Assembly (NCBI GenBank): GCA_944326565.1
Contig: CALVEL010000003.1
Coordinates: forward strand, 1 to 64,000
Origin: Candidatus Gastranaerophilales bacterium
GTDB lineage: Bacteria > Cyanobacteriota > Vampirovibrionia > Gastranaerophilales > Gastranaerophilaceae
DNA length: 64,000 nucleotides
Direction: 5' to 3'
Numbering within the stretch: the stretch's first letter is position 1; every line of letters begins with the position of its first letter. The position numbers and the translations under genes are program-made. This document shows, one piece after another, positions 1-64,000 of this stretch. The notes beneath the pieces are model-generated. The model worked only from the letters and a program-made list of their open reading frames with translations. It did no database searches and had not been told where the DNA came from.

Positions 1-170
1 CATTTTCGTTTCTGTCCGTCTTTTCTCGAATTGAACAAAGTTCCTTTTCAGCTATTCTGTTTTCAATGTGCCCTTGGTTTGCTAGCTTCGCACCAAACTC
101 AATCTTGCTATTGCAAAATATATCTTTGGGGTTTTGGCTAGTCAAACAATCACATTCGTTTGTGATCGTA
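1..170 (-). other. Probable rRNA operon leader, running off the left edge
   Basis: On the minus strand this non-coding stretch follows a strong promoter (177-204) and contains GGGCACATTGAAAACAG (about 55-71), which resembles the boxA-like, TTGAAAACTGAA-type segments found ahead of bacterial rRNA genes. A small hairpin (ATCACA/TGTGAT) lies near its start. The leader ends at the edge as ...ACGAAAATG; bacterial 16S genes often begin ...ATGGAGAGTTTGATC, so the 16S gene may start within a few bases outside the window. The mature rRNA is not visible, so this is inference. A protein gene starting at the edge ATG is the alternative. Confidence 0.5.
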
Positions 171-176
171 ATTTTT

Positions 177-204
177 ATCGTATCACTTAAATTTTTTTTG
201 TCAA
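177..204 (-). promoter_or_regulatory. Strong sigma70-type promoter, probable rRNA promoter
   Basis: On the minus strand there is a perfect -35 TTGACA (199-204), a 16-nt spacer made mostly of A/T, and a -10 TACGAT (177-182). It reads toward the left edge into the leader described above. Nothing between it and the edge looks like a ribosome binding site with an open frame, which favours a stable-RNA promoter. Confidence 0.6.
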
Positions 205-538
205 CTAATTAATTTTATAATTTTTTATTAGTAAAATTTAAGGTTCGCTGTGCACTTGGCACATCTATAATTGTATACAAAAGATTTTTTAAAATCAATA
301 TAGTTTTTTTAAAATTTTTCTATATTTTTATAACTTTTTCTGAAAAGCTCTTTAAATAGGCAATCATGGGCGTTTACAATCGTTCACAATTCACTTGTGC
401 TCATGCTTTCAGACGTATTTTTGTTTCATTAGTTCCATATTTTGTTTTAATTTTTCATCAATATGTATGAAGTATTAGATAATTTTATAGTATATACTAC
501 TATCAAGCAAAGATTATATTAATAAGGAGATAATAGAT

Positions 539-964
539 ATGACTAAAGTTTCAAAAATACTTTCAATTTCGCTTTTCATGACATTGGCATGCTCATCTGC
601 TGCATTAGCTGATGGTAATGCTTTCACACCTTTAAATTTTGATAATACCAGCTATAGCACATCCAATGTAAGAACAAGTGCTACAACTTCTTCATCCCCT
701 ATTGTTTCTCAGACTACAACACCACAACAAGTTGAAGTAACAGGTAGTTCTAATATGCAAAGTGCTATTTTAAAACTTGATAATGCACAAGTTGATGTTA
801 GAAATGAACTATTAAATTTAAAGGCTCAATATTCTGATATTGACTCACAATACAAACTTATAAAAAATGAAAGAAAAGCTTTAGATAAACAGATTAAGAC
901 AACCGAAAAACGTATTAAACAAATTGAAAAAGCTAAAGAAAAAATCAGAAAGAATATGATTTAA
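539..964 (+). CDS. Small exported coiled-coil protein, function unknown
   Basis: A 141-residue protein I do not recognise. Residues 1-24 form a Sec signal peptide (KVSK, hydrophobic ILSISLFMTLACSSAALA, cleavage about AxA-D). A Ser/Thr/Gln-rich linker (about 25-75) follows, then a charged heptad-like helix rich in Lys/Glu to the end (about 76-141), so it is probably a periplasmic or surface coiled coil. The start is fixed by AAGGAGA at 524-530. Upstream (488-499) lies a perfect palindrome TAGTATATACTA that could be an operator. A terminator follows directly, so it is probably monocistronic. Confidence 0.7.
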   Translation: MTKVSKILSISLFMTLACSSAALADGNAFTPLNFDNTSYSTSNVRTSATTSSSPIVSQTTTPQQVEVTGSSNMQSAILKLDNAQVDVRNELLNLKAQYSDIDSQYKLIKNERKALDKQIKTTEKRIKQIEKAKEKIRKNMI

Positions 965-980
965 TTTATTTTTATATTTA

Positions 981-1014
981 AAAAGGCATGCTTTATTTTG
1001 AGCATGCCTTTTTA
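981..1014. terminator. Bidirectional intrinsic terminator
   Basis: A perfect 12-bp stem (AAAAGGCATGCT, 981-992, with its complement at 1001-1012) is flanked by A and T runs. It sits between convergent genes and can serve both the small exported protein and the transglycosylase. Confidence 0.9.
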
Positions 1015-1023
1015 TTTTGAGGA

Positions 1024-3012
1024 TTAACCATTACCGTTATAAATTCTTATATAATTCCAATAACTTTTAAATACTTTTTTTACATAATTTTGAGTTTCTT
1101 CATAGGGAATTTGTTCAACAAAACTATCTGTATCAGAATAATTCAAAGACTTTTTCCACCTTGTCACCGAGCCTATTCCACCATTATATGATGCTATAGC
1201 TGATACATCAAGTCCTGATAAGAGACTTTTTATATATGCATAATAATAATTGCCTAATTTTATATTAGATGAAGCATTGAGAAGCTCATAATAGCCTAAA
1301 TTTTTCTTAGATGCTATTTCTGCAGCTGTTGTGGGCATCAATTGCATTAGTCCTTTTGCACCAACATAACTATTAGCTTCTGGGTTAAAATAACTTTCTT
1401 CTCTCGCAATCGAAAGCATTAATGGAGGAGAATTTCCAGTCAAATCCGCATATTTTTTTATATCTTCATAGTAATGCACAGGGTATACCAAACGCCATCT
1501 CAAATCATACTTATCAGGCTTTTTATTCAGAGCGTCCATTGCGTTTCTTGCTATTAACATTGAATGAGAAAAATCACCTTGTTTATAAAGAACCCAACTT
1601 TTTATAAATTGATCATTTCCTGATATTTCATTTATTATTTCATAATCTTCTAAATCTGCTAGTTTTTTCACAGTTCTATTTTTAAATACATATGGATATT
1701 CAACTGGTTTGGGAGTTATATAATCAGTTATTATAGGGCTTTCCTGATGATTTAATCGCAAGTATGAACGATAGGCGTAATAACTATCAGGATAATTTGT
1801 TATTACATTTTTGTATATATTCATATACTCACTATAATCTCTTTCCCTTTCAGCTATTTTCCCCATCCAGAACATAACCATGGGTGCATCTTCTTTATCT
1901 CTGAATTTATTTAAATAATCTTGACCTATTTTTTTTGCATTTGCACTGTCATTTGAAACTACAAAATCTAAAAATATTTCTGATAAAGCTTTTGGTGCAT
2001 ATTTTCCATTTGGATAAGCTAGATACAACTCTTTATAGCACTGCGTTTTTTCATAACCACTTGAATATTTACATCTCAATGATGCAACATAATCATGACC
2101 TTTTCCTGAAATTTTTACACCTAAATCCCTTGCTAACTGAAGTTTTGAAGATTGGTTTAATTGAAAATATAAATTTATAGCTTCGATTAGATCTTCTTCT
2201 GAGACATATGAAATATTTTCAGAAAAACCCTTTTCTAAATATTCAAGGGCTTCTTTTGAATGCCCCATTACATTTAAATTTTTTGCGTACAAAATCCAAC
2301 TTTCGGCAGTATTTGTATAAGCTAAAAGTTCTTTTACGCGAGGAAATTCACCTAGTTTATATAATGAGTTTGCCATTAACAAATAGTCATCAGGAGATAT
2401 TGTTTTGTCTATATTTAGCCAATTATCAATTACATTTACTGCCAAACGCCCCTCAGGTGCTCTTTTTAAGTAATGCCTAAAATATTCCTCAACATCATGC
2501 TTTTTGGAAAGGGGAAAAATTGCGTCTTTATTCTGAGTATATTCATTCATTAAAATAAGTCCACAATAGTATTCGGAAGCTATTGCATAGTCAGTATCAG
2601 GAGCTTCTTGCATAATTTGTTCAAAATATTTTCTTGCAAGTCGAGGATTCGTATCTGTTAAAATTTGACCAGCTAAATATTTTGCGCGTAAACTTAAAGG
2701 ATTTTTAGGATATTTATTGAATAACAACTGATATTTTTTTACCGCCGAATCATTGTCACCGATTACTCTTGCCGCTTCCGCCTGTCTGTATAAAGCTGCA
2801 GGCTTTAAATCTGAAAATACCGATATTCGCGAAAACAAATAATAAGCATTTGAATAATCACCATTTTTATAATCTGAAAAAGCTTCTTTATAAATCTTTT
2901 GAGATTTCAAAGGTGTTTGATAAAGTTTATTAAAAAATATACCCCCTGCAAAAAAAACTATTGCCAGTGAACTTATTAAAATTATTTTATTTCTAGTGTT
3001 CATCCTAATCAT
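1024..3012 (-). CDS. Lytic murein transglycosylase (Slt70-like) with TPR-rich N-terminus
   Basis: Cleaves the MurNAc-GlcNAc bond of peptidoglycan in the periplasm. It has an N-terminal membrane anchor (about residues 8-27, IILISSLAIVFFAGGIFF) and a long helical-repeat region (about 30-480) with TPR-like spacing, e.g. YKNGDYSNAYYLFSRI. A C-terminal goose-lysozyme-like SLT domain (about 515-650) carries the catalytic Glu in SIAREESYFNP, then GAKGLMQLMP and ASYNGG. At 662 residues it matches Slt70-type enzymes. Two ATGs (3012 and 3003) are possible and neither has a clear ribosome site. It stands alone, convergent with the gene to its left. Confidence 0.93.
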   Translation of the reverse strand: MIRMNTRNKIILISSLAIVFFAGGIFFNKLYQTPLKSQKIYKEAFSDYKNGDYSNAYYLFSRISVFSDLKPAALYRQAEAARVIGDNDSAVKKYQLLFNKYPKNPLSLRAKYLAGQILTDTNPRLARKYFEQIMQEAPDTDYAIASEYYCGLILMNEYTQNKDAIFPLSKKHDVEEYFRHYLKRAPEGRLAVNVIDNWLNIDKTISPDDYLLMANSLYKLGEFPRVKELLAYTNTAESWILYAKNLNVMGHSKEALEYLEKGFSENISYVSEEDLIEAINLYFQLNQSSKLQLARDLGVKISGKGHDYVASLRCKYSSGYEKTQCYKELYLAYPNGKYAPKALSEIFLDFVVSNDSANAKKIGQDYLNKFRDKEDAPMVMFWMGKIAERERDYSEYMNIYKNVITNYPDSYYAYRSYLRLNHQESPIITDYITPKPVEYPYVFKNRTVKKLADLEDYEIINEISGNDQFIKSWVLYKQGDFSHSMLIARNAMDALNKKPDKYDLRWRLVYPVHYYEDIKKYADLTGNSPPLMLSIAREESYFNPEANSYVGAKGLMQLMPTTAAEIASKKNLGYYELLNASSNIKLGNYYYAYIKSLLSGLDVSAIASYNGGIGSVTRWKKSLNYSDTDSFVEQIPYEETQNYVKKVFKSYWNYIRIYNGNG

Positions 3013-3143
3013 ATATTATAAATATTAACAGAGTTTTCGACAAATAAAAAATTTTTCAAAAAAAGTTACATTTAACCAACAATTAAATATTTATATTATA
3101 ATAAAATAAGTACAGAGGATTATCAATTTAATAAGGAGTTAAA

Positions 3144-4532
3144 ATGTACGGAATTATACTAGCGGGAGGCTCTGGGAGCAGATTATGGCCATTATCAAGA
3201 GAATTGTATCCTAAACAACTTTTAAGTCTTACTGGTGAAAAAAGTTTACTCCAATCTACATTTCTTAGACTTTTAAATTGTATGCCTTGCGATAATATTT
3301 TAAGCATTACAAATACAAAACATATTGCTAATGTAAGAATGCAATTAAAAGATTTTTGTGCGACTCCTTTAATATTATCTGAACCTGTATCTAAAAACAC
3401 TGCACCTGCTACTGCAATTTCTGTAAAATATCTATATCAAAAATTAAATAATGATGATTTAGTCTTGGTTGTACCATCTGATCACTTGATAAAAGATAAT
3501 GATAAATTTTTAGATGCAATAAATAAGGGGAAAAAACTTGCGGAACAAGGATATGTTGTTACTTTTGGGGTAAAGCCCACCTATTGTGAGACAGGATTTG
3601 GTTATATTAAAACAAACAAGACTATCGACAATGGAGTTGAGGTTGTACAATTTGATGAAAAACCAGATCTAGCAACTGCACAAAAATACATTGAAGATAA
3701 ATCCGTTTTTTGGAACAGTGGAATTTTTATGTTCAAATTTTCTGTTTTATTTAATGAATTTAAAAAACATGCTCCAGAAATCTTTGAAATTGCTAATGAA
3801 ATTGATATATCCACTACTAACGAAATTCCTTTTATTGAATTTGATAAAATGCCAAATATTTCACTTGATTATGCTTTGATGGAAAAAACCGATAATCTTG
3901 TGATGGTTGAATTAACAAGTGATTGGAAAGATTTAGGCAGTTGGGATGCTATATATGATATAAGTCCTAAAGATGCTAACGGCAACGTTTTTGTAGGTCA
4001 TGTACTGGATAAAAACTCCAAAAATTCACTTGTGTACTCTTCTTCAAAACTTGTTGCAACAATAGGCCTTGATGATGCTGTTATAGTTGAGACAGAAGAT
4101 GCTATTCTAGCATGTAAAAAAGATAAAACCCAAGATGTCAAACTTATATATGAAACCCTTAAACAGCAAAATGACAATACTTCAATAGTTCATAAGACCG
4201 TATACAGACCTTGGGGGTTTTATACGGTAATAGCTCAGGGTGAAGGCTTTTTATCCAAAGTTATACATGTAAATCCAAAACAAAAACTTTCAGTACAATC
4301 TCATAACCACAGAAGTGAGCATTGGGTCGTATTATCAGGTACAGCAAAAGTTGTATTAGGAGCTAAAGAATTAATTTTAAATTCAGGTCATAGTGTCGAT
4401 ATCCCGGTAAAAGCAATCCATTCTCTTCAAAACCCTTATGATATTCCTGTCGAGGTTATAGAAGTGCAAATGGGTGATTTGCTAATTGAGGAAGATATCA
4501 TAAGATATGAAGATATTTACGGACGTGTCTAA
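3144..4532 (+). CDS. manC: Mannose-1-phosphate guanylyltransferase / mannose-6-phosphate isomerase
   Basis: Makes GDP-mannose from mannose-1-phosphate and GTP, and by family also isomerises fructose-6-P, for surface polysaccharide. The N-terminal nucleotidyltransferase carries GGSGSRLWPLSRELYPKQ (residues about 8-25) and FDEKPD, with VPSDH for the sugar-phosphate site. The C-terminal cupin (about 345-462) has RPWGFYTV, HNHRSEHWVVLSG and metal-binding His residues, so this is the bifunctional 460-residue type. AAGGAG lies just ahead of the ATG. No other polysaccharide genes are adjacent; glycosyltransferases occur at 31.4 and 53.6 kb. Confidence 0.95.
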   Translation: MYGIILAGGSGSRLWPLSRELYPKQLLSLTGEKSLLQSTFLRLLNCMPCDNILSITNTKHIANVRMQLKDFCATPLILSEPVSKNTAPATAISVKYLYQKLNNDDLVLVVPSDHLIKDNDKFLDAINKGKKLAEQGYVVTFGVKPTYCETGFGYIKTNKTIDNGVEVVQFDEKPDLATAQKYIEDKSVFWNSGIFMFKFSVLFNEFKKHAPEIFEIANEIDISTTNEIPFIEFDKMPNISLDYALMEKTDNLVMVELTSDWKDLGSWDAIYDISPKDANGNVFVGHVLDKNSKNSLVYSSSKLVATIGLDDAVIVETEDAILACKKDKTQDVKLIYETLKQQNDNTSIVHKTVYRPWGFYTVIAQGEGFLSKVIHVNPKQKLSVQSHNHRSEHWVVLSGTAKVVLGAKELILNSGHSVDIPVKAIHSLQNPYDIPVEVIEVQMGDLLIEEDIIRYEDIYGRV

Positions 4533-4551
4533 ATAAATATATTATAAACCT

Positions 4552-5712
4552 TTATAAACCAATTCTTTGATTCAGTTTAAGTGTATTTATAAGTTCCAAT
4601 ACCGACAAAATTTCATCAAAAAGTTCTGTAAATGTATTAGCATCCGTATCCTTATTCAAATTTGCCATTTGGAACAAATCTCTTCCTGCATCTATCGCTA
4701 TTATTATTTTGCCATCTTTAAATGAAGCTCTTATATATTTTGCTTTAAATGCCATTTTCATATTTAAAAAACGTTCGATAAAGGCTGTTGTCAAGACGTA
4801 TCTTGCTTCAACCTGATTATCTGAATAAACTTCATATTTTTGCATAAACGAAGGATCTTCCAATTTCACATCTTCAAATTTAGCACGTTCAAATTTAATT
4901 CCTCTGTTAGTCACAGCCCTTTCCAAAATAAAAGTATGACCTTCAAAATTTTTGTTCATGTCAAACTCTACAAATACACCTCTGAAACCGGATTGAGAAA
5001 TATATTTAAATATTACAAACAATGGTATACCTATTAAATAAATCAATAAAAACCAAACATATATTGTACCGTTATTTAAAATATCACTCAACCAACTTAA
5101 AAATAACGACAAAATTACAAACCCCAAACCAAAAAGTCCGCACCCGCACCCGAATACAAAAGGTAAAATCATTAAAGTATTTATAAAGGATTGCAGAGAA
5201 GTTTTACTTGTATCTAACTCAAAAATATCAAATTTTACCCCCCTATATGAGCCCCAAATTCTATCTCCAAAAGCCCCAACCAAAAAAGAGCTTAATAAAT
5301 TTGAAGTTTTATATTTTTCCATATTAACGGGTTTAACAGATTTTCCAAGATCTTTCCATTGCAAATTCCCAAATATTTTTAAAAATTCTGGCATTAACAT
5401 TTTCTTAAATTCATATTCACCATTAACATCAATTTGTATTACACGATTCTTTTCATCCTTATGGTTTAACATTAAAACCATAGCTCCTACAACAAGACAA
5501 ATAACCGGCAAAATAGCCAAAGACACACCGTTTATTTTAAGACCGCCAATAGAAAAAAACATTGCAAACCCAATTAAAATTAAAACTAAAGCAACTAAAT
5601 CTATTCTACTTTTTTTTCGCTTTTTATTTAGAGTTTCAAGATTAGGCTTAACCTTTTTAAAATAAAAATCCCTTAATTCTTCTCTCATCTGAGAAATACT
5701 TTTTTCTTCCAT
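4552..5712 (-). CDS. DUF3137-type membrane protein
   Basis: A 386-residue protein that looks like the DUF3137 family, whose function is unknown. The N-terminus is charged (MEEKSISQMREELRDFYFKK). Two hydrophobic segments follow at about 43-60 and 65-82, then a soluble part with KYKTSNLL and the family-like WGSYRGVKFDIFELD. Two more membrane segments lie at about 180-205 and 215-235. The soluble C-terminal half ends in a predicted helix. It starts 7 nt after the stop of the HExxH protein upstream, so the two are probably one operon. Confidence 0.75.
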   Translation of the reverse strand: MEEKSISQMREELRDFYFKKVKPNLETLNKKRKKSRIDLVALVLILIGFAMFFSIGGLKINGVSLAILPVICLVVGAMVLMLNHKDEKNRVIQIDVNGEYEFKKMLMPEFLKIFGNLQWKDLGKSVKPVNMEKYKTSNLLSSFLVGAFGDRIWGSYRGVKFDIFELDTSKTSLQSFINTLMILPFVFGCGCGLFGLGFVILSLFLSWLSDILNNGTIYVWFLLIYLIGIPLFVIFKYISQSGFRGVFVEFDMNKNFEGHTFILERAVTNRGIKFERAKFEDVKLEDPSFMQKYEVYSDNQVEARYVLTTAFIERFLNMKMAFKAKYIRASFKDGKIIIAIDAGRDLFQMANLNKDTDANTFTELFDEILSVLELINTLKLNQRIGL

Positions 5713-5719
5713 ACCAACC

Positions 5720-6514
5720 TCAATATATAAAAACTACATCTTTCAAATTACCATAATAGCCTATGCTTAGTAACTCATAAAATTTTTCACATGCACATGG
5801 TGCAATAGCTTCAACCCATTCTCTATCAAGATAAAGCCCTTCTATAAATCTTGCAAAAAGCTCTGTCGGACGTTTATAATATTTATTCAAACGATTTATA
5901 CGTGCAGAAATTCTCGACTGTTTTCTTATACTTGAGCGCAATCTGATATATGCAACAAAAGCCTCAGGCATATCAGGAAATGTCTGTTCTATTGTATTTA
6001 TTGTATAGATTTTGGGAGTAAAACCTAAAAAACCTCCCATTACCTTTACTCTGTCATACTTCAAAAGATATTTTGCATCAGATTTTCTTATATATTTATC
6101 AAATTCTTTAAATCTTTTTGAGCGTAAAAAATTCGGATAACTCTTTTTAATAATCTTGTCATATTCTAAAATTTTCTCATGGACTCTTTGACGATGTTCG
6201 GTTAATCTTACACACAGGGAGTTTTCATCAACAAAATTGGTCACTTTAAAAAGCTCTTTACAAATTACGGGATTATCAGATTTAAAAAGAATTTCCAAAC
6301 TCCCTCCAGTTTTTGGCATATCAGGCTCTATTTGAAAATGAATATAATGGGCAAATTCATGCAGTAATGTCGGAATTACACGGTGCTCAGGAGTATTCTT
6401 TGAAATATCTATTCTGTTATTACAAAAAAATCCCTGATGTCCTCTCGCTTTTGTCGTTGTATGAACTTCAATTCCTAAATTTTTCAAATACTTTATAAAA
6501 GACTTTTTATCCAT
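5720..6514 (-). CDS. HExxH-motif putative metalloprotein, function unknown
   Basis: A 264-residue protein with LLHEFAHYIHF at about residues 55-65, a zincin-type HExxH motif. It sits after IDISKNTPEHRVIPT, as in small neutral metallopeptidases. No signal peptide is seen, so it is probably cytoplasmic. The rest is basic and rich in Tyr/Arg; residues near 225-264 contain ELFARFIEGLYLDREWVEAIAPCACEKF. Start chosen at the ATG at 6514 rather than a TTG 15 nt upstream. There is no Shine-Dalgarno, but TATAAT sits 6 nt before the ATG, so the message may be leaderless. It leads the DUF3137 gene. Confidence 0.65.
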   Translation of the reverse strand: MDKKSFIKYLKNLGIEVHTTTKARGHQGFFCNNRIDISKNTPEHRVIPTLLHEFAHYIHFQIEPDMPKTGGSLEILFKSDNPVICKELFKVTNFVDENSLCVRLTEHRQRVHEKILEYDKIIKKSYPNFLRSKRFKEFDKYIRKSDAKYLLKYDRVKVMGGFLGFTPKIYTINTIEQTFPDMPEAFVAYIRLRSSIRKQSRISARINRLNKYYKRPTELFARFIEGLYLDREWVEAIAPCACEKFYELLSIGYYGNLKDVVFIY

Positions 6515-6526
6515 AAAAACATTATA
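6515..6526 (-). promoter_or_regulatory. -10 box abutting the start codon (leaderless start)
   Basis: On the minus strand TATAAT is followed by GTTTTT and then ATG, with no Shine-Dalgarno between. Transcription would start at or next to the A of the start codon. No convincing -35 is seen. The same layout recurs before rsmD, comM and the PlsC-like gene. Confidence 0.45.
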
Positions 6527-6579
6527 CAAAAATTATAACAAATTACATAATATTTGTAATTAATCAAACAAAGATTAAA

Positions 6580-6964
6580 TAAAAGTCCTCCGGACGGGGG
6601 CACTTTTTATGGAAAAAGTGCCTCAAAACCATCGACACGCTGCGTTCACTAATAATAAGCAAGGCTCAAGAAAGAAGCCGTCAAACTCGCTACGCTCAAA
6701 CAATGACGGCTTTGAGGAACTTTCGCCTGCAATTATTGTTCACTACGCTATTGTTGCAATTAAAAATAGTCGACCTTTACGGAGTGAGCAATCAATGTTT
6801 TGTTACACAATAACAAAAGCAAGCATTGTCTGAACGTAGTGAGTTTGCTTGCTTGGGGTGGAACAAATTACAATTGATTAGCGAACGCAGTATCAGGTCG
6901 TGGTTTGTGTCGCTTTTCCATAAAAGCGACCGCTGTCTGCGTAAGACCCGCCGGAGGCTTTTAG
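6580..6964. mobile_element. MITE-like non-coding inverted-repeat element
   Basis: This 385-bp stretch fills the gap between two genes and is richer in G+C than its surroundings. Its ends are near-perfect inverted repeats: CTCCGGACGGG on the left (6588-6598) and CCCGCCGGAG on the right. Just inside each end is a hairpin, GGCACTTTTT/AAAAAGTGCC (6599-6622) and GTCGCTTTT/AAAAGCGAC (6909-6930), and these are inverted copies of each other. The similarity continues inward to GCTGCGTTCACTAAT (about 6639-6653), matched inverted near 6880-6895. More stems lie inside (AGCCGTCA/TGACGGCT at 6676-6711; GCAAGCA/TGCTTGC near 6819-6852). No transposase or credible gene is present. Confidence 0.6.
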
Positions 6965-7005
6965 TTAATATTTTATTATTTATATTACAAATATTATGTA
7001 AATAT

Positions 7006-8391
7006 TTAAAAAATTTTATAAGGATTTAGAATATTTTCAGGGTCAAAAATCTTTTTGATAGTTCGCATATATTCCAATGCCAAAGGATTTACAACCATAT
7101 TTATATAATCCCTTTTTAAAACACCTATGCCATGCTCACCAGATAAAATGCCACCGAGTTTTGCAGTCAAATCATATATTTCGGATTTTGCAAGTTTTAA
7201 CCTGTTATATTCATCTTCATCTCTATAATCAATCGGAATCTGAGGATGTACACTTCCATCTCCGACATGACCTACCATACATACATCAAGACTATATTTT
7301 TCACAAATATTCCTTATCCCATATACTAGTTTTGCTAAATTTTCTCTTGGAACAATTACATCATCTGTTGTCACATTCGGTTTTAGTCTTGCGCATGCAC
7401 CCATAGACGACCTTCGAGCTTTCCAAATCCCTTTATATTCTTCTTCATTTGATGAGTTTTGAATTGCAGAGGCTTTTGCATTATGTAATATTGATAAAAT
7501 AATTTCACTTTGATGTTCTATTGCTTCTTTAAACCCGTCAACTTCTATTATCAATGCAGCTTCTTTGTCAGTTAGAAGTCCTGATGGGAAAAATTTTTCT
7601 ACTGTTTGGATTGCGTTTTTATCCATAAAATCAATTGTTGTCGGAAATACTTTTTTATCTATTATTTTATCCACAGCATTCACCGCATATTCTATCGAAT
7701 CAAAATATGCCATTATTACTTGGTGCGCTTGAGGTTTTGGAATTAATTTTACAGTTGCTTCGACAACTACCCCCAAAGTCCCTTCACTACCTATAAAAAG
7801 AGAACCCAAATTATAACCTGTCGCATTTTTAATCGTATTTGCACCGGTTTGTAAAATTTCACCGTTTGCCATTACGACTTTCATATCAATTATATAATCT
7901 TTGGTGGAGCCGTATTTAAAAGTTCTTGCTCCCCCTGATGATTGGGCGATACTTCCGCCTATTGTAGATACAGCTAAATTTGAAGGATCTGGAGGGTAAT
8001 ATAGACCTATTTTTTCAACCTCGTTTTGGAGTTCTCCGACAATTACACCAGGCTGTACTTTTGCTGTCATATTTTTACGATTTATCTCTAATATTTTATT
8101 CATCTTTGAAAAATTCAAAACAATCCCGCCATGTTCTATTGCACATGCTCCGACTACATTTGTACCTGCTCCTCGGCAAATTATGGGAATTTTATACTTT
8201 GATGCAAGTTTAATGATTTTTTGAACTTCTTCTATTGTCTCTACGAATACTACAGCATCCGCTATGTTTTTTATATCAGGAGTATTAGAAGCATCCTGAC
8301 TATATACATATCGTTCTTCAATTTTTGATAATACATTATTGCGGGGTAAAAGTTTTTCTAAATCTTTTATTAAGTTATTCTTCATCAACAT
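7006..8391 (-). CDS. FAD-binding oxidoreductase of the GlcD / D-lactate dehydrogenase family
   Basis: Oxidises a 2-hydroxy acid (glycolate, D-lactate or similar) through FAD. The N-terminal PCMH-type FAD domain has PIICRGAGTNVVGACA (about 71-86), PPDPSN and STIGGSIAQSSGGARTFKYG (about 145-164), and GSEGTLGVV. The C-terminal FAD-oxidase domain has HVGDGSVHPQIPI and GGILSGEHGIG. The 461-residue length is normal for GlcD. Its first 17 nt overlap the end of the giant coiled-coil gene; a second ATG (8385) also lies in the overlap, so the two are probably translationally coupled. The partner Fe-S subunit (GlcF) is not in the window, and the substrate cannot be told from sequence. Confidence 0.9.
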   Translation of the reverse strand: MLMKNNLIKDLEKLLPRNNVLSKIEERYVYSQDASNTPDIKNIADAVVFVETIEEVQKIIKLASKYKIPIICRGAGTNVVGACAIEHGGIVLNFSKMNKILEINRKNMTAKVQPGVIVGELQNEVEKIGLYYPPDPSNLAVSTIGGSIAQSSGGARTFKYGSTKDYIIDMKVVMANGEILQTGANTIKNATGYNLGSLFIGSEGTLGVVVEATVKLIPKPQAHQVIMAYFDSIEYAVNAVDKIIDKKVFPTTIDFMDKNAIQTVEKFFPSGLLTDKEAALIIEVDGFKEAIEHQSEIILSILHNAKASAIQNSSNEEEYKGIWKARRSSMGACARLKPNVTTDDVIVPRENLAKLVYGIRNICEKYSLDVCMVGHVGDGSVHPQIPIDYRDEDEYNRLKLAKSEIYDLTAKLGGILSGEHGIGVLKRDYINMVVNPLALEYMRTIKKIFDPENILNPYKIF

Positions 8392-11300
8392 ATGACGCCA
8401 GCTTTTCTATTCCTTGAGAGAGCTTACTTATTTTGTCATTTAGTTTATCAAGTTTCTTTTCTAAATTCAAGTTATTTTGACTTTCTATTACAGTTAAAAT
8501 TTCATTAAGCTTATTTTCAAGTATGTCTATCTTATTTTGCTGTTCTTCAAACTTCTTCTCTAGTGATTCCACTATAGCAGTATTATCAACCATTGATTTT
8601 AAAAGACAAATTTCAGAATTAATTATTGACACATTAGATGTATCTTCTGCTATTGTATCAAGTTTTTCACTAGCTTGATCTATCCATTCGCCAAGATACA
8701 TCATAACTTGACGTATTACGTTATTTGAATTCGCGGATGATGCTATTGCATTATTTATATTATCTAGTTTTCTTTCTATTACTTCGTTATACTCGTTATT
8801 ATCAAGAGAATCAATACGAGATTGAAGTTGAGTTGTTATTCTACTAAACTCATCCAATCCGTCAGTCAATGCTTTATAAGATTCATCTGAGGTTAGCAGA
8901 AGTTTATTTGTCCTTGAGCTTAGACTCAGGACATCATCGTTAATTTTTTCAATTGTATTTTTAAGCTCTAAAATTTGTTCCTCTGTAAGACTACTATGAA
9001 GTGAATTTATTGAGGATGCAATTTTATGCATATTTTGTGATATTTCATTAATTCCATCTTTGGAGGTTGATGCTGAAATATCATTCAAAATTATTCTTAA
9101 CTTTGCAATGTCTGACTCTATATCTTGCATAGTATATGAATAATCCCATTCATCTGATCCATTTGTTATATTGTTTAATTGTTTTTTTACATCTAATAAA
9201 TTCTTATTAATTTCATCGGTTCTTTCTTCTACAAAATCTTTAATTTCTTCTGTTTCTTCCACAAATGTTATTTGGTCTGCAACAGAAAGTACGGCATTCA
9301 TTACTGAATCTTTTATATCTGAAGCATTCTTTTCTAAATCCAGTCCGACTAATTTCTCTTCTATATTTGAAATATCTGACAAAAGCTCTTTTAGACATTT
9401 ATCTATATTTTCTGAACGTTCAGTATCGCTAAATGTTTCTATTTGTTTTCTTTGTTCATATATTAAATCTTTTATATCCTGTATTTCAGTGATAATTTCT
9501 GATTCATCTGATAATGCAAGAACATCGACTTTATCATGCAATGCTTGCACCATATTTTCTATTTTTTCTTCATTACTATCTGTTACTATAATATCGACTT
9601 TGTCATGTAAAGCTTGCAACATTTCATGTATTTTACTTATATCTGACAATGTAAAACCATCTATCTTTTTATTTAGTAATTCCAGTGTCTCTTTTATACA
9701 TGCAATCTTGACATCATCATCCGATAATATTGCAATATCCACCTTGTCATGCAAAGCATTGAGCATTTCGATCAGTTTTTCATCTTCATCACTTGATGTA
9801 AGTAAATCAATTTTATCCTGTATTACACTTAGCAGCTCTTCTAATGTCTCTGTAGTATCTGACATTGCAATAACATCTACTTTATTATGCAAAGAGGTCA
9901 AATTATCTTTTAAATTTAACAATTCAGAAGATATTTCTGCTGATAAATTATTATTTTCCATCAGATTTGCAATAAATTCTTTTATTTCTTTCTTGTTTGC
10001 TGATGAAGCTGTTTTTATAAAAGCTGTTATTTGTGAAATAATATTATTTTGAGCATTTTCAGAATTTTGCATTATTTTATCTTCAATTGATTTTACATCA
10101 TCTTTCCAGCTGTCTAAAATTGTGTTTGTTTTTTCTATATTATTTGCAAAATTTTTCTCTACTTCTGATATTGTAGAAGTAACTATACCCAACTGGTTCT
10201 TTGTTAAATCTTCAACAATTTCTTCAACTTTTGTAAATTTTTCAATAAGAGTTTTATAAGACTCTTCTAAATGGACATAGTTATCATGATTCTCTGTCAT
10301 ATTATCATTTACATCAGCTGAAAAACTTAAATATGAAAGTTCTATTTGGGATTTTATACTGTCAATTATTTTATCAAAATCATTATTTAAAAATGTATTA
10401 ATAGATTCTTTTAATGGGGTGAATTCATTAACTATTGAATCTGTTTTTGAGTTTATAATTTCAGATAAGTCAGTATTTATAAGTCCTACTTCTTGTCTTA
10501 AAGTATCAATTTTATTACTTATATTATCTGAAAGATCATTTATACCGTCAAAACTGCGTAAATTATTTTCATTCAAAAGCTCTTGAATATTTGCAAATTT
10601 TTCATCAATCACAGCGACACTTTTTTGTATTGATGTATCTATTTGACCATCTACATTTTCTTTTATGTCTGTAATATCAACTAACAAATCATTAAATTTC
10701 GGGATTAATGTGTCAGACAGATTTTTAATCTGTTCATTTTCATCTGTCTTTGTATTTGAAATACTTTGGATTATAGAAAGAACTTCAGATTTCATATCTG
10801 AGATTTCATCAAGTGAAAGTTTTAATTTTTCTGTAGTATCTGAGGAGATAGTATCTATAGACTTGATATAATCAGATATTTTATTTTGAAGCATCATTAA
10901 ATCATCACTGTAGTTATCCCCTGCATCATGCAGAGCTGTCTCTACAGCAAGCATTTTTTCAGCTAATTTTTCATAATACTCCCTATTTACTTCATTATCA
11001 TTTTGATTTTTTATAGTATCAAAATAATCTTTTATGCCGTTTAATTGCTCTTCAAGTGCAGACTTTAAAAGCTGAACATTACTTAAAAATTCAGATTCTA
11101 AATTTTTAATATTATCAGATAAAGTTTCAAATTCGACAATACTTTGATTTTTATCTTTCTTAGAAGATTCTATAAAATCTCGTACCATGTCAAAATTGTT
11201 ATCAATTTCAGTAGCAAGATCCACTCCGAGCATATCGATTTTAGAAGATGTAGATTCAAGACCTGACAATATATTTCCTGAATTTTGCTCAGCTATGGTT

Positions 11301-13501
11301 ATAAATCTTTCATTTATTTCATCTAATTTTTGTTGACTATTAGCATCAGCTTCCTGTAGAACTTCTTTTATAGTTTGAGCATTATTAATTAATTCTGTAG
11401 AAATTTCAGTTCCAAAATTATTTATTCTATCTGAAATTGTTTCAATACCTGCAATTATATTACTTGCATTTTGCTCTGATTTTGATACCAGTCTCGTTTC
11501 CAAATCATTTATACAATTTTTAGATTCAGCTATTGATTGAGTAATTTCACCTTGCACAGTCTGCATTGCGTTTTCAACAGCAGATTGAATATTACTGTCT
11601 GACTCTAATTTCTTCTCGTTTGATACATTTATATTGGATATAATATTTTCAAAATTTTGGTTTGCTGTAGATAAAATACTTTGGACTTTTTCAGAAACCT
11701 CTTTTGAAAGTCTTTCTCCTATATTTAATATTTCATTTTTTGTATCATTCCCAGTTTCGGTTACTAACTCTTTTACCATTCCAAATTTATTTTCAATAGC
11801 ACCTGTTATGCTTTCATCCATTGAATTTATTTTGGTCAAATGAATTTCAAGATTAGATAAAATATTTTCTATGTTTTTTGCTGAAACTGAAGTAAATGTA
11901 TTTGTCAATTCTGTAACTTGTGATTTTAAAGCTTCTATCTGAGCTGATATATTTTTTTCACCATTATCTGTATTATTTTTAAGATTTTCCAAAATAGCTT
12001 TGGTATTATCAGAAGCTTTTTCCACAATTTCTGTCAAAATTTCTCTGTTATCAAGATTTGACTGCTCTATTGTATATTTCAAAGCTTCAAAACTACCGCA
12101 AAAATTATTCAAATCCTTTTTTAAATCAACCAAATCCCCATCAAGTTTTGCATCTATTCTATTTACATTTGCCTCCTGATGAGAATTAAATGCCGTCATA
12201 TTCTCTAAAATTCTTGAAATTTCACCTTTTATATCAACGATTTCTGATACTGAATTCCCAAGTTTTATCGTACTATCTGATGCAAAAGACTCTATAAATT
12301 GAATACTGTTATCAACTTTTTCTTGCAATAATCCAAATTTGTTTTCAAAAACATCCTTGAAATTTACAACAAAATTATCCAATGCTCCAATTTTAGAATC
12401 CAATTTGTCACCAATTCCGGTATTACTTTTATCTATATATGATTTAAAATCATCAATTGATTCTCCGAGTTCTTTAATTTTACCGTTAATTAATGATATA
12501 TAACTTTCACTTTGATTTGAAATACTGGTGTCTATTTTCTTTATGTCATCAGATAATTTTTCTAAATTTTCAAATTTTTGGCGTGCGACACTATCACTTT
12601 CAAATGCACTGTCAAGCTGAGCTTGTCTTATTTCATCAATACAATTAGCCAGTACATCGCGGACTGAATTTAAGTAATCTGATAGTCCCTTAGATACATT
12701 TTCATTAAAATTGATAAGTTCTTCTCGGTTTTTATGAATTTCTGAAAGGATTTCCTCGCTTTTGTCATTTGCTTCTATTTTTTCTGACACCAAAGCGAAA
12801 GAATTATCAATTTTACCGGCTAAATTTATCAAATCATCTTTTACTAATATATTCTTGGCTAAATCATCATTTTTCTGATCAGCAATTTCTAATGAGGAAA
12901 GAATTGCAGTCGTTGATATATAAATATTTTCTAACTCCCTTTTTATAATATCATTTTGATCCGTAACATCCATTGTCATAAGAGTTTTGTTTATTCCTCT
13001 AAGACTTGAATTTACATCCATAATTGATGCCTGAAGCCCTCTATTTACCTCATCAATGCCGTCTTTTACTATTGCAACTTTTTCAATAATCTCATCTTTT
13101 TTAGAATTATCATTTCTAAATTCATCTAACTTTATCTCTACTTCATCAATTAATTTTTTCTGCTCGTCTATTTCATGCGCAAAATTGTCAATATTTTCAT
13201 TAAGGATATTGAACATTATTTTTAAATCTGAGTTTTTCACAAGAAGTTCTTGATTTTCACTCAAACTTTCAAGTGCATTTTTTATGATACCCAAATTTTC
13301 CAAATTGTTTCTATAACGAGATTCCAACGTAACTTCCAATTCTTGAAGGCTTGATTTTATATGCTCAGTCGTAACTCCATCATCAAGAATATCTTCAAGT
13401 TTTGAATTTATTTCCTCTGTAGCTTTTGCAAGTATCTCATTGTTTAATGCATTTTCTGATTTTATAGTGTTTAAAATTTCGTCAATTTCAATTTGTGCCA
13501 T
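8375..13501 (-). CDS. Giant coiled-coil protein (1708 aa) with internal repeats, function unknown
   Basis: The longest gene here and not one I recognise. It has no signal peptide, no membrane segment and almost no Cys, Trp or Pro. It is nearly all heptad-patterned helix rich in Glu, Asp, Lys, Asn, Ile and Leu. Two repeat zones are visible. Four units of about 60-74 residues near 540-790 carry (E/Q)N..NI(I/L)S.(L/I)E followed by a helix. A tighter array near 1200-1330 has six units built on LHDKVD followed by about four residues and SD. The C-terminus is a leucine/lysine heptad segment. AAGGGAAAG precedes the ATG. A filamentous scaffold or spacer is the obvious guess, but no function can be assigned. 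Confidence 0.85.
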   Translation of the reverse strand: MAQIEIDEILNTIKSENALNNEILAKATEEINSKLEDILDDGVTTEHIKSSLQELEVTLESRYRNNLENLGIIKNALESLSENQELLVKNSDLKIMFNILNENIDNFAHEIDEQKKLIDEVEIKLDEFRNDNSKKDEIIEKVAIVKDGIDEVNRGLQASIMDVNSSLRGINKTLMTMDVTDQNDIIKRELENIYISTTAILSSLEIADQKNDDLAKNILVKDDLINLAGKIDNSFALVSEKIEANDKSEEILSEIHKNREELINFNENVSKGLSDYLNSVRDVLANCIDEIRQAQLDSAFESDSVARQKFENLEKLSDDIKKIDTSISNQSESYISLINGKIKELGESIDDFKSYIDKSNTGIGDKLDSKIGALDNFVVNFKDVFENKFGLLQEKVDNSIQFIESFASDSTIKLGNSVSEIVDIKGEISRILENMTAFNSHQEANVNRIDAKLDGDLVDLKKDLNNFCGSFEALKYTIEQSNLDNREILTEIVEKASDNTKAILENLKNNTDNGEKNISAQIEALKSQVTELTNTFTSVSAKNIENILSNLEIHLTKINSMDESITGAIENKFGMVKELVTETGNDTKNEILNIGERLSKEVSEKVQSILSTANQNFENIISNINVSNEKKLESDSNIQSAVENAMQTVQGEITQSIAESKNCINDLETRLVSKSEQNASNIIAGIETISDRINNFGTEISTELINNAQTIKEVLQEADANSQQKLDEINERFITIAEQNSGNILSGLESTSSKIDMLGVDLATEIDNNFDMVRDFIESSKKDKNQSIVEFETLSDNIKNLESEFLSNVQLLKSALEEQLNGIKDYFDTIKNQNDNEVNREYYEKLAEKMLAVETALHDAGDNYSDDLMMLQNKISDYIKSIDTISSDTTEKLKLSLDEISDMKSEVLSIIQSISNTKTDENEQIKNLSDTLIPKFNDLLVDITDIKENVDGQIDTSIQKSVAVIDEKFANIQELLNENNLRSFDGINDLSDNISNKIDTLRQEVGLINTDLSEIINSKTDSIVNEFTPLKESINTFLNNDFDKIIDSIKSQIELSYLSFSADVNDNMTENHDNYVHLEESYKTLIEKFTKVEEIVEDLTKNQLGIVTSTISEVEKNFANNIEKTNTILDSWKDDVKSIEDKIMQNSENAQNNIISQITAFIKTASSANKKEIKEFIANLMENNNLSAEISSELLNLKDNLTSLHNKVDVIAMSDTTETLEELLSVIQDKIDLLTSSDEDEKLIEMLNALHDKVDIAILSDDDVKIACIKETLELLNKKIDGFTLSDISKIHEMLQALHDKVDIIVTDSNEEKIENMVQALHDKVDVLALSDESEIITEIQDIKDLIYEQRKQIETFSDTERSENIDKCLKELLSDISNIEEKLVGLDLEKNASDIKDSVMNAVLSVADQITFVEETEEIKDFVEERTDEINKNLLDVKKQLNNITNGSDEWDYSYTMQDIESDIAKLRIILNDISASTSKDGINEISQNMHKIASSINSLHSSLTEEQILELKNTIEKINDDVLSLSSRTNKLLLTSDESYKALTDGLDEFSRITTQLQSRIDSLDNNEYNEVIERKLDNINNAIASSANSNNVIRQVMMYLGEWIDQASEKLDTIAEDTSNVSIINSEICLLKSMVDNTAIVESLEKKFEEQQNKIDILENKLNEILTVIESQNNLNLEKKLDKLNDKISKLSQGIEKLASYVDEE

Positions 13502-13611
13502 TTGCGCTTTCCCTTAAAATAAGTAAAATATCCCTACCGTAATATTCTATCAGAATATATTATTGCAGGGCAAAAATATTAACGATTATTATTACAATTG
13601 TAAAGATAGAA

Positions 13612-13641
13612 TTGTACTCTTTAAATTTTAAGTGATATAAT
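13612..13641 (+). promoter_or_regulatory. Promoter for the 2-oxoacid:ferredoxin oxidoreductase operon
   Basis: TTGTAC (13612-13617), an 18-nt spacer and a perfect TATAAT (13636-13641), about 30 nt ahead of the first gene of the operon. Confidence 0.55.
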
Positions 13642-13671
13642 TAAAATCAGACATGGATAAAAGAGGTATTG

Positions 13672-13884
13672 ATGAGTAATATAGTAATTGATAGTAATAA
13701 ATGCAAAGCATGTTACTTATGCATTAAAGAATGCCCTAAAAATTTGATTAGAGTTAGTGAAAAAACAAATAATCTCGGGAATAAAGTTGTTGAATTTAAT
13801 GACCCCGAAAATAAATGTATTGGATGCGCAATGTGCGCAACAAGATGTCCAGATTTAGCTATTACGGAAGTATATAGAGGTTAG
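13672..13884 (+). CDS. 2-oxoacid:ferredoxin oxidoreductase, delta (2x4Fe-4S ferredoxin) subunit
   Basis: A 70-residue electron-transfer subunit carrying two [4Fe-4S] clusters: CKACYLCIKECPK and CIGCAMCATRCPD. It passes electrons from the TPP site of the complex to free ferredoxin. ATG 13672 is preferred to the TTG one codon earlier because AGAGG lies at a good distance. It is the first gene of a delta-alpha-beta-gamma operon and ends 3 nt before the alpha subunit. Confidence 0.92.
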   Translation: MSNIVIDSNKCKACYLCIKECPKNLIRVSEKTNNLGNKVVEFNDPENKCIGCAMCATRCPDLAITEVYRG

Positions 13885-13887
13885 TTT

Positions 13888-14952
13888 ATGACACAATGTT
13901 TAGCAGAAAAAAAAGTCCTTACCAAAGGTAATTATGCAATAGCCCAAGCAGCAATCCTTGCAGGATGTGAGTGCTATTTCGGATACCCGATTACTCCCCA
14001 AAGTGAAATCGGTGAATTTATGAGCGGGAAAATGCAAGAATTAAACAGAGCCTATGTCTCAGCCGAAAGCGAATTAGCTGCAATAAATATGGTAATAGGA
14101 GCATGCTCTACAGGTGCGAAAGCTATGACCTCATCTTCCAGTTGTGCGGTATCTTTAATGCAAGAAGCTTTAAGTTATGCAACATCAGATCAGCTTCCTG
14201 TTGTCTTAGTAAGCGTTATGAGAGGAGGTCCTGGACTTGGAAACATCTATCCTTCCCAAGGAGATTATTTCCAAGCGACCAAAGGCGGAGGAAATGGTGA
14301 TTACAAACTTATAGTACTCGCACCCTCCACTGTTCAAGAATGTGCTGATTTAACTTATAAAGCATTTTATTTGGCTCACAAATACAAAAATCCAACTGTA
14401 CTTCTTGCTGACGGGCTTTTAGGACAGATGATGGAGCCTGTGGAATTCAAAGACTACACATATCCTGAAATTGATAATTCTTCTTGGGCTTTAACAGGTG
14501 CAAAAGGCAGAGACGGAAGAGTGATACGCTCCTATGCTCCGCTTGCAGAGGATCAATGTGTGTTTTTAGAAAAACTCTATCAAAAATACAAAACTATCGA
14601 AGAAAATGAAACCGAATGGGAAGAAATCGGAACTGAAGATGCAGATATCTTGTTTATAAGTTTTGGAAGTACATCAAGAAATGTAAAAACAGCCGTTAAA
14701 ATGTGCAGGGAAAAAGGAATAAAAGCTGGTATGTTAAGACCAATAACCCTATATCCGTTCCCAAATAAACGAATAAAAGAACTTTCTGAGAAAGTTAAAA
14801 AGGTAATAACCGTTGAAGTCAATATGGGACAAATGATAAATGATGTAAAATTGGCAGTAAACGGTAAAGTACCAGTAGAATTAATTAATAAACCTGTTGG
14901 AGCACCTCCTGCACCTGAAGAAATTTTATTGAAAGTTGAGGATTTAATATAA
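13888..14952 (+). CDS. vorB: 2-oxoacid:ferredoxin oxidoreductase, alpha subunit (VorB/KorA type)
   Basis: Pyrimidine-binding half of the TPP enzyme that decarboxylates a 2-oxoacid to an acyl-CoA with reduction of ferredoxin. Key stretches are FGYPITPQSEI (about 31-41), the SSSSCAVSLMQE region, MRGGPGLG (about 111-118) followed by QGDYFQATKGGGNGD, and LADGLLGQMMEPVEF. The sequence resembles subunits named VorB (3-methyl-2-oxobutanoate), but 2-oxoglutarate (KorA) cannot be excluded. Full length at 354 residues. Its stop shares bases with the beta subunit's ATG. Confidence 0.9.
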   Translation: MTQCLAEKKVLTKGNYAIAQAAILAGCECYFGYPITPQSEIGEFMSGKMQELNRAYVSAESELAAINMVIGACSTGAKAMTSSSSCAVSLMQEALSYATSDQLPVVLVSVMRGGPGLGNIYPSQGDYFQATKGGGNGDYKLIVLAPSTVQECADLTYKAFYLAHKYKNPTVLLADGLLGQMMEPVEFKDYTYPEIDNSSWALTGAKGRDGRVIRSYAPLAEDQCVFLEKLYQKYKTIEENETEWEEIGTEDADILFISFGSTSRNVKTAVKMCREKGIKAGMLRPITLYPFPNKRIKELSEKVKKVITVEVNMGQMINDVKLAVNGKVPVELINKPVGAPPAPEEILLKVEDLI

Positions 14953-15719
14953 TGACAACACAAGTTTTTAAAATACCCGACTCTTTAAGAAAAGATGTAA
15001 AATATTCATTTTGCCCTGGTTGCGACCATGGCGTTGCAGTTCGACTTGTTGCAGAAGTACTCGATGAACTTAATTTAAAAGAAAAAGCTATTTTAGCAGC
15101 ATCAATAGGCTGTTCTGTTACAATATATGATTTTTTAAATGTGGATTCAATTGAATCGCCACATGGCAGAGCTATGGCTGAAGCAACAGGAGTTAAAAGA
15201 GCAAGACCGGATAAATTTGTATTCACATACCAAGGTGATGGTGACTTTGCTTCAATTGGTTTAGCCGAAAGCCTTCATGCAGCCTTACGAGGAGAAAAAA
15301 TAAGCGCTATTTGTATTAATAATACCACTTATGGAATGACTGGGGGGCAGCTTGGACCTACTACTCTTTTAGGTCAAGTAACGACAACTTCTCCTACAGG
15401 TCGTAATCTTGAATATTACGGGTATCCGATTAAAATAGCTGAACATATTGCTTTATGCGAGGGTACTGCTTTTTCTGCAAGAGTATCCCTCGATACTGTA
15501 GCTAACATAAGAAAGGCAAAAGAGGCAATAAAAAAAGCTTTTGAAGTTCAAATAAAAGGACTTGGATTCGGTTTTGTAGAAATACTTTCTACCTGCCCGA
15601 CCAATTGGAAAATGACACCTGATCAGGCACATGAAAGAGTCCGAAACGAAATGATGAAGACTTTTGTGCCAGGAATTTACAAAGATATTACAAATAATAA
15701 ACAAGCAGTTTTGGTATAG
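14952..15719 (+). CDS. 2-oxoacid:ferredoxin oxidoreductase, beta (TPP-binding) subunit
   Basis: Carries the diphosphate and Mg-binding side of TPP: CPGCDHGVAVRLV (about 18-30), GDGDFASIG and NNTTYGMTGGQ (about 119-129). The GDG...N spacing is that of TPP enzymes. The CPGC motif is typical of the KorB/VorA type beta subunit, which lacks its own large ferredoxin domain. Its ATG overlaps the alpha stop (ATGA type), so expression is coupled; the gamma subunit follows after 11 nt with a GAGG ribosome site. Confidence 0.92.
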   Translation: MTTQVFKIPDSLRKDVKYSFCPGCDHGVAVRLVAEVLDELNLKEKAILAASIGCSVTIYDFLNVDSIESPHGRAMAEATGVKRARPDKFVFTYQGDGDFASIGLAESLHAALRGEKISAICINNTTYGMTGGQLGPTTLLGQVTTTSPTGRNLEYYGYPIKIAEHIALCEGTAFSARVSLDTVANIRKAKEAIKKAFEVQIKGLGFGFVEILSTCPTNWKMTPDQAHERVRNEMMKTFVPGIYKDITNNKQAVLV

Positions 15720-15730
15720 AGGATTAGGAA

Positions 15731-16276
15731 ATGGAAAAAAACTTTATTATAGCAGGCTTTGGAGGTCAAGGAGTTCTTCTTGCAGGAGAAGTATTAGCAA
15801 CAGCTTTTATGTTAGCAGGTAAACATGTTACTTGGTATCCAAGTTACGGTGCTGAAATGCGAGGAGGAACCGTAAATTGTGAAGTTGTTGCAAGTGATGA
15901 TGAAGTAAGTGCAGTAAATAAAATAGATACCGACTTTATTGTCGCATTAAATCAGGCATCTTTTGACAAATTTATTAAAAAAATTAAAAATGGCGGCACT
16001 ATGATTGCAAATTCTTCACTTGTAAAAGAATTAAAAAACAGAGCTGATATAAACTATCTTTTTACCCCGATTACAAAACTTGCTGAAGAATTAGGTAATA
16101 TAAAAATGACAAATATTCTTGCTCTGGGAGTACTTGCAAAAGCTAGTAAAATGGTTTCTTTGGAGCATTTGATTGAAGCCTTGGATAGAGTATTGCCACC
16201 TCATAGAAAAAACCTTTTACCCTTAAACATAAAAGCTTTAAAAATAGGCTATGAGTATGATTTATTACCTGTATAA
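15731..16276 (+). CDS. 2-oxoacid:ferredoxin oxidoreductase, gamma subunit
   Basis: The gamma subunit of the four-subunit complex, of the pyruvate/ketoisovalerate oxidoreductase catalytic-domain family. It begins with a Rossmann-like GFGGQGVLLAGEVLA (about 8-22) and carries WYPSYGAEMRGGTVNC (about 36-51), both hallmarks of the family. 181 residues is normal. It is the last confident gene of the operon; the small gene that follows lies 84 nt downstream and may be read through from it. Confidence 0.92.
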   Translation: MEKNFIIAGFGGQGVLLAGEVLATAFMLAGKHVTWYPSYGAEMRGGTVNCEVVASDDEVSAVNKIDTDFIVALNQASFDKFIKKIKNGGTMIANSSLVKELKNRADINYLFTPITKLAEELGNIKMTNILALGVLAKASKMVSLEHLIEALDRVLPPHRKNLLPLNIKALKIGYEYDLLPV

Positions 16277-16360
16277 CTTTTAAATCAACTAAAAAGTCGA
16301 TTTAAAAAATAGAAATTGATATTATTCTTATATGGTAAAGTTCAAGAGGTCTTTAAAAAA

Positions 16361-16591
16361 GTGAAAAGAGCACTAATCAAATCCATTAAAGAAAAAGAAG
16401 TTCAATTGTCGAAATTAAAAGCGCATGTAGATAAGAGTTCTGTATGTTCAGATCTTTACAACAAAGTCGTTTTAGAAAAAGCCATCCTAAAAAAACAACT
16501 GGAAGAATTGGAACAAAATAGTTTTGTAAAAAGAATAAGATCGATGATCCCAAGAAAAAAAACTCTCATATGCGACTATTTTAAGAATTAG
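16361..16591 (+). CDS. Small basic coiled-coil protein, function unknown
   Basis: A 76-residue Lys-rich protein with a helical Leu/Lys/Glu pattern (KSIKEKEVQLSKLKAHV; LEKAILKKQLEEL). Start taken at GTG 16361 because AAGAGGT lies at 16344-16350; a TTG at 16316 would add 15 residues without a ribosome site. It has no recognisable domain, and its basic charge would allow nucleic-acid binding. It lies between the oxidoreductase operon and a strong terminator. Confidence 0.45.
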   Translation: MKRALIKSIKEKEVQLSKLKAHVDKSSVCSDLYNKVVLEKAILKKQLEELEQNSFVKRIRSMIPRKKTLICDYFKN

Positions 16592-16615
16592 TTGAACAAA
16601 AAACATTAAAAACAT

Positions 16616-16644
16616 ACGGGCGAAACTTAAAAAGTTTCGCCCGT
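16616..16644. terminator. Strong bidirectional hairpin terminator
   Basis: A perfect 13-bp stem (ACGGGCGAAACTT and its complement) with a 3-nt loop, between convergent genes. The A-rich left flank gives a U-tract for the minus-strand hxlR gene; the right flank is a weaker T-tract for the plus strand. Confidence 0.8.
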
Positions 16645-16648
16645 TGTG

Positions 16649-17008
16649 TTAACAATTATTATTCAAATATGCACAGGGAATATTTTCTTCTTGTAGATAC
16701 TTTATCCCCCAATTATTTAATTCCAAAATTATAGGAATCAATGTCTTTCCTCTTTCAGAAAGTGAATATTCTGTTTTTGGAGGCACTATAGGGTAAAGTT
16801 TTCTTGTAATAATCTTATCAGCTTCAAGCTCTTTTAGCTGTTGTATGAGCATTTTGGGTGTTGATTGCGGAATCATTTTTTGCAATTCACTATATCGTAA
16901 AGTTTTATTTATCAAATGCCCGATAATTATCCCTTTATATTTACCGCCGATTATTCTCATAGTAGCTTCTAGGGGACAATTATACTCTAATTTATTTTTT
17001 ACCATCAT
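16649..17008 (-). CDS. HxlR-family transcriptional regulator
   Basis: A 119-residue winged-helix DNA-binding protein. The N-terminal YNCPLEATMRIIGGKYKG has the conserved Cys and the G-GKW-like motif of HxlR proteins, in which that Cys often senses electrophiles or oxidants. RYSELQKMIPQSTPKMLIQQLKELEADKII is the recognition helix and wing. It is divergent from the metallo-beta-lactamase-fold gene, with an inverted repeat between them, so it probably controls that gene and itself. Start may be at 17008 or 17005. Confidence 0.9.
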   Translation of the reverse strand: MMVKNKLEYNCPLEATMRIIGGKYKGIIIGHLINKTLRYSELQKMIPQSTPKMLIQQLKELEADKIITRKLYPIVPPKTEYSLSERGKTLIPIILELNNWGIKYLQEENIPCAYLNNNC

Positions 17009-17022
17009 TTTTTCTCCTTAAT

Positions 17023-17057
17023 TTACTTATATGTATATATTATACAATAAAGTAAGT
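17023..17057. promoter_or_regulatory. Candidate HxlR operator
   Basis: An imperfect inverted repeat, TTACTTAT (17023-17030) facing ATAAAGTAAGTA (17047-17058), surrounds a TATA-rich core in the divergent intergenic region. HxlR-family sites are often built from AAGTAAGT-like half-sites. Binding is not shown by sequence alone. Confidence 0.45.
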
Positions 17058-17129
17058 ATTATACAAATTAGTGCATTCTTGCTATTAAGAAAAAATTAGT
17101 TTAATATATATAAAACTAAAGGAGGAAAA

Positions 17130-17909
17130 ATGGAAATTACACAAATAAGAAATGCAACAATCATAGTTAAATACAATGACACAAAATTTTTAATAGATCC
17201 TTGGCTTGGACCTAAAGACTATATGGAAGGATTTGAAGCCGGCATAAATTCACATATCAGACAACCCAGAGTCGAGCTTCCTTGTTCTATTGAAAAAATT
17301 ACCGAAGCTGATGCTATAATAATAACTCACGTTCATCCAGATCACTGGGATGAATATGCCAAAAATTCAATTGATAAAAATAAACAAATTTTTGTTCAAT
17401 CAGAATCGGATAAAAAATTTATGCTATCAGAAGGGTTTAAGAATATAGAAATAATAAGCAGCTTTGGTACTAATTATAAGGGAATAACCTTATTTAAAAC
17501 CACAGGCCAACATGGCAGAAGAGAGATTGTAGAGCCAATATGCCGTATGGTAAATATGCCATATGATATTATGGGAGTGGTATTTAAATCTGAAAACGAA
17601 AAAACTCTATATATAGCAGGAGATAGCATCTGGTGCTCAGAAATATCAGAAGCAATTGACAAATTTCATCCTGATATAATAATTGTTAATGCCTGTGGTG
17701 CAACTATAATGAACGGTGAGCATATAATCATGAACAAAGAAGATGTATATGAAGTAGTGAAGAAATCTCCTAATTCAAAAATAATTGCTAGCCATATGGA
17801 TGCCGTAAGCCATCTATCAGTTACCCGAAAAGATTTATATAAATTAATTCAAGAAAAAGACATTAAAAATCTTTTAATACCCGAAGATGGTCAAACTATT
17901 ATTTTCTAA
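17130..17909 (+). CDS. Metallo-beta-lactamase-fold hydrolase (UlaG-like)
   Basis: A 259-residue cytoplasmic metal hydrolase. The metal motif THVHPDHWDEY (about 70-80) is the HxHxDH signature; further metal ligands are likely H in TTGQHGRR and D in IAGDSIWCSE, with a late H in SHMDAVSHL. The N-terminal MEITQIRNATIIVKYNDTKFLIDPWLG is like UlaG/L-ascorbate-6-P lactonase relatives. The substrate is unknown. GGAGG lies 6 nt before the ATG. Placed opposite an HxlR regulator, it may be an inducible stress or detoxification enzyme, which is inference. Confidence 0.85.
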   Translation: MEITQIRNATIIVKYNDTKFLIDPWLGPKDYMEGFEAGINSHIRQPRVELPCSIEKITEADAIIITHVHPDHWDEYAKNSIDKNKQIFVQSESDKKFMLSEGFKNIEIISSFGTNYKGITLFKTTGQHGRREIVEPICRMVNMPYDIMGVVFKSENEKTLYIAGDSIWCSEISEAIDKFHPDIIIVNACGATIMNGEHIIMNKEDVYEVVKKSPNSKIIASHMDAVSHLSVTRKDLYKLIQEKDIKNLLIPEDGQTIIF

Positions 17910-17926
17910 TAGAATAAAGATTATAT

Positions 17927-17956
17927 AAAAAAGAGCGGTAATTACCGCTCTTTTTT
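17927..17956. terminator. Bidirectional intrinsic terminator
   Basis: A perfect 30-nt palindrome centred on GAGCGGTAATTACCGCTC with A6 and T6 flanks, between convergent genes. Confidence 0.92.
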
Positions 17957-18332
17957 ATTCTTCACCTTCAGTTTCACTATCATCAGTCTTGATTTTATCG
18001 ACCACCATCTTGGCCATTTCTTTTGCAATCAAATGCTGTGTAGCGGGCGGACAATTCTGTAACATGTTCATTGCTGTTCTTAAAGTAGAATCAATATCAT
18101 ACCAACGACCTTTTCTGTTATCTTCAAGTCCAGAGCCGACAGCATTTATGATATCTTCAACAGCCTCAAATTTTTCATCTTCAATATTATGTTCAATAAT
18201 AATTTTAATTAAATTCAAAGCTATTCTAATTTGAGTTTCATCATCGCTATGCTCAAGTGTCTCAACTGCTTGAGAAAGTACTGGGTCTTTATCATACCAT
18301 CTGCGATGTTGATTGCTGTATTCTTCTTTCAT
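17955..18332 (-). CDS. Small protein with a duplicated RWYD repeat, function unknown
   Basis: A 125-residue acidic protein I do not recognise. It is a tandem duplication: RRWYDKDPVLSQAVETLE (about 10-27) and GRWYDIDSTLRTAMNMLQ (about 76-93), each followed by a helix with similar spacing (IRIALNLIKIII; HLIAKEMAKMVV). The linker and tail are rich in Asp/Glu. There is no signal peptide. It follows fixX by 55 nt on the same strand, so it may be a partner of the FixCX-like pair. Confidence 0.65.
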   Translation of the reverse strand: MKEEYSNQHRRWYDKDPVLSQAVETLEHSDDETQIRIALNLIKIIIEHNIEDEKFEAVEDIINAVGSGLEDNRKGRWYDIDSTLRTAMNMLQNCPPATQHLIAKEMAKMVVDKIKTDDSETEGEE

Positions 18333-18387
18333 AATCCATGTCTCCTTTTTATATTACTTTTAACTAATTATTTTGTATTTTTATGAA

Positions 18388-18663
18388 TTAACCGTTTTTA
18401 AATGTAACTCCTTTATTGCCCTTAGGATATTCCCAATCAATACAATTCTTCTCACAGGCAATTCTACAGGCGCCGCATTCAAGACAATTTTCATAATTGA
18501 CAGTAAGTTTTTCATCACCATCATCCCACTCATAAACTTTTGCAGGACAAATTGTGGTACAAATTTTTGAAGTACAACTTTTGCACTTTTCAAAATCCGG
18601 TCTCAAATGAGAGACTTCATCAGGCTTATATTTAACTGTGAATAATTTATCATCTATTGTCAT
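18388..18663 (-). CDS. fixX: FixX-like ferredoxin
   Basis: A 91-residue ferredoxin-like protein that partners FixC/ETF-quinone oxidoreductases. It has CKSCTSKICTTICPAKVY and CLECGACRIACEKNCIDWEYP. The second is a complete 4Fe-4S binding motif; the first matches the degenerate FixX-type site. ATG 18663 overlaps the fixC stop (ATGA), so the two are translationally coupled; an upstream ATG 18 nt earlier in the same frame is less likely. Confidence 0.9.
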   Translation of the reverse strand: MTIDDKLFTVKYKPDEVSHLRPDFEKCKSCTSKICTTICPAKVYEWDDGDEKLTVNYENCLECGACRIACEKNCIDWEYPKGNKGVTFKNG

Positions 18664-19970
18664 TTTATCAAAATACTCCAAAATAGTTTTAATCCACTAA
18701 AAGCATCTTTGAATAACTCTATTATATTTCTTTTTTTAATAAAGTCAAAAATAAACTTATGGTACTTTTCTCTTTTCGGGATACTGTCAACAGTCGTAAA
18801 CATCTTGAAAAATCCATTTACTTGATTTAGATAATATCCCATAAAAGATTCCGCTCTTTGATGAGCCTCATCCATGAGGTTTCTATATGTCTTCAAATCC
18901 TTCATAATGAATGAATTTTCCAACTCTTTTTGATAACGAGAAAGCATTTTTTCACTAAAATCACCTTTAATTAAAGCCCTAATAGCGGTTTCTCCGGCTA
19001 TTTTTCCGCTAATCATCGCAAGATTTGTCCCCTCCCAATGAAGGTTATTCACAAGCATAGCCGCATCTCCTGCAATCATAACTCCAGCACCGAAAAGTGT
19101 CGGTACCTTTTTATACCCGCCCTCAGGAATAAGATGAGCAGAATATTCAAGTAATTCACCATCTTTTATCAAAGGCGCAATTGTCGGATGTTTTTTTAAT
19201 TCATCCAACAATTCATAAGGTTTTATTTTTCTATCGCATAATGCATCAAGTCCCACGCCAAGACCTATACTTATAGACTCTTTATTTGTATACATAAATC
19301 CAAGCCCAAGCATTCCAAGCATTGGACCTCCGAAAATTTCATATATACATCCCTCATCATCACTTAAATTAAATCTTTCATTAATTTTTTGTCTATCTAG
19401 TTTTATAACTTCTTTAACACTCAAAGCAACATCTTTTGGATCTATTTTATCCCTGAACCCGATTTGCTTCGCCAAAAGTGAATTTACACCATCTGCTAGT
19501 ATAACAATATCAGAATAATATTCTTCCAATTCGGTTTTCACCCCGATGACCTGCTCATTTTCAATAATCAATTCTCTGACAACAGTCTCGTCTACAACTA
19601 TTACTCCCTCTTTTTTCGCCTGCTCTGCCATCCAGCGGTCAAACTTTCCTCTTATTACAGAATAACTTGGAGTATCAGTATCTTTGTGACGATAAGATAT
19701 CACAGTTGAATCCTCTTGACCTAAAATTGCATATTTATGCTCAATATTCAAACGCTCAATCGGAGCTTCTTTTTCAAAATTGGGGAAAATTTCTCTCATA
19801 GGCTGAGCATAAATTGCTCCGCCAAAAACATTCTTACTGCCTGCAAAACTACCTCTTTCTATTAGAATCACTTCATGTCCTGCTCTGGCTATAGTTACAG
19901 CACAAGCAATTCCTGCAGGTCCTCCCCCGACAACTATCACCTCTGTTTTATTATGTTTAATTTCTGTCAT
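18660..19970 (-). CDS. fixC: FixC-like FAD-dependent oxidoreductase (ETF-quinone oxidoreductase family)
   Basis: A 436-residue flavoprotein. The N-terminal Rossmann motif VIVVGGGPAGIACAVTIARAG (about residues 11-31) is followed by LIERGSFAGSKNVFGG, the FixC-type insertion. GAGVMIAGDAAMLVNNLHWEGTNLAM is the second FAD site. In the family, FixC accepts electrons from the FixAB flavoprotein and with FixX reduces quinone or ferredoxin. Start set at ATG 19970 because GGGAG lies just upstream; an upstream TTG is unlikely. FixA and FixB are not in the window. The -35/-10 pair at 19995-20023 is its promoter. Confidence 0.9.
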   Translation of the reverse strand: MTEIKHNKTEVIVVGGGPAGIACAVTIARAGHEVILIERGSFAGSKNVFGGAIYAQPMREIFPNFEKEAPIERLNIEHKYAILGQEDSTVISYRHKDTDTPSYSVIRGKFDRWMAEQAKKEGVIVVDETVVRELIIENEQVIGVKTELEEYYSDIVILADGVNSLLAKQIGFRDKIDPKDVALSVKEVIKLDRQKINERFNLSDDEGCIYEIFGGPMLGMLGLGFMYTNKESISIGLGVGLDALCDRKIKPYELLDELKKHPTIAPLIKDGELLEYSAHLIPEGGYKKVPTLFGAGVMIAGDAAMLVNNLHWEGTNLAMISGKIAGETAIRALIKGDFSEKMLSRYQKELENSFIMKDLKTYRNLMDEAHQRAESFMGYYLNQVNGFFKMFTTVDSIPKREKYHKFIFDFIKKRNIIELFKDAFSGLKLFWSILIK

Positions 19971-19994
19971 AAAACTCCCTTTTTTATAAGTTTT

Positions 19995-20023
19995 ATTATA
20001 CATTAAAATTTATTCATTGTAAA
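19995..20023 (-). promoter_or_regulatory. Promoter of fixC-fixX
   Basis: On the minus strand: TTTACA (20018-20023), 17-nt spacer, TATAAT (19995-20000), 25 nt ahead of the fixC ATG. It overlaps the opposite-facing rsmD start region, so the two promoters may interfere. Confidence 0.65.
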
Positions 20024-20031
20024 ATACCCGT
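20020..20031 (+). promoter_or_regulatory. -10 box abutting the rsmD start codon
   Basis: TAAAAT (20020-20025) is followed by ACCCGT and then ATG, with TATACA 17 nt upstream as a -35. No Shine-Dalgarno is present, so rsmD may have a leaderless mRNA. Confidence 0.5.
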
Positions 20032-20556
20032 ATGAACATAACCGCAGGAATTTTTAAAGGTCAAAAAATAACAGCACCGGATGAAAAAATTACTCGTCCA
20101 ACTCTTTCAAAAGTTAGAATGAGTGTGTTTAACACTCTGCAAGCTATGATTGATTTTAAAGACAAATCATTCCTTGATATGTATGCAGGCTCAGGAATTA
20201 TGGGACTAGAAGCACTTTCAAGAGGCTTTTCTGAATCCCTCGCTTTTGAAAAACACCCAAAAGTCGCTCAAATCATAAAAAACAATTTTAAAAAATTCAC
20301 TCCTCATCCTGAACTTCAAATTGGTGATGCTATTAAACTGGCTCAAAAATTAAATAGAGGTTTCGATGTAATTTATATAGATCCTCCATATTTTTCAGGA
20401 ATTTATGAAACGAGTCTTGAAGCTGTTTTAAAAATAGCAAAAAATATTGTAATCATTGAACATACAACCGAAGTCAACTTTTACAATTATGAGATTTTAA
20501 AACAGAAAAAATACGGTGACAAATATGTTACATTTTTAAAAGTACAACTACTTTAA
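20032..20556 (+). CDS. rsmD: 16S rRNA (guanine(966)-N2)-methyltransferase
   Basis: Methylates G966 of 16S rRNA during 30S assembly, using SAM. It has the family start AGIFKGQKITAPDEKITRPT with RMSVFNTL. The SAM motif FLDMYAGSGIMGLEALSRG lies at about 42-60, and the catalytic DVIYIDPPYFSG at about 112-123. 174 residues is typical. It stands alone between the fixC promoter and ppdK; the start has no ribosome site and may be leaderless. Confidence 0.93.
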   Translation: MNITAGIFKGQKITAPDEKITRPTLSKVRMSVFNTLQAMIDFKDKSFLDMYAGSGIMGLEALSRGFSESLAFEKHPKVAQIIKNNFKKFTPHPELQIGDAIKLAQKLNRGFDVIYIDPPYFSGIYETSLEAVLKIAKNIVIIEHTTEVNFYNYEILKQKKYGDKYVTFLKVQLL

Positions 20557-20628
20557 AGCGCATGTTTATGATACGATGGAGAAAATTTGTTTTAATAATT
20601 ATACCTAAACATTAAGGAGAATGAAATT

Positions 20629-23274
20629 ATGAGCGAAAAACGCGTATGGCTTTTCAGAGAAGGTAATGCAGATATGCGCAACCTGCTTGGCGGTAAAGGT
20701 GCAAATTTGGCAGAAATGACAAATTTAGGACTTCCTGTACCTCCGGGTCTTACCATTACAACAGAAACTTGTATGGATTACATCAACCATGGCAACAAAA
20801 TGCCTGAAGGTTTAATGGATGAAGTTAAAACTGCTTTAAAAGATGTAGAAAACCAAACAGGTAAAAAATTCGGAGATAAAACAAATCCATTATTAGTTTC
20901 AGTCCGTTCAGGTGCAAGACTTTCAATGCCGGGTATGATGGAAACTATCCTCAACTTGGGTATGAATGACGAAACAGTCGAAGCAATGATTAAGCTGACT
21001 AATAACCCAAGATTTTGTTATGACAGCTACCGCAGATTTTTGACAATGTTCGGATCCGTAGCTTGGGATATGGACAGACAAAAATACTTTGAATCAGAAG
21101 TAGAAAAAGTTAAAGAACGCGAAGGCGTTAAAGAAGATACAAAAGTTTCCGCAGACGGCTGGAAATCTTTAATTCCTGTATATAAAAACATAATCAAAGA
21201 AGTAACGGGCAAAGAATTCCCGCAAGATCCGTATATTCAACTTCAAGAAGCAATCGAAGCCGTATTCCGTTCTTGGAATATTCCTCGTGCAGTCGCTTAC
21301 AGAAATATGAATAAAATCGACCACAATTTCGGAACAGCCGTAAACGTACAGACAATGGTGTTCGGGAATATGGGTGATGACTGTGCAACAGGTGTATCAT
21401 TCACAAGAAACCCTGCAACAGGTGAAAATAAATTCTATGGCGAATACTTAACTAATGCTCAAGGTGAAGACGTTGTAGCTGGCATCAGAACTCCTAAAGA
21501 AATTTCTGAATTATCAGTTGAAATGCCTGAATTATACAAACAATATGTTGATATAGCTAAAAAGCTTGAAAACGGGTATAAAGATGTACAAGATATGGAA
21601 TTTACAATTGAAAAAGGAAAATTGTGGATTTTACAAACTCGTAACGGTAAAAGAACAGCTGCTGCTGCAGTAAGAATTGCAGTAGAAATGCACGAAGAAG
21701 GTATAATCTCAAAAGAAAGAGCTATACAACTTGTAGATCCATATTCAGTAAATCAAATTCTTCTTCCATGCTTTGATGAAAAGGCTATGAAAGAAGCTCA
21801 TAAAATTGCACAAGGGGTGAACGCATCACCAGGTGCAGCGGTAGGTAAGATTGTATTTGATACAGAAGAAGCAGCAGAACGTGGAGCAGCAGGCGAAAAA
21901 GTTATTTTGGTTCGTGTAGAGACTTGTCCTGATGATATTCACGGTATGGCCGTTGCTCAAGGTGTTCTTACACTAAGAGGTGGAGCTACTTCTCACGCAG
22001 CAGTTGTTGCAAAAGGTATGGGAAAACCTTGCGTTTCAGGTTGCGAAGATTTGAAAATCGACCTTGCTAACGGAACATTAACTGGATTTGATGGAACTGT
22101 ATACAAAAAAGACGATATTATCTCCCTTGATGGTGGAAAAGGTATTGTTATGGCAGGAGCTGTTCAACTCGTAGAAGCTAAAATTGACGACAATTGGAAT
22201 AAATTCTTCTCTTGGGTTGATGAAATTAAAGAAATGAAAGTAGAAGCAAATGCTGATACACCTAAAGACATCGAAAATGCTTTAAAATTCGGAGCTGAAG
22301 GGGTAGGACTTTGCAGAACTGAGCATATGTTCATGGATCCTGACAGATTACCTTGGGTTCAAAAGATGATTATCGCAGGTACCCCTGAAGCTAGAAAAGA
22401 AGCACTAGAAAAACTTTTACCAATGCAGTATTCAGATTTTTATGCAATGTTTAAAGCATTAGGTGAAAAACCAATGACAATAAGACTTTTAGATCCGCCA
22501 CTCCATGAATTCTTACCTAACAAAGAAGATTTAATTGCTGAAGTTGCGACTTTAAAAGCTTTGGGTAAAGATTACAAAGAAAAAGAAGAACTTCTTCATG
22601 TTGTAGAAGGACTTTCTGAATCTAACCCTATGATGGGACTTCGCGGATGCCGTCTTGGTTTAACTTATCCTGAAATCAATGAAATGCAGGTAAGAGCAAT
22701 CTTTGAAGCAGCCTGTGATTTGAAAAAAGAGGGTGTAAATGTTAAACCTTGGGTAATGATTCCTCTAATCGGTCACGTAAACGAATTAAAAGTTGCTAAA
22801 GAAATCTTAGTAAGAGTCGCTGATGACGTAATGAGAGAAAAAGGTATAAAAGTTGATTACAAATTCGGTACAATGATTGAAATTCCTCGTGCAGCTTTAA
22901 CAGCTGATGAAATTGCAGAATATGCTGAATTCTTCTCATTCGGTACCAACGACTTAACTCAAATGACATTCGGATATTCTCGTGACGATGCTGAGGGCAA
23001 ATTCCTAAAACGCTATGTAGAACAAAAAATATTGCCGGCTAATCCGTTCGAAACTCTTGACAAAAAAGGTGTCGGACAATTAGTTGCAATGTCTATGGCT
23101 AAAGGAAAACCTGTTAATCCGCATCTTTTAGGCGGTGTATGCGGTGAACACGGTGGCGACCCTGATTCTGTTAAGTTCTGCCACAAAATAGGACTTGACT
23201 ATGTATCTTGTTCACCATTCAGAATCCCTCAAGCAAGACTTGCGGCTGCACAAGCAGTTGTGGAAAATAAATAA
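20629..23274 (+). CDS. ppdK: Pyruvate, phosphate dikinase
   Basis: Interconverts pyruvate + ATP + Pi with phosphoenolpyruvate + AMP + PPi. In anaerobes it serves glycolysis or gluconeogenesis. The N-terminal ATP-grasp region begins LLGGKGANLAEMTNLGLPVPPG. The phosphohistidine domain has LTLRGGATSHAAVVAKGMGK (about 442-463, catalytic His in TSHAA). The C-terminal PEP-binding barrel has GLCRTEHMFM, GTNDLTQ and GGVCGEHGGDP. Full length at 881 residues. AAGGAG precedes the ATG; a terminator follows. Confidence 0.97.
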   Translation: MSEKRVWLFREGNADMRNLLGGKGANLAEMTNLGLPVPPGLTITTETCMDYINHGNKMPEGLMDEVKTALKDVENQTGKKFGDKTNPLLVSVRSGARLSMPGMMETILNLGMNDETVEAMIKLTNNPRFCYDSYRRFLTMFGSVAWDMDRQKYFESEVEKVKEREGVKEDTKVSADGWKSLIPVYKNIIKEVTGKEFPQDPYIQLQEAIEAVFRSWNIPRAVAYRNMNKIDHNFGTAVNVQTMVFGNMGDDCATGVSFTRNPATGENKFYGEYLTNAQGEDVVAGIRTPKEISELSVEMPELYKQYVDIAKKLENGYKDVQDMEFTIEKGKLWILQTRNGKRTAAAAVRIAVEMHEEGIISKERAIQLVDPYSVNQILLPCFDEKAMKEAHKIAQGVNASPGAAVGKIVFDTEEAAERGAAGEKVILVRVETCPDDIHGMAVAQGVLTLRGGATSHAAVVAKGMGKPCVSGCEDLKIDLANGTLTGFDGTVYKKDDIISLDGGKGIVMAGAVQLVEAKIDDNWNKFFSWVDEIKEMKVEANADTPKDIENALKFGAEGVGLCRTEHMFMDPDRLPWVQKMIIAGTPEARKEALEKLLPMQYSDFYAMFKALGEKPMTIRLLDPPLHEFLPNKEDLIAEVATLKALGKDYKEKEELLHVVEGLSESNPMMGLRGCRLGLTYPEINEMQVRAIFEAACDLKKEGVNVKPWVMIPLIGHVNELKVAKEILVRVADDVMREKGIKVDYKFGTMIEIPRAALTADEIAEYAEFFSFGTNDLTQMTFGYSRDDAEGKFLKRYVEQKILPANPFETLDKKGVGQLVAMSMAKGKPVNPHLLGGVCGEHGGDPDSVKFCHKIGLDYVSCSPFRIPQARLAAAQAVVENK

Positions 23275-23290
23275 ATGAGAAATATGAAAT

Positions 23291-23325
23291 AAAAAAAGCG
23301 GCTTTAAAAAGCCGCTTTTTTTATT
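23291..23325. terminator. Bidirectional intrinsic terminator
   Basis: An AAAGCGGCTTT/AAAGCCGCTTT stem with A and T tracts, between the convergent ppdK and glutaredoxin genes. Confidence 0.9.
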
Positions 23326-23581
23326 TTAAAAGTTCTTTAAGTTTTCCATTTTTATGAATAGATTCTAAATCAGTATAGCCCCCTACGTAATGACCATTAA
23401 TAATTATTTGCGGAACTGTCTGTATTTGTTTTCCATAAGTTGTAGATAATTCCTCACACATACCATCAAAATCATCATCTACGTTATGCTCTGTATATTC
23501 AAGATTGAGCATCTGCAAAAGTTTTTTAGCTTTTGTGCAATAAGGACAAGTGGATGATGTGAAAACTTCAATTTTATTCAT
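23321..23581 (-). CDS. grxC: Glutaredoxin
   Basis: An 86-residue dithiol glutaredoxin with the redox motif CPYCTKAKKLL (Cys at about 11 and 14), TVPQIIINGHYVGGYTDL for the cis-Pro and glutathione-binding loop. It reduces disulfides with glutathione. The ATG at 23581 is chosen because GGAGG (23588-23592) lies at the right distance; a start four codons earlier would place that site inside the gene. It lies between convergent ppdK and the Ycf45-like gene on the same strand. Confidence 0.93.
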   Translation of the reverse strand: MNKIEVFTSSTCPYCTKAKKLLQMLNLEYTEHNVDDDFDGMCEELSTTYGKQIQTVPQIIINGHYVGGYTDLESIHKNGKLKELLK

Positions 23582-23648
23582 ATAAACCTCCAAAATTTTT
23601 CTTTATTATAGAGGTTTTTTATTTTTTTTGCAAATTTTAATTAAAATT

Positions 23649-25301
23649 TTAGCCAAGTTTCTGATTATAATCGGTTCCGCCTATAATTTTTAAATGTCTT
23701 TCTGCACCTTCGCCTACCGATTTGCTTTCTAAATTATGCTGCTCGACTAATTCATGTTGCAATTTTCTGATATGCTGGTTTTGAGGAGACAACTCTACAT
23801 GAGCAGCACCTGCTAAAATTTTATTTATTGCAGCTTTTGCTTCATCTAAAGCCCTTTCTGCATCATCATAATATCCAAATAATGTCTCCGATGTCTCTGT
23901 AATATCAAGAGCTTCTTTCAATACTTTTTGGATTTGTGCCATTGAATTTGTTTTTATATAAAAAACCTGCAATCTGTAATCGTTTGCTGTACTCAAAATC
24001 CTCGCTCCACCTTTTGCAAAGTTTTTATGAGCTATCACTATATCTGCATCATCAAGATTTCTAGTAATTTCTGCATTTAAATCTAGTCGTTCTATAACTT
24101 TTTCCACAATGGTTCTTGATACTGCATATAAATATATTTTTTTAATTTTTTTTACTTCATCAACATATTTTTGTCTTGAAAAACTAAATCTTAAACTGTC
24201 TGAAGGTTCTTGGTGGGTTTTATGTTCAAATCTATCAATATTTTCTTTTAATTCATTTATAGAGCTGTTTTGCTGCTTTGGTAATTCAGTATCTTTTACT
24301 GCACTTTGCTCTTGAGAATCATAAGTTTTATCAACTTTTCTAATTTCAGGTCTTATAGGCCAGCCGCGTAAAATATAATCAACTGCTTCTGAAGTGTTTT
24401 TATATACAGCTAGAGTATTCCTATCCAAAATTTCTATCACGATATCAAAAGTCGGCTGTTTTTCTCTTTCTAAAACTGTTTTTTGAGAAGCTCTTCTTCG
24501 TGCTTCATCATCACCTAATGTAACTGACTGTATACCACCTACCAAATCAGATAATGTAGGGTTTTTAATCAAACTTTCCAATGAATTACCATGAGCTGTT
24601 GCTATTAACATAACTCCTCGTTCTGCAATTGTTCTTGCTGCTTGAGCTTCTGCTTCAGTACCTATTTCATCAACTACAATGACTTCTGGGGTGTGATTTT
24701 CTACTGCCTCAATCATTATATCTTTTTGAAATTCAGGCTGTCTCACCTGCATTCTTCTTGCATGACCAATTGCCGGATGTGGCGTATCTCCATCCCCTGC
24801 AATTTCATTTGATGTATCGACAACTACAACTCTTTTTCCTAATTCATCAGCAACAAGTCGTGATATTTCTCTCAATTTAGTTGTTTTACCAACCCCGGGA
24901 CGACCTAAAAAAAGAATACTTTTATTCATCATACAAATATCTTTTATACAAGCAATTGTCCCCGTAACAACTCTACCTATTCTGCAAGTAAGTCCGATTA
25001 CTTTTCCCTGACGGTTTCTTATTGCACTAATTCTGTGGAGTGTTCCGGGGATTCCAGAGCGATTATCTGATGTAAATTCTTGAATATGCGATGTTATATA
25101 TGAAATATCTTCATCTGTTACAAAATCATTTCCAATGTATTCAATTTTACCCGTTGCATGTCTGATTTCCGGCGTTCGTCCTATATCCAAAACTATCTCT
25201 ATGACATCTTCCATCTGTTCATAGGTCATCAATCTTCTTACCCGCTCCGGTAAAATTTCTAACAATCTGTCTAAATCGTTGTGAAATTGTAAGTTGCTCA
25301 T
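23649..25301 (-). CDS. Ycf45/SpoIIIAA-like AAA ATPase with C-terminal R3H domain
   Basis: A 550-residue ATPase of the family known as Ycf45 in Cyanobacteria and plastids and related to SpoIIIAA. The N-terminal part (IVLDIGRTPEIR) is followed by Walker A FLGRPGVGKTTKLREISR (about 131-148), Walker B VIVVDEIGTEAEAQAA, and TAHGNSLESLIKNP. Residues near 510-540 (HIRKLQHELVEQHNL...GEGAERHLKI) form an R3H nucleic-acid-binding module. ATG 25301 is preferred to the upstream TTG. Its role in this family is not settled. Confidence 0.85.
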   Translation of the reverse strand: MSNLQFHNDLDRLLEILPERVRRLMTYEQMEDVIEIVLDIGRTPEIRHATGKIEYIGNDFVTDEDISYITSHIQEFTSDNRSGIPGTLHRISAIRNRQGKVIGLTCRIGRVVTGTIACIKDICMMNKSILFLGRPGVGKTTKLREISRLVADELGKRVVVVDTSNEIAGDGDTPHPAIGHARRMQVRQPEFQKDIMIEAVENHTPEVIVVDEIGTEAEAQAARTIAERGVMLIATAHGNSLESLIKNPTLSDLVGGIQSVTLGDDEARRRASQKTVLEREKQPTFDIVIEILDRNTLAVYKNTSEAVDYILRGWPIRPEIRKVDKTYDSQEQSAVKDTELPKQQNSSINELKENIDRFEHKTHQEPSDSLRFSFSRQKYVDEVKKIKKIYLYAVSRTIVEKVIERLDLNAEITRNLDDADIVIAHKNFAKGGARILSTANDYRLQVFYIKTNSMAQIQKVLKEALDITETSETLFGYYDDAERALDEAKAAINKILAGAAHVELSPQNQHIRKLQHELVEQHNLESKSVGEGAERHLKIIGGTDYNQKLG

Positions 25302-25599
25302 CGCTATATGCCTTTCTATTTTGCTGATATACAAAATATGCTGCTGGCTATTTAGATTTTTTTAATTTTCTTCTCTTCTAATTTTATTATACCACTTTTT
25401 GAAATTATTTACTCAATCTTTAGTATTACACCTGTCGCAATTTTTACAAAAATTTACGGATAATATTGGCCTTAAAGTGTTGATTTTACACATTTTTTAG
25501 CATATGAACTTTTTTAAACTTCAGCTTTGAAAATATTATAATAAAAATATTATTTATGATAGAATTAAATTGTTCAAGTTATTATGAAAGGATTAAGAT

Positions 25600-25866
25600 A
25601 TGAAAGCCCCGATTATTACACCTGCATTTACAGGCAAAATTGTTATCCCAAGCAATGGAGAAAACAAAAACGTAGATTATTTGTACAATAAAGTTTCAAA
25701 ACTTGTTAAAGACAATCAAGTAACTGCAAATTTTCGTACTGAACAAATTGAAATTTTACCAAGCAGTAATATTTTAGACAAAATAAAAACTAACCTTAAA
25801 AGTTTAGGTATTAAATTTCAGGAACCTTCAAACAGTGAAAAAGGTAAATTATCTAAACTAGCATAA
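25600..25866 (+). CDS. Small protein with F-T-G motif, function unknown
   Basis: An 88-residue orphan starting MKAPIITPAFTGKIVIPS. It has a short beta-rich N-terminus (FTGKIVIP), then helix YLYNKVSKLVKDN, strand TANFRTEQIEILPS, helix NILDKIKTNLKSLGIKF and a basic tail. There is no signal peptide. It resembles in outline the MKVSFSGIY protein inside the L6-L18 unit, but I cannot show homology. GAAAGGA precedes the ATG and it is flanked by its own terminator, so it is transcribed alone. Confidence 0.6.
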   Translation: MKAPIITPAFTGKIVIPSNGENKNVDYLYNKVSKLVKDNQVTANFRTEQIEILPSSNILDKIKTNLKSLGIKFQEPSNSEKGKLSKLA

Positions 25867-25883
25867 TTTAAATCTACAAAAAA

Positions 25884-25915
25884 AAAAAGAGCTGTCTTAA
25901 AGACAGCTCTTTTTT
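25884..25915. terminator. Bidirectional intrinsic terminator
   Basis: A stem AAAGAGCTGTCTT/AAGACAGCTCTTT with long A and T runs, between the convergent small gene and fusA. Confidence 0.92.
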
Positions 25916-25931
25916 ATTTTCCTTACATTGA

Positions 25932-28025
25932 CTAATCCTTAGCTGAAACGCCTGATTTTTCAATGATTTCTTTTTCAATATTGGCAGGTACTTGTTCATA
26001 GCATTTGAATTCCATTGAAAAAGTACCGCGTCCTTGAGTTTTTGAACGAATATCGGTTGCATAACCGAACATTTCAGCCAAAGGAACGATTGCATTGATT
26101 TTTTGGATACCAGTTCCTTCAATGATTTCCATACCTTCAACACGACCACGGCGAGATGAAATATCACCAATGATATCTCCGGTATTTTCTTCTGGAACTT
26201 CGATTTCGACTTTCATCATAGGTTCAAGAATGCAAGGTTTAGCTTTACGGCAACCTTCTTTAATTGCCATAGAACCTGCAATTTTAAATGCCATTTCAGA
26301 AGAGTCGACTTCGTGGTAAGATCCGTCATATAATTCAACTTTAACGTCAATCATCGGGAATCCTGCTAAGATACCGCCTTCAAGAGCTTCTTCCATACCT
26401 TTTCTTGCTGGCTCAATATATTCTTTCGGGATTGCACCACCGACAATTTTGTTTTCAAATACAAATCCAGCATTTTCTTCAGCCGGGGAAATTCTAACCT
26501 TAACGTGACCATATTGACCTTTACCACCTGATTGACGGATAAATTTAGAATCTTGGTCAGAATTACCTCTGATTGTTTCGCGGTATGCAACTTGAGGTTT
26601 ACCAACGTTTGCGTCAACTTTGAATTCTCTCAATAGACGGTCAACAATGATATCCAAGTGTAATTCGCCCATACCTGAAATAATTGTCTGTCCAGTTTCT
26701 GTATCTGATTTAACTCTGAATGAAGGATCTTCTTCAGCAAGTTTTTGAAGAGCAATACCCATTTTATCTTGGTCAGCTTTTGTTTTTGGTTCGATTGCAA
26801 CTGAAATTACAGGTTCTGGGAAAGTCATTCTTTCCAAAATAATCGGTGATTTTTCATCACACAAAGTATCACCTGTTGTTGTATCTTTAAGACCTACAGC
26901 TGCACAGATATCACCTGCATATACTTCATCTTCTTCAATTCTTTGATCTGCATACATTTGAACAAGTCTTGAAATACGTTCTTTTTTACCGTTTGTAGAG
27001 TTAAGAACATATGATCCTGATGTTAATTTACCAGAATATATTCTCAAGAATGTCAAACGACCAACATAGGGGTCTGTCATAACTTTGAATGCTAGAGCAG
27101 AGAACGGTTCTTCATCTGATGAATGTCTTTCTACTTTTGTACCATCTTCCAATTCACCTTCGATTGCTTTTACATCAACAGGTGAAGGCATTAATTCAAC
27201 AATTGAATCAAGCAATAATTGAACACCTTTATTTTTGAATGCTGTACCGCAAGTTACGGGAACAATTAAGTTATTACATACAGCTTTTCTCAATCCAGCT
27301 TTTAATTCTTCGATTGTTATTGAATCAGGATCTTCAAAATATTTTTCCATTAAAGCATCATCTGTTTCAGCAATAGCTTCAACTAAAGCATCTCTGTATT
27401 CTTTAGCTTTATCTGCCAGGTCAGCAGGGATATCTTCTACTTTAATATCGGTACCTAAATCATTTGTATAGATGTATGCTTTCATTTCAAACAAATCAAT
27501 AAGACCTTTAAATTGGTCTTCAGCACCGATAGGTAATCTGATAGGATGAGCATTAGCTCCCAATCTGTTTCTTACCTGATCAACTACACGATAGAAGTTA
27601 GCGCCTGTTCTATCCATTTTGTTTACGAATACCATACGTGGAACTTCATATCTGTTAGCTTGGCGCCATACTGTTTCTGATTGTGATTGAACACCGCCTA
27701 CTGCACAAAATACGGCTACTACACCGTCTAATACACGAAGTGAACGTTCTACTTCAATAGTAAAGTCAACGTGTCCAGGGGTGTCAATTACGTTGATTTG
27801 GTGTCCTTTCCAAGAAGCAGTAACAGCTGCTGATTGGATTGTAATACCTCTTTCACGTTCTTGTTCCATAAAGTCGGTAACAGCTGCACCATCGTGAACT
27901 TCACCGATTTTGTGAGTTTTACCAGTATAGAACAATATACGTTCAGTTGTAGTGGTCTTACCGGCATCGATGTGAGCGGCAATACCAATGTTTCTGATTT
28001 TTTCCAATGGAGTTTTTCTTGCCAT
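25932..28025 (-). CDS. fusA: Elongation factor G
   Basis: Translocase GTPase of translation. It has G1 [18 protein letters not shown] (about 14-31), the [10 protein letters not shown] switch [18 protein letters not shown], and the full domain II-V set ending with the EF-G C-terminal region ([25 protein letters not shown]). Full length, 697 residues. It is not beside rpsL-rpsG as in many bacteria; it has its own promoter (28087-28114) and terminator, so it is a single-gene unit here. Confidence 0.98.
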
Positions 28026-28086
28026 TTTTGTTCTTCCTTTTTTATATATTGTGTACTTCTGCTATTTTATATTTAGCCTCATTAAA

Positions 28087-28114
28087 ATTATCTCACAAAC
28101 ATGATTGTTGGCAA
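28087..28114 (-). promoter_or_regulatory. Promoter of fusA
   Basis: On the minus strand TTGCCA (28109-28114), 16-nt spacer, GATAAT (28087-28092), giving a leader of about 55 nt before the fusA ATG. Confidence 0.55.
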
Positions 28115-28169
28115 GAATTTCGACAAACTTGTTAAGCAATATTTTCAAATTTATAAAAAATCAATTTAT

Positions 28170-28198
28170 TTTACAATTAAATGCTTTTGTAATAGTAT
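28170..28198 (+). promoter_or_regulatory. Promoter of pheT
   Basis: TTTACA (28170-28175), 17-nt spacer, TAGTAT (28193-28198), about 45 nt upstream of the pheT ATG. Confidence 0.5.
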
Positions 28199-28241
28199 AG
28201 AATCAGGTATATTATATTAATTAAAGAGGGAATTATAGAAA

Positions 28242-30722
28242 ATGCAAGTATCATTAAACTGGTTAAACGAATTTGTTGATTTATCAGATATAGAAGTTGA
28301 GCAAATCGCTCATGAGCTTACAATGAGCGGACTGGAAGTCGAAGCTGTTGAGGAAGTTAAACCCAAATTCACAAATATAAAAACAGTTAAAATAGAGAAA
28401 ATCGACAATCACCCAAATTCTGATCGTTTACATCTTGTAACCGTAAATACAGGCTCTGGACTAAAAACTGTCGTTTGCGGAGCTCAAAATATTGCAGAAG
28501 GTCAAATTGTACCTTATGCAAGTGTAGGCAGTCAGGTATTGGATAGAAAAACCGGTGAAATGTTTACGCTTACTCCCGCTGTAATAAGAGGGGTAGAATC
28601 CCAAGGTATGTTATGTTCTGATGACGAGCTTGGCGTAGCTGATCGTGAATATCAGGAAGAAGATGGCATTTTAATACTTAACAGGATTTTCCCTAATGTA
28701 CAAATAGGTCAGAATGTAGAAGATGTTTTAGGTTTCGAAAAGGATTATATAATTGATGTTGCCCCTACAGCCAATCGAGGGGATCAAATGTCTGTAATCG
28801 GTATAGCAAGGGAATTATGTGCAATTTTTAATAAACCTCTTAAATTTTCTCCGATTGAATGCACAAGAGATTTAACAACTGATAAATTCAAAGTAGAAAT
28901 AAAAGATGATGATGTTTGCAAATACTATTCAATTGGAGTTTTGAAAGAAATAAAAATTAAACCATCTCCGGCTTGGATGCAAAAAAGACTTATAGCTTCA
29001 GGCGTTCGTGCAATAAATAACGTAGTTGATATTACGAACTATGTAATGTTGGAATACGGAACACCTTTCCATGCTTTTGATTTAGACAAATTAGATGGGT
29101 ATCTTTGTGTAAGACGTGCTGTGCCTGGTGAAAAAATAGTTACCCTGGATGGTGTTGAAAGAATACTTACACATGACAGCGTTCTAATTGCAGATAAAGA
29201 AAAAGGGGTATGTCTTGCTGGAGTTTTCGGTGGAGAAAATTCAGAAATTGATGATAACACCAAAGCAATAGCACTAGAGGCTGCATATTTTACACCTGCA
29301 AGCAACAGAAAAAGCTCTCACAGCGTAGGGTATAAAAGTGAAGCCTGCTCAAGATTTGAAAGGGGCGTAGATATTGAAGCTGTAAGACCTGCTCTTATGC
29401 GTGCAATGCAATTGATGGCAGAGCTTGCTGATGCTAAAATTGAAGGAGTTGTAGAAACTGGAAAAAATAAACTCGATCCAATTGAAATTACTCTAAGATA
29501 TCCACAAGTAAAAAGAATTTTGGGTGTAGAAATTTCGCCTGAGCGTTGCATTAATATTTTAGAAAATTTAGGTTTCAAAAAACTCGGCGGAAATGAAAGT
29601 GCAGCAAAATTTTTAGTCCCATCATTCAGAGCTTATGACGTGACTAGAGAAATTGATTTGATAGAAGAAATTGCAAGAATTAACGGCTACGACAAAATCG
29701 CACCAACTCTACCAGAAAAAGTTCAATTACCTGAAATTTCACTTGATGAAAAAGTTATTAAAAGAATTCATCAAATTATGCAAGGATGCGGGTTAAATGA
29801 AATTCAGACAAGCTCTTTAATCGGCAAACCTCTTTTGGAAAAATTTATGATACCTTTTGATGAAAACAAAGCTGTATTTGTCCAAAATGCTGCAAGTGAA
29901 GATTTTACAATGCTACGTCAAACTTTGATTGCAAATGTTTTGAATGTTATGAAATATAATTTCGATAACGGTCAAAAAAATATATGGAATTACGAAATAG
30001 GAAAGACATACTATCTTGAAAAAGAAGCTGATGAAAAATCTTCAGGAGTCAAAGAGATAAAAACTCTTGCAGGTATTATTACCGGTAATATCGAAAATTC
30101 CTTGTGGCAAAAAACTGCTGAAGTTGATTTCTATACCGTAAAAGGTATTATGGAAAAGCTTTTTGAAGAATTGGAAATATCAAAACGTATCAAATTAATG
30201 CCGATTGAAAAAACAGAATTAGCAAAATCACATTCTATTCTTCACCCTTACAAGACTGCTGTTATAACTTTACTAGGCAAAACTCCAAAAACAATCGGTT
30301 ATTTCGGACAAATTCATCCGATTTTGAAAGATAAGTTAAAACTTAATCAGGAATCATTCATTTTCAAACTTGATCTTGATGAAGTAATTTCAACAATCAA
30401 AGAAAAAACACCAAGATACAAAAAACTTCCACAGTTTCCTGAAGTCAAAAGAGATTTGGCATTTATCATAAATCAAAATGTTACATTTGATGATATCCAA
30501 AGAACAATAAAGGGTGCTGTTCAACAAAATATATTCAAAGGAAGTGAAGTATTTGATGTATACCAAGGTGAACATATTCAAGACGGATACAAAAGTGTAG
30601 CATTTAGAATTAAAATGCAAGATGAGAATGCAACATTAACTGATGAAATTATTGAAAAACAAATGAACTCAGTTCGTGATAAACTCAAAAAAACATATGC
30701 TGACATAAGTTTCAGGGAGTAA
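28242..30722 (+). CDS. pheT: Phenylalanine--tRNA ligase beta subunit
   Basis: Large subunit of the alpha2-beta2 synthetase. The N-terminal tRNA-binding EMAP-like domain (about 40-150) has VVCGAQNI and PAVIRGVESQGMLCSDDELG. The B3/B4 editing domain (about 210-370), B5 domain and the C-terminal anticodon-binding FDX-ACB domain (about 735-826, RDLAFIINQNVTFDDIQ) are all present. Full length at 826 residues. pheS is not beside it; a promoter directly upstream shows that it is expressed on its own. Confidence 0.97.
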   Translation: MQVSLNWLNEFVDLSDIEVEQIAHELTMSGLEVEAVEEVKPKFTNIKTVKIEKIDNHPNSDRLHLVTVNTGSGLKTVVCGAQNIAEGQIVPYASVGSQVLDRKTGEMFTLTPAVIRGVESQGMLCSDDELGVADREYQEEDGILILNRIFPNVQIGQNVEDVLGFEKDYIIDVAPTANRGDQMSVIGIARELCAIFNKPLKFSPIECTRDLTTDKFKVEIKDDDVCKYYSIGVLKEIKIKPSPAWMQKRLIASGVRAINNVVDITNYVMLEYGTPFHAFDLDKLDGYLCVRRAVPGEKIVTLDGVERILTHDSVLIADKEKGVCLAGVFGGENSEIDDNTKAIALEAAYFTPASNRKSSHSVGYKSEACSRFERGVDIEAVRPALMRAMQLMAELADAKIEGVVETGKNKLDPIEITLRYPQVKRILGVEISPERCINILENLGFKKLGGNESAAKFLVPSFRAYDVTREIDLIEEIARINGYDKIAPTLPEKVQLPEISLDEKVIKRIHQIMQGCGLNEIQTSSLIGKPLLEKFMIPFDENKAVFVQNAASEDFTMLRQTLIANVLNVMKYNFDNGQKNIWNYEIGKTYYLEKEADEKSSGVKEIKTLAGIITGNIENSLWQKTAEVDFYTVKGIMEKLFEELEISKRIKLMPIEKTELAKSHSILHPYKTAVITLLGKTPKTIGYFGQIHPILKDKLKLNQESFIFKLDLDEVISTIKEKTPRYKKLPQFPEVKRDLAFIINQNVTFDDIQRTIKGAVQQNIFKGSEVFDVYQGEHIQDGYKSVAFRIKMQDENATLTDEIIEKQMNSVRDKLKKTYADISFRE

Positions 30723-30724
30723 TT

Positions 30725-31372
30725 ATGATAAAAAAAATCATAGGAACATTAATTCTTATGCTAATAATATCAATGCCTGTTTTGTGTGCGGATGTAATAC
30801 CGCAGTATTCAAAAAATCTGCACACAAAAACATACGGTTTCTATCAGGTATCAAATCCAATAATTTTGCACGAATTACCTGATGAAAAATCTCCTATTGT
30901 TCAAAAAATCAGTTGGACAAAAGACAGTATTTTACCTGAAAATTTATCTTTAGATGATGTTTTTTCTGTTTTCATCGGCTCAAAAGAACTTGCTCTTATG
31001 GCAGTTGAAGACGAAAACGAAGATTGGGTAAAATTAGTATATGATAACAAAAATAACAAAAGCGGTTGGATGAAAAAAGATGACCCTTATAAATTTATGA
31101 CATGGATAAACTTTTACAATAATTATGGCAGAAAATACGGACTGAAAATTCTTAAAGATGCACCTCAAAGCTGTAATTTTTTACACGCACAGACTGATGA
31201 TAAATCTCAGACTGTATCAGAACTTAATCATCCCGAATTTATAAAACTCAATGTAATAAGGGGCAACTGGGCTTTAGTCACAGTTGTGGATCTTGATAAA
31301 ACTCCTAAAACAGGCTATATCCGCTGGAGAAGTGATGACGGGGTTAAATATCTTTTCCCTGCCATTCGTTAG
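30725..31372 (+). CDS. Exported protein with SH3-like segments, function unknown
   Basis: A 215-residue protein with a clear signal peptide (MIKKIIGTLILMLIISMPVLCA, cleavage near residue 22). The mature part has two segments that look like bacterial SH3 beta folds: one around NPIILHELPDEKSPIVQKI with EDWVKLVYDNKNNKSGWMKKDD, and a second from residue 135 with ILKDAPQSCNFLHA...NWALVTVVDLDK...GYIRWRSDDG. It could bind cell wall or ligands in the periplasm. It begins 2 nt after the pheT stop and overlaps the 3' end of the convergent GT2 gene by 4 nt. Confidence 0.7.
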   Translation: MIKKIIGTLILMLIISMPVLCADVIPQYSKNLHTKTYGFYQVSNPIILHELPDEKSPIVQKISWTKDSILPENLSLDDVFSVFIGSKELALMAVEDENEDWVKLVYDNKNNKSGWMKKDDPYKFMTWINFYNNYGRKYGLKILKDAPQSCNFLHAQTDDKSQTVSELNHPEFIKLNVIRGNWALVTVVDLDKTPKTGYIRWRSDDGVKYLFPAIR

Positions 31373-32250
31373 AAAAACCTTTTTGTAGAAATCGTTAAAA
31401 TTGGGATAACTCTGAACAAATAATAAATTGAATAGTTTTCCCAGTTTTTAATCCTTAATATAGGGATACCTAAAAATTTAATTACCTTAGTATTTTGCGG
31501 ATAATATTTTGCAATATTAACTTTAATTTTGTTTTTCTTCACATAATCAATAGTCTTTAAAATTTCGTTTTTAAAATCAAGTTTTTTCTCTGGAGTATCA
31601 TTATGCACCAAAGACAAAGGATTTGCTCTATAGTGATAGAATGTATTAGGAACAGTTACCAATTTTTCTGATTCATGCAAAATTATATGGGAAAACATCA
31701 TATCTTCATAACAAATACCCGGCTCAAATTCCAGTTTCAATTTTTCAAAAAGTTCTTTTTTATAAATCTTATTCCATATATATGCAGCTTTAGCAACTCT
31801 TGTAATTTTATATTTATCAGGAGTTTTATTAAAAATTTTAGACTTTTTAAACTTCAAATCAATAAAATCCAATTCACCGGATGTAAAGTTCCAAGCTATA
31901 CCTCCTACTGCAATATCACAATCATTTTTTATTGCTGAATAATACAACTTTTCAAAAAAATCAGCATCCACCCAGTCATCCGAATCAACAAAACCTATAT
32001 ATTCACCTTTTGCTATTTTTAAAGCATTATTTCTTGCGACACTTACCCCTTGATTGATTTGGTCTATGATAACTATTCTGGAATCTTTGTTTTTATATTC
32101 TCTCAAAATTTCAAGAGAATTATCTTTTGAGCCATCATTTACACAAATTATTTCAATATTCTTTAAAGTTTGCCCTATAAGGCTGTCTAAACACTGCCTT
32201 AAATATTTCTCCACATTATATACAGGAATTATTATAGATATTTTAACCAT
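31369..32250 (-). CDS. Family 2 glycosyltransferase
   Basis: Transfers a sugar from an NDP-sugar onto a surface glycan. It has the GT-A fold signature ISIIIPVYNVEKYLRQCLDSLIGQT (about residues 4-28 in parts), CVNDGSKDNS, and the metal-binding DSDDWV with GEYIGFVD (about 84-99). The C-terminal half (about 180-293) is variable, with a poorly conserved acceptor site. AGGAGAG lies before the ATG. Acceptor and sugar cannot be told. It stands alone. Confidence 0.9.
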   Translation of the reverse strand: MVKISIIIPVYNVEKYLRQCLDSLIGQTLKNIEIICVNDGSKDNSLEILREYKNKDSRIVIIDQINQGVSVARNNALKIAKGEYIGFVDSDDWVDADFFEKLYYSAIKNDCDIAVGGIAWNFTSGELDFIDLKFKKSKIFNKTPDKYKITRVAKAAYIWNKIYKKELFEKLKLEFEPGICYEDMMFSHIILHESEKLVTVPNTFYHYRANPLSLVHNDTPEKKLDFKNEILKTIDYVKKNKIKVNIAKYYPQNTKVIKFLGIPILRIKNWENYSIYYLFRVIPILTISTKRFF

Positions 32251-32340
32251 TTACTCTCCTAATAAAAATTCAAAATCTTAAAATATGATATCACAAAACT
32301 ATATTTTTTAAATCTAAACTTTACAATTGATAAAAAAGTC

Positions 32341-32369
32341 TCGACAAGTGATTATGTTTGTAGTAGCAT
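32341..32369 (+). promoter_or_regulatory. Promoter of rplI
   Basis: TCGACA (32341-32346), 17-nt spacer, TAGCAT (32364-32369), about 45 nt before the rplI ATG. Confidence 0.5.
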
Positions 32370-32413
32370 AAACTTACGCATTGAAATATAAGTAGTTAAA
32401 GGAGAATTTTAAA

Positions 32414-32914
32414 ATGCAAGTTATATTAAAAAAAGACGTTCAAAACCTCGGCGAAGCAGGTGATATCGTTAATGTAAAAGATGGCTATGCAAGAAACTTT
32501 TTGCTTCCTCAAGATGCAGCTGAAATTGCAACTGACGGAGCTTTAAAAAACAGAGAACAAAACCTTGCAAGAATCAAAGCTAAACAAGAAAAACTTCACA
32601 AAGAAGCTTTAGAAAAAGCTGAAAAATTAGAAAAATTTGCTAAATTAGAACTATCAGCTAAAGCTGGTGAATCAGGCAAATTATTCGGAACAATTACTAC
32701 TAAAAAATTAACCGAAGAACTTTTGGCTAAATCAGGTATTGAAGTTGATAGAAAAAATGTTACATTAAATGCACCTATTAATAAAATCGGTGAATACACA
32801 ATGTTAATTAAATTGACTTCAAAAGTTAAATGCGAACTATCAGTTGTAGTTACAGCATCTGAAGTTGTTAAAGAATCAGTTGTAGAAGAAGTTGAAGAAG
32901 CAACTGAAGAATAA
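32414..32914 (+). CDS. rplI: 50S ribosomal protein L9
   Basis: Binds 23S rRNA at the base of the L1 stalk. The N-terminal domain MQVILKKDVQNLGEAGDIVNVKDGYARNFL is the family signature, followed by the long linker helix (about 41-80) and the C-terminal domain (about 80-150), with an acidic tail. 166 residues is slightly longer than the usual 148-150 because of that tail (SEVVKESVVEEVEEATEE). AAAGGAG lies before the ATG. The one-carbon cluster begins 38 nt downstream and may be transcribed with it. Confidence 0.96.
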   Translation: MQVILKKDVQNLGEAGDIVNVKDGYARNFLLPQDAAEIATDGALKNREQNLARIKAKQEKLHKEALEKAEKLEKFAKLELSAKAGESGKLFGTITTKKLTEELLAKSGIEVDRKNVTLNAPINKIGEYTMLIKLTSKVKCELSVVVTASEVVKESVVEEVEEATEE

Positions 32915-32952
32915 GCTTTAGTCTAAATCAATTTGAGTGAGGAACAAACATT

Positions 32953-34032
32953 TTGGATAAAACTGAAAACTTGACACTGAAATGTACAGCAATTGGCTCA
33001 CTCCCTCACAAAAATATTGATGATGCTATAAATTTAATCAAAAAGGATTTTTCTAATATACCTTTTTGGCCGCAAATGGTAAAAATTAATAAAAATGAGG
33101 ACATGATTTTTCAATTTATTGAAAATATGCCCTCATTTTTTTCTGACGAAAACAGGATTTATCTTAATACTGAATATGATAATTTCTTTGAAGACCTTGA
33201 AGAATTTTTTAATGACTATGAAGCAATAACCAATAATATTCAAAGTTATAACATCGAAAAATATAAAATTACAAAAGCAATTGCATTTGAAAAATATTTA
33301 AAATTACTAATTGATAATCATCCTCAATACGCAAAAGGTCAAATTGTCGGCCCGTTTACTCTTTCGACTTCACTTTGTACAAAAGACGGCACTGCAGCAA
33401 TTTATGATGATACTTTAAAAGAAATTATAACAAAAAATCTTACACTAAAAGCCTTGTGGCAGATTAATCAGATTAAAAAAGCAAGCCCTAACACGACACC
33501 TATTATATTTATTGATGAACCTACATTGTCACAACTTGGCACTTCAGCTTACATGAGCGTAACTGAATCTGAAATTATATCGATGATAAAAGAAATTACA
33601 AAAGCAATAAAATATAATAATGCAATTCCAGCAATTCATTGCTGCGGTAAATGCAATTGGAGAGTGCCTTTAAAATCTGAGGTTGAAATAATAAACTTTG
33701 ATGCATATTCTTATGCTGAAAATATCAGTATTTTCAGTAACGAAATAGATAAATTTCTGCATAAAAACGGTAAAATAGCTTGGGGAATAGTCCCAACATT
33801 AGATAAAAAGGCACTCGAGAAAATAACTATAGAGGATTTGGTTGCAAAATTTGAAATAGCTGTTAAATATTTGACTAATAAAGGAATTGATGAGAAACTT
33901 ATTATAAGAAATTCTCTAATTACGCCATCTTGCGGAGCAGGTATATTACCTGTAGAACTAGCAGAAAAAGCGATGGATTTGACGAGCCTATTATCTACAA
34001 AATTAAAGGAGAAATATCAACTTGACAGTTAA
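32953..34032 (+). CDS. MetE-core-like (cobalamin-independent methionine synthase C-terminal) protein
   Basis: A 359-residue protein made only of the catalytic barrel seen in the C-terminal half of MetE and related zinc methyltransferases. GSLPHKNIDDA is at the start. The zinc ligands are recognisable as H-x-C in AIHCCGKCNW (about 226-235) and the late Cys in TPSCGAGIL (about 334-342), with FIDEPTLSQLG for substrate binding. It lacks the N-terminal half of MetE (about 750 residues), as do the folate-independent methionine synthases that take methyl from a corrinoid protein. A TTG start with GAGGA upstream is used. It is directly joined to the CooC-like and folD genes. Confidence 0.7.
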   Translation: MDKTENLTLKCTAIGSLPHKNIDDAINLIKKDFSNIPFWPQMVKINKNEDMIFQFIENMPSFFSDENRIYLNTEYDNFFEDLEEFFNDYEAITNNIQSYNIEKYKITKAIAFEKYLKLLIDNHPQYAKGQIVGPFTLSTSLCTKDGTAAIYDDTLKEIITKNLTLKALWQINQIKKASPNTTPIIFIDEPTLSQLGTSAYMSVTESEIISMIKEITKAIKYNNAIPAIHCCGKCNWRVPLKSEVEIINFDAYSYAENISIFSNEIDKFLHKNGKIAWGIVPTLDKKALEKITIEDLVAKFEIAVKYLTNKGIDEKLIIRNSLITPSCGAGILPVELAEKAMDLTSLLSTKLKEKYQLDS

Positions 34033-34774
34033 ACTTGCAATTACAGGCAAAAGCGGAAGCGGAAAAACAACAATCACAAAAGCATTTTTAAGAATTTTTC
34101 AAGAACTGTTTCCTGAAAAATCAATATTACTTTTTGATAATGACCTTTCAAGCGAGCTTGGACACAGCTTTGGTCTCGATATAAGAAACACAATTTATGG
34201 TATAAGAAGTGGGAAACACGAATATAAAACAGGAATCCCCGAAGGTATGACAAAACAAGAATTTGTTGAATGGGCAATGGAAGATATTCTTGTTCCAATA
34301 GACGATAATGTTGATATAATCGTATCCTGGTTTGTAGGTTCAAAAGACTGCAGATGCCCGATTACAGGACAAATTAATGATGCTATATTAAAACTTATTG
34401 ATCGATACGATATAGTAATTTTTGACTGTGAATTTGATCTTAAATATTTAAACCAACTTGTAGATACTGATATTGATACAACCATAATTGTAGCAAATCC
34501 AACAGACGAGAGTGCTCATCTTGCAAAACGTATTGAAGAATTCAGCGCAAAATACGCAGCAGGAGGCCAGTTGGGTGTTGTTATAAACAAAGTTGAAAAT
34601 AATGAAATAGCTTCTATTTATGGTCTTTTAAATAAATACCAGCTTGATGTACTTGGTGTAATCCCATTCGATGATGATTTAAAGAAAAACTCCATACCTC
34701 GAGAATCAAAAGTCATACAGGAAGCTATAAAACAATTTTATTTCAGACTTAATCTTCCACAAATCAAGAATTGA
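34022..34774 (+). CDS. CooC-like P-loop ATPase
   Basis: A 250-residue SIMIBI-class ATPase. The Walker A AITGKSGSGKTTITKAF (about 7-23) and the CxC in SKDCRCPITGQ (about 110-120) are like CooC, the nickel-insertion ATPase, in which a C-x-C pair binds metal between subunits. VIFDCEFD is a Walker-B-like segment. In CO-dehydrogenase and corrinoid systems such ATPases load metal or reactivate cobalt. No CO dehydrogenase is in the window. The TTG start overlaps the upstream stop by 11 nt. Placed between a methyltransferase and folD, it may serve a corrinoid or zinc methyltransfer step, which is inference. Confidence 0.65.
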   Translation: MTVKLAITGKSGSGKTTITKAFLRIFQELFPEKSILLFDNDLSSELGHSFGLDIRNTIYGIRSGKHEYKTGIPEGMTKQEFVEWAMEDILVPIDDNVDIIVSWFVGSKDCRCPITGQINDAILKLIDRYDIVIFDCEFDLKYLNQLVDTDIDTTIIVANPTDESAHLAKRIEEFSAKYAAGGQLGVVINKVENNEIASIYGLLNKYQLDVLGVIPFDDDLKKNSIPRESKVIQEAIKQFYFRLNLPQIKN

Positions 34775-34780
34775 GGACAA

Positions 34781-35620
34781 ATGACAATAATTTTAGACGG
34801 TAAAAGTTTAAGAAATAAAATCCTAAGCGAATTAAAAAATAAATTAGACAAATTCGAAAAAAAGCCAACTCTTGTTGTAATACTTGTCGGAGAAAACCCT
34901 GCAAGCAAAATTTATGTGAATAACAAGAAAAAAACAGCTGAGAGCTTAGGAATAAATTCTATTGTAATTAACTATCCTGATAATATTGAAGAAAATATTC
35001 TTCTTACAAAAATTGAAGAACTTAATAAAGCCCCTGATATCACTGCGATATTAGTACAACTGCCTTTACCAAAACATATTGATAAAAGTAAAATCATCAA
35101 TACAATTTCACCGCAAAAAGATGTAGACGGCTTTACACCTTACAATTTCGGACGACTCTTTGAAGGCGAAGAGCCCTTTGTATACCCTTGTACTCCCAAA
35201 GGTATTATCAGATTATTAGATGAATATAAAATTCCACTTGAGGGACAACATGCAGTAATTGTAGGACGCTCAAACATAGTAGGTAAACCTCTTTCACAAA
35301 TGTTATTGAACAGAAATGCAACAGTCACAATTTGTCACAGCAGAACAAAAAACCTTGCTGAAATAACAAAAACAGCAGATATATTGATTTCTGCTGTAGG
35401 GGGAAAAATTATCGGAAAAAATATGTTAAAATCTAATTGCGTAGTAGTCGATGTAGGAATTTTTAAAGATGAAAACGGGAAAACCCGAGGAGATATTGAT
35501 TTTAAAAATGTGGCTCCCGTTGCATCATATATTTCACCCGTACCGGGCGGTGTCGGTCCTATGACAATTGCCATGCTTATGTCCAACACCGTAGAACTTT
35601 TTGAAAAAACGATTAAGTAA
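34781..35620 (+). CDS. folD: Methylenetetrahydrofolate dehydrogenase / methenyl-THF cyclohydrolase
   Basis: Interconverts 5,10-methylene-, methenyl- and 10-formyl-THF. It has NPASKIYVNNKKKTAESLGI, ILVQLPLPKHID (about 88-99), GRSNIVGKPLSQML for NADP binding (about 162-175), and PVPGGVGPMTIAML at the end. 279 residues is normal. It lies 6 nt after the CooC-like gene with GAGGAC as ribosome site, closing a three-gene one-carbon unit. Confidence 0.96.
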   Translation: MTIILDGKSLRNKILSELKNKLDKFEKKPTLVVILVGENPASKIYVNNKKKTAESLGINSIVINYPDNIEENILLTKIEELNKAPDITAILVQLPLPKHIDKSKIINTISPQKDVDGFTPYNFGRLFEGEEPFVYPCTPKGIIRLLDEYKIPLEGQHAVIVGRSNIVGKPLSQMLLNRNATVTICHSRTKNLAEITKTADILISAVGGKIIGKNMLKSNCVVVDVGIFKDENGKTRGDIDFKNVAPVASYISPVPGGVGPMTIAMLMSNTVELFEKTIK

Positions 35621-35648
35621 AATATTACCGTTTTTATGCTAACTAAAA

Positions 35649-35972
35649 TTAACCACCAATCAAGTTCAATGCACAACTTGTTTTGATGTTATTTTGTACC
35701 ATTGACTTCATACTTGCAATTTCGTTATCCAGTACTGTCAACTGAGAATCCAAGGCCTCCTGTCTTGTTGTCAAATATTCTTCTTGTTGTTGCAATGCAA
35801 TATAATACGGATCACTATCAAGATCTGCACCGGTACCCAAATAATCTGCTCTATCAGACATTTGCTGCATTACACGGTTAGCTTGGCTCATAATTAATGT
35901 CTGCTCAAATTGCAACTGGCTTTTTTGCAAAGTAAACAAGCTCTTTTGTGAATCAATTGCTAAAAAAGTCAT
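35649..35972 (-). CDS. Small helical protein, possible minimal relative of the SASQARLL family
   Basis: A 107-residue all-helical protein without signal peptide. It begins MTFLAIDSQKSLFTLQ, and near 20-45 has a helix that resembles the N-terminal helix of the two SASQARLL proteins (QTLIMSQANRVMQQMSDRADYL). The C-terminus DSQLTVLDNEIASMKSMVQNNIK parallels their LD-E-x-L-x-E-Y-D-S-V-K-x-V-I-x-K-N-I-E ending. It thus looks like the two ends of that family without the middle domain. ATG 35972 is used; AAGGAG lies at a good spacing. The relationship is inference from patterns. Confidence 0.6.
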   Translation of the reverse strand: MTFLAIDSQKSLFTLQKSQLQFEQTLIMSQANRVMQQMSDRADYLGTGADLDSDPYYIALQQQEEYLTTRQEALDSQLTVLDNEIASMKSMVQNNIKTSCALNLIGG

Positions 35973-36099
35973 ATCATCTCTCCTTATTTTTATTACTCTC
36001 TTATACATATAAAGTATTTTATAATTTTCTGATTTCAGAAAGATGATATTTTGTTACATTACTTAACAAAAGCAGTTTTATTATCCCTGAACATTGCGA

Positions 36100-37140
36100 C
36101 TAAGACTGCTGAATTTGTTTGTACAATTCAATTTGTCTGTCAGTAAGGTCTTTAGGTACGATTATTTTTATTCTTGCGTTCAAATTACCAAAGCCGCCAC
36201 CTTTTTTGGGTAAGCCTAACTCTTTGAGTCTTAGCATCTGACCTGATGAAGTCTTTGGTGGTATTTTGATATTAATATTACCATGGAGGGTTTTTATTTC
36301 TTTTTTAGTCCCCAACACAGCCTCTGGAGGTGTAATTTCAATATCCTTGGTCAAATCATAGCCATCAATCTGATATTCATTATCATTTATATTTATTATT
36401 AAATATAAATCACCTTTATTGCCATATTCATCAGATTTTCCTTCACCTTTAACTCTTATTTTTTGTCCTTGCTTCAGCTCAGGAGGAAGTTTAACTTTAA
36501 TAGATTTCTGCTCATTTATAATTCCTGTACCTCCGCAAGCAGAACAATATCCACCACTAGGCGGACATTGATTACATCTTTTCATATTTGAAAATTTTAC
36601 TGTAATAGGTCTTTTAGCAAAAATATCTTCTAACGTTATGTTTAGATTCTTTGTCATATCTAAATCTTCAGCTTTGGTCTGACGTCTTGCAGATCTTGAT
36701 GATTGAGTCTGTTGAGCTCCAGCAAAATCAAACCCGCTAAATCCTGAATTTCTTCTTCCTGTAGTCGCTCCACCCATCATCATATCACCGAATAATGAAC
36801 TGAAAAAGTCCGAAAAACCACCAAGGTCTTGTCCGTTAAAATTAAAACTTTGATAATTTGCACCTTGTCCGCCAAAACCAAATTGCTCAAACCCTGGAGG
36901 CGGAGTATAGCTTTGTCCGCCTTGCCAATTAGCACCAAGACTATCATATCTTTGACGTTTGGCTTTATCTGAAAGCACTTCATATGCTTCATTTATATCT
37001 TTAAATTTACTTTCGGCTTCTTTAGTTTTATTTACATCAGGGTGATATTTACGAGCTAGCTTTCTATATGCTGATTTAATTTCAGCTTCTGTCGCACTAC
37101 GTTTAACACCTAATATTTCATAATAATCTTTATATTCCAT
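36100..37140 (-). CDS. DnaJ-like co-chaperone with a reduced zinc finger
   Basis: A 346-residue J-protein. The J domain (about 1-70) has [13 protein letters not shown] with the essential HPD. A G/F-rich linker (about 75-140) follows. Where DnaJ has four CxxC motifs, this has only two (CNQC and CSACGGTG, about 188-203), i.e. one zinc site instead of two. The C-terminal substrate domains ([23 protein letters not shown]) match DnaJ/CbpA. It stimulates DnaK ATPase. The region is not next to dnaK or grpE here. Confidence 0.9.
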
Positions 37141-37230
37141 AATTATATTACCTCTATTTTAATGATAATACAAAACTCCATTATTTATGCATTAATTAAT
37201 TATTTTTTAATATTAACAAATGTAAAGTGT

Positions 37231-37258
37231 CTGATAAAAGCTTTAGCAATTTTATAAT
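37231..37258 (+). promoter_or_regulatory. Promoter of the barrel-like protein gene
   Basis: CTGATA (37231-37236), 16-nt spacer, TATAAT (37253-37258), about 60 nt upstream of the ATG; the leader is A-rich and ends with AAAGGAG. Confidence 0.5.
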
Positions 37259-37316
37259 AAAAAAAAACTTTATATATAAGTATACACTTTGGGGAAAATT
37301 TTAAAGGAGATTTAAC

Positions 37317-37946
37317 ATGGGTGATTATGGGAATGTTGGAATTAATGCAGGTTATGCAAGATTTGGAGTTAATGATTACGGTAAAGTCGGAATCGATGGT
37401 ACCATAAAGGGTGATTTTAGCAACATCAATAACGGCTACAAATTATCAGGAAATGCCTCAGCTCTTATCGGAAACGGACATGGCGTTAATGCAGGCGCGT
37501 ATGCAGGCGTTGAATTTGGTAAATTAAACTGTACTCAATTTAACTTAGGAGTAATGGCTGATTATACACAAGCATTTAAAGATCCTAAACTTAAAATTGC
37601 ATCTCAACCAAATGAGCAAATATCATATTCTACAGATTTAGATCCGAAAAAATCATTAAAAACGGGGCTAGAGCTTGGATTTTCAAGAAATATTTGCTGT
37701 GACGATGACAGACGATTTAGTCTTTCACTAATGGGCGGAGCTGATATTCACAGCCAAGCAAGGATTAATACGGAAAAAAATACTATTGAGAATACCAAAC
37801 TTAATAAAGTAGATCCATTTATAGGAACAAGAGCAGAATATGCTAAAAAAGTTAATGATAAGGGGCAAGAACTCTATTTTAGCGGCAAATGTTTCCTAAG
37901 TGACGGTTCTTCCTATGGTGAAGCAGGAATTGGCTTTAGATTTTAA
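37317..37946 (+). CDS. Gly-rich beta-strand protein resembling an outer-membrane barrel, no signal peptide
   Basis: A 209-residue protein not recognised. It is built of alternating Gly/aromatic/hydrophobic strands (YGNVGINAGYARFGVNDYGK; GYKLSGNASALIGNG; VNAGAYAGVEFGK) and ends YGEAGIGFRF; a C-terminal Phe is the usual last residue of Gram-negative barrel proteins. Yet the ATG has a strong AAAGGAG and the N-terminus (MGDYGNVGINAGY) is not a signal peptide. Two Cys (NICCDDD) sit mid-protein. It could be a cytoplasmic mimic, a protein exported by another route, or an unusual barrel. Confidence 0.55.
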   Translation: MGDYGNVGINAGYARFGVNDYGKVGIDGTIKGDFSNINNGYKLSGNASALIGNGHGVNAGAYAGVEFGKLNCTQFNLGVMADYTQAFKDPKLKIASQPNEQISYSTDLDPKKSLKTGLELGFSRNICCDDDRRFSLSLMGGADIHSQARINTEKNTIENTKLNKVDPFIGTRAEYAKKVNDKGQELYFSGKCFLSDGSSYGEAGIGFRF

Positions 37947-37968
37947 TTAATACAGCAAAACTATAATA

Positions 37969-38004
37969 AAAAACAGACACCTTTAAAAAGATGTCTGTTT
38001 TTTT
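37969..38004. terminator. Bidirectional intrinsic terminator
   Basis: AAAACAGACA/TGTCTGTTTT stem with T tract, ending the barrel-like gene and, on the minus strand, the L6-L18 unit. Confidence 0.9.
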
Positions 38005-38019
38005 ATTTGTTAATTCAAA

Positions 38020-38388
38020 TTAGAACATCAAACCTGCTTCTCTTGCAGCTTCTGCTAAAGCAGCTACACGACCGTGGTATAAAAATCCGCCACGATCAAA
38101 TACAACACATTCAATGCCTTTTACTTTAGCTTTTTTAGCAATTTCAGCACCAACAACCTTAGCAGCTTCAATATTACCGCCATGTTTTAGTTGTTCTCTT
38201 AATTCTTTATCATTTGAAGATGCTGATGCTAAAGTTACATGATTTACATCATCTATTAATTGAGCATAGATATGTTTTGTACTTCTGTATACTGCAAGTC
38301 TTGGAAATTCTGCTGTTCCTTCAACTTTTAGTCTGATTGCTTTGTGTCTTTTTTGAACTTTCGGTTTTCTAATTTCTTGTTTAATCAT
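38020..38388 (-). CDS. rplR: 50S ribosomal protein L18
   Basis: Binds 5S rRNA in the large subunit. The 122-residue protein has [35 protein letters not shown] and ends in the L18 signature with [31 protein letters not shown] lies before ATG 38388. It is the last gene of the ribosomal block; the usual next genes rpsE, rpmD, rplO and secY are absent, and a terminator follows. Confidence 0.97.
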
Positions 38389-38448
38389 TTTATTGTCTCC
38401 TTTCACCCGAACCTTCTTGAAAACCGTATCAAGGGTTCATATTGGCTT

Positions 38449-38781
38449 CTATGCTTTTGTATCAATTACTAATTCTACTTTTGCTTTATCGACATATTGC
38501 TGTCCGAGTCCTTTAGCGATATGCTCGAAAATATCACATAATACATAAGGATTGTCGACTCCTGAAGAAATTCTTATACCTTTATCAGCTAATTTTTTAT
38601 CCGTTTTTTGGATATTGAAAGAATCTTTGACTTCAACTCCAACACATTCTAATATACCTGGTATTGTATACTTCTGTTTTTGAATATAATCTTTAGTTCC
38701 TTGAGCTTTTTGTTTTATAACTTCGTCTTTTGTTCCATATGGAAAACGAATATCATAAATTCCAGAAAAAGATACTTTCAT
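38449..38781 (-). CDS. Orphan protein between L6 and L18, function unknown
   Basis: A 110-residue protein starting MKVSFSGIYDIRFPYGTKDE. It has a short beta N-terminus, a Lys-rich helix (VIKQKAQGTKDYIQKQ), then ECVGVEVKDSF and a C-terminal helix (CDIFEHIAKGLGQQYVDKAKVELVID). There is no signal peptide and no zinc or RNA-binding motif I recognise. AAAAGG precedes the ATG, so it is a true gene. It lies 23 nt after rplF and 60 nt before rplR, where S10/spc operons normally have nothing. A partner of 50S assembly is possible but not shown. Confidence 0.7.
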   Translation of the reverse strand: MKVSFSGIYDIRFPYGTKDEVIKQKAQGTKDYIQKQKYTIPGILECVGVEVKDSFNIQKTDKKLADKGIRISSGVDNPYVLCDIFEHIAKGLGQQYVDKAKVELVIDTKA

Positions 38782-38804
38782 TAAATTAACCTTTTAGCTT
38801 AGAA

Positions 38805-39344
38805 TTACTTCTTACCAGCTTTACCAGCTTTACGTCTGATGTATTCACCTTCGTATCTTACACCTTTGCCTTTATATACTTCAGGTGGACGTTTTGATCT
38901 AATTAGAGCTGCTACATCACCTACAGTTTGTTTATTTGAACCCTTAACTGAGATTTTTGTATTTGCTTCTACTGACAATGTGATACCTTCTGGTGGAACG
39001 ATAATTACAGGGTGAGAATAGCCTAGTGCCATATTCAAGTTTTTACCTTCCATACTTGCACGGTAGCCTACACCTTGAATTTCAAGTTTCTTTTCAAAAC
39101 CTTCTTTTACACCATGTACAGCATTTGCAACTAATGTTCTAAAAAGTCCGTATAGAGCATCAGTTTCTCTTGAATCGCCTACTTTTGATAAGATAATATG
39201 ATTATCTTCAATTTTTACAGCAATTTCAGGACGTACTGTAACTGTTTCTGTACCTTTAGGTCCTTTTGCTGTAACTACTTGACCATCAATAGTGATTTCT
39301 ACTCCTGATGGAATTTCAATCGGTTTTTTACCAATACGTGACAT
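38805..39344 (-). CDS. rplF: 50S ribosomal protein L6
   Basis: Binds 23S rRNA near the sarcin-ricin loop. It has the start MSRIGKKPIEIPSGVEITI, GYRASMEGKNLNMALGYSHPV and the C-terminal KRPPEVYKGKGVRYEGEYIRRKAGKAGKK. 179 residues is normal. Start at ATG 39344 with AAAAGGAG; an upstream extension of 14 codons has no support. The gene is separated from rpsH by a terminator and its own promoter, so it opens a new transcript. Confidence 0.97.
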   Translation of the reverse strand: MSRIGKKPIEIPSGVEITIDGQVVTAKGPKGTETVTVRPEIAVKIEDNHIILSKVGDSRETDALYGLFRTLVANAVHGVKEGFEKKLEIQGVGYRASMEGKNLNMALGYSHPVIIVPPEGITLSVEANTKISVKGSNKQTVGDVAALIRSKRPPEVYKGKGVRYEGEYIRRKAGKAGKK

Positions 39345-39375
39345 AATTTTCTCCTTTTGGTATATTACTACACTC

Positions 39376-39412
39376 GATAAAATCATAAATATTTCGGCTG
39401 TTTGATTTTATC
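39376..39412 (-). promoter_or_regulatory. Leader hairpin before rplF
   Basis: A perfect 10-bp inverted repeat GATAAAATCA/TGATTTTATC (arms 39376-39385 and 39403-39412, 17-nt loop) lies 31 nt before the rplF ATG in the transcript from the promoter at 39448-39476. It is a candidate binding site for a ribosomal protein. Confidence 0.4.
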
Positions 39413-39447
39413 AGCAGGCTTTTCTACCAATTGCACCCGCAAGTAGT

Positions 39448-39476
39448 AGGATATCACATAAAAAAAATATTGTAAA
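39448..39476 (-). promoter_or_regulatory. Promoter of the rplF unit
   Basis: On the minus strand TTTACA (39471-39476), 17-nt spacer, TATCCT (39448-39453), placed just after the terminator at 39503-39537. Confidence 0.5.
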
Positions 39477-39502
39477 CAAGATATTAATATTCATTAACAA
39501 AC

Positions 39503-39540
39503 AAAAAAGCCACTCTTTGATAAGAGTGGCTTTTTTGTTT
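39503..39540. terminator. Intrinsic terminator between rpsH and rplF
   Basis: A perfect stem AAAAAGCCACTCTT/AAGAGTGGCTTTTT with a 4-nt loop and T runs. Both neighbours are on the minus strand, so it stops or attenuates the S10 transcript after rpsH. Confidence 0.85.
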
Positions 39541-39552
39541 GCATATATTTAA

Positions 39553-39948
39553 TTAGTAAACATAGCAGAGAACTTCGCCGCCGATGTTTTCTTTTCTTGC
39601 TTTTCTATCTGTTAATAAACCTTTGCTTGTTGAAACAATTGCAATACCCATACCGCCTAATACTTTAGGTAAGTGTTTTGCTTTAGAATAGTTTCTCAAA
39701 CCTGGTTTTGAAATTCTTTCCAATTTTGTAATTACCGGTTTATTTTTTGAATCATATTTTAATGTGATTGATAATACTTTGAATTTACCAACTTCTTTTA
39801 CTTCGTAATCTGTGATAAATCCTTCTTCTTTTAATAATTTTGCTAATTCAACTTTTAATTTTGAAGATGGCATTTCAACTTTTTCATGAGCTACCATATT
39901 CGCATTTCTAATTCTTGTTAGCATATCTGCTATAGGATCTGTATTCAT
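39553..39948 (-). CDS. rpsH: 30S ribosomal protein S8
   Basis: Binds 16S rRNA helix 21 and in many bacteria represses its own operon. It starts [18 protein letters not shown], has LLKEEGFI, and ends with [31 protein letters not shown]. 131 residues is normal. Start set at ATG 39948, not the ATG 16 codons earlier, because AAAGGAAAAT lies before it. It is the last gene before the terminator. Confidence 0.97.
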
Positions 39949-40095
39949 TTTATTTTCCTTTATATTATGCCAGATTATTCTGACGCTACTTACCAATTTT
40001 TGTCCGGTTCGACAAATAAGTCGCCTTGACGAGTTTTAGCAGTTTAGCAAGATATAAAGTCTTTATCATTATAAAATCTTTATTTAAAAATATTC

Positions 40096-40302
40096 TTACC
40101 AACTTGCTTTTGTTACACCAGGCAATAGACCTTGGTGAGCCATTTTTCTTAAACAAATTCTGCAAAGACCGAAATCTCTGTGATAGCCGTGAGGTCTGCC
40201 ACAAATTGAGCATCTGTTGTGCAATCTTACTTTTGGATATTTACCTTTTGCTGCTAATGCTTCGCGTCTTAGTTCTTTGTTTATCATCGCTTTTTTAGCC
40301 AT
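40096..40302 (-). CDS. rpsN: 30S ribosomal protein S14, zinc-binding type
   Basis: Binds in the 30S head. The 68-residue form keeps two CxxC motifs, CSICGR and CRICLRK, so it is the zinc-binding (type Z) S14; the C-terminal [11 protein letters not shown] is typical. Cells that meet low zinc often carry a second zinc-free copy; none is in the window. A 147-nt spacer with a small hairpin (TTTGTC/GACAAA, 39999-40016) separates it from rpsH. Confidence 0.96.
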
Positions 40303-40358
40303 GAATTTCTCCTTTGTTTGTTTTATTTTTCTTTACTTTTTTATTTATTTACTTTCGA

Positions 40359-40916
40359 CTATTTATTCATTCCTTTGAAAGGCATTCCTAATAATCTCAA
40401 TAATTCTCTTGCTTCGTCATCAGTATTTGCAGTTGTGATAATTGATATATTCATACCTTTTACCAAATCAACTTCTTCATAAGTGATTTCTGGGAACAAT
40501 GCTTGTTCTTTCAAACCTAATGTATAGTTTCCACGACCGTCAAATGATTTTGCACTTATACCTCTAAAGTCACGAATACGTGGCAATACTACACAAATAA
40601 GCTTTTGTAAGAAATCATACATTCTTTCACCACGCAATGTTGCCATTGCACCTACCGGCATACCTTCTCTTAATTTATAAGTTGCGATAGATTTTTTAGC
40701 TTTTGTAACAACTGCTTTTTGACCAGCAATCTTTGTCAATTGAGCTTCAATTGATTCTGCTATTTTTGAGTTGTGAGAAGCTTCACCAACACCCATATTT
40801 AAAACTATTTTGTGAAGTTTCGGAATTTCATGTTCATTTTTATATCCGAACTTTTCTTTCAATGCTGATTTTACTTCTTCATTGTATTTTGTTCTTAAAT
40901 TTTTTGTAACTGTCAT
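40359..40916 (-). CDS. rplE: 50S ribosomal protein L5
   Basis: Binds 5S rRNA and contacts the P-site tRNA. The 185-residue protein has [56 protein letters not shown] and the C-terminal [20 protein letters not shown]. Length and order (L24-L5-S14) are canonical. Confidence 0.98.
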
Positions 40917-40947
40917 TTTCGTATTTTCCTTAATTCTTGGACGTTAA

Positions 40948-41286
40948 TTAAACGTCTAATTGTTCACCACATTTTTTACAAACACGTACTTTTTTGCCGT
41001 CTACGATTTCGTGTTTGATCCTTGTCGGTTTTTCGCAAGCCGGACATACTATCATAACATTTGATGCATCAATTGGTGCTTCAAATTTGATTAGACCACC
41101 CTGTATACCTGCCATTGGCTGAGGTTTTTGAGCTTTTGTCACCATGTTTGCGCCTTCTACTGTCACTTTTGACTTAGAAGGATCAGCTTTTTTTACGTTG
41201 CCGATTTTTCCTTTGTCTTTGCCTGATAAAACGATAACTCTATCACCGTTTTTTACATGCAAGCTTTTTTTATTTTTGTCTTTCAT
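40948..41286 (-). CDS. rplX: 50S ribosomal protein L24 with a C-terminal zinc ribbon
   Basis: Assembly initiator protein at the exit tunnel. The KOW motif HVKNGDRVIVLSGKDKGKIGNV (about 9-30) is clear. The C-terminus has CPACEKPTR and CKKCGEQLDV, a CxxC pair of pairs that forms a zinc ribbon; many bacterial L24 lack these Cys. 112 residues. The 95-nt spacer to rplN holds a small palindrome (CCGATATT/AATATCGG, near 41314-41330). Confidence 0.96.
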   Translation of the reverse strand: MKDKNKKSLHVKNGDRVIVLSGKDKGKIGNVKKADPSKSKVTVEGANMVTKAQKPQPMAGIQGGLIKFEAPIDASNVMIVCPACEKPTRIKHEIVDGKKVRVCKKCGEQLDV

Positions 41287-41381
41287 TAGTGTTTTTCTCC
41301 ATTTTTCATACGGATCCGATATTAAATATCGGGCGTAATTACTATTAATAGGTTATCGACCTTTATTTTTTGAGCCCCTAA

Positions 41382-41750
41382 TTATATTACTTCAGGAGCT
41401 AAAGATATAATTTTCATATATCCTTTATCTCTAAGTTCACGTGCTACAGGTCCAAAAACACGAGTTCCACGAGGGTTGCCATCTTTGTTAATAATTACTG
41501 CGGCGTTTTCATCAAATCTGATTACTGATCCGTCTTCACGTTTAATGTCAGCTTTTGTTCTAACAACAACTGCTCTTACAACCTCACCAGATTTTACAGT
41601 TTGGTTTGGAGCTGCAGATTTTACTGAAGCAACAATTTCGTCACCTACTGCTGCAAATTTTTTGTTAGAGCTGCCCATAACACGAATACATAACAGTTGT
41701 TTTGCACCTGTATTATCTGCTACTTCTAATCTTGTTTCTTGTTGTATCAT
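41382..41750 (-). CDS. rplN: 50S ribosomal protein L14
   Basis: Binds 23S rRNA and makes intersubunit bridges with 16S. The 122-residue protein starts [28 protein letters not shown] and has [32 protein letters not shown] at the end. Both match the family fully. Confidence 0.98.
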
Positions 41751-41831
41751 TTTATTTTCCTTTTTCTTTTATAGTATTTATACTACATCCGGCCTCTCAT
41801 TACTCTCTGGTAATGCTGCCTTATACAAAAA

Positions 41832-42077
41832 CTATCTTACTTTTTCTACAACTTCTACAACTGTCCAGCGTTTGTCTGCTGATTTTGGTTTTGATTCGAT
41901 GATTCTTACTTTATCACCTTCGTTGCAGATGTTGTTTTCGTCATGTGCTTTGTAGTGTTTGTTTGATTCTATAATCTTTTTGTATTTAGGATGTGGTTCG
42001 TAGTCTGCTACTTTTACTACTACTGTCTTATCCATTTTGTTACTGATTACGATTCCTTGTTTTTCTTTCTTAGGCAT
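41832..42077 (-). CDS. rpsQ: 30S ribosomal protein S17
   Basis: Early 30S assembly protein of the OB fold. The 81-residue protein has [29 protein letters not shown] and [15 protein letters not shown]. Its start overlaps the end of rpmC by 8 nt, so the two are translationally coupled. Confidence 0.97.
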
Positions 42078-42267
42078 GTTCTACCTCTTTTTCTTTAATT
42101 ACAGTTTTGGCTTGAGCGATTAGTTTTTTTGTTTTAGAAATCAACGCTGTGTTTTCTAATTTGTGAGTTGATAGTTGTAATCTGTAGTTAAACAAATCTT
42201 TCTTCCAATCACATATTGCACTTTTCAGCTCATCTACTGTTTTTTCGCGCATTTCATCTAATTTCAT
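42070..42267 (-). CDS. rpmC: 50S ribosomal protein L29
   Basis: Small helical protein at the tunnel exit, near the trigger factor and SRP site. 65 residues, starting [31 protein letters not shown]. The L29 core (LFNLRFQL-like [19 protein letters not shown]) is evident. It lies between rplP and rpsQ as usual. Confidence 0.95.
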
Positions 42268-42291
42268 TTTTTATTTCCTTTATTTTAAAAG

Positions 42292-42711
42292 TTATTTTGT
42301 CTCTTGTGATTTTTCTACGATTTTCACTTTAATAGGCAACTTTTGTGCTGCTAGCTCCAATGCGTGAACTGCAACATTTCTATCAAAGTAGTCTAATTCA
42401 AAAAGAATTCTGTTTGGTTTTACAACCGCTACCCAGTATTCTAAATTTCCTTTTCCTGATCCCATACGAGTTTCAGCAGGTTTTGCTGTAATCGGTTTAT
42501 CAGGGAATATTTTAATCCAAACATTACCGCCACGTTTGATTTCACGAGTCATTGCACGACGAGCAGCTTCTATTTGACGGCTGGTAATCCAACCAGGTTC
42601 AACAGCTTGTAATGCATAACCGCCGAATTCAAGTTTTGTACCTCTTGTTTCGGTACCTTTCATTCTGCCTTTCATCATTTTGCGGTATTTAGTTTTTTTA
42701 GGCTGTAACAT
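42292..42711 (-). CDS. rplP: 50S ribosomal protein L16
   Basis: Late-assembly protein near the peptidyl transferase centre and A-site. The 139-residue protein has the signatures [19 protein letters not shown] and [23 protein letters not shown], the latter close to the L16 signature. Normal length and place in the operon. Confidence 0.98.
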
Positions 42712-42748
42712 TATATTTGCTCCTATTGTTTTTTATTATACCTTTTAA

Positions 42749-43489
42749 CTATTCTGCAGCTGCTTCTGCTGATGCTGCTCTGTTTCTTTTAGGACGTCTC
42801 ATTCCTTTTTCTGATCCGCCTTTTTCGCTTTTTGATTTGATATTTTCATCTGCTTTTTCACCAGGCATCAAGATACCTTTGAAAATCCAAACTTTAACAC
42901 CGATTTTACCCATTATTGTATCAGCTTCTGTAAATCCGTAATCTACATCTGCTCTAAGGGTTTGTAGAGGAATTCTTCCTTCTTTTGCCCATTCTGAACG
43001 TGCAATTTCAGCTCCGCCTAAACGTCCTGATACCATAACTTTGATACCTTGAGCTCCTGCTCTCATTGTACGCTGCATTGCTTGTTTCATTGCGCGTCTG
43101 AACGCTACACGTTTTTCAAGTTGTTGTGCTATTTGTTCTGCTACTAATTGTGCATCAACATCAATTCTTGCAACTTCGACAACATTAATTATTACTTGTT
43201 TACCGATATATTTTGAAACTTCTTGTTTCAATTCTTCAATACCTTGTCCGCCTCTGCCTACTACTATACCAGGTTTTGCTGTAACTACTGTTATTGTAAT
43301 GTTTTGAGATTTGCGAGCAATTTTGATTTCTGATACACCGGCTGTGTATAATTTTTTCTTAACGAATTTTCTTATTTTATCGTCTTCTTTTACTAATTGA
43401 CGGTATTCTTTAAACTTGGCATACCATGTACTTGACCAAGGTTTAATTATACCTACTCTAAATCCGGTTGGATGTGTTTTTTGTCCCAT
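42749..43489 (-). CDS. rpsC: 30S ribosomal protein S3
   Basis: Forms the mRNA entry side of the 30S subunit. 246 residues: [16 protein letters not shown] at the start, KH domain with [17 protein letters not shown] (about 71-87), then the S3 C-terminal domain with [28 protein letters not shown] basic tail rich in Lys and Ala (about 215-246, [15 protein letters not shown]) is added. Confidence 0.98.
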
Positions 43490-43514
43490 TTTTTATACCT
43501 TTTGTTTTTTACTA

Positions 43515-43856
43515 CTACTTTTTAACGATGTCACTAACTTTTAATGTTAAATGTGATGTACGTTTTAGTCTGCTGTACATACGGCCTTGAGCTCTTGGCC
43601 TTGCTCTTTTGTATGTAACGCTTTCGTCAGCAAAGATTTCAGAAATCTTTAGGCTGTCAGCACTTACGCCGTATTTTTCCTGAGCATTAGCTACTGCAGC
43701 TTTCAAGTTTTTTTCTACCACTCTTGCTGCAAAATAAGGCATAAAACGTAACATGTCTTGAGCTTCTTTGACAGATTTTCCACGTACTTCGTTGATTACT
43801 CTACGAAGTTTTCTTGCTGTCATTTTTATATCTGTTTGTTTTGCTTTAGCTTCCAT
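43515..43856 (-). CDS. rplV: 50S ribosomal protein L22
   Basis: Lines the exit tunnel, where a beta-hairpin lies between L4 and the wall. 113 residues with TARKLRRVINEVRGKSVKEAQDML, and the hairpin with YKRARPRAQGRMYSRLKRTSHLTL. Mutations in such a hairpin can give macrolide resistance in other bacteria; nothing abnormal is seen here. Confidence 0.97.
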   Translation of the reverse strand: MEAKAKQTDIKMTARKLRRVINEVRGKSVKEAQDMLRFMPYFAARVVEKNLKAAVANAQEKYGVSADSLKISEIFADESVTYKRARPRAQGRMYSRLKRTSHLTLKVSDIVKK

Positions 43857-43912
43857 TTTTACTTTCCTTATAATTTTTATCTAACTCGTTTGCGTTTTGT
43901 TATGCTCACGTG

Positions 43913-44194
43913 CTACTTTCTTTTTGCAGTCTTGTCTGAACCTGCGTGTCCTTTAAATAATCTTGTAGGTGCAAATTCACCTAATTTGTGTCCAATCATT
44001 TGCTCTGTTACGTATACAGGAACATGTGTTTTACCGTTGTGAACAGCAATTGTATGACCTAGCATATCAGGTATTATCATTGATGCTCTTGACCAGGTTT
44101 TTATTACTTTATGTTCTGAATTCGCATTCATTTTTTCAATTTTCTTTTGTAGAGCGCCTTCTACGTATGGACCTTTTTTTAATGAACGTGCCAT
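43913..44194 (-). CDS. rpsS: 30S ribosomal protein S19
   Basis: Head protein of the 30S subunit that contacts S13 and tRNA. The 93-residue protein starts [19 protein letters not shown] and has [45 protein letters not shown], matching the family throughout. Confidence 0.98.
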
Positions 44195-44264
44195 TAATTT
44201 CTCCTTTTATTGTTTTTATTAGTTTTATATTTATTTAATGGTTTTGCTCGTTCGCTTTTTGGGG

Positions 44265-44287
44265 AGGACTTTGATATTCAAAGTCCT
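44265..44287 (-). promoter_or_regulatory. Intercistronic hairpin between rplB and rpsS
   Basis: A perfect 10-bp stem AGGACTTTGA/TCAAAGTCCT with a 3-nt loop. No U-run follows on the minus strand, so it is not a standard terminator; it may protect or process the mRNA or bind a ribosomal protein. Confidence 0.4.
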
Positions 44288-44305
44288 TTCCACAGCTAAC
44301 TTACA

Positions 44306-45133
44306 TTATTTTTTTCTTCTTCTAACAATTAATTTATCAGAAGCTTTTCCTTTTTTTCTAGTCTTTTGTCCTAGAGCTGGTTTACCCCAAGGTGTTTTCG
44401 GGTGTCCGCCAGGACCTGTTTTACCTTCACCACCACCGTGAGGGTGATCGCAAGGGTTCATTGTAACACCACGGACTGTTGGTCTGATTCCCATATAACG
44501 TTTTCTTCCGGCTTTTCCTAAAGAAATATTTTTGAATTCAGAATTTCCCAATGTTCCGATAGTTGCCATACATTCTTTTCTTACCATTCTCATTTCTGAT
44601 GAAGGTAATTTTATTGTTACGTAATTGCCTTCTTTAGCCATTACTTGGGCAGCATTTCCTGCTGCTCTTACCATAACTCCGCCACGACCAGGATTTAGCT
44701 CAATATTGTGAACTATTGTACCTAACGGAATTAATTCTAATGGAAGTGCGTTACCGTTCTGTACCGGTGCTTCAGGACCAGATACTACTACGTCACCTAC
44801 ATTTAAACCTTCCGGTGTTAAAATATATCTTTTTTCGCCATCAGCATAATATACTAATGATATTCTTACGTTTCTGTTCGGATCGTATTCAATAGTTTTT
44901 ACTGTTGCTGGGATTCCGAATTTTTCACGTTTGAAATCTATTACACGGTATGTTCTTTTTACACCGCCACCTTTATGACGGCAAGTAATTCTACCTGTAT
45001 TATTTCTACCTGCTGTTCTTTTTAATGATTTTAGTAATGATTTTTCAGGAGTTGATGTGGTGATTTCCTGATAATCACTTTTTGTCATACCTCTTTGTCC
45101 CGGAGATGTCGGATTGATTTTTTTAATTGCCAT
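44306..45133 (-). CDS. rplB: 50S ribosomal protein L2
   Basis: Needed for peptidyl transferase activity and subunit joining. 275 residues with the conserved [27 protein letters not shown] near the C-terminus (about 223-250), which holds the His close to the active centre. The N-terminal [19 protein letters not shown] is also family standard. Confidence 0.98.
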
Positions 45134-45198
45134 TTTATTTTCTCCTTTGATTGGCTTTGTAATTTCTTTTGGACATATGCCTTACGCCCTTTTTGCAA

Positions 45199-45507
45199 TT
45201 ATGCACCGATTAATTCTTCAATCGGGTCGCCTTCGATTGTTACGATGGCTTTTTTAGATGAGTCTGTTCTTCCGAACTTGTATCCCATTCTTTTTGAATG
45301 AGATGGCATATAGACTGTTCTTACTTTTTTAACTTTTCTTCCTGGAAAAGCTAATTCTACAGCTTGTGCAATCTCTATTTTTGTAGCATCTTTTACTACT
45401 TCGAATGTATATTGACCAAGTGTTGTTGCACCTACTGATTTTTCTGTAATTAATGGCTTTTTAATTATGCCGTATAATTTTTCTGTATTAGTTGTTTCTT
45501 TACTCAT
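45199..45507 (-). CDS. rplW: 50S ribosomal protein L23
   Basis: Surface of the tunnel exit, docking site for trigger factor and SRP. 102 residues with IIKKPLITEKSVGATTLGQYTFEV and the C-terminal VRTVYMPSHSKRMGYKFGRTDSSKKAIVTI. Typical length and place after rplD. Confidence 0.97.
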   Translation of the reverse strand: MSKETTNTEKLYGIIKKPLITEKSVGATTLGQYTFEVVKDATKIEIAQAVELAFPGRKVKKVRTVYMPSHSKRMGYKFGRTDSSKKAIVTIEGDPIEELIGA

Positions 45508-45555
45508 TATCTGATTTCCTTTTCTTCTTTTGGACTGATATCTTTACTTTGTTAA

Positions 45556-46182
45556 TTAGCTTAATCTTTCTGTGATATCTTTTACTGATGCTTCTGTCAT
45601 TACGACAAAATCAGCTTCCAATAAATCTTTTACGTTCAAGTTTGAAGGTAAAATCATTTTTACGCTCGGAATGTTTCTTGCTGATAATTCCAAGAATTTG
45701 TTTTCTGCTGCTTTTGTATCTGCAACTATCAAAACTTTTCCTGATACATTTAATGATTTTAGTGCACTAACCATCAATTTTGTTTTTGGTTCTGCTATTG
45801 TTGAAAAATCTTTTACAACAATTAATTGGTCTTGTCTTGCTGATAATGCTGATTTTAAAGCTAACTTTCTAGCCTTTTGAGGCATATTGAATGCATAACT
45901 TCTTGGTTTTGGTCCAAATACTACACCACCACCAGCAAATAAAGGTGAACGCAAAGAACCCGCACGAGCACGACCTGTACCTTTTTGTTTCCAAGGTTTT
46001 TTACCGCCACCTGATACTTCAGCTCTTGTTTTTGCACAAGCTGAGCCTTGACGTGCATTATTTAATTGTCTTCTCAATGCTAAATGCATTACGTGTAAAT
46101 TCGGTTCTACACCAAATACTTCTGCATTTAAATTGATTTCACCTAATTTTTCTCCATTTGTACTTAATATTTCTTTTGACAT
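45556..46182 (-). CDS. rplD: 50S ribosomal protein L4
   Basis: Tunnel-lining protein; in E. coli it represses the S10 operon by acting on the leader. The 208-residue protein has RGSACAKTRAEVSGGGKKPWKQKGTGRARAGSLRSPLFAGGGVVFGP (about 41-88 in parts), the L4 extended loop. Whether it regulates the leader described upstream of rpsJ is open. Confidence 0.97.
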   Translation of the reverse strand: MSKEILSTNGEKLGEINLNAEVFGVEPNLHVMHLALRRQLNNARQGSACAKTRAEVSGGGKKPWKQKGTGRARAGSLRSPLFAGGGVVFGPKPRSYAFNMPQKARKLALKSALSARQDQLIVVKDFSTIAEPKTKLMVSALKSLNVSGKVLIVADTKAAENKFLELSARNIPSVKMILPSNLNVKDLLEADFVVMTEASVKDITERLS

Positions 46183-46274
46183 TTTTGTTTCCCTTTATAC
46201 TTATCTACTGCCTGTTACCCCTTTCGGATATCCGTTTTATATGGCAACTCGGGATTTTTTTAACTTTTCTGTTA

Positions 46275-46910
46275 TTAATTCCATTTTGTTCTTGTAGGAA
46301 CAATTGTTACCAATCTGCCTTCACATCCTGGTACTGAGCCTTTTACTAATACAAGATTTTTTTCAGCATCTACTTTTACTAATTTTAATTTTGTAATAGT
46401 GACTCTTTCATTTCCCATATTGCCGGCCATTCTTTTACCTTTAATTACTCGAGAAGGTGTTGTACCTGCACCGATTGAACCTGGTTCTCTGTGGTTTTTA
46501 GAACCGTGAGCCATTGGTCCTCTACCAAAGTTCCAACGTTTTACTGTACCTTGGAATCCTTTACCGATTGATCTGCCAGTAACATCTACTTTTTCTACGT
46601 TATTCAGCACTGATAATTCGATTTTATCCCCTACTTTGTAATCTTGAGGATTATCTACTCTGAATTCCTGTAGATGTCTGTAATTTTCTAAGTTATTCTT
46701 TTTGAAATGACCTAATTGAGCTTTTGTTAGATGTTTTTCTTTAGCTGCAATCGTACCAACCTGAATTGCATTGTAACCGTCAGTTTCTTCAGTTTTTACT
46801 TGTGTTACCACAATGTCATCAACTTTGATAACTGTTACAGGGATTGCCAATCCATGTTCATCAAAAATTTGTGTCATTCCTAGTTTTTTACCTATTACAC
46901 CTAGTGTCAT
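46275..46910 (-). CDS. rplC: 50S ribosomal protein L3
   Basis: One of two assembly initiators of the large subunit, near the peptidyl transferase centre. 211 residues with GVIGKKLGMTQIFDEHG and FQGTVKRWNFGRGPMAHGSKNHREPGSIGAGTTPSRVIKGKRMAGNMGNERV (parts of about 126-180), the L3 signature. Its upstream spacer of 200 nt is unusually long and structured. Confidence 0.98.
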   Translation of the reverse strand: MTLGVIGKKLGMTQIFDEHGLAIPVTVIKVDDIVVTQVKTEETDGYNAIQVGTIAAKEKHLTKAQLGHFKKNNLENYRHLQEFRVDNPQDYKVGDKIELSVLNNVEKVDVTGRSIGKGFQGTVKRWNFGRGPMAHGSKNHREPGSIGAGTTPSRVIKGKRMAGNMGNERVTITKLKLVKVDAEKNLVLVKGSVPGCEGRLVTIVPTRTKWN

Positions 46911-46924
46911 ATTTTACCTTTCTA

Positions 46925-47046
46925 GCTCGCCTTACTTGGTGCGGACACTTTCCGCCCCTCTTTCGGGTTTGCATTTTCACTTGCGAGCGCTACTTGCTGC
47001 CTTGTACTTTACCTAAGGGACTTTCACCCTCCGCGCCTTATGGGCG
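46925..47046 (-). ncRNA. Candidate structured RNA between rpsJ and rplC
   Basis: A G+C-rich stretch of about 120 nt in an AT-rich operon spacer. On the minus strand it can form nested stems. The outer GCTCGC/GCGAGC (arms 46983-46988 and 46925-46930) encloses GCGGA/TCCGC (46941-46955) and a CCC/GGG hairpin (46955-46967). Further upstream lie CGCC/GGCG (47034-47046) and GGG/CCC around GTGAAAGT (47017-47029). No open frame of interest lies here. It may be an autoregulatory leader acting on L3, or a remnant of an element. Confidence 0.4.
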
Positions 47047-47110
47047 GGTAGTAGATCACATTATATATGCATAATGCTTATTTAATTTTCAATCTGGCTT
47101 TATGTTTTTA

Positions 47111-47428
47111 TTAAAGCTTAACTTCAATATCTACACCAGCCGGTAAATCTAATCTACTTAACTCTTCAGTTGTCTGTTGAGTCGGTTCGTATATATCGAT
47201 TATACGTTTGTGTGTTCTTAATTCAAAATGTTCACGAGACTTCTTATCTACGTGTGGTGAACGAAGAACGCAATATATACGTCTTTTGGTCGGTAAAGGA
47301 ATCGGGCCTGCAACTTTTGCGTCTGTTCTTTTTGCAGTTTCTACGATTTTGTCTGAAGATACATCAATTAATTTGTGATCGTATGCTTTTAAACAAACTC
47401 TGATTCTTTGTCTTTTTGTGCTTGCCAT
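47111..47428 (-). CDS. rpsJ: 30S ribosomal protein S10
   Basis: 30S head protein; partner of NusB in transcription antitermination. The 105-residue protein has [73 protein letters not shown] in parts, the S10 signature. It opens the operon, 135 nt downstream of a strong promoter with a folded leader. Confidence 0.98.
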
Positions 47429-47463
47429 GTTTATTCCTTTTCTTTTTGTATAAATACACTTTT

Positions 47464-47567
47464 GAGGTTGTTTTTAAGGCGAAACCTCTGTAACGCCTTT
47501 TATGCTTGAGTTGCTATTTGTAAATAATTTCGGGTATTTGTAATCAATTTACTATACTCCAAGCATA
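47464..47567 (-). promoter_or_regulatory. Structured S10 operon leader with a possible pseudoknot
   Basis: The leader shows three pairings. TATGCTTGAGT (47501-47511) faces ACTCCAAGCATA (47556-47567), giving an 11-bp stem with one bulge. AAGGCG/CGCCTT pair (47476-47481 with 47494-47499). GAGGTT/AACCTC pair (47464-47469 with 47483-47488). The last two arms interlock in the order of an H-type pseudoknot or of two alternative folds, as in regulated r-protein leaders. Confidence 0.5.
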
Positions 47568-47570
47568 CCG

Positions 47571-47599
47571 ATATTATTACAAACATAAATACCTGTCAA
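47571..47599 (-). promoter_or_regulatory. Strong promoter of the S10 operon
   Basis: On the minus strand a perfect TTGACA (47594-47599), a 17-nt spacer and TAATAT (47571-47576). Confidence 0.8.
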
Positions 47600-47649
47600 T
47601 AAAGATTTTGTTATATTGTTTCGTTTTTGTAACATGACTTGATAAAAAT

Positions 47650-47680
47650 TAATTAAAAAAAAAACCGCAATTTATGCGGT
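47650..47680 (-). terminator. Terminator of minCDE
   Basis: ACCGCA/TGCGGT stem (47664-47680) followed on the minus strand by a run of ten or more T. It isolates minE from the S10 promoter. Confidence 0.85.
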
Positions 47681-47719
47681 GTTATTTCTCTCTCTTATAA
47701 CTCTGAAAAATTCAGAGGA

Positions 47720-48193
47720 TTATTTTGATTTATTTTCTTTTGGTTTGGTATTAGATTCTTCTTCTTTTGGTTCATCATTTTCTGCAACTTCTTCTGATAA
47801 AGAATTTTCTTCTGCATCAGTTTCTGTGGAATCTTCTTCTATTATCTCTTCATCATCTTCACTTTCTGCATCGTCAATATTATTTTCTGCTTCTTCTATT
47901 TCGTCTTCATCTTTTGCTCTTAATACCGGTATTGATAACATCAGTGCCATTTGATTGCCTTCTTGTTCAAAATTTAACTCGAGTGCATCTTTATCCATCT
48001 CTACATATTTTGAAAGCAGTTCTATCAGCTCCCCGCGCATTTTTTCCAAAAGCTCTGGCGTCAAATTTGTTCTATCTTGCATTAATACCACACGTAAACG
48101 GTTTACGGCTGTATCCTTTGCATTTTCTTCTTTTTCTGCTTGACGGAAAAAGCCAAAAACTTTATTAAATAAATCTTGGAAAATATCTTTCAT
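47720..48193 (-). CDS. minE: Cell-division topological specificity factor MinE, with an acidic tail
   Basis: Drives MinD oscillation by stimulating its ATPase. Residues 1-90 are a typical MinE: membrane-binding start MKDIFQDLFNKVFGFF, AVNRLRVVLMQDRTNLTPELLEKMRGELIELLSKYVEMD. Residues about 95-157 are an unusual tail rich in Glu, Asp, Ser and Asn, ending KPKENKSK. MinE is usually 80-100 residues. It follows minD by 1 nt, with AAAGGAG. Confidence 0.93.
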   Translation of the reverse strand: MKDIFQDLFNKVFGFFRQAEKEENAKDTAVNRLRVVLMQDRTNLTPELLEKMRGELIELLSKYVEMDKDALELNFEQEGNQMALMLSIPVLRAKDEDEIEEAENNIDDAESEDDEEIIEEDSTETDAEENSLSEEVAENDEPKEEESNTKPKENKSK

Positions 48194-48194
48194 A

Positions 48195-49010
48195 TTACTT
48201 CTCCTTTCCTATAAGACCGGAAAAGAATCTTTTTACTTTGGCTATCACACCATTATCTTCTTCCAGATTTAAGAAAGGTACGTCTTCTCCTATAATTCTT
48301 CTTGCTACATTATTGTATGCTTTACCTGCTAAAGAGTTTTCATCATTTACTATAGGATCACCTTTATTGGTTGATGTAATAATACCTGTATCTTCCGGGA
48401 TTATACCGATTAAATCCGCTGAAAGTATTTCTACTACATCTTCTACGCTCATCATATCATTTGATTTAATAAGATTTGGACGAACTCTGTTCAGTAACAA
48501 TTTATATGATTTTATTTCTTCTTTTGCTTCCAATAACCCGATAATTCTATCTGCATCTCGGACTGCTGACATTTCAGGAGTTGTCACAACTATAGCTTCA
48601 CTGGCTCCTGCTACTGCATTTTGAAAACCTTGTTCTATACCTGCAGGACAATCCACTAAAATAAAATCAAAATCTTTTTGCAATTCTTCACATATATTTT
48701 TCAATTGTTCTTCAGTTACAGCTGTTTTATCTCTGGTTTGTGCAGCTGCTAACAAGCATAAGTTCGGATTTTTTTTATCTTTAACTAGTGCCTGTTTTAA
48801 TTTGCAACGACTTTCTACTACATCTACTATTGTATAGACAATTCTATTTTCCAATCCCAACAAAAGATCTAAATTTCTTAATCCTAAGTCGGTATCTATC
48901 ATGACAACTTTTTTACCTGCTCTTGCCAAGGCAGTTCCTATATTCGCGTTAGTGGTTGTCTTTCCTACTCCACCTTTTCCTGAAGTAATTACTATAACTC
49001 GACCGCTCAT
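48195..49010 (-). CDS. minD: Septum site-determining protein MinD
   Basis: Membrane-cycling ATPase that recruits MinC and is displaced by MinE. 271 residues with the deviant Walker A GKGGVGKTTTNANIG (about 10-24), DTDLGLRNLDLLLGLENRIVYTIVDV, and a C-terminal amphipathic helix GVIAKVKRFFSGLIGKEK for membrane binding. The order minC-minD-minE is conserved. Confidence 0.97.
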   Translation of the reverse strand: MSGRVIVITSGKGGVGKTTTNANIGTALARAGKKVVMIDTDLGLRNLDLLLGLENRIVYTIVDVVESRCKLKQALVKDKKNPNLCLLAAAQTRDKTAVTEEQLKNICEELQKDFDFILVDCPAGIEQGFQNAVAGASEAIVVTTPEMSAVRDADRIIGLLEAKEEIKSYKLLLNRVRPNLIKSNDMMSVEDVVEILSADLIGIIPEDTGIITSTNKGDPIVNDENSLAGKAYNNVARRIIGEDVPFLNLEEDNGVIAKVKRFFSGLIGKEK

Positions 49011-49062
49011 TATTTCTCCTTTTATAATGTTAACTTCAAATATTTTTTAGGGTATTTATATC

Positions 49063-49941
49063 TTACGCTTCATGTAATTTATAAATAACAATGTGTTTTC
49101 TATTTACTCGTGCTTCTTCTGGTACAAATGAATCCGTTTTTTGCACATATGGAATATTCACCGTATCAGGTCGTCTTGCAAATACATCACCAATTCTTAA
49201 TTGAATTGCATGAAGTTTCAAGGCTCTGATTCTTGAATAATTATTGCCATCAGATCCAGCATGAGCGATACCGCCTAATACACCCCATACTGTTATATCA
49301 CCTTTTGCAATAATTTCTGCTCCTGGGTTTACATCACCAATAATTACTATATTACCTTCTGATTTTAAACTTTGACCTGAACGAAGAGTTCTTTGGACAT
49401 ATAAAGTAGGCAGTTTTTCATTTTCTTTTATATGTTTTTTAATTTCATCTAAAGTGTCATCAGTATTGTCAAATTCATCTGTAGAAATTTCTATATCTGA
49501 CCTTACTTCTTCATTTAATTCTTTTTCATCATCCTCTTCTGGGAATCTTTCATCAAAATCCCCTTCACCGAAAATTTTATCTAATGCACTTTCAAGTTCA
49601 GGATTTACGTTTTCTTCAACAGAACCATCTTCATTAAATTCGGGAGCTTCAACATTATTTTCCAAAGCCGAAATTGTAATTTCAAGCTTCTGTGCTGATG
49701 CTTTTGTTTCTTCTGATTCCGTTGAAATAAACTCTAATTCACTATCCATTGACTCTATCAAAGCTTTTACACTGATAAGTTGAGATTGATTTAAATTTAC
49801 CTCACCTAGTTTTAGACAAACTTTTTTCCCTTTTGCCTCAGGCAAGTCAAGAATTCTGCTTAATTCATAAATAATTTCAGAAGTTTTTCTTGCATTGCTC
49901 AAGTCAACGATAAAACCGTTTTCTACATATCCCTTATCCAT
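49063..49941 (-). CDS. minC: Septum site-determining protein MinC
   Basis: Inhibits FtsZ ring assembly, targeted by MinD. 292 residues. The N-terminal domain (about 1-95) is followed by a long acidic linker (about 100-180, e.g. DERFPEEDDEKELNEEV) and the C-terminal beta-helix with RTLRSGQSLKSEGNIVIIGDVNPGAEIIAKGDITVWGVLGGIAHAGS (parts). The linker is much longer than in E. coli MinC. Start set at ATG 49941 with AAGGAAAAT, not 11 codons earlier. Confidence 0.95.
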   Translation of the reverse strand: MDKGYVENGFIVDLSNARKTSEIIYELSRILDLPEAKGKKVCLKLGEVNLNQSQLISVKALIESMDSELEFISTESEETKASAQKLEITISALENNVEAPEFNEDGSVEENVNPELESALDKIFGEGDFDERFPEEDDEKELNEEVRSDIEISTDEFDNTDDTLDEIKKHIKENEKLPTLYVQRTLRSGQSLKSEGNIVIIGDVNPGAEIIAKGDITVWGVLGGIAHAGSDGNNYSRIRALKLHAIQLRIGDVFARRPDTVNIPYVQKTDSFVPEEARVNRKHIVIYKLHEA

Positions 49942-50090
49942 GATTTTCCTTCCGCTAATCCGGTGTCTGCTCAAGTTTGAACACTACATCTTAATAATAA
50001 TTATACATTTTTAATAACTATTATTCCATGACAATACACGAAAAAATTTTTATCTGCAACTTTTAATTATCAAATTGTAATGTTTGTTAA

Positions 50091-51068
50091 TCAAGCAAAG
50101 GTATCAAGATTTACACGTTTTTTAGCGAGGTGTTTATTCAAATCATCTTTGGATATTACGCCATCACCATTTTCATCAAGGCCTTCATTTCCCTCATAAT
50201 ATCCGTCCCCGCGTCTTGTAAGTATTTCATTTTTTGCAAAGCCAGGCACATATGTTACTGCATACAAATCTGCTGCTGACAATTTTTTACCGCCGAATTT
50301 TTTGGTTGTTATTTTATAATATTTCTCAACTAAATCTAACTGTTCTATAGCACTCATTTTTTCTATTTTATCAATAGTCAAATTCAATCCATAGGTTCTA
50401 TTTAATTCTGCAATACCGCCGCTTTCCGTAAATTGGATAAGCCCTACAGCGGTTTTCTTCCCATTTTTATTTTTATGAACACTTGCCGGATTAAGAGTAG
50501 ACTCTGAATTCATTACTGCCAATAAATCTTCATAATCACAATTTATATTTTTAGCTACTTGTTTAACTTTAGCTAAAAACTCTTTTGTTAAATGACTTCC
50601 GGTTATAGTTGAATAAATCGGTCTATAACTTTCTGTATTTGATGAATTATAAGAAAATGGTTTGTAAGTATAATCTTTATTATAATCTTTTGATAAATCA
50701 GTTTGTACAAATGAAGGATATATAAAATCTTTAGAATAATCTTTTACAGGATACATCCCGTCATAAAGACTGTTATATGAATAATTACCAAAGCCGTTAT
50801 TAAAAGAAAAAAGCGGAAAATTATAATAGCCGTAAGCATTATAATTATTATAGTAATAATTATTATAATCCGAACGCTTAGATTTATCGTCATTAAATAA
50901 TGAGGGTGATTTACCGGTAACTAATTGTGCAATAGAGTTAAATAACAAAAAAGGATTATATAATCCATAATATCCGCAAGGCATAAATGATGCCGGCATA
51001 TATCCACTATACATAAATGGATTTGTCATATAAAAATTATTGAAATTTAAATAATGAAATGACATCAT
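50091..51068 (-). CDS. Transglycosylase-like (SLT fold) protein with Tyr/Asn-rich N-terminus and EF-hand
   Basis: The C-terminal half has LAVMNSESTLNPASVHKNKNGKKTAVGLIQFTESGG, like the lysozyme fold of phage/secretion transglycosylases, with E in NSES as the likely acid. Then NGDGV in DENGDGVISKDDL is an EF-hand calcium loop. The first about 150 residues are Tyr/Asn/Phe-rich and low-complexity (YNNYYYNNYNAYGYYN), a prion-like composition. There is no signal peptide, so export may use another route. Start is uncertain (51086, 51068, 51065); TATAAT at 51091-51096 favours a start after it. Possibly a peptidoglycan-remodelling factor for a secretion machine. Confidence 0.7.
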   Translation of the reverse strand: MMSFHYLNFNNFYMTNPFMYSGYMPASFMPCGYYGLYNPFLLFNSIAQLVTGKSPSLFNDDKSKRSDYNNYYYNNYNAYGYYNFPLFSFNNGFGNYSYNSLYDGMYPVKDYSKDFIYPSFVQTDLSKDYNKDYTYKPFSYNSSNTESYRPIYSTITGSHLTKEFLAKVKQVAKNINCDYEDLLAVMNSESTLNPASVHKNKNGKKTAVGLIQFTESGGIAELNRTYGLNLTIDKIEKMSAIEQLDLVEKYYKITTKKFGGKKLSAADLYAVTYVPGFAKNEILTRRGDGYYEGNEGLDENGDGVISKDDLNKHLAKKRVNLDTFA

Positions 51069-51225
51069 ATCCCCAAAATTCCCCATATTATATCTATATA
51101 AAGTATTAAACAATTCAAAAATTTACTTTTTTTAAGTTTTTTGTAAAAAAATATTAATTATATGTAATATTAATTAATGTAAAAAAATATTTTTATTGTA
51201 TTATTTTGTTAGGGTAAAAATAATT

Positions 51226-51909
51226 ATGTTCAATGAGACAAAGACACACGAGATAACAGTAGACGTTGTAATATTGACAATTAAAAACGGATCATTACAG
51301 GTATTGCTTGTAAAAAGATTAAATGAGCCGTTTAAAGACAAATGGGCAATCCCAGGAGGTTATGTCAGATTATCTGAAAACTTAGATCAAGCAGCGCTAA
51401 GGGTATTAAAAGAACGGACTAATGTAGATAACATCTATCTTGAACAGTTATATACATTTGGAGATCCACTTCGACACCCTAATGCAAGAGTTATAACCTG
51501 TGCATATTTTGCGTTAGTAAGATCAGAAGACATCCAAATAGTTTCTACCCCGGAAATAGGTTGGCATAAAATTTCTGATTTGCCTCCATTAGCTTTTGAC
51601 CATAAAGAAATTATTGAATATTCACTAAAACGTACTCGTGAAAGATTAGAGATTTGTCCTGTTGCCTATCAGTTATTAAATGAAAAGTTTACTCTTACGG
51701 AAATGCAAAAAGCATATGAGCTTATTATGGATAAAAAACTTGATAAGCGTAATTTCCGTAAAAAAGCACTGTCAACAGACGGTTTAATTGAATTAGATGA
51801 ATATACAAAGTCATCTTCTAAAAGACCTGCACGTCTATATACTTTTGAAAATATAAAACTAAATTCAAAACGTGCACATTTTATTTCTAATAAAAAGGAG
51901 AAAAAATAA
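51226..51909 (+). CDS. NUDIX-type transcriptional regulator (NrtR-like)
   Basis: 227 residues: an N-terminal NUDIX-like domain and a C-terminal winged helix. The NUDIX box is degenerate (GGYVRLSENLDQAALRVLKERTNV): where catalysis needs REUxEExGU there is RVLKERTNV, so it is probably not a hydrolase but a ligand-sensing repressor. The C-terminus FTLTEMQKAYELIMDKKLDKRNFRKKALS is the DNA-binding part. NrtR proteins sense ADP-ribose in NAD metabolism; no NAD genes are here. Secg follows after 2 nt. Confidence 0.8.
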   Translation: MFNETKTHEITVDVVILTIKNGSLQVLLVKRLNEPFKDKWAIPGGYVRLSENLDQAALRVLKERTNVDNIYLEQLYTFGDPLRHPNARVITCAYFALVRSEDIQIVSTPEIGWHKISDLPPLAFDHKEIIEYSLKRTRERLEICPVAYQLLNEKFTLTEMQKAYELIMDKKLDKRNFRKKALSTDGLIELDEYTKSSSKRPARLYTFENIKLNSKRAHFISNKKEKK

Positions 51910-51911
51910 AA

Positions 51912-52136
51912 ATGGTTACATTTATCTGGACAATTCAAATAATTTCAGCATTACTTTTAATACTTTTAATTTTACTTCATTCTCCCAAAGGTGATGGAAT
52001 AGCAGGGATGGGAGGAGCATCTCAAATTTTCACTTCACAAAAAAGTGCAGAAAAAGGATTAAATAAAGTAACCGGAATAATTGCAGGTGTATTTATCTTA
52101 TGCACTTTCCTTTTAGGTTACGGAATCATTGGATAA
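51912..52136 (+). CDS. secG: Preprotein translocase subunit SecG
   Basis: Small partner of SecYE. The 74-residue protein has two membrane spans (about 4-22 and 52-70) and the loop HSPKGDGIAGMGGASQIFTSQKSAEKGLNKVT between them, matching the SecG family. AAGGAG overlaps the regulator gene's end. The neighbours tcdA and an SDR follow closely. Confidence 0.93.
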   Translation: MVTFIWTIQIISALLLILLILLHSPKGDGIAGMGGASQIFTSQKSAEKGLNKVTGIIAGVFILCTFLLGYGIIG

Positions 52137-52148
52137 CGGATTTTTATA

Positions 52149-52904
52149 ATGGATGAGATATTTTCCCGCAATGAACTTTTTTGGGGATCTGAAATTCAGG
52201 ATTTACTTGCTAAAAAACATGTTGCAGTATTCGGACTCGGAGGAGTCGGAGGCTTTTGTGTTGAAGCTTTGACAAGAGCAGGGATAGGAGAGTTAACTCT
52301 TGTCGATTTTGATTCTGTTTCAAAGTCAAATATAAACAGACAATTAGTTGCTCTTAATTCTACAATCGGACAAAAAAAAACTAATCTTTTTAAAAAAAGA
52401 CTAAAAGATATCAACCCTGAAATTAAATTAAATATTATTGACGATTTTTACAGTGAAAAAACTGATTTTTTAAATAATAAAATTGATTATACAGCTGATG
52501 CAATTGATACATTGCGTTCGAAAATTAGCCTGCTTGAAAGCTGTATCAAAAATAATATCCCGGTAATAAGCTCACTTGGTGCAGGTAACAGAATAGATCC
52601 TACTCAATTATATATATGTGATTTATCAGAAATTGAAAATAAAAATGCACCTTTTATTTCAAATTGTATTTATCAACTCAAAAAACTCGGAATAGAAAAG
52701 GGAATTACAGTAATATCAAGCAGGGAAAAACCTTTTTCTTTAAAAAAAATTTCCGATAAAGAAGTTATTACAACTAAAGCAGGCGAAAAAATCGAATATA
52801 CAAAAATCACCCCTGCCTCAACCCCTTTTGTCGCAAGTTGTGCAGGAATTTTTATGGCATCATTCATTGTACAAAAAATAATTAAGGACTATAAAAAATG
52901 TTAA
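52149..52904 (+). CDS. tcdA: tRNA threonylcarbamoyladenosine dehydratase
   Basis: ATP-dependent cyclisation of t6A37 in tRNA to ct6A (E1-like, ThiF/MoeB superfamily). 251 residues with FGLGGVGGFCVEALTRAGIG (about 29-48), DFDSVSKSNINRQLVA for adenylation, and AIDTLRSKISLLESC. No Cys pair for metal is obvious. It lies 12 nt after secG; its end overlaps the SDR by 7 nt. Confidence 0.9.
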   Translation: MDEIFSRNELFWGSEIQDLLAKKHVAVFGLGGVGGFCVEALTRAGIGELTLVDFDSVSKSNINRQLVALNSTIGQKKTNLFKKRLKDINPEIKLNIIDDFYSEKTDFLNNKIDYTADAIDTLRSKISLLESCIKNNIPVISSLGAGNRIDPTQLYICDLSEIENKNAPFISNCIYQLKKLGIEKGITVISSREKPFSLKKISDKEVITTKAGEKIEYTKITPASTPFVASCAGIFMASFIVQKIIKDYKKC

Positions 52905-53602
52905 ACATATTAGTTACAGGCGCATCTAAAGGTATAGGTAAAGCTATTGCAGAAGAATTAAAATCAATAGGTAATCTTTATGTTACAGGTAGGAATACAG
53001 AAGCTCTTGAAACTATTGGTGCAAAAGACTTTTGTAGCTGTGATCTTACCCAAGATCAAGCAATTTTAGGAGAATTTATTAAAAAAAATCAAATTAACGT
53101 ACTCATTAATAACGCAGGAGAATACATTTACGGGAATATCGAAGAAATGACTCTTGCGCAAATTGAAGAAATACATAAAGTAAATCTAATATCCCCAGCA
53201 TATCTTATATCTGAAGCTGTACCCTATATGAAAAATACAAAATTTGGAAGAATAATAAACATAGGCTCAATTTCAGGTGTAATGGGAGAAGCTTATGCAA
53301 GTCTTTATTCTGCAACAAAAGCAGGGCTTTTAGGATTAACAAAAGCGTTGGCACTTGAACTTGCAGAATATAATATCACTGTAAACACTATAAATCCCGG
53401 ATGGGTAGATACTTCTTTAGGCAATGAATCTATTGAAAAATCTGAATTTTCAAAAGAAGAAATCATCGACTGCATACCTCAAAAACGTTTTGTAAGTACT
53501 ACAGAAATAGCTAAATTATGTAAATACTTAATTTCCGAAGATGCAAAAGGCATTACCGGACAAGGAATCAACCTTTGTGCAGGTCTTAGTGTCGGTATTT
53601 AA
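52898..53602 (+). CDS. Short-chain dehydrogenase/reductase (FabG-like)
   Basis: NAD(P)-dependent SDR of 234 residues. TGASKGIGKAIAEEL (about 8-22) binds the cofactor, NNAG at 69-72 and the catalytic YSATKAG (about 149-155) preceded by GSISG. The substrate is unknown; it is shorter than typical FabG (about 245). AAGGA is in the end of tcdA, which it overlaps by 7 nt. Confidence 0.87.
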   Translation: MLNILVTGASKGIGKAIAEELKSIGNLYVTGRNTEALETIGAKDFCSCDLTQDQAILGEFIKKNQINVLINNAGEYIYGNIEEMTLAQIEEIHKVNLISPAYLISEAVPYMKNTKFGRIINIGSISGVMGEAYASLYSATKAGLLGLTKALALELAEYNITVNTINPGWVDTSLGNESIEKSEFSKEEIIDCIPQKRFVSTTEIAKLCKYLISEDAKGITGQGINLCAGLSVGI

Positions 53603-53603
53603 A

Positions 53604-54608
53604 CTAAATAACAACATTTGCAATATCTTTAGCTGTAATTTTTAAACAATCGAGTTTTTCACATGTAGTTTGTCTATGCTCCCACAAACAGGGTTTTATT
53701 GGACAATTATCGTTTGCTTTTATAGGAGTTACAAACTCACACTGGGGAATTAATTTTTTATCATCAGTAGGTCCGAAAATAACATAAGTCCTTGTCTTTA
53801 AAGCTACAGCTACATGCAATGGAGCTGAATCAGAACATAAAAACTTTTCTGCTTTTGAAATAAGTATTGCCAAATCTTTCAAACTTTTTGTCTTTCCATA
53901 ATAATCTTCAAAATTTTTATTTTTTAAGGTAGCTCTTATTTTTTCAATACACTCCTTATCATCAGGTCCGCCAGCTAAAATTACTTTTTTACCACTATCT
54001 TGCAAAATATCAATAACCTCAGCCCAAACTTCAGCAGAAACAGTTTTTATCATACCTTTTTGTACACTCAATTTACTAACTCCTGGATGAATTAATACAG
54101 AATTTGAAATTTTTTCCTGAGGCACTACATTTATTTCAGGTAAATATGTTTTTTGCTCTGTAATTACTGAAACTAAATCATGGTACATATCACAGGCATA
54201 TTGATTTTTATTTAAAGGTATAGCTTTTGTTAAAAGTTTTTCACTTAAAGCACCGCTTTTATATCCATACCTTTCTTTAATTCCTGTCATATAAAGTAAC
54301 AAGCTTATAAACTTATTTCCTCCTGAAGAAATTACCATATCAAACTTTTTATTAAAATTTCCTTTTCTTGCTAAAAATATAAGTTTTAAAAGTTCAAAAT
54401 ATTTATTTTTACCTTTTACATCAATTAAGAACAAATCCTCAATTATATCCGTTAAATCTTTAACTGACTTACTTCTCGGTTCCAATGCAAGAGTAATTTT
54501 CGAATTAGGAAATTCTTTTTTCAAAGATATCAAAGTAGGCAGAAAGAAAATCTCATCACCGATTCCGCCAAAATTTATAGCTAAAATATTCTTAAATTCA
54601 TCTTTCAT
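53604..54608 (-). CDS. Family 9 glycosyltransferase (heptosyltransferase-like)
   Basis: 334 residues with ILAINFGGIGDEIFFLPTLISLKKEFPNSKI at the N-terminus, VLIHPGVSK, AGGPDDKECIEKI, LCSDSAPLHVAVAL and FGPTDD, as in the ADP-heptose:LPS heptosyltransferases. It adds a core sugar to a lipid A-type or other surface glycan. The ATG has no Shine-Dalgarno; TATAAT (54617-54622) is 8 nt before it. It diverges from comM. Its 3' end nearly touches that of the SDR. Confidence 0.88.
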   Translation of the reverse strand: MKDEFKNILAINFGGIGDEIFFLPTLISLKKEFPNSKITLALEPRSKSVKDLTDIIEDLFLIDVKGKNKYFELLKLIFLARKGNFNKKFDMVISSGGNKFISLLLYMTGIKERYGYKSGALSEKLLTKAIPLNKNQYACDMYHDLVSVITEQKTYLPEINVVPQEKISNSVLIHPGVSKLSVQKGMIKTVSAEVWAEVIDILQDSGKKVILAGGPDDKECIEKIRATLKNKNFEDYYGKTKSLKDLAILISKAEKFLCSDSAPLHVAVALKTRTYVIFGPTDDKKLIPQCEFVTPIKANDNCPIKPCLWEHRQTTCEKLDCLKITAKDIANVVI

Positions 54609-54622
54609 ACAAGTAAATTATA
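54609..54622 (-). promoter_or_regulatory. -10 box 8 nt before the GT9 start
   Basis: TATAAT (54617-54622, minus strand) followed by eight bases and ATG, with no ribosome site; the leader would be at most 2 nt. Confidence 0.4.
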
Positions 54623-54675
54623 TCAGGAAAATATATAAATTTAATTATTTTAAAAATTATTTACGGATTTTATAG

Positions 54676-54687
54676 TATAATGGTCCT
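54676..54687 (+). promoter_or_regulatory. -10 box abutting the comM start codon
   Basis: TATAAT (54676-54681), GGTCCT, then ATG 54688; no Shine-Dalgarno, so the message is probably leaderless. A good -35 is not visible. Confidence 0.5.
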
Positions 54688-56223
54688 ATGGTAAATAAAG
54701 TTACAACTGCTACAATAATTGGTCTTGATGCCTATAAAATAACTGTAGAAATTGATATTATAAATTCAATCCCGTCAATTTCAATAGTAGGACTTCCAGA
54801 TACTGCAATCAATGAAGCTCGAGACAGAGTCCGTTCTGCAATCAAAAATTCAAATTATACTTTCCCTTCTAAAAAAGTTGTAATAAACCTTGCACCCGCA
54901 GATATTAAAAAAGTCGGTACAAATTTTGATTTGCCAATAGCTGTAGGAATTTTAATTGAAGAAAGTCTTATTGATCCTGAAAAAATCAAAGATTACGCAT
55001 TTCTGGGTGAACTTTCTTTGGACGGCACTATCAGAGGGATTAACGGTGTTTTACCTTTAGTTTTAGGACTTAAAGATTTTGGAGTTAAAAATATTATAGT
55101 TCCTGAAATAAATTTGAATGAAGCAGCCATTGTAGATGGAGTAAATATATATGGAGCCTCTCATCTTTGTGAAGTTGTAAACCACTTTATTGAATCTCCG
55201 CTTAAAATAAGAAAAATAAATATAAACGAATATCTTGAAATAAATCAAAATGAAGAATTCATATATGACTTTAAAGATGTAAAGGGACAGAAAAAAGCTA
55301 AAAAGGCATTAGAAATAGCAGCAGCAGGCGGACATAACCTTTTGATGTCCGGCTCCCCGGGTTCCGGTAAAACACTAATGGCAAAATGCTTTGCATCAAT
55401 TCTACCTCCGCTTGAACTCAATGAAGCACTTGAACTTACAAAAATATATAGTATAGCAGGACTTTTGTCACCTGATGAACCTTTAATGACAAAACGCCCA
55501 TTTCGCTCCATACACCATACAGCCTCAGCAAACGGAATTATAGGAGGAGGTTCAAATCCTAAACCAGGTGAAATTACTCTTGCTCACAGAGGGGTTTTAT
55601 TTATGGATGAAATAGTTGAATTCCCAAGACAAGTTTTGGAAGTTTTAAGACAACCACTTGAAGATTCTAAAATTGTAATTTCAAGAGCCAATCACTCAAT
55701 TACATACCCAGCAAAATTTATGCTGATTGCGGCTATGAATCCTTGCCCTTGCGGATATTTGGGAGATAAAGAAAAACAATGTACTTGTTCCGAATTTCAA
55801 ATATCAAGATATCTATCAAGACTATCAGGACCTCTTTTGGATAGAATAGATTTACAAATAGAAGTCCCAAGACTTACCTCTGATGAACTTTTACACTCAA
55901 AATCTGAAGAAGAATGTTCTGCCGATATAAGAAAAAGAGTTGTAAAAGCCCGAAAAATTCAAGCCCAAAGATATAAAGCAGATGGAATTTTAACCAATTC
56001 TGAACTCACCCCGAAACTTATAAAAAAATACTGCAAAATTGATAAAGATACTGAAAAAATTCTTAAAACGGCAATAACAAAATATCAATTATCAGGACGC
56101 AAATATGATAGAATATTAAAACTAGCAAGAACTATTGCAGATCTTGAAGGTACAGCTGAAATTAAACAAAATCATATTATGCAAGCTCTTCAATACAGGT
56201 CTTTTATTAATACAAATAATTAG
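54688..56223 (+). CDS. comM: YifB/ComM family Mg-chelatase-like AAA+ ATPase
   Basis: Branch-migration helicase that promotes recombination during natural transformation (ComM). 511 residues: N-terminal Lon-like domain with VGLPDTAINEARDRVRSAI, Walker A LMSGSPGSGKTLMAKCF (about 217-233), Walker B GVLFMDEIVEF, a zinc-like CPCGYLGDKEKQCTC (about 351-365), and a C-terminal domain with SGRKYDRILKLARTIADLEG. Complete. It has no ribosome site; a -10 box directly adjoins the ATG. Confidence 0.95.
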   Translation: MVNKVTTATIIGLDAYKITVEIDIINSIPSISIVGLPDTAINEARDRVRSAIKNSNYTFPSKKVVINLAPADIKKVGTNFDLPIAVGILIEESLIDPEKIKDYAFLGELSLDGTIRGINGVLPLVLGLKDFGVKNIIVPEINLNEAAIVDGVNIYGASHLCEVVNHFIESPLKIRKININEYLEINQNEEFIYDFKDVKGQKKAKKALEIAAAGGHNLLMSGSPGSGKTLMAKCFASILPPLELNEALELTKIYSIAGLLSPDEPLMTKRPFRSIHHTASANGIIGGGSNPKPGEITLAHRGVLFMDEIVEFPRQVLEVLRQPLEDSKIVISRANHSITYPAKFMLIAAMNPCPCGYLGDKEKQCTCSEFQISRYLSRLSGPLLDRIDLQIEVPRLTSDELLHSKSEEECSADIRKRVVKARKIQAQRYKADGILTNSELTPKLIKKYCKIDKDTEKILKTAITKYQLSGRKYDRILKLARTIADLEGTAEIKQNHIMQALQYRSFINTNN

Positions 56224-56224
56224 C

Positions 56225-56899
56225 CTACCACAATTTCTCAAAATAATCTTTTTCAAAAAAGGCATTGTATGTACAATTTATACCTAAAAGCTCATCTTCG
56301 GATGTACTTCTATCATAACAGTAGAATGAGTACTTTTCTATAGGATATGCAGTTGTTTTATTACCCATAGCCCGAATTTTACTGTTTTTAATCTGGAATA
56401 CAAATACATCATATCCTAATCTGTTAGGTTTCACATTTCCACCGTTTACATCGACTGTGATAAATAAATTGTCATCTGTAAACTTAGGTTTATTAATCAA
56501 AAAAAGAAAATTATTAACACCAATTTTGCTGCCATTGTTATAGATTAAATCAGACATTCTAGCTTTATTATTAAATGTTCGGTATTCTTTTGCTTTACAA
56601 ACCAACTCGTTTGAATGAAGACAGTCAATACTATCAAATTTTGTATTAAATACATCCACAATATAATAATATAAAACATCCGATTCTTTTGTATAATCAG
56701 ATTCAAAATTTGCAAAAACCATAGCTTCGCTTAAAATGGATAAAGCTTGACGAAGTCCCACACTATACCTAGCTTTTTGCACTCTGTTCATTACAAATAT
56801 TGTCGCAAATGCAATCAATAGGACAAAAATACCTATACATATGGCAACTCTATACATTGATACTGGTTTATAATAAGTATTTTTAAAATAATCTGTCAT
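56225..56899 (-). CDS. Pilin-like membrane-anchored protein lacking a cleavage motif
   Basis: 224 residues. A single N-terminal membrane helix (about 18-38, VAICIGIFVLLIAFATIFV) is followed by QKARYSVGLRQALSILSEAMVFANFE, which parallels the post-helix segment of the type II pseudopilins of this lineage. A long periplasmic domain ends YSFYCYDRSTSEDELLGINCTYNAFFEKDY with paired Cys. The usual prepilin peptidase site (G-F-T-L-x-E) is absent, so it may be an uncleaved relative. It sits alone after the chromate transporters. Confidence 0.5.
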   Translation of the reverse strand: MTDYFKNTYYKPVSMYRVAICIGIFVLLIAFATIFVMNRVQKARYSVGLRQALSILSEAMVFANFESDYTKESDVLYYYIVDVFNTKFDSIDCLHSNELVCKAKEYRTFNNKARMSDLIYNNGSKIGVNNFLFLINKPKFTDDNLFITVDVNGGNVKPNRLGYDVFVFQIKNSKIRAMGNKTTAYPIEKYSFYCYDRSTSEDELLGINCTYNAFFEKDYFEKLW

Positions 56900-56959
56900 A
56901 ATTATTATTTATTTAAATTATACATAAATTTATGATATTTGAAAATAATTATATGACCA

Positions 56960-57490
56960 TTATCCGAAGAATTTAGTAAAGCTGTATAACAAACCACACA
57001 AAGCAGAAATTCCTAAATAAAAAAGCGGATCCCTCTTTTTAATAAAACTTAATCCTAATAATACAATAAAAATTCCTACCCCCAAAAGAGTTATTTCATT
57101 GAGAAACATATTAACCCCAACAGCTGCGAGCAGACCACATCCTGCAGGCTTTAGTGTATAAATAATTGATTTGATATACAAATTATGTTTAAATTGCTCA
57201 AGAAGCTTTGAAATTATAATTACAATAATCAAAGAAGGGAGTATAACTGAAGTTGTTGCAATTAACGCTCCTAGAATTCCTGAGGTTGTATACCCTGCAA
57301 ATGTTGCTACATTAACCCCGACAGGTCCGGGAGTAATAGAAGATACAGCAATCATATCCGTAAGCTGTTTTGCACTATACCAATCATGAGTTTCAGCTAT
57401 ATGAAATAAAAAAGGTAAAGTCGCATACCCACCCCCGAATGAGAAAAGACCTATATGGAAAAATTCAAGGAAAAGCTGCAAATAAATCAT
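56960..57490 (-). CDS. chrA: Chromate transporter, second half-size subunit
   Basis: 176 residues, a ChrA half protein with 5-6 membrane spans. It begins FHIGLFSFGGGYATLPFLFHIAE and has SSITPGPVGVNVATFAGYTTSGILGAL, the family GGG and PGP motifs. The partner gene directly upstream overlaps it by 4 nt, so the two form a split transporter (known as bipartite ChrA). Substrate in anaerobes is unsettled; the family is named from chromate efflux. Confidence 0.88.
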   Translation of the reverse strand: MIYLQLFLEFFHIGLFSFGGGYATLPFLFHIAETHDWYSAKQLTDMIAVSSITPGPVGVNVATFAGYTTSGILGALIATTSVILPSLIIVIIISKLLEQFKHNLYIKSIIYTLKPAGCGLLAAVGVNMFLNEITLLGVGIFIVLLGLSFIKKRDPLFYLGISALCGLLYSFTKFFG

Positions 57491-58047
57491 TCTGTCTGCC
57501 CTCTATCTTTTTTGTCCAAATAGAACTGTCTTAAAATACCGACTATAATTACCAAAATAATAAGAACAGCCGGAGATATTTTCAAACAAACAGAAAGAAG
57601 AAAAATAACAAAAAACACGCCAAAAGTAAATTTGTCAATAATACTTTTATGCCAAATTTCTTTTACAGCAAGATAAATAAGTACAAGAACACCTATACCT
57701 ACTCCCCAAAAAATTCCTTGTATAAATTTTAATTTTATAACTTCTTCAAGAATTTTTGCTAAAATAACGATACTTAAAAAAGCAGGGGTTATCATTCCTG
57801 AAATAGCAGCTAATGCCCCCATCGTCCGTTTTAATTTATACCCGACAAAAATTGATAAATTGGCAGCAATAAGCCCTGGAATACTTTGGCTTAACGCCGT
57901 ATACTCACATAACTCATCATTATCTATCCAACTTCTCTTTTCGACCAACTCACTTTGCAACAGGGGTAAAATAACATATCCCCCGCCTAACAATAGTGTC
58001 CCCACTTTAAAAAAAGTTTTATAAATGTTATATAAGCTCTTTTCCAT
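57487..58047 (-). CDS. chrA: Chromate transporter, first half-size subunit
   Basis: 186 residues with FFKVGTLLLGGGYVILPLLQSELVE, SQSIPGLIAANLSIFVGYKLKRTMGALAA and several membrane spans (e.g. AFLSIVILAKILEEV, GVLVLIYLAV). Partner of the following gene. It starts 13 nt after atpC, so it is transcribed with the ATP-synthase genes atpD-atpC, an unusual joining. Confidence 0.88.
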   Translation of the reverse strand: MEKSLYNIYKTFFKVGTLLLGGGYVILPLLQSELVEKRSWIDNDELCEYTALSQSIPGLIAANLSIFVGYKLKRTMGALAAISGMITPAFLSIVILAKILEEVIKLKFIQGIFWGVGIGVLVLIYLAVKEIWHKSIIDKFTFGVFFVIFLLSVCLKISPAVLIILVIIVGILRQFYLDKKDRGQTE

Positions 58048-58060
58048 GCTTTTACTGATT

Positions 58061-58453
58061 TTATTTATTCATAGTTGCTTTTAATCTTGCGATAGCTCTT
58101 GCAACAGCCGCTTCTGCCCTTTTTGCATCAATAGCGGCATCATTATCCGCTAATCTTGCCTTGGCTCTTCTTAGCGCTTCTTCTGCACGTGCAACATCAA
58201 TATCATCGCCCGACTCAGCTGTAGTAGTCAAAATTACACATTCATTGTCTTTGAATTGTAAAACCCCACCCATTGTTGTAAAGCACTTTAATTCATCATT
58301 TTGTTTTACTTTTGTCACACCGATATCAAGAGCAGCCATAATCGGAATATGATCTTTCAAAATTCCGAATTCACCATCCATACCGCGAGTATAGATTTCA
58401 TCAACATCTTCATCAAATACAACTTTTTCGTGTGTAATTATTTTTAAATGCAC
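58061..58453 (-). CDS. atpC: ATP synthase epsilon subunit
   Basis: Central-stalk regulatory subunit of F1. 130 residues: MHLKIITHEKVVFDEDVDEIYTRGMDGEFGILKDHIPIMAAL in the beta-sandwich domain, and a helical C-terminus with RRAKARLADNDAAIDAKRAEAAVARAIARLK. It follows atpD by 24 nt. Confidence 0.96.
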   Translation of the reverse strand: MHLKIITHEKVVFDEDVDEIYTRGMDGEFGILKDHIPIMAALDIGVTKVKQNDELKCFTTMGGVLQFKDNECVILTTTAESGDDIDVARAEEALRRAKARLADNDAAIDAKRAEAAVARAIARLKATMNK

Positions 58454-58477
58454 TTTCTATACCTCACTGGCTGTAAT

Positions 58478-59947
<1,470 letters not shown>

Positions 59948-60014
59948 CTAAAATATATTTATAAAACTCTTTTTAAAATATAGTTAATTTTTCTTAAAAT
60001 TAAATAAAAGCTAT

Positions 60015-60049
60015 TTGCCTATTTTAATTTAATGGAGTAGAATTAGTTT
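60015..60049 (+). promoter_or_regulatory. Promoter and leaderless start of the PlsC-like gene
   Basis: TTGCCT near 60015-60020, a 17-nt spacer, TAGAAT (60038-60043), then six bases and ATG 60050. There is no Shine-Dalgarno at the usual distance, so the transcript would begin at the start codon. Confidence 0.5.
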
Positions 60050-60871
60050 ATGACTGTAGAGGAAAAATTATATTCTGACATCCCTCCGACAAAACTTCGG
60101 AACAAAGAGGAGAAATTTAAGCCCGCAAAAACAAGTAAATTCTGGCTTTGGGTTGCAAGCTTGTTTTTCTTTAATATGTTACAAAATAGATTCTATGCAT
60201 TTAGATATCAGGGTGAAGAAAATTATTATAATGGCGGAGAAAACATACCTACAATTCTTTTTGCACCTCACTGTAATTGGTGGGATGGAATTGTATTCTA
60301 CAATATAACTCACAGAATTTTTCACAAAGAAATTCGTTTAATGGTTGAAGAACTCAACAGGTTTCCGCTATTAAGAAGAGGCGGAGCATATTCTGTTAAT
60401 AAAAAATCCCCGCAATCTGCAATGAAAGCACTTCAATATTCAGTAGATGTTGTAGGTGATACAAGAAATATGCTTTGTATTTTTCCTCAAGGAATAATAA
60501 GACCTCCTCATTTTAGACCTTTTGAATTCCAAACAGGTTTGACATATATTGCTCAAAATGCAGTAAAAAAATACGGAAGAATCAATCTTATACCAGTAGC
60601 AATAGATTACTGTTTTCTAAGGGATAACCGCCCAGAAGTCATTGTTAAATTCGGTAAAAGAATTGAGCTTAACGATTCTAAAATTGACAGAAAAGAATAT
60701 ACTCATCTTTTAGAACAGGCTCTTACAAAAGTCTGTGATGAACAAGATTATGAAATTTCAAACGGCGAAATTTCTGATTACAAAATTTTATTTAAACAAC
60801 ATTTGAAATGGTACAGAAGAATTGAGCAAAGACTTAAAAGTATAGATTTGCCGCCTGTATCCGGAGTATAA
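60050..60871 (+). CDS. PlsC-like acyltransferase
   Basis: 273-residue lysophospholipid acyltransferase of the LPLAT superfamily. The H-x4-D motif is HCNWWD (about 75-80), followed by the FPQGIIRPP motif (about 145-153) and PVAIDYCFL, matching the PlsC block structure. One hydrophobic segment near 29-45 (FWLWVASLFFFNML) probably anchors it. It acylates a glycerophospholipid or an ornithine-type lipid; the acceptor is not known. Monocistronic, with a terminator. Confidence 0.85.
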   Translation: MTVEEKLYSDIPPTKLRNKEEKFKPAKTSKFWLWVASLFFFNMLQNRFYAFRYQGEENYYNGGENIPTILFAPHCNWWDGIVFYNITHRIFHKEIRLMVEELNRFPLLRRGGAYSVNKKSPQSAMKALQYSVDVVGDTRNMLCIFPQGIIRPPHFRPFEFQTGLTYIAQNAVKKYGRINLIPVAIDYCFLRDNRPEVIVKFGKRIELNDSKIDRKEYTHLLEQALTKVCDEQDYEISNGEISDYKILFKQHLKWYRRIEQRLKSIDLPPVSGV

Positions 60872-60887
60872 GAAATAATACAAAGTA

Positions 60888-60915
60888 AAAAAGCTTCTTA
60901 TTAAAGAAGCTTTTT
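60888..60915. terminator. Bidirectional intrinsic terminator
   Basis: AAAAAGCTTCTT/AAGAAGCTTTTT stem with a 4-nt loop, between the acyltransferase gene and the convergent SASQARLL gene; its right part overlaps the stop region of that gene. Confidence 0.85.
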
Positions 60916-62596
60916 ATGCACTATATCGTTTAAAACCTTTTTCTACATTCTTTGAAATTACCGATTTTACTGTATCATATTCTGTACTCAATGATGAAAT
61001 TTCAGTATCAAGATTTTTGATTTTCATATCCAAGATATTTTCTTTAGAATTTATCTTACTCTTTTCTCTGTTATATCTGGCTTCTGCTTGAGCAATACCC
61101 TCTTCATTAGTAACTTCTTGGATATAACTATGTGTTGCATAGTTGCTTTGATAATAAAATCCGTCATCTTCAAGAGTTGATATATAGATATTTCCATTTT
61201 TAAGTGACTCTTGGAAATAATCTTGATCATTTATATTATCATTTTCAGTCCAGCCTTTTGTACAAATTTGGTTAAACAATGTATCCCAGAATGCAGCAAC
61301 AAGAAGATTATCCCCTGAAGTATCCACATTGGTAACCATTGTAAATGTGAACATATCATCAATCAAGTTACTGCTTGTTTTAGTTGAGCCTACTTCATAA
61401 GATGAGGTACCAATACCTTCCATATATTGAGCAAAATATGTCAGATATGCATTAAACATATTAGATAAGTTTATAGATACATATGATACTTCACCATCAT
61501 TATCACTATTTCCATCATTATCGTGGTTGTATAAACCACTTAGACCAATATAATCAGCTACCCAGTCTTGTTGTACATATCCATCAGTTTTTGCATCTTT
61601 ATCATTATATTCAGTCCAGCCATCAAAGTTATCATGAATATTCTTACCTTCAGAGCTGTAATCATTACCTTCTTCAGTACCAACTTTACCGATCGGATAT
61701 TTGCCACCTACATCCATGCCTGCACCCAAATTGGTAACTTTATCGGTTATCATACGTCTTGCATAATTAAGAGCTGCCTGAGTATACTCATCACCTGTAT
61801 TGAATAATCCTTCAAAAATTTGGAACATTTGCTCCCAAATTGAGGCATTACAAATTACATCAGTAGCACCACCATCAACAGTAAGGTTATTATAGTTAGT
61901 TGCAGTTCTAACCTTCATCATATAATTACCGGTCAATATATCAGCCATTGTCAATTTATTACCGGCATCTGTATGGGTGTTATTTGCTTGAGAAACTATA
62001 CTTACCTTACTAACAAACTGGTTAGTAAAACTTGTTAAATCAGAAAAGTCAAAATATTCACCTGATACTGCATTTATAACATCTTGTAATGTACCATCCA
62101 TAACTGTAATATTTACAAGATCAGCAGAGCCTATACCTGCAGTTTGGTTATAAGTTGTTTTCTTAATATTTTCACCTTGAATTTCACTTATATAACCTGT
62201 AGATACAAGTGAATCAATAAATTTATTACGAATATCAGAAGATGGCAACCCGTCAAGACCTTCTTGTGGAATTCCAGCAGCTCTTGCAGCTGAAGCCATT
62301 CTGTCATCCAATACAACTCTTCCTGATGAATCAGTTACAGGGGAAGGAGTGTAATTATTCAAAGCAGAAGGTGTCATCAACAATCCATAATTAAGTGGCG
62401 TAACCTCACTATCTTTTCCATAATAATCCCAAACGAGTTTAGTTTGAGCTAATGCATTATCATATTCTGCCGAAATTTTTTCCATATCACGAGACAATGC
62501 GATTTTTTCATGAGAAAGACGCATACTTTCATATTCACAGTCAGACTTTCTGGCTGTTATAGTTAATAATCTAGCTTGTGATGCTGATAATCCCAT
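60914..62596 (-). CDS. SASQARLL-family large protein (560 aa), flagellin-like layout
   Basis: Function unknown. Residues 1-60 (MGLSASQARLLTITARKSDC, then a charged helix) and 500-560 (NREKSKINSKENILDMKIKNLD... VKSVISKNVEKGF) are helical and shared with the gene at 62808-63929. The middle (about 70-490) is Asn/Asp/Thr/Gly-rich with putative Ca-loop-like NHDNDGNSDNDGEVS and YNHDND (about 355-370). There is no Sec signal peptide. Conserved helical ends around a variable middle is the plan of flagellins and similar axial or needle proteins. AAAGGA lies before the ATG. Confidence 0.75.
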   Translation of the reverse strand: MGLSASQARLLTITARKSDCEYESMRLSHEKIALSRDMEKISAEYDNALAQTKLVWDYYGKDSEVTPLNYGLLMTPSALNNYTPSPVTDSSGRVVLDDRMASAARAAGIPQEGLDGLPSSDIRNKFIDSLVSTGYISEIQGENIKKTTYNQTAGIGSADLVNITVMDGTLQDVINAVSGEYFDFSDLTSFTNQFVSKVSIVSQANNTHTDAGNKLTMADILTGNYMMKVRTATNYNNLTVDGGATDVICNASIWEQMFQIFEGLFNTGDEYTQAALNYARRMITDKVTNLGAGMDVGGKYPIGKVGTEEGNDYSSEGKNIHDNFDGWTEYNDKDAKTDGYVQQDWVADYIGLSGLYNHDNDGNSDNDGEVSYVSINLSNMFNAYLTYFAQYMEGIGTSSYEVGSTKTSSNLIDDMFTFTMVTNVDTSGDNLLVAAFWDTLFNQICTKGWTENDNINDQDYFQESLKNGNIYISTLEDDGFYYQSNYATHSYIQEVTNEEGIAQAEARYNREKSKINSKENILDMKIKNLDTEISSLSTEYDTVKSVISKNVEKGFKRYSA

Positions 62597-62719
62597 TGTC
62601 TTAAATGAAATCCTTTCGAGTTAGTAACAATCCTATTTATTCATGTGGTATGACGGCTTTTTCAGACTAAAACTTTAAAAAATAATCCTTAGTTTGTAAC
62701 AATTATTTACATAAAAATT

Positions 62720-62750
62720 ACCAAAATAAAAACCGCTTGAAAAAAGCGGC
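62720..62750 (-). terminator. Terminator of the second SASQARLL gene
   Basis: CCGCTT/AAGCGG hairpin (62733-62749) followed on the minus strand by TTTTTATTTT. Confidence 0.75.
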
Positions 62751-62807
62751 AGGGAAATAGTTACGAAATTAGGGGAAATAATTTTAAAATCGCATTAAAT
62801 ATTTTTA

Positions 62808-63929
62808 TTATGAAAATATATTAAATGTTTTTTCAATATTTTTATCAATAACATCTTTCACAGAATCATATTCTGTTTGTAATGCATTATGTTCAGTATC
62901 TAGTTTTTTCAATTCAAGGTCGAATTTATTATCTTTCTGTTCTGCATCAGCCATATCCATTTCATATTGCTGCTCTACAATAGCAATTTGTCTTTCATCT
63001 TCTACTTCTTGAATTGCACTATCACTATCAATTGAAGTAGATATAAACTTTTTATCGGCTGATGAATAATATTCTAATTGTAATTCACCTTTGCGTAATT
63101 GTTCTTCAAACCAAGCATTATCTTTTATTGTGGTAGAAGGATCATCCTCTGTATAATATCCACTTTGTTGTATTCGATTAAAGATATTCTTTAAGTATTG
63201 GATATAAGGTTGATTTTCAGAATCAGCAGCCGTCTTCAAAGCAGAGGTATCTGAATCTCCATAATAGGTCTCAGTCAAAGCGACAGCATAATCATATAAT
63301 TCACGCTGTTCTTGAGTAGTTCCTTCATAATTTAAAGGCACAGTTTTACCATCAAGTGTATATGTTGGATATCCGTTAAAATATCCAGCACCAAGAGTTG
63401 TATAACCAAATTCAAGACCATGTTCTTCATCTTCAAAATGTAATCCGACTGAAGTCAAATATTGGTCCCAAGCTTCATGAACTTTTTGTTTTGTAAGCAA
63501 TTTATCCGCATCTGTATCCTCATCACCTGATGTATTTTTGGTAATATCAATATTTGCTTGAGAATATCCTAGAGCTGCTAAAAATTTATTTATATCTCCA
63601 TTTCCTGACTCATAAGCTTTTGCTATTTCATCAGTTACTAAGACTTTCCCATCAGTATTGGTAACTACATATTGTTTTCCTGCTGCAACAGTATTGTAGC
63701 CTGTCAGCAGACTGTATGAAATATCGGTATAAACTTCTTCTGAATTATTAAACCCTGTGAGAACCGTTAATTTTGTTGCTTTAAGAGCTTCCAAATAATC
63801 CTCATTAATCTGATCCATTTTATCAGCTAATTGTATTTTAGAATATGAAATGTTTTGACCTGAATTTTCATTATCGGTCAATCGAGCTGTAATGCTTAGC
63901 AATCTAGCTTGTGATGCTGACATTCCCAT
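62808..63929 (-). CDS. SASQARLL-family protein (373 aa), flagellin-like layout
   Basis: Shares with the 560-residue neighbour the N-terminus MGMSASQARLLSITARLTDN followed by a helix (SYSKIQLADKMDQINEDYLEAL) and the C-terminus LDTEHNALQTEYDSVKDVI then DKNIEKTFNIFS. The middle (about 60-320) differs: residues Tyr/Gly/Asp-rich, e.g. GYTTLGAGYFNGYPTYTLDG. No signal peptide. AAAGGA precedes the ATG. It and its neighbour are separate units with their own terminators, so they are probably paralogues that have diverged in the middle. Confidence 0.75.
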   Translation of the reverse strand: MGMSASQARLLSITARLTDNENSGQNISYSKIQLADKMDQINEDYLEALKATKLTVLTGFNNSEEVYTDISYSLLTGYNTVAAGKQYVVTNTDGKVLVTDEIAKAYESGNGDINKFLAALGYSQANIDITKNTSGDEDTDADKLLTKQKVHEAWDQYLTSVGLHFEDEEHGLEFGYTTLGAGYFNGYPTYTLDGKTVPLNYEGTTQEQRELYDYAVALTETYYGDSDTSALKTAADSENQPYIQYLKNIFNRIQQSGYYTEDDPSTTIKDNAWFEEQLRKGELQLEYYSSADKKFISTSIDSDSAIQEVEDERQIAIVEQQYEMDMADAEQKDNKFDLELKKLDTEHNALQTEYDSVKDVIDKNIEKTFNIFS

Positions 63930-64000
63930 ATTCTAAAGGTCCTTTCTATTATCGTAACTTTACAATTCCTTTTACGACAAAACCTTTATAGAACTTTAGT

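What the first reader, a model, noticed from the sequence alone, without database searches (positions are those of the whole stretch)
60914..63929. Two SASQARLL proteins with a flagellin-like plan, and a minimal third member
The genes at 60914-62596 and 62808-63929 share near-identical starts, MG(M/L)SASQARLL, and matching C-terminal helices with the pattern LD-x-E-x4-L-x-TEYD-(S/T)-VK-x-VI-x-KN-(I/V)-EK. Their middle domains differ in length (about 260 and 430 residues) and composition. The 107-residue protein at 35649-35972 looks like the two helical ends without the middle. No signal peptide occurs in any of them. Conserved helical ends with a variable centre is the design of flagellin, EspA and similar axial proteins. 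Shown: shared ends. Inferred: self-assembling secreted or surface filament.
Basis: partly seen in the sequence, partly recalled or inferred. Interest (0 to 1): 0.75.

Follow-up and report, generated by a model that had tools for sequence, protein, structure and literature searches.

The report
Gut cyanobacterial hairpin proteins, possibly secreted
The two window genes belong to a large, unnamed family found in every gut Gastranaerophilales genome examined: two paired helices around a swappable centre, with features suggesting export by a leftover-looking flagellar secretion machine that these bacteria all keep, although export itself is unproven.

Summary
Both proteins (560 and 373 aa, minus strand) share near-identical ends around unrelated middles. 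They belong to an unnamed family with at least ten long members in this genome. It occurs in all 130 family genomes sampled and one other-family genome of the order, and essentially nowhere else in the phylum. The ends pair: a natural 117-aa member lacking the middle is predicted as a two-helix hairpin (pLDDT 92), and the 373-aa window protein as N-helix, alpha/beta head, C-helix (pLDDT 86). The 107-aa protein is a distant minimal relative, shown through intermediates. 'Flagellin-like' holds as a plan only: there is no sequence or significant fold match to flagellin, and this genome has no flagellin.

What it does carry, as do all 30 sampled relatives, is a second, divergent flagellar-type export system (FlhA, FlhB, FliP, FliE/F/H, rod proteins, SctQ-like ring) without filament or recognisable FliG. 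It coexists with true flagella in the 12 flagellated genomes, so it is not merely a decaying flagellum. A family member and a 108-aa hairpin lie beside its operon. Best reading (inferred, about 50%): these are signal-peptide-less substrates of that system, forming or decorating an extracellular appendage.

The parts
60914..62596 (-). Family member 1, 560 aa (with stop codon); MGLSASQARLL start, about 433-aa middle, conserved C-terminal helix
   Evidence: end profile E 8e-42
62432..62596 (-). Conserved N-terminal end of member 1 (residues 1-55)
60917..61132 (-). Conserved C-terminal end of member 1 (last 72 residues, LDTEISSLSTEYDTVKSVISKNVEK)
62808..63929 (-). Family member 2, 373 aa; MGMSASQARLL start, about 246-aa middle
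   Evidence: (end profile E 5e-48), AlphaFold model
63783..63926 (-). Predicted N-terminal helix of member 2 (residues 2-49)
   Evidence: AlphaFold2
62997..63782 (-). Variable alpha/beta middle domain of member 2 (residues 50-311); no match to any known domain
   Evidence: conservation over 34 relatives 0.39, against 0.64 (N end) and 0.60 (C end)
62814..62996 (-). Predicted C-terminal helix of member 2 (residues 312-372)
   Evidence: AlphaFold2
35649..35972 (-). 107-aa distant minimal relative (two helical ends, no middle); orthologues in many genomes of the family
   Evidence: (matches in 22 of 30 genomes)

Best explanation
A Gastranaerophilales-specific family of helical-hairpin proteins exported without a signal peptide by a second, flagellum-derived type III export apparatus that this whole group keeps. 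Shown here: the family, its hairpin ends (predicted), minimal members of about 110 aa and long members whose centre ranges from nothing to about 700 residues, and a complete export core (FlhA, FlhB, FliPQR, FliE/F/H, SctQ-like ring, FlgB/C/F/G-like rod; FliI and a lytic transglycosylase in a relative's operon) that lacks flagellin and recognisable FliG. Inferred: the conserved N-terminal end carries the export signal; the small hairpins polymerise on or above the rod much as needle subunits do; the long versions co-assemble through the same hairpin and display their variable heads outside the cell. The likely role is contact, adhesion or immune-exposed display in the animal gut, not motility.
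For: Family universal in the group: 130/130 family genomes sampled plus one other-family genome of the order; 0/5 in another group of the class; one marginal hit elsewhere in the phylum; named records are almost all gut Gastranaerophilales MAGs. Export system universal: in 30 genomes FlhA, FliP and FlhB are found in 30/30, with a second, higher-scoring flagellar set only in the 12 genomes that also have flagellin; FliG only in 11 of those 12. System-2 FlhA is a separate, fully supported clade (37% identity to flagellar FlhA of the same family) and scores below both the flagellar (694.8 against 772.1) and the injectisome (585.2 against 692.3) trusted cut-offs. Synteny: paralogue C1:143276-144868, a ~273-aa protein, a ~93-aa protein and a 108-aa hairpin stand upstream of FliE-FliF-FliH-FlhA; the same order in G006 and G007, and the short unit in L095. 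Within about 10 kb of system-2 FlhA the hairpin is found in 6 of 30 genomes. Fold: hairpin pLDDT 92, helix-head-helix pLDDT 86. Composition: pI 4.1-4.5 in all ten, Lys+Arg 6.8% in the middles against 12.7% in window proteins, Asn/Thr/Ser/Gly/Gln 35% against 27%, no hydrophobic N-terminus. Mosaic paralogue pair: 99-100% DNA identity at the 3' end, 90-97% at the 5' end, about 75% in the middle.
Against: No direct evidence of export or assembly. Most family genes are scattered, not in the export operon, and in 24 of 30 genomes the small hairpin is not seen close to system-2 FlhA, mostly lying on another contig. Co-universality within one family is weak evidence, since any core gene would show it. 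Two of the 130 family genomes lack a full FlhA in their assembly (G082, G236) but keep the protein family; this may be an assembly gap. Other-order relatives (f3) have a related FlhA without this family. No outer-membrane exit (secretin, L/P ring) was identified. Two-helix hairpins are a common fold, and the fold search found no significant match.
Confidence: 0.5

Rival explanations
1. The proteins are individual substrates (effectors, adhesins or translocator-like proteins) of system 2, and the conserved hairpin is only a shared secretion and chaperone-binding module, not an assembly domain.
For: Long middles of unrelated sequence and 10 or more paralogues per genome suit a substrate repertoire. 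The hairpin includes the N-terminus, where type III signals lie. Neighbouring ~273-aa Gly-rich proteins with a hydrophobic stretch might be translocator-like.
Against: Type III signals need only the N-terminus, whereas here the C-terminal ~60 residues are equally conserved (0.60 against 0.64), and free ~110-aa hairpins exist that carry no cargo.
Confidence: 0.25
2. Cytoplasmic coiled-coil proteins (scaffold or chaperone-like) with no link to export.
For: Hairpins resemble prefoldin, PspA and other cytosolic antiparallel coiled coils in fold searches. Genes are scattered. No secretion data.
Against: Very acidic, Lys/Arg-poor, Asn/Thr/Ser/Gly/Gln- and Tyr/Trp-rich middles unlike the other window proteins; variable, mosaic middles; synteny of one member with the export operon.
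Confidence: 0.17
3. Divergent flagellins or hook-associated proteins: system 2 is a decaying flagellum and these are its remaining filament proteins.
For: Conserved helical ends plus variable centre; flagellin and hook structures appear among the non-significant fold matches. Earlier papers read the incomplete flagellar gene sets as loss of flagella (PMC3787301; PMC4040986).
Against: No Flagellin_N match in this genome, no Pfam or PDB-sequence match. The family and system 2 are also present in genomes that have a separate flagellar set with true flagellins, and system-2 FlhA is a distinct clade.
Confidence: 0.05

Closest known systems
Flagellin / FlgL axial proteins (PF00669, PF00700)
   Same: N and C helices conserved, variable centre, no Sec signal, presumed export by a flagellar-type apparatus
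   Different: No sequence match; no significant structural match; minimal members of about 110 aa exist; the host genome has no flagellin
Injectisome needle subunit SctF / PrgI
   Same: Small two-helix hairpin without signal peptide; needle and flagellin/FlgL profiles are themselves similar (Abby and Rocha 2012, PMC3459982)
   Different: About 110 aa rather than ~80 (needle length from own knowledge); no profile match; here the small form has long relatives with the same ends
Myxococcales NF-T3SS without secretin (PMC3459982)
   Same: Flagellum-derived export core without motility parts and, as far as seen here, without an identified outer-membrane exit
   Different: The Myxo systems lack FlgB, FlgC and FliE; system 2 here keeps FlgB/C/F/G-like rod proteins, FliE and a full-length FliF
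'Incomplete flagella' of Gastranaerophilales (Di Rienzi 2013, Soo 2014)
   Different: Read there as reduction; here shown to be a second, separate set kept in all 30 genomes sampled, alongside true flagella in 12

Membership tests
Flagellin | Match to Flagellin_N / Flagellin_C sequence models | tested here: not met
   no flagellin among Pfam hits; no Flagellin_N match anywhere in G000
Flagellin | Conserved N and C helices that pair, variable centre between them | tested here: met
   (pairing is predicted, and shown most directly for the 117-aa member)
Flagellin | Fold match to solved flagellin | tested here: not met
   flagellins and hook/cap proteins appear only at E about 0.45 and above, probability 0.12 or less
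Flagellin | Polymerises into an extracellular filament | not testable with these tools
   Needs microscopy or biochemistry
Injectisome needle subunit (SctF) | Small helical hairpin encoded with a type III export system | tested here: inconclusive
   108-112 aa hairpin upstream of the FliE-FlhA operon in 6 of 30 genomes, elsewhere in the others; its fold is inferred from the 117-aa relative
Injectisome needle subunit (SctF) | Sequence match to needle families | tested here: not met
   no needle family among Pfam or PDB matches
Flagellum (system 2) | Export gate FlhA/FlhB/FliPQR with FliE, FliF, FliH and rod proteins | tested here: met
   (FliQ and FliR identified by eye from sequence and order)
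Flagellum (system 2) | FliG torque ring and flagellin filament | tested here: not met
   the protein in the fliG position shows no FliG relation (hhalign probability 2%)
Flagellum (system 2) | MotA/MotB stator | not tested
Injectisome / NF-T3SS (system 2) | Type III secretin (SctC) | not tested
   No secretin search was run
Injectisome / NF-T3SS (system 2) | SctV-type export gate over the curated cut-off | tested here: not met
   585 bits against 692

The most novel reading that the evidence does not exclude
Gastranaerophilales carry a third kind of type III machine, neither flagellum nor injectisome: a rod-bearing, motorless, filament-free basal body that assembles an external polymer from a new hairpin family, with ten or more interchangeable, mosaic subunits per genome that present different heads in the animal gut.
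Probability: 0.33. Interest if true: 0.9.

Novelty: new variant of a known kind. Interest (0 to 1): 0.72.

Why it matters
Gastranaerophilales are widespread, poorly cultured gut relatives of cyanobacteria with no known host-contact machinery (own knowledge). If the reading holds, genes dismissed as flagellar remnants are a live secretion system under universal retention, with a matching large family of putatively surface-displayed proteins. It would also give a natural intermediate between flagellum and injectisome that differs from the Myxococcales one, making the question of how injectisomes arose from flagella testable in a second lineage.

Tried and rejected
Pfam, NCBIfam and PHROGs scans of the family gave only sub-threshold coiled-coil hits. 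PDB sequence search gave only chance coiled-coil matches. Foldseek gave no hit at E <= 0.001 for either model. Phage origin rejected: no PHROG match, scattered chromosomal genes. Idea that the family tracks the true flagellum rejected: 18 of the 30 genomes searched for both FlhA and flagellin have no flagellin, and those of them in the phylum sample, G000 included, carry the family. Idea that the ~315-353-aa protein between FliF and FliH is a diverged FliG not supported. The neighbouring ~273-aa and ~455-aa proteins were checked for translocator families without result. Literature searches found no description of a second export system or of this family in the group, in the open-access library held.

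Full report
Observation. The two large proteins share ends well beyond chance (E 4.9e-12 for the N end, 1.1e-15 for the C end), and each finds eight further long paralogues elsewhere in the 1.87-Mb genome. An alignment of ten shows MG(M/L)(S/A)ASQAR(L/F/Y)L at the start and D-x-E-x5-TE as fixed points near the end, with middles that hardly align. Orthologues of both window genes lie near each other in relatives L024, L025 and L027.

Where it occurs. A profile of the two ends (A2) hits all 130 sampled genomes of the window's family plus one genome of another family in the order, none of five genomes of another group in the class, and one marginal genome elsewhere in the phylum. Named records are overwhelmingly 'Candidatus Gastranaerophilales' gut MAGs; those labelled Fusobacterium, Brachyspira or Acinetobacter are probably mislabelled MAGs of the same group (inference). 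So this is a lineage-specific, multi-copy family with no name in Pfam or NCBIfam.

Shape. AlphaFold2 models the 373-aa window protein as helix 2-49, an alpha/beta head, and helix 312-372 (pLDDT 86, pTM 0.68). L095 encodes a natural 117-aa member that has both ends and no middle (end profile built without it: E 3e-28); it is modelled as a two-helix hairpin at pLDDT 92. The solved structures that superpose best on it are antiparallel helical hairpins such as PspA (TM about 0.8), none significant by E-value.

Minimal members. A ~108-112-aa hairpin type (profile A5) has matches in 30 of 30 genomes, full-length and at E below 1e-15 in 28 of them, and hits the end profile at E 7e-16 to 1e-5 (hhalign to the long members 98%, E 1.9e-13). 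The window's 107-aa protein has matches in 22 of 30 genomes. Its direct link to the family is marginal (E 9e-4 among 3,028 ORFs; hhalign 65% with close orthologues only). It becomes strong when intermediate sequences such as L134-L136, one of which starts MTIASAQARLLTLTMYKSDLEY, are included (98.5%, E 3.7e-15). I regard it as a distant minimal member.

The export system. G000 has no flagellin but has FliE, FliF, FliH and FlhA in one run at C1:151539-157631, FliO/P/Q/R-like genes and a SctQ/FliN-like ring protein at C3:112102-115760, FlgF/G/B/C-like rod proteins at C1:65682-68001 and FlhB at C5:123838. In G012 and G018 the same genes form one operon that also holds a lytic transglycosylase and a FliI-type ATPase (FliI and the transglycosylase were identified by eye from sequence, not by a model). 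Across 30 genomes FlhA, FliP and FlhB are in every genome, while a second, higher-scoring FlhA and FliP are found in the same 12 genomes that have flagellin (for FlhB one of the 12, G029, shows only one copy). FliG is found in 11 of those 12 and in none of the other 18, and the protein in its place shows no FliG relation. System-2 FlhA forms its own clade, with the FlhA of another group of the class (f3) nearer to it (47%) than flagellar FlhA of the same family (37%). Earlier authors saw the partial gene sets and inferred loss of flagella (PMC3787301; PMC4040986). The coexistence with full flagella shows instead a separate, retained system.

Linking the two. In G000, G006 and G007 a family member, a ~273-aa Gly-rich protein, a ~92-aa protein and the ~110-aa hairpin lie in that order a few kb upstream of FliE-FlhA, and L095 shows the same unit, with the 117-aa minimal member in first place and one extra short ORF. 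The hairpin is within about 10 kb of FlhA on the same contig in 6 of 30 genomes (G000, G006, G007, G010, G013, G022). The proteins lack a hydrophobic N-terminus and are uniformly acidic and Lys/Arg-poor. One paralogue pair is mosaic, with 3' ends 99-100% identical in DNA, 5' ends 90-97% and middles about 75%, which suggests recombination around an exchangeable centre. Against the link: most genes are scattered, no export was observed, and two genomes lack full FlhA while keeping the family.

Verdict. Shown: a new lineage-specific hairpin family with removable centre, and a universal second flagellar-type export system without filament. Inferred: that the second exports the first and that the hairpins assemble. 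What it works like: flagellin/needle axial proteins. What it is a member of: its own family; membership in flagellin was tested and not met.

Noticed in passing
G000 C6:132793-134298 (L023): A 501-aa protein carrying only the cytosolic C-terminal part of FlhA (TIGR01398 154 bits over model positions 315-678), with no export-gate membrane part; found in nearly all of the 30 family genomes. It might act as a soluble substrate or chaperone receptor.
   Followed up: partly
G000 C1:171542-172909 and C1:173094-174470 (L022): Two ~456-aa paralogues with Gln/Thr/Ser-rich coiled coils around a short hydrophobic stretch, no signal peptide; vaguely like type III translocators, but no family match.
   Followed up: partly
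G000 C1:144885-145706 (L014) and equivalents in L107, L115, L095: Conserved ~273-aa Gly-rich protein (NDSYLVIANKFG start) between the family member and the small hairpin; hydrophobic segment near residues 160-190; it scores just below threshold with the hairpin profiles (E about 0.03-0.5).
   Followed up: partly
G000 C4:146242-147864 and C4:150778-152568: Neighbouring paralogues with near-identical ends and diverged middles, consistent with gene conversion or cassette exchange.
   Followed up: partly
window 50091-51113: 340-aa protein whose C-terminal half reads like a lytic transglycosylase (SLT) domain, no obvious signal peptide; could be another export substrate.
   Followed up: no
L021, L022, L023, L104, L108 (several ORFs): Many prepilin-like proteins (FTLAEVLITLGIIG) scattered in the genome, several with a repeated upstream GGGAPENKLL-type leader.
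   Followed up: no
window 8375-13501: 1708-aa, apparently almost wholly helical protein without signal peptide.
   Followed up: no
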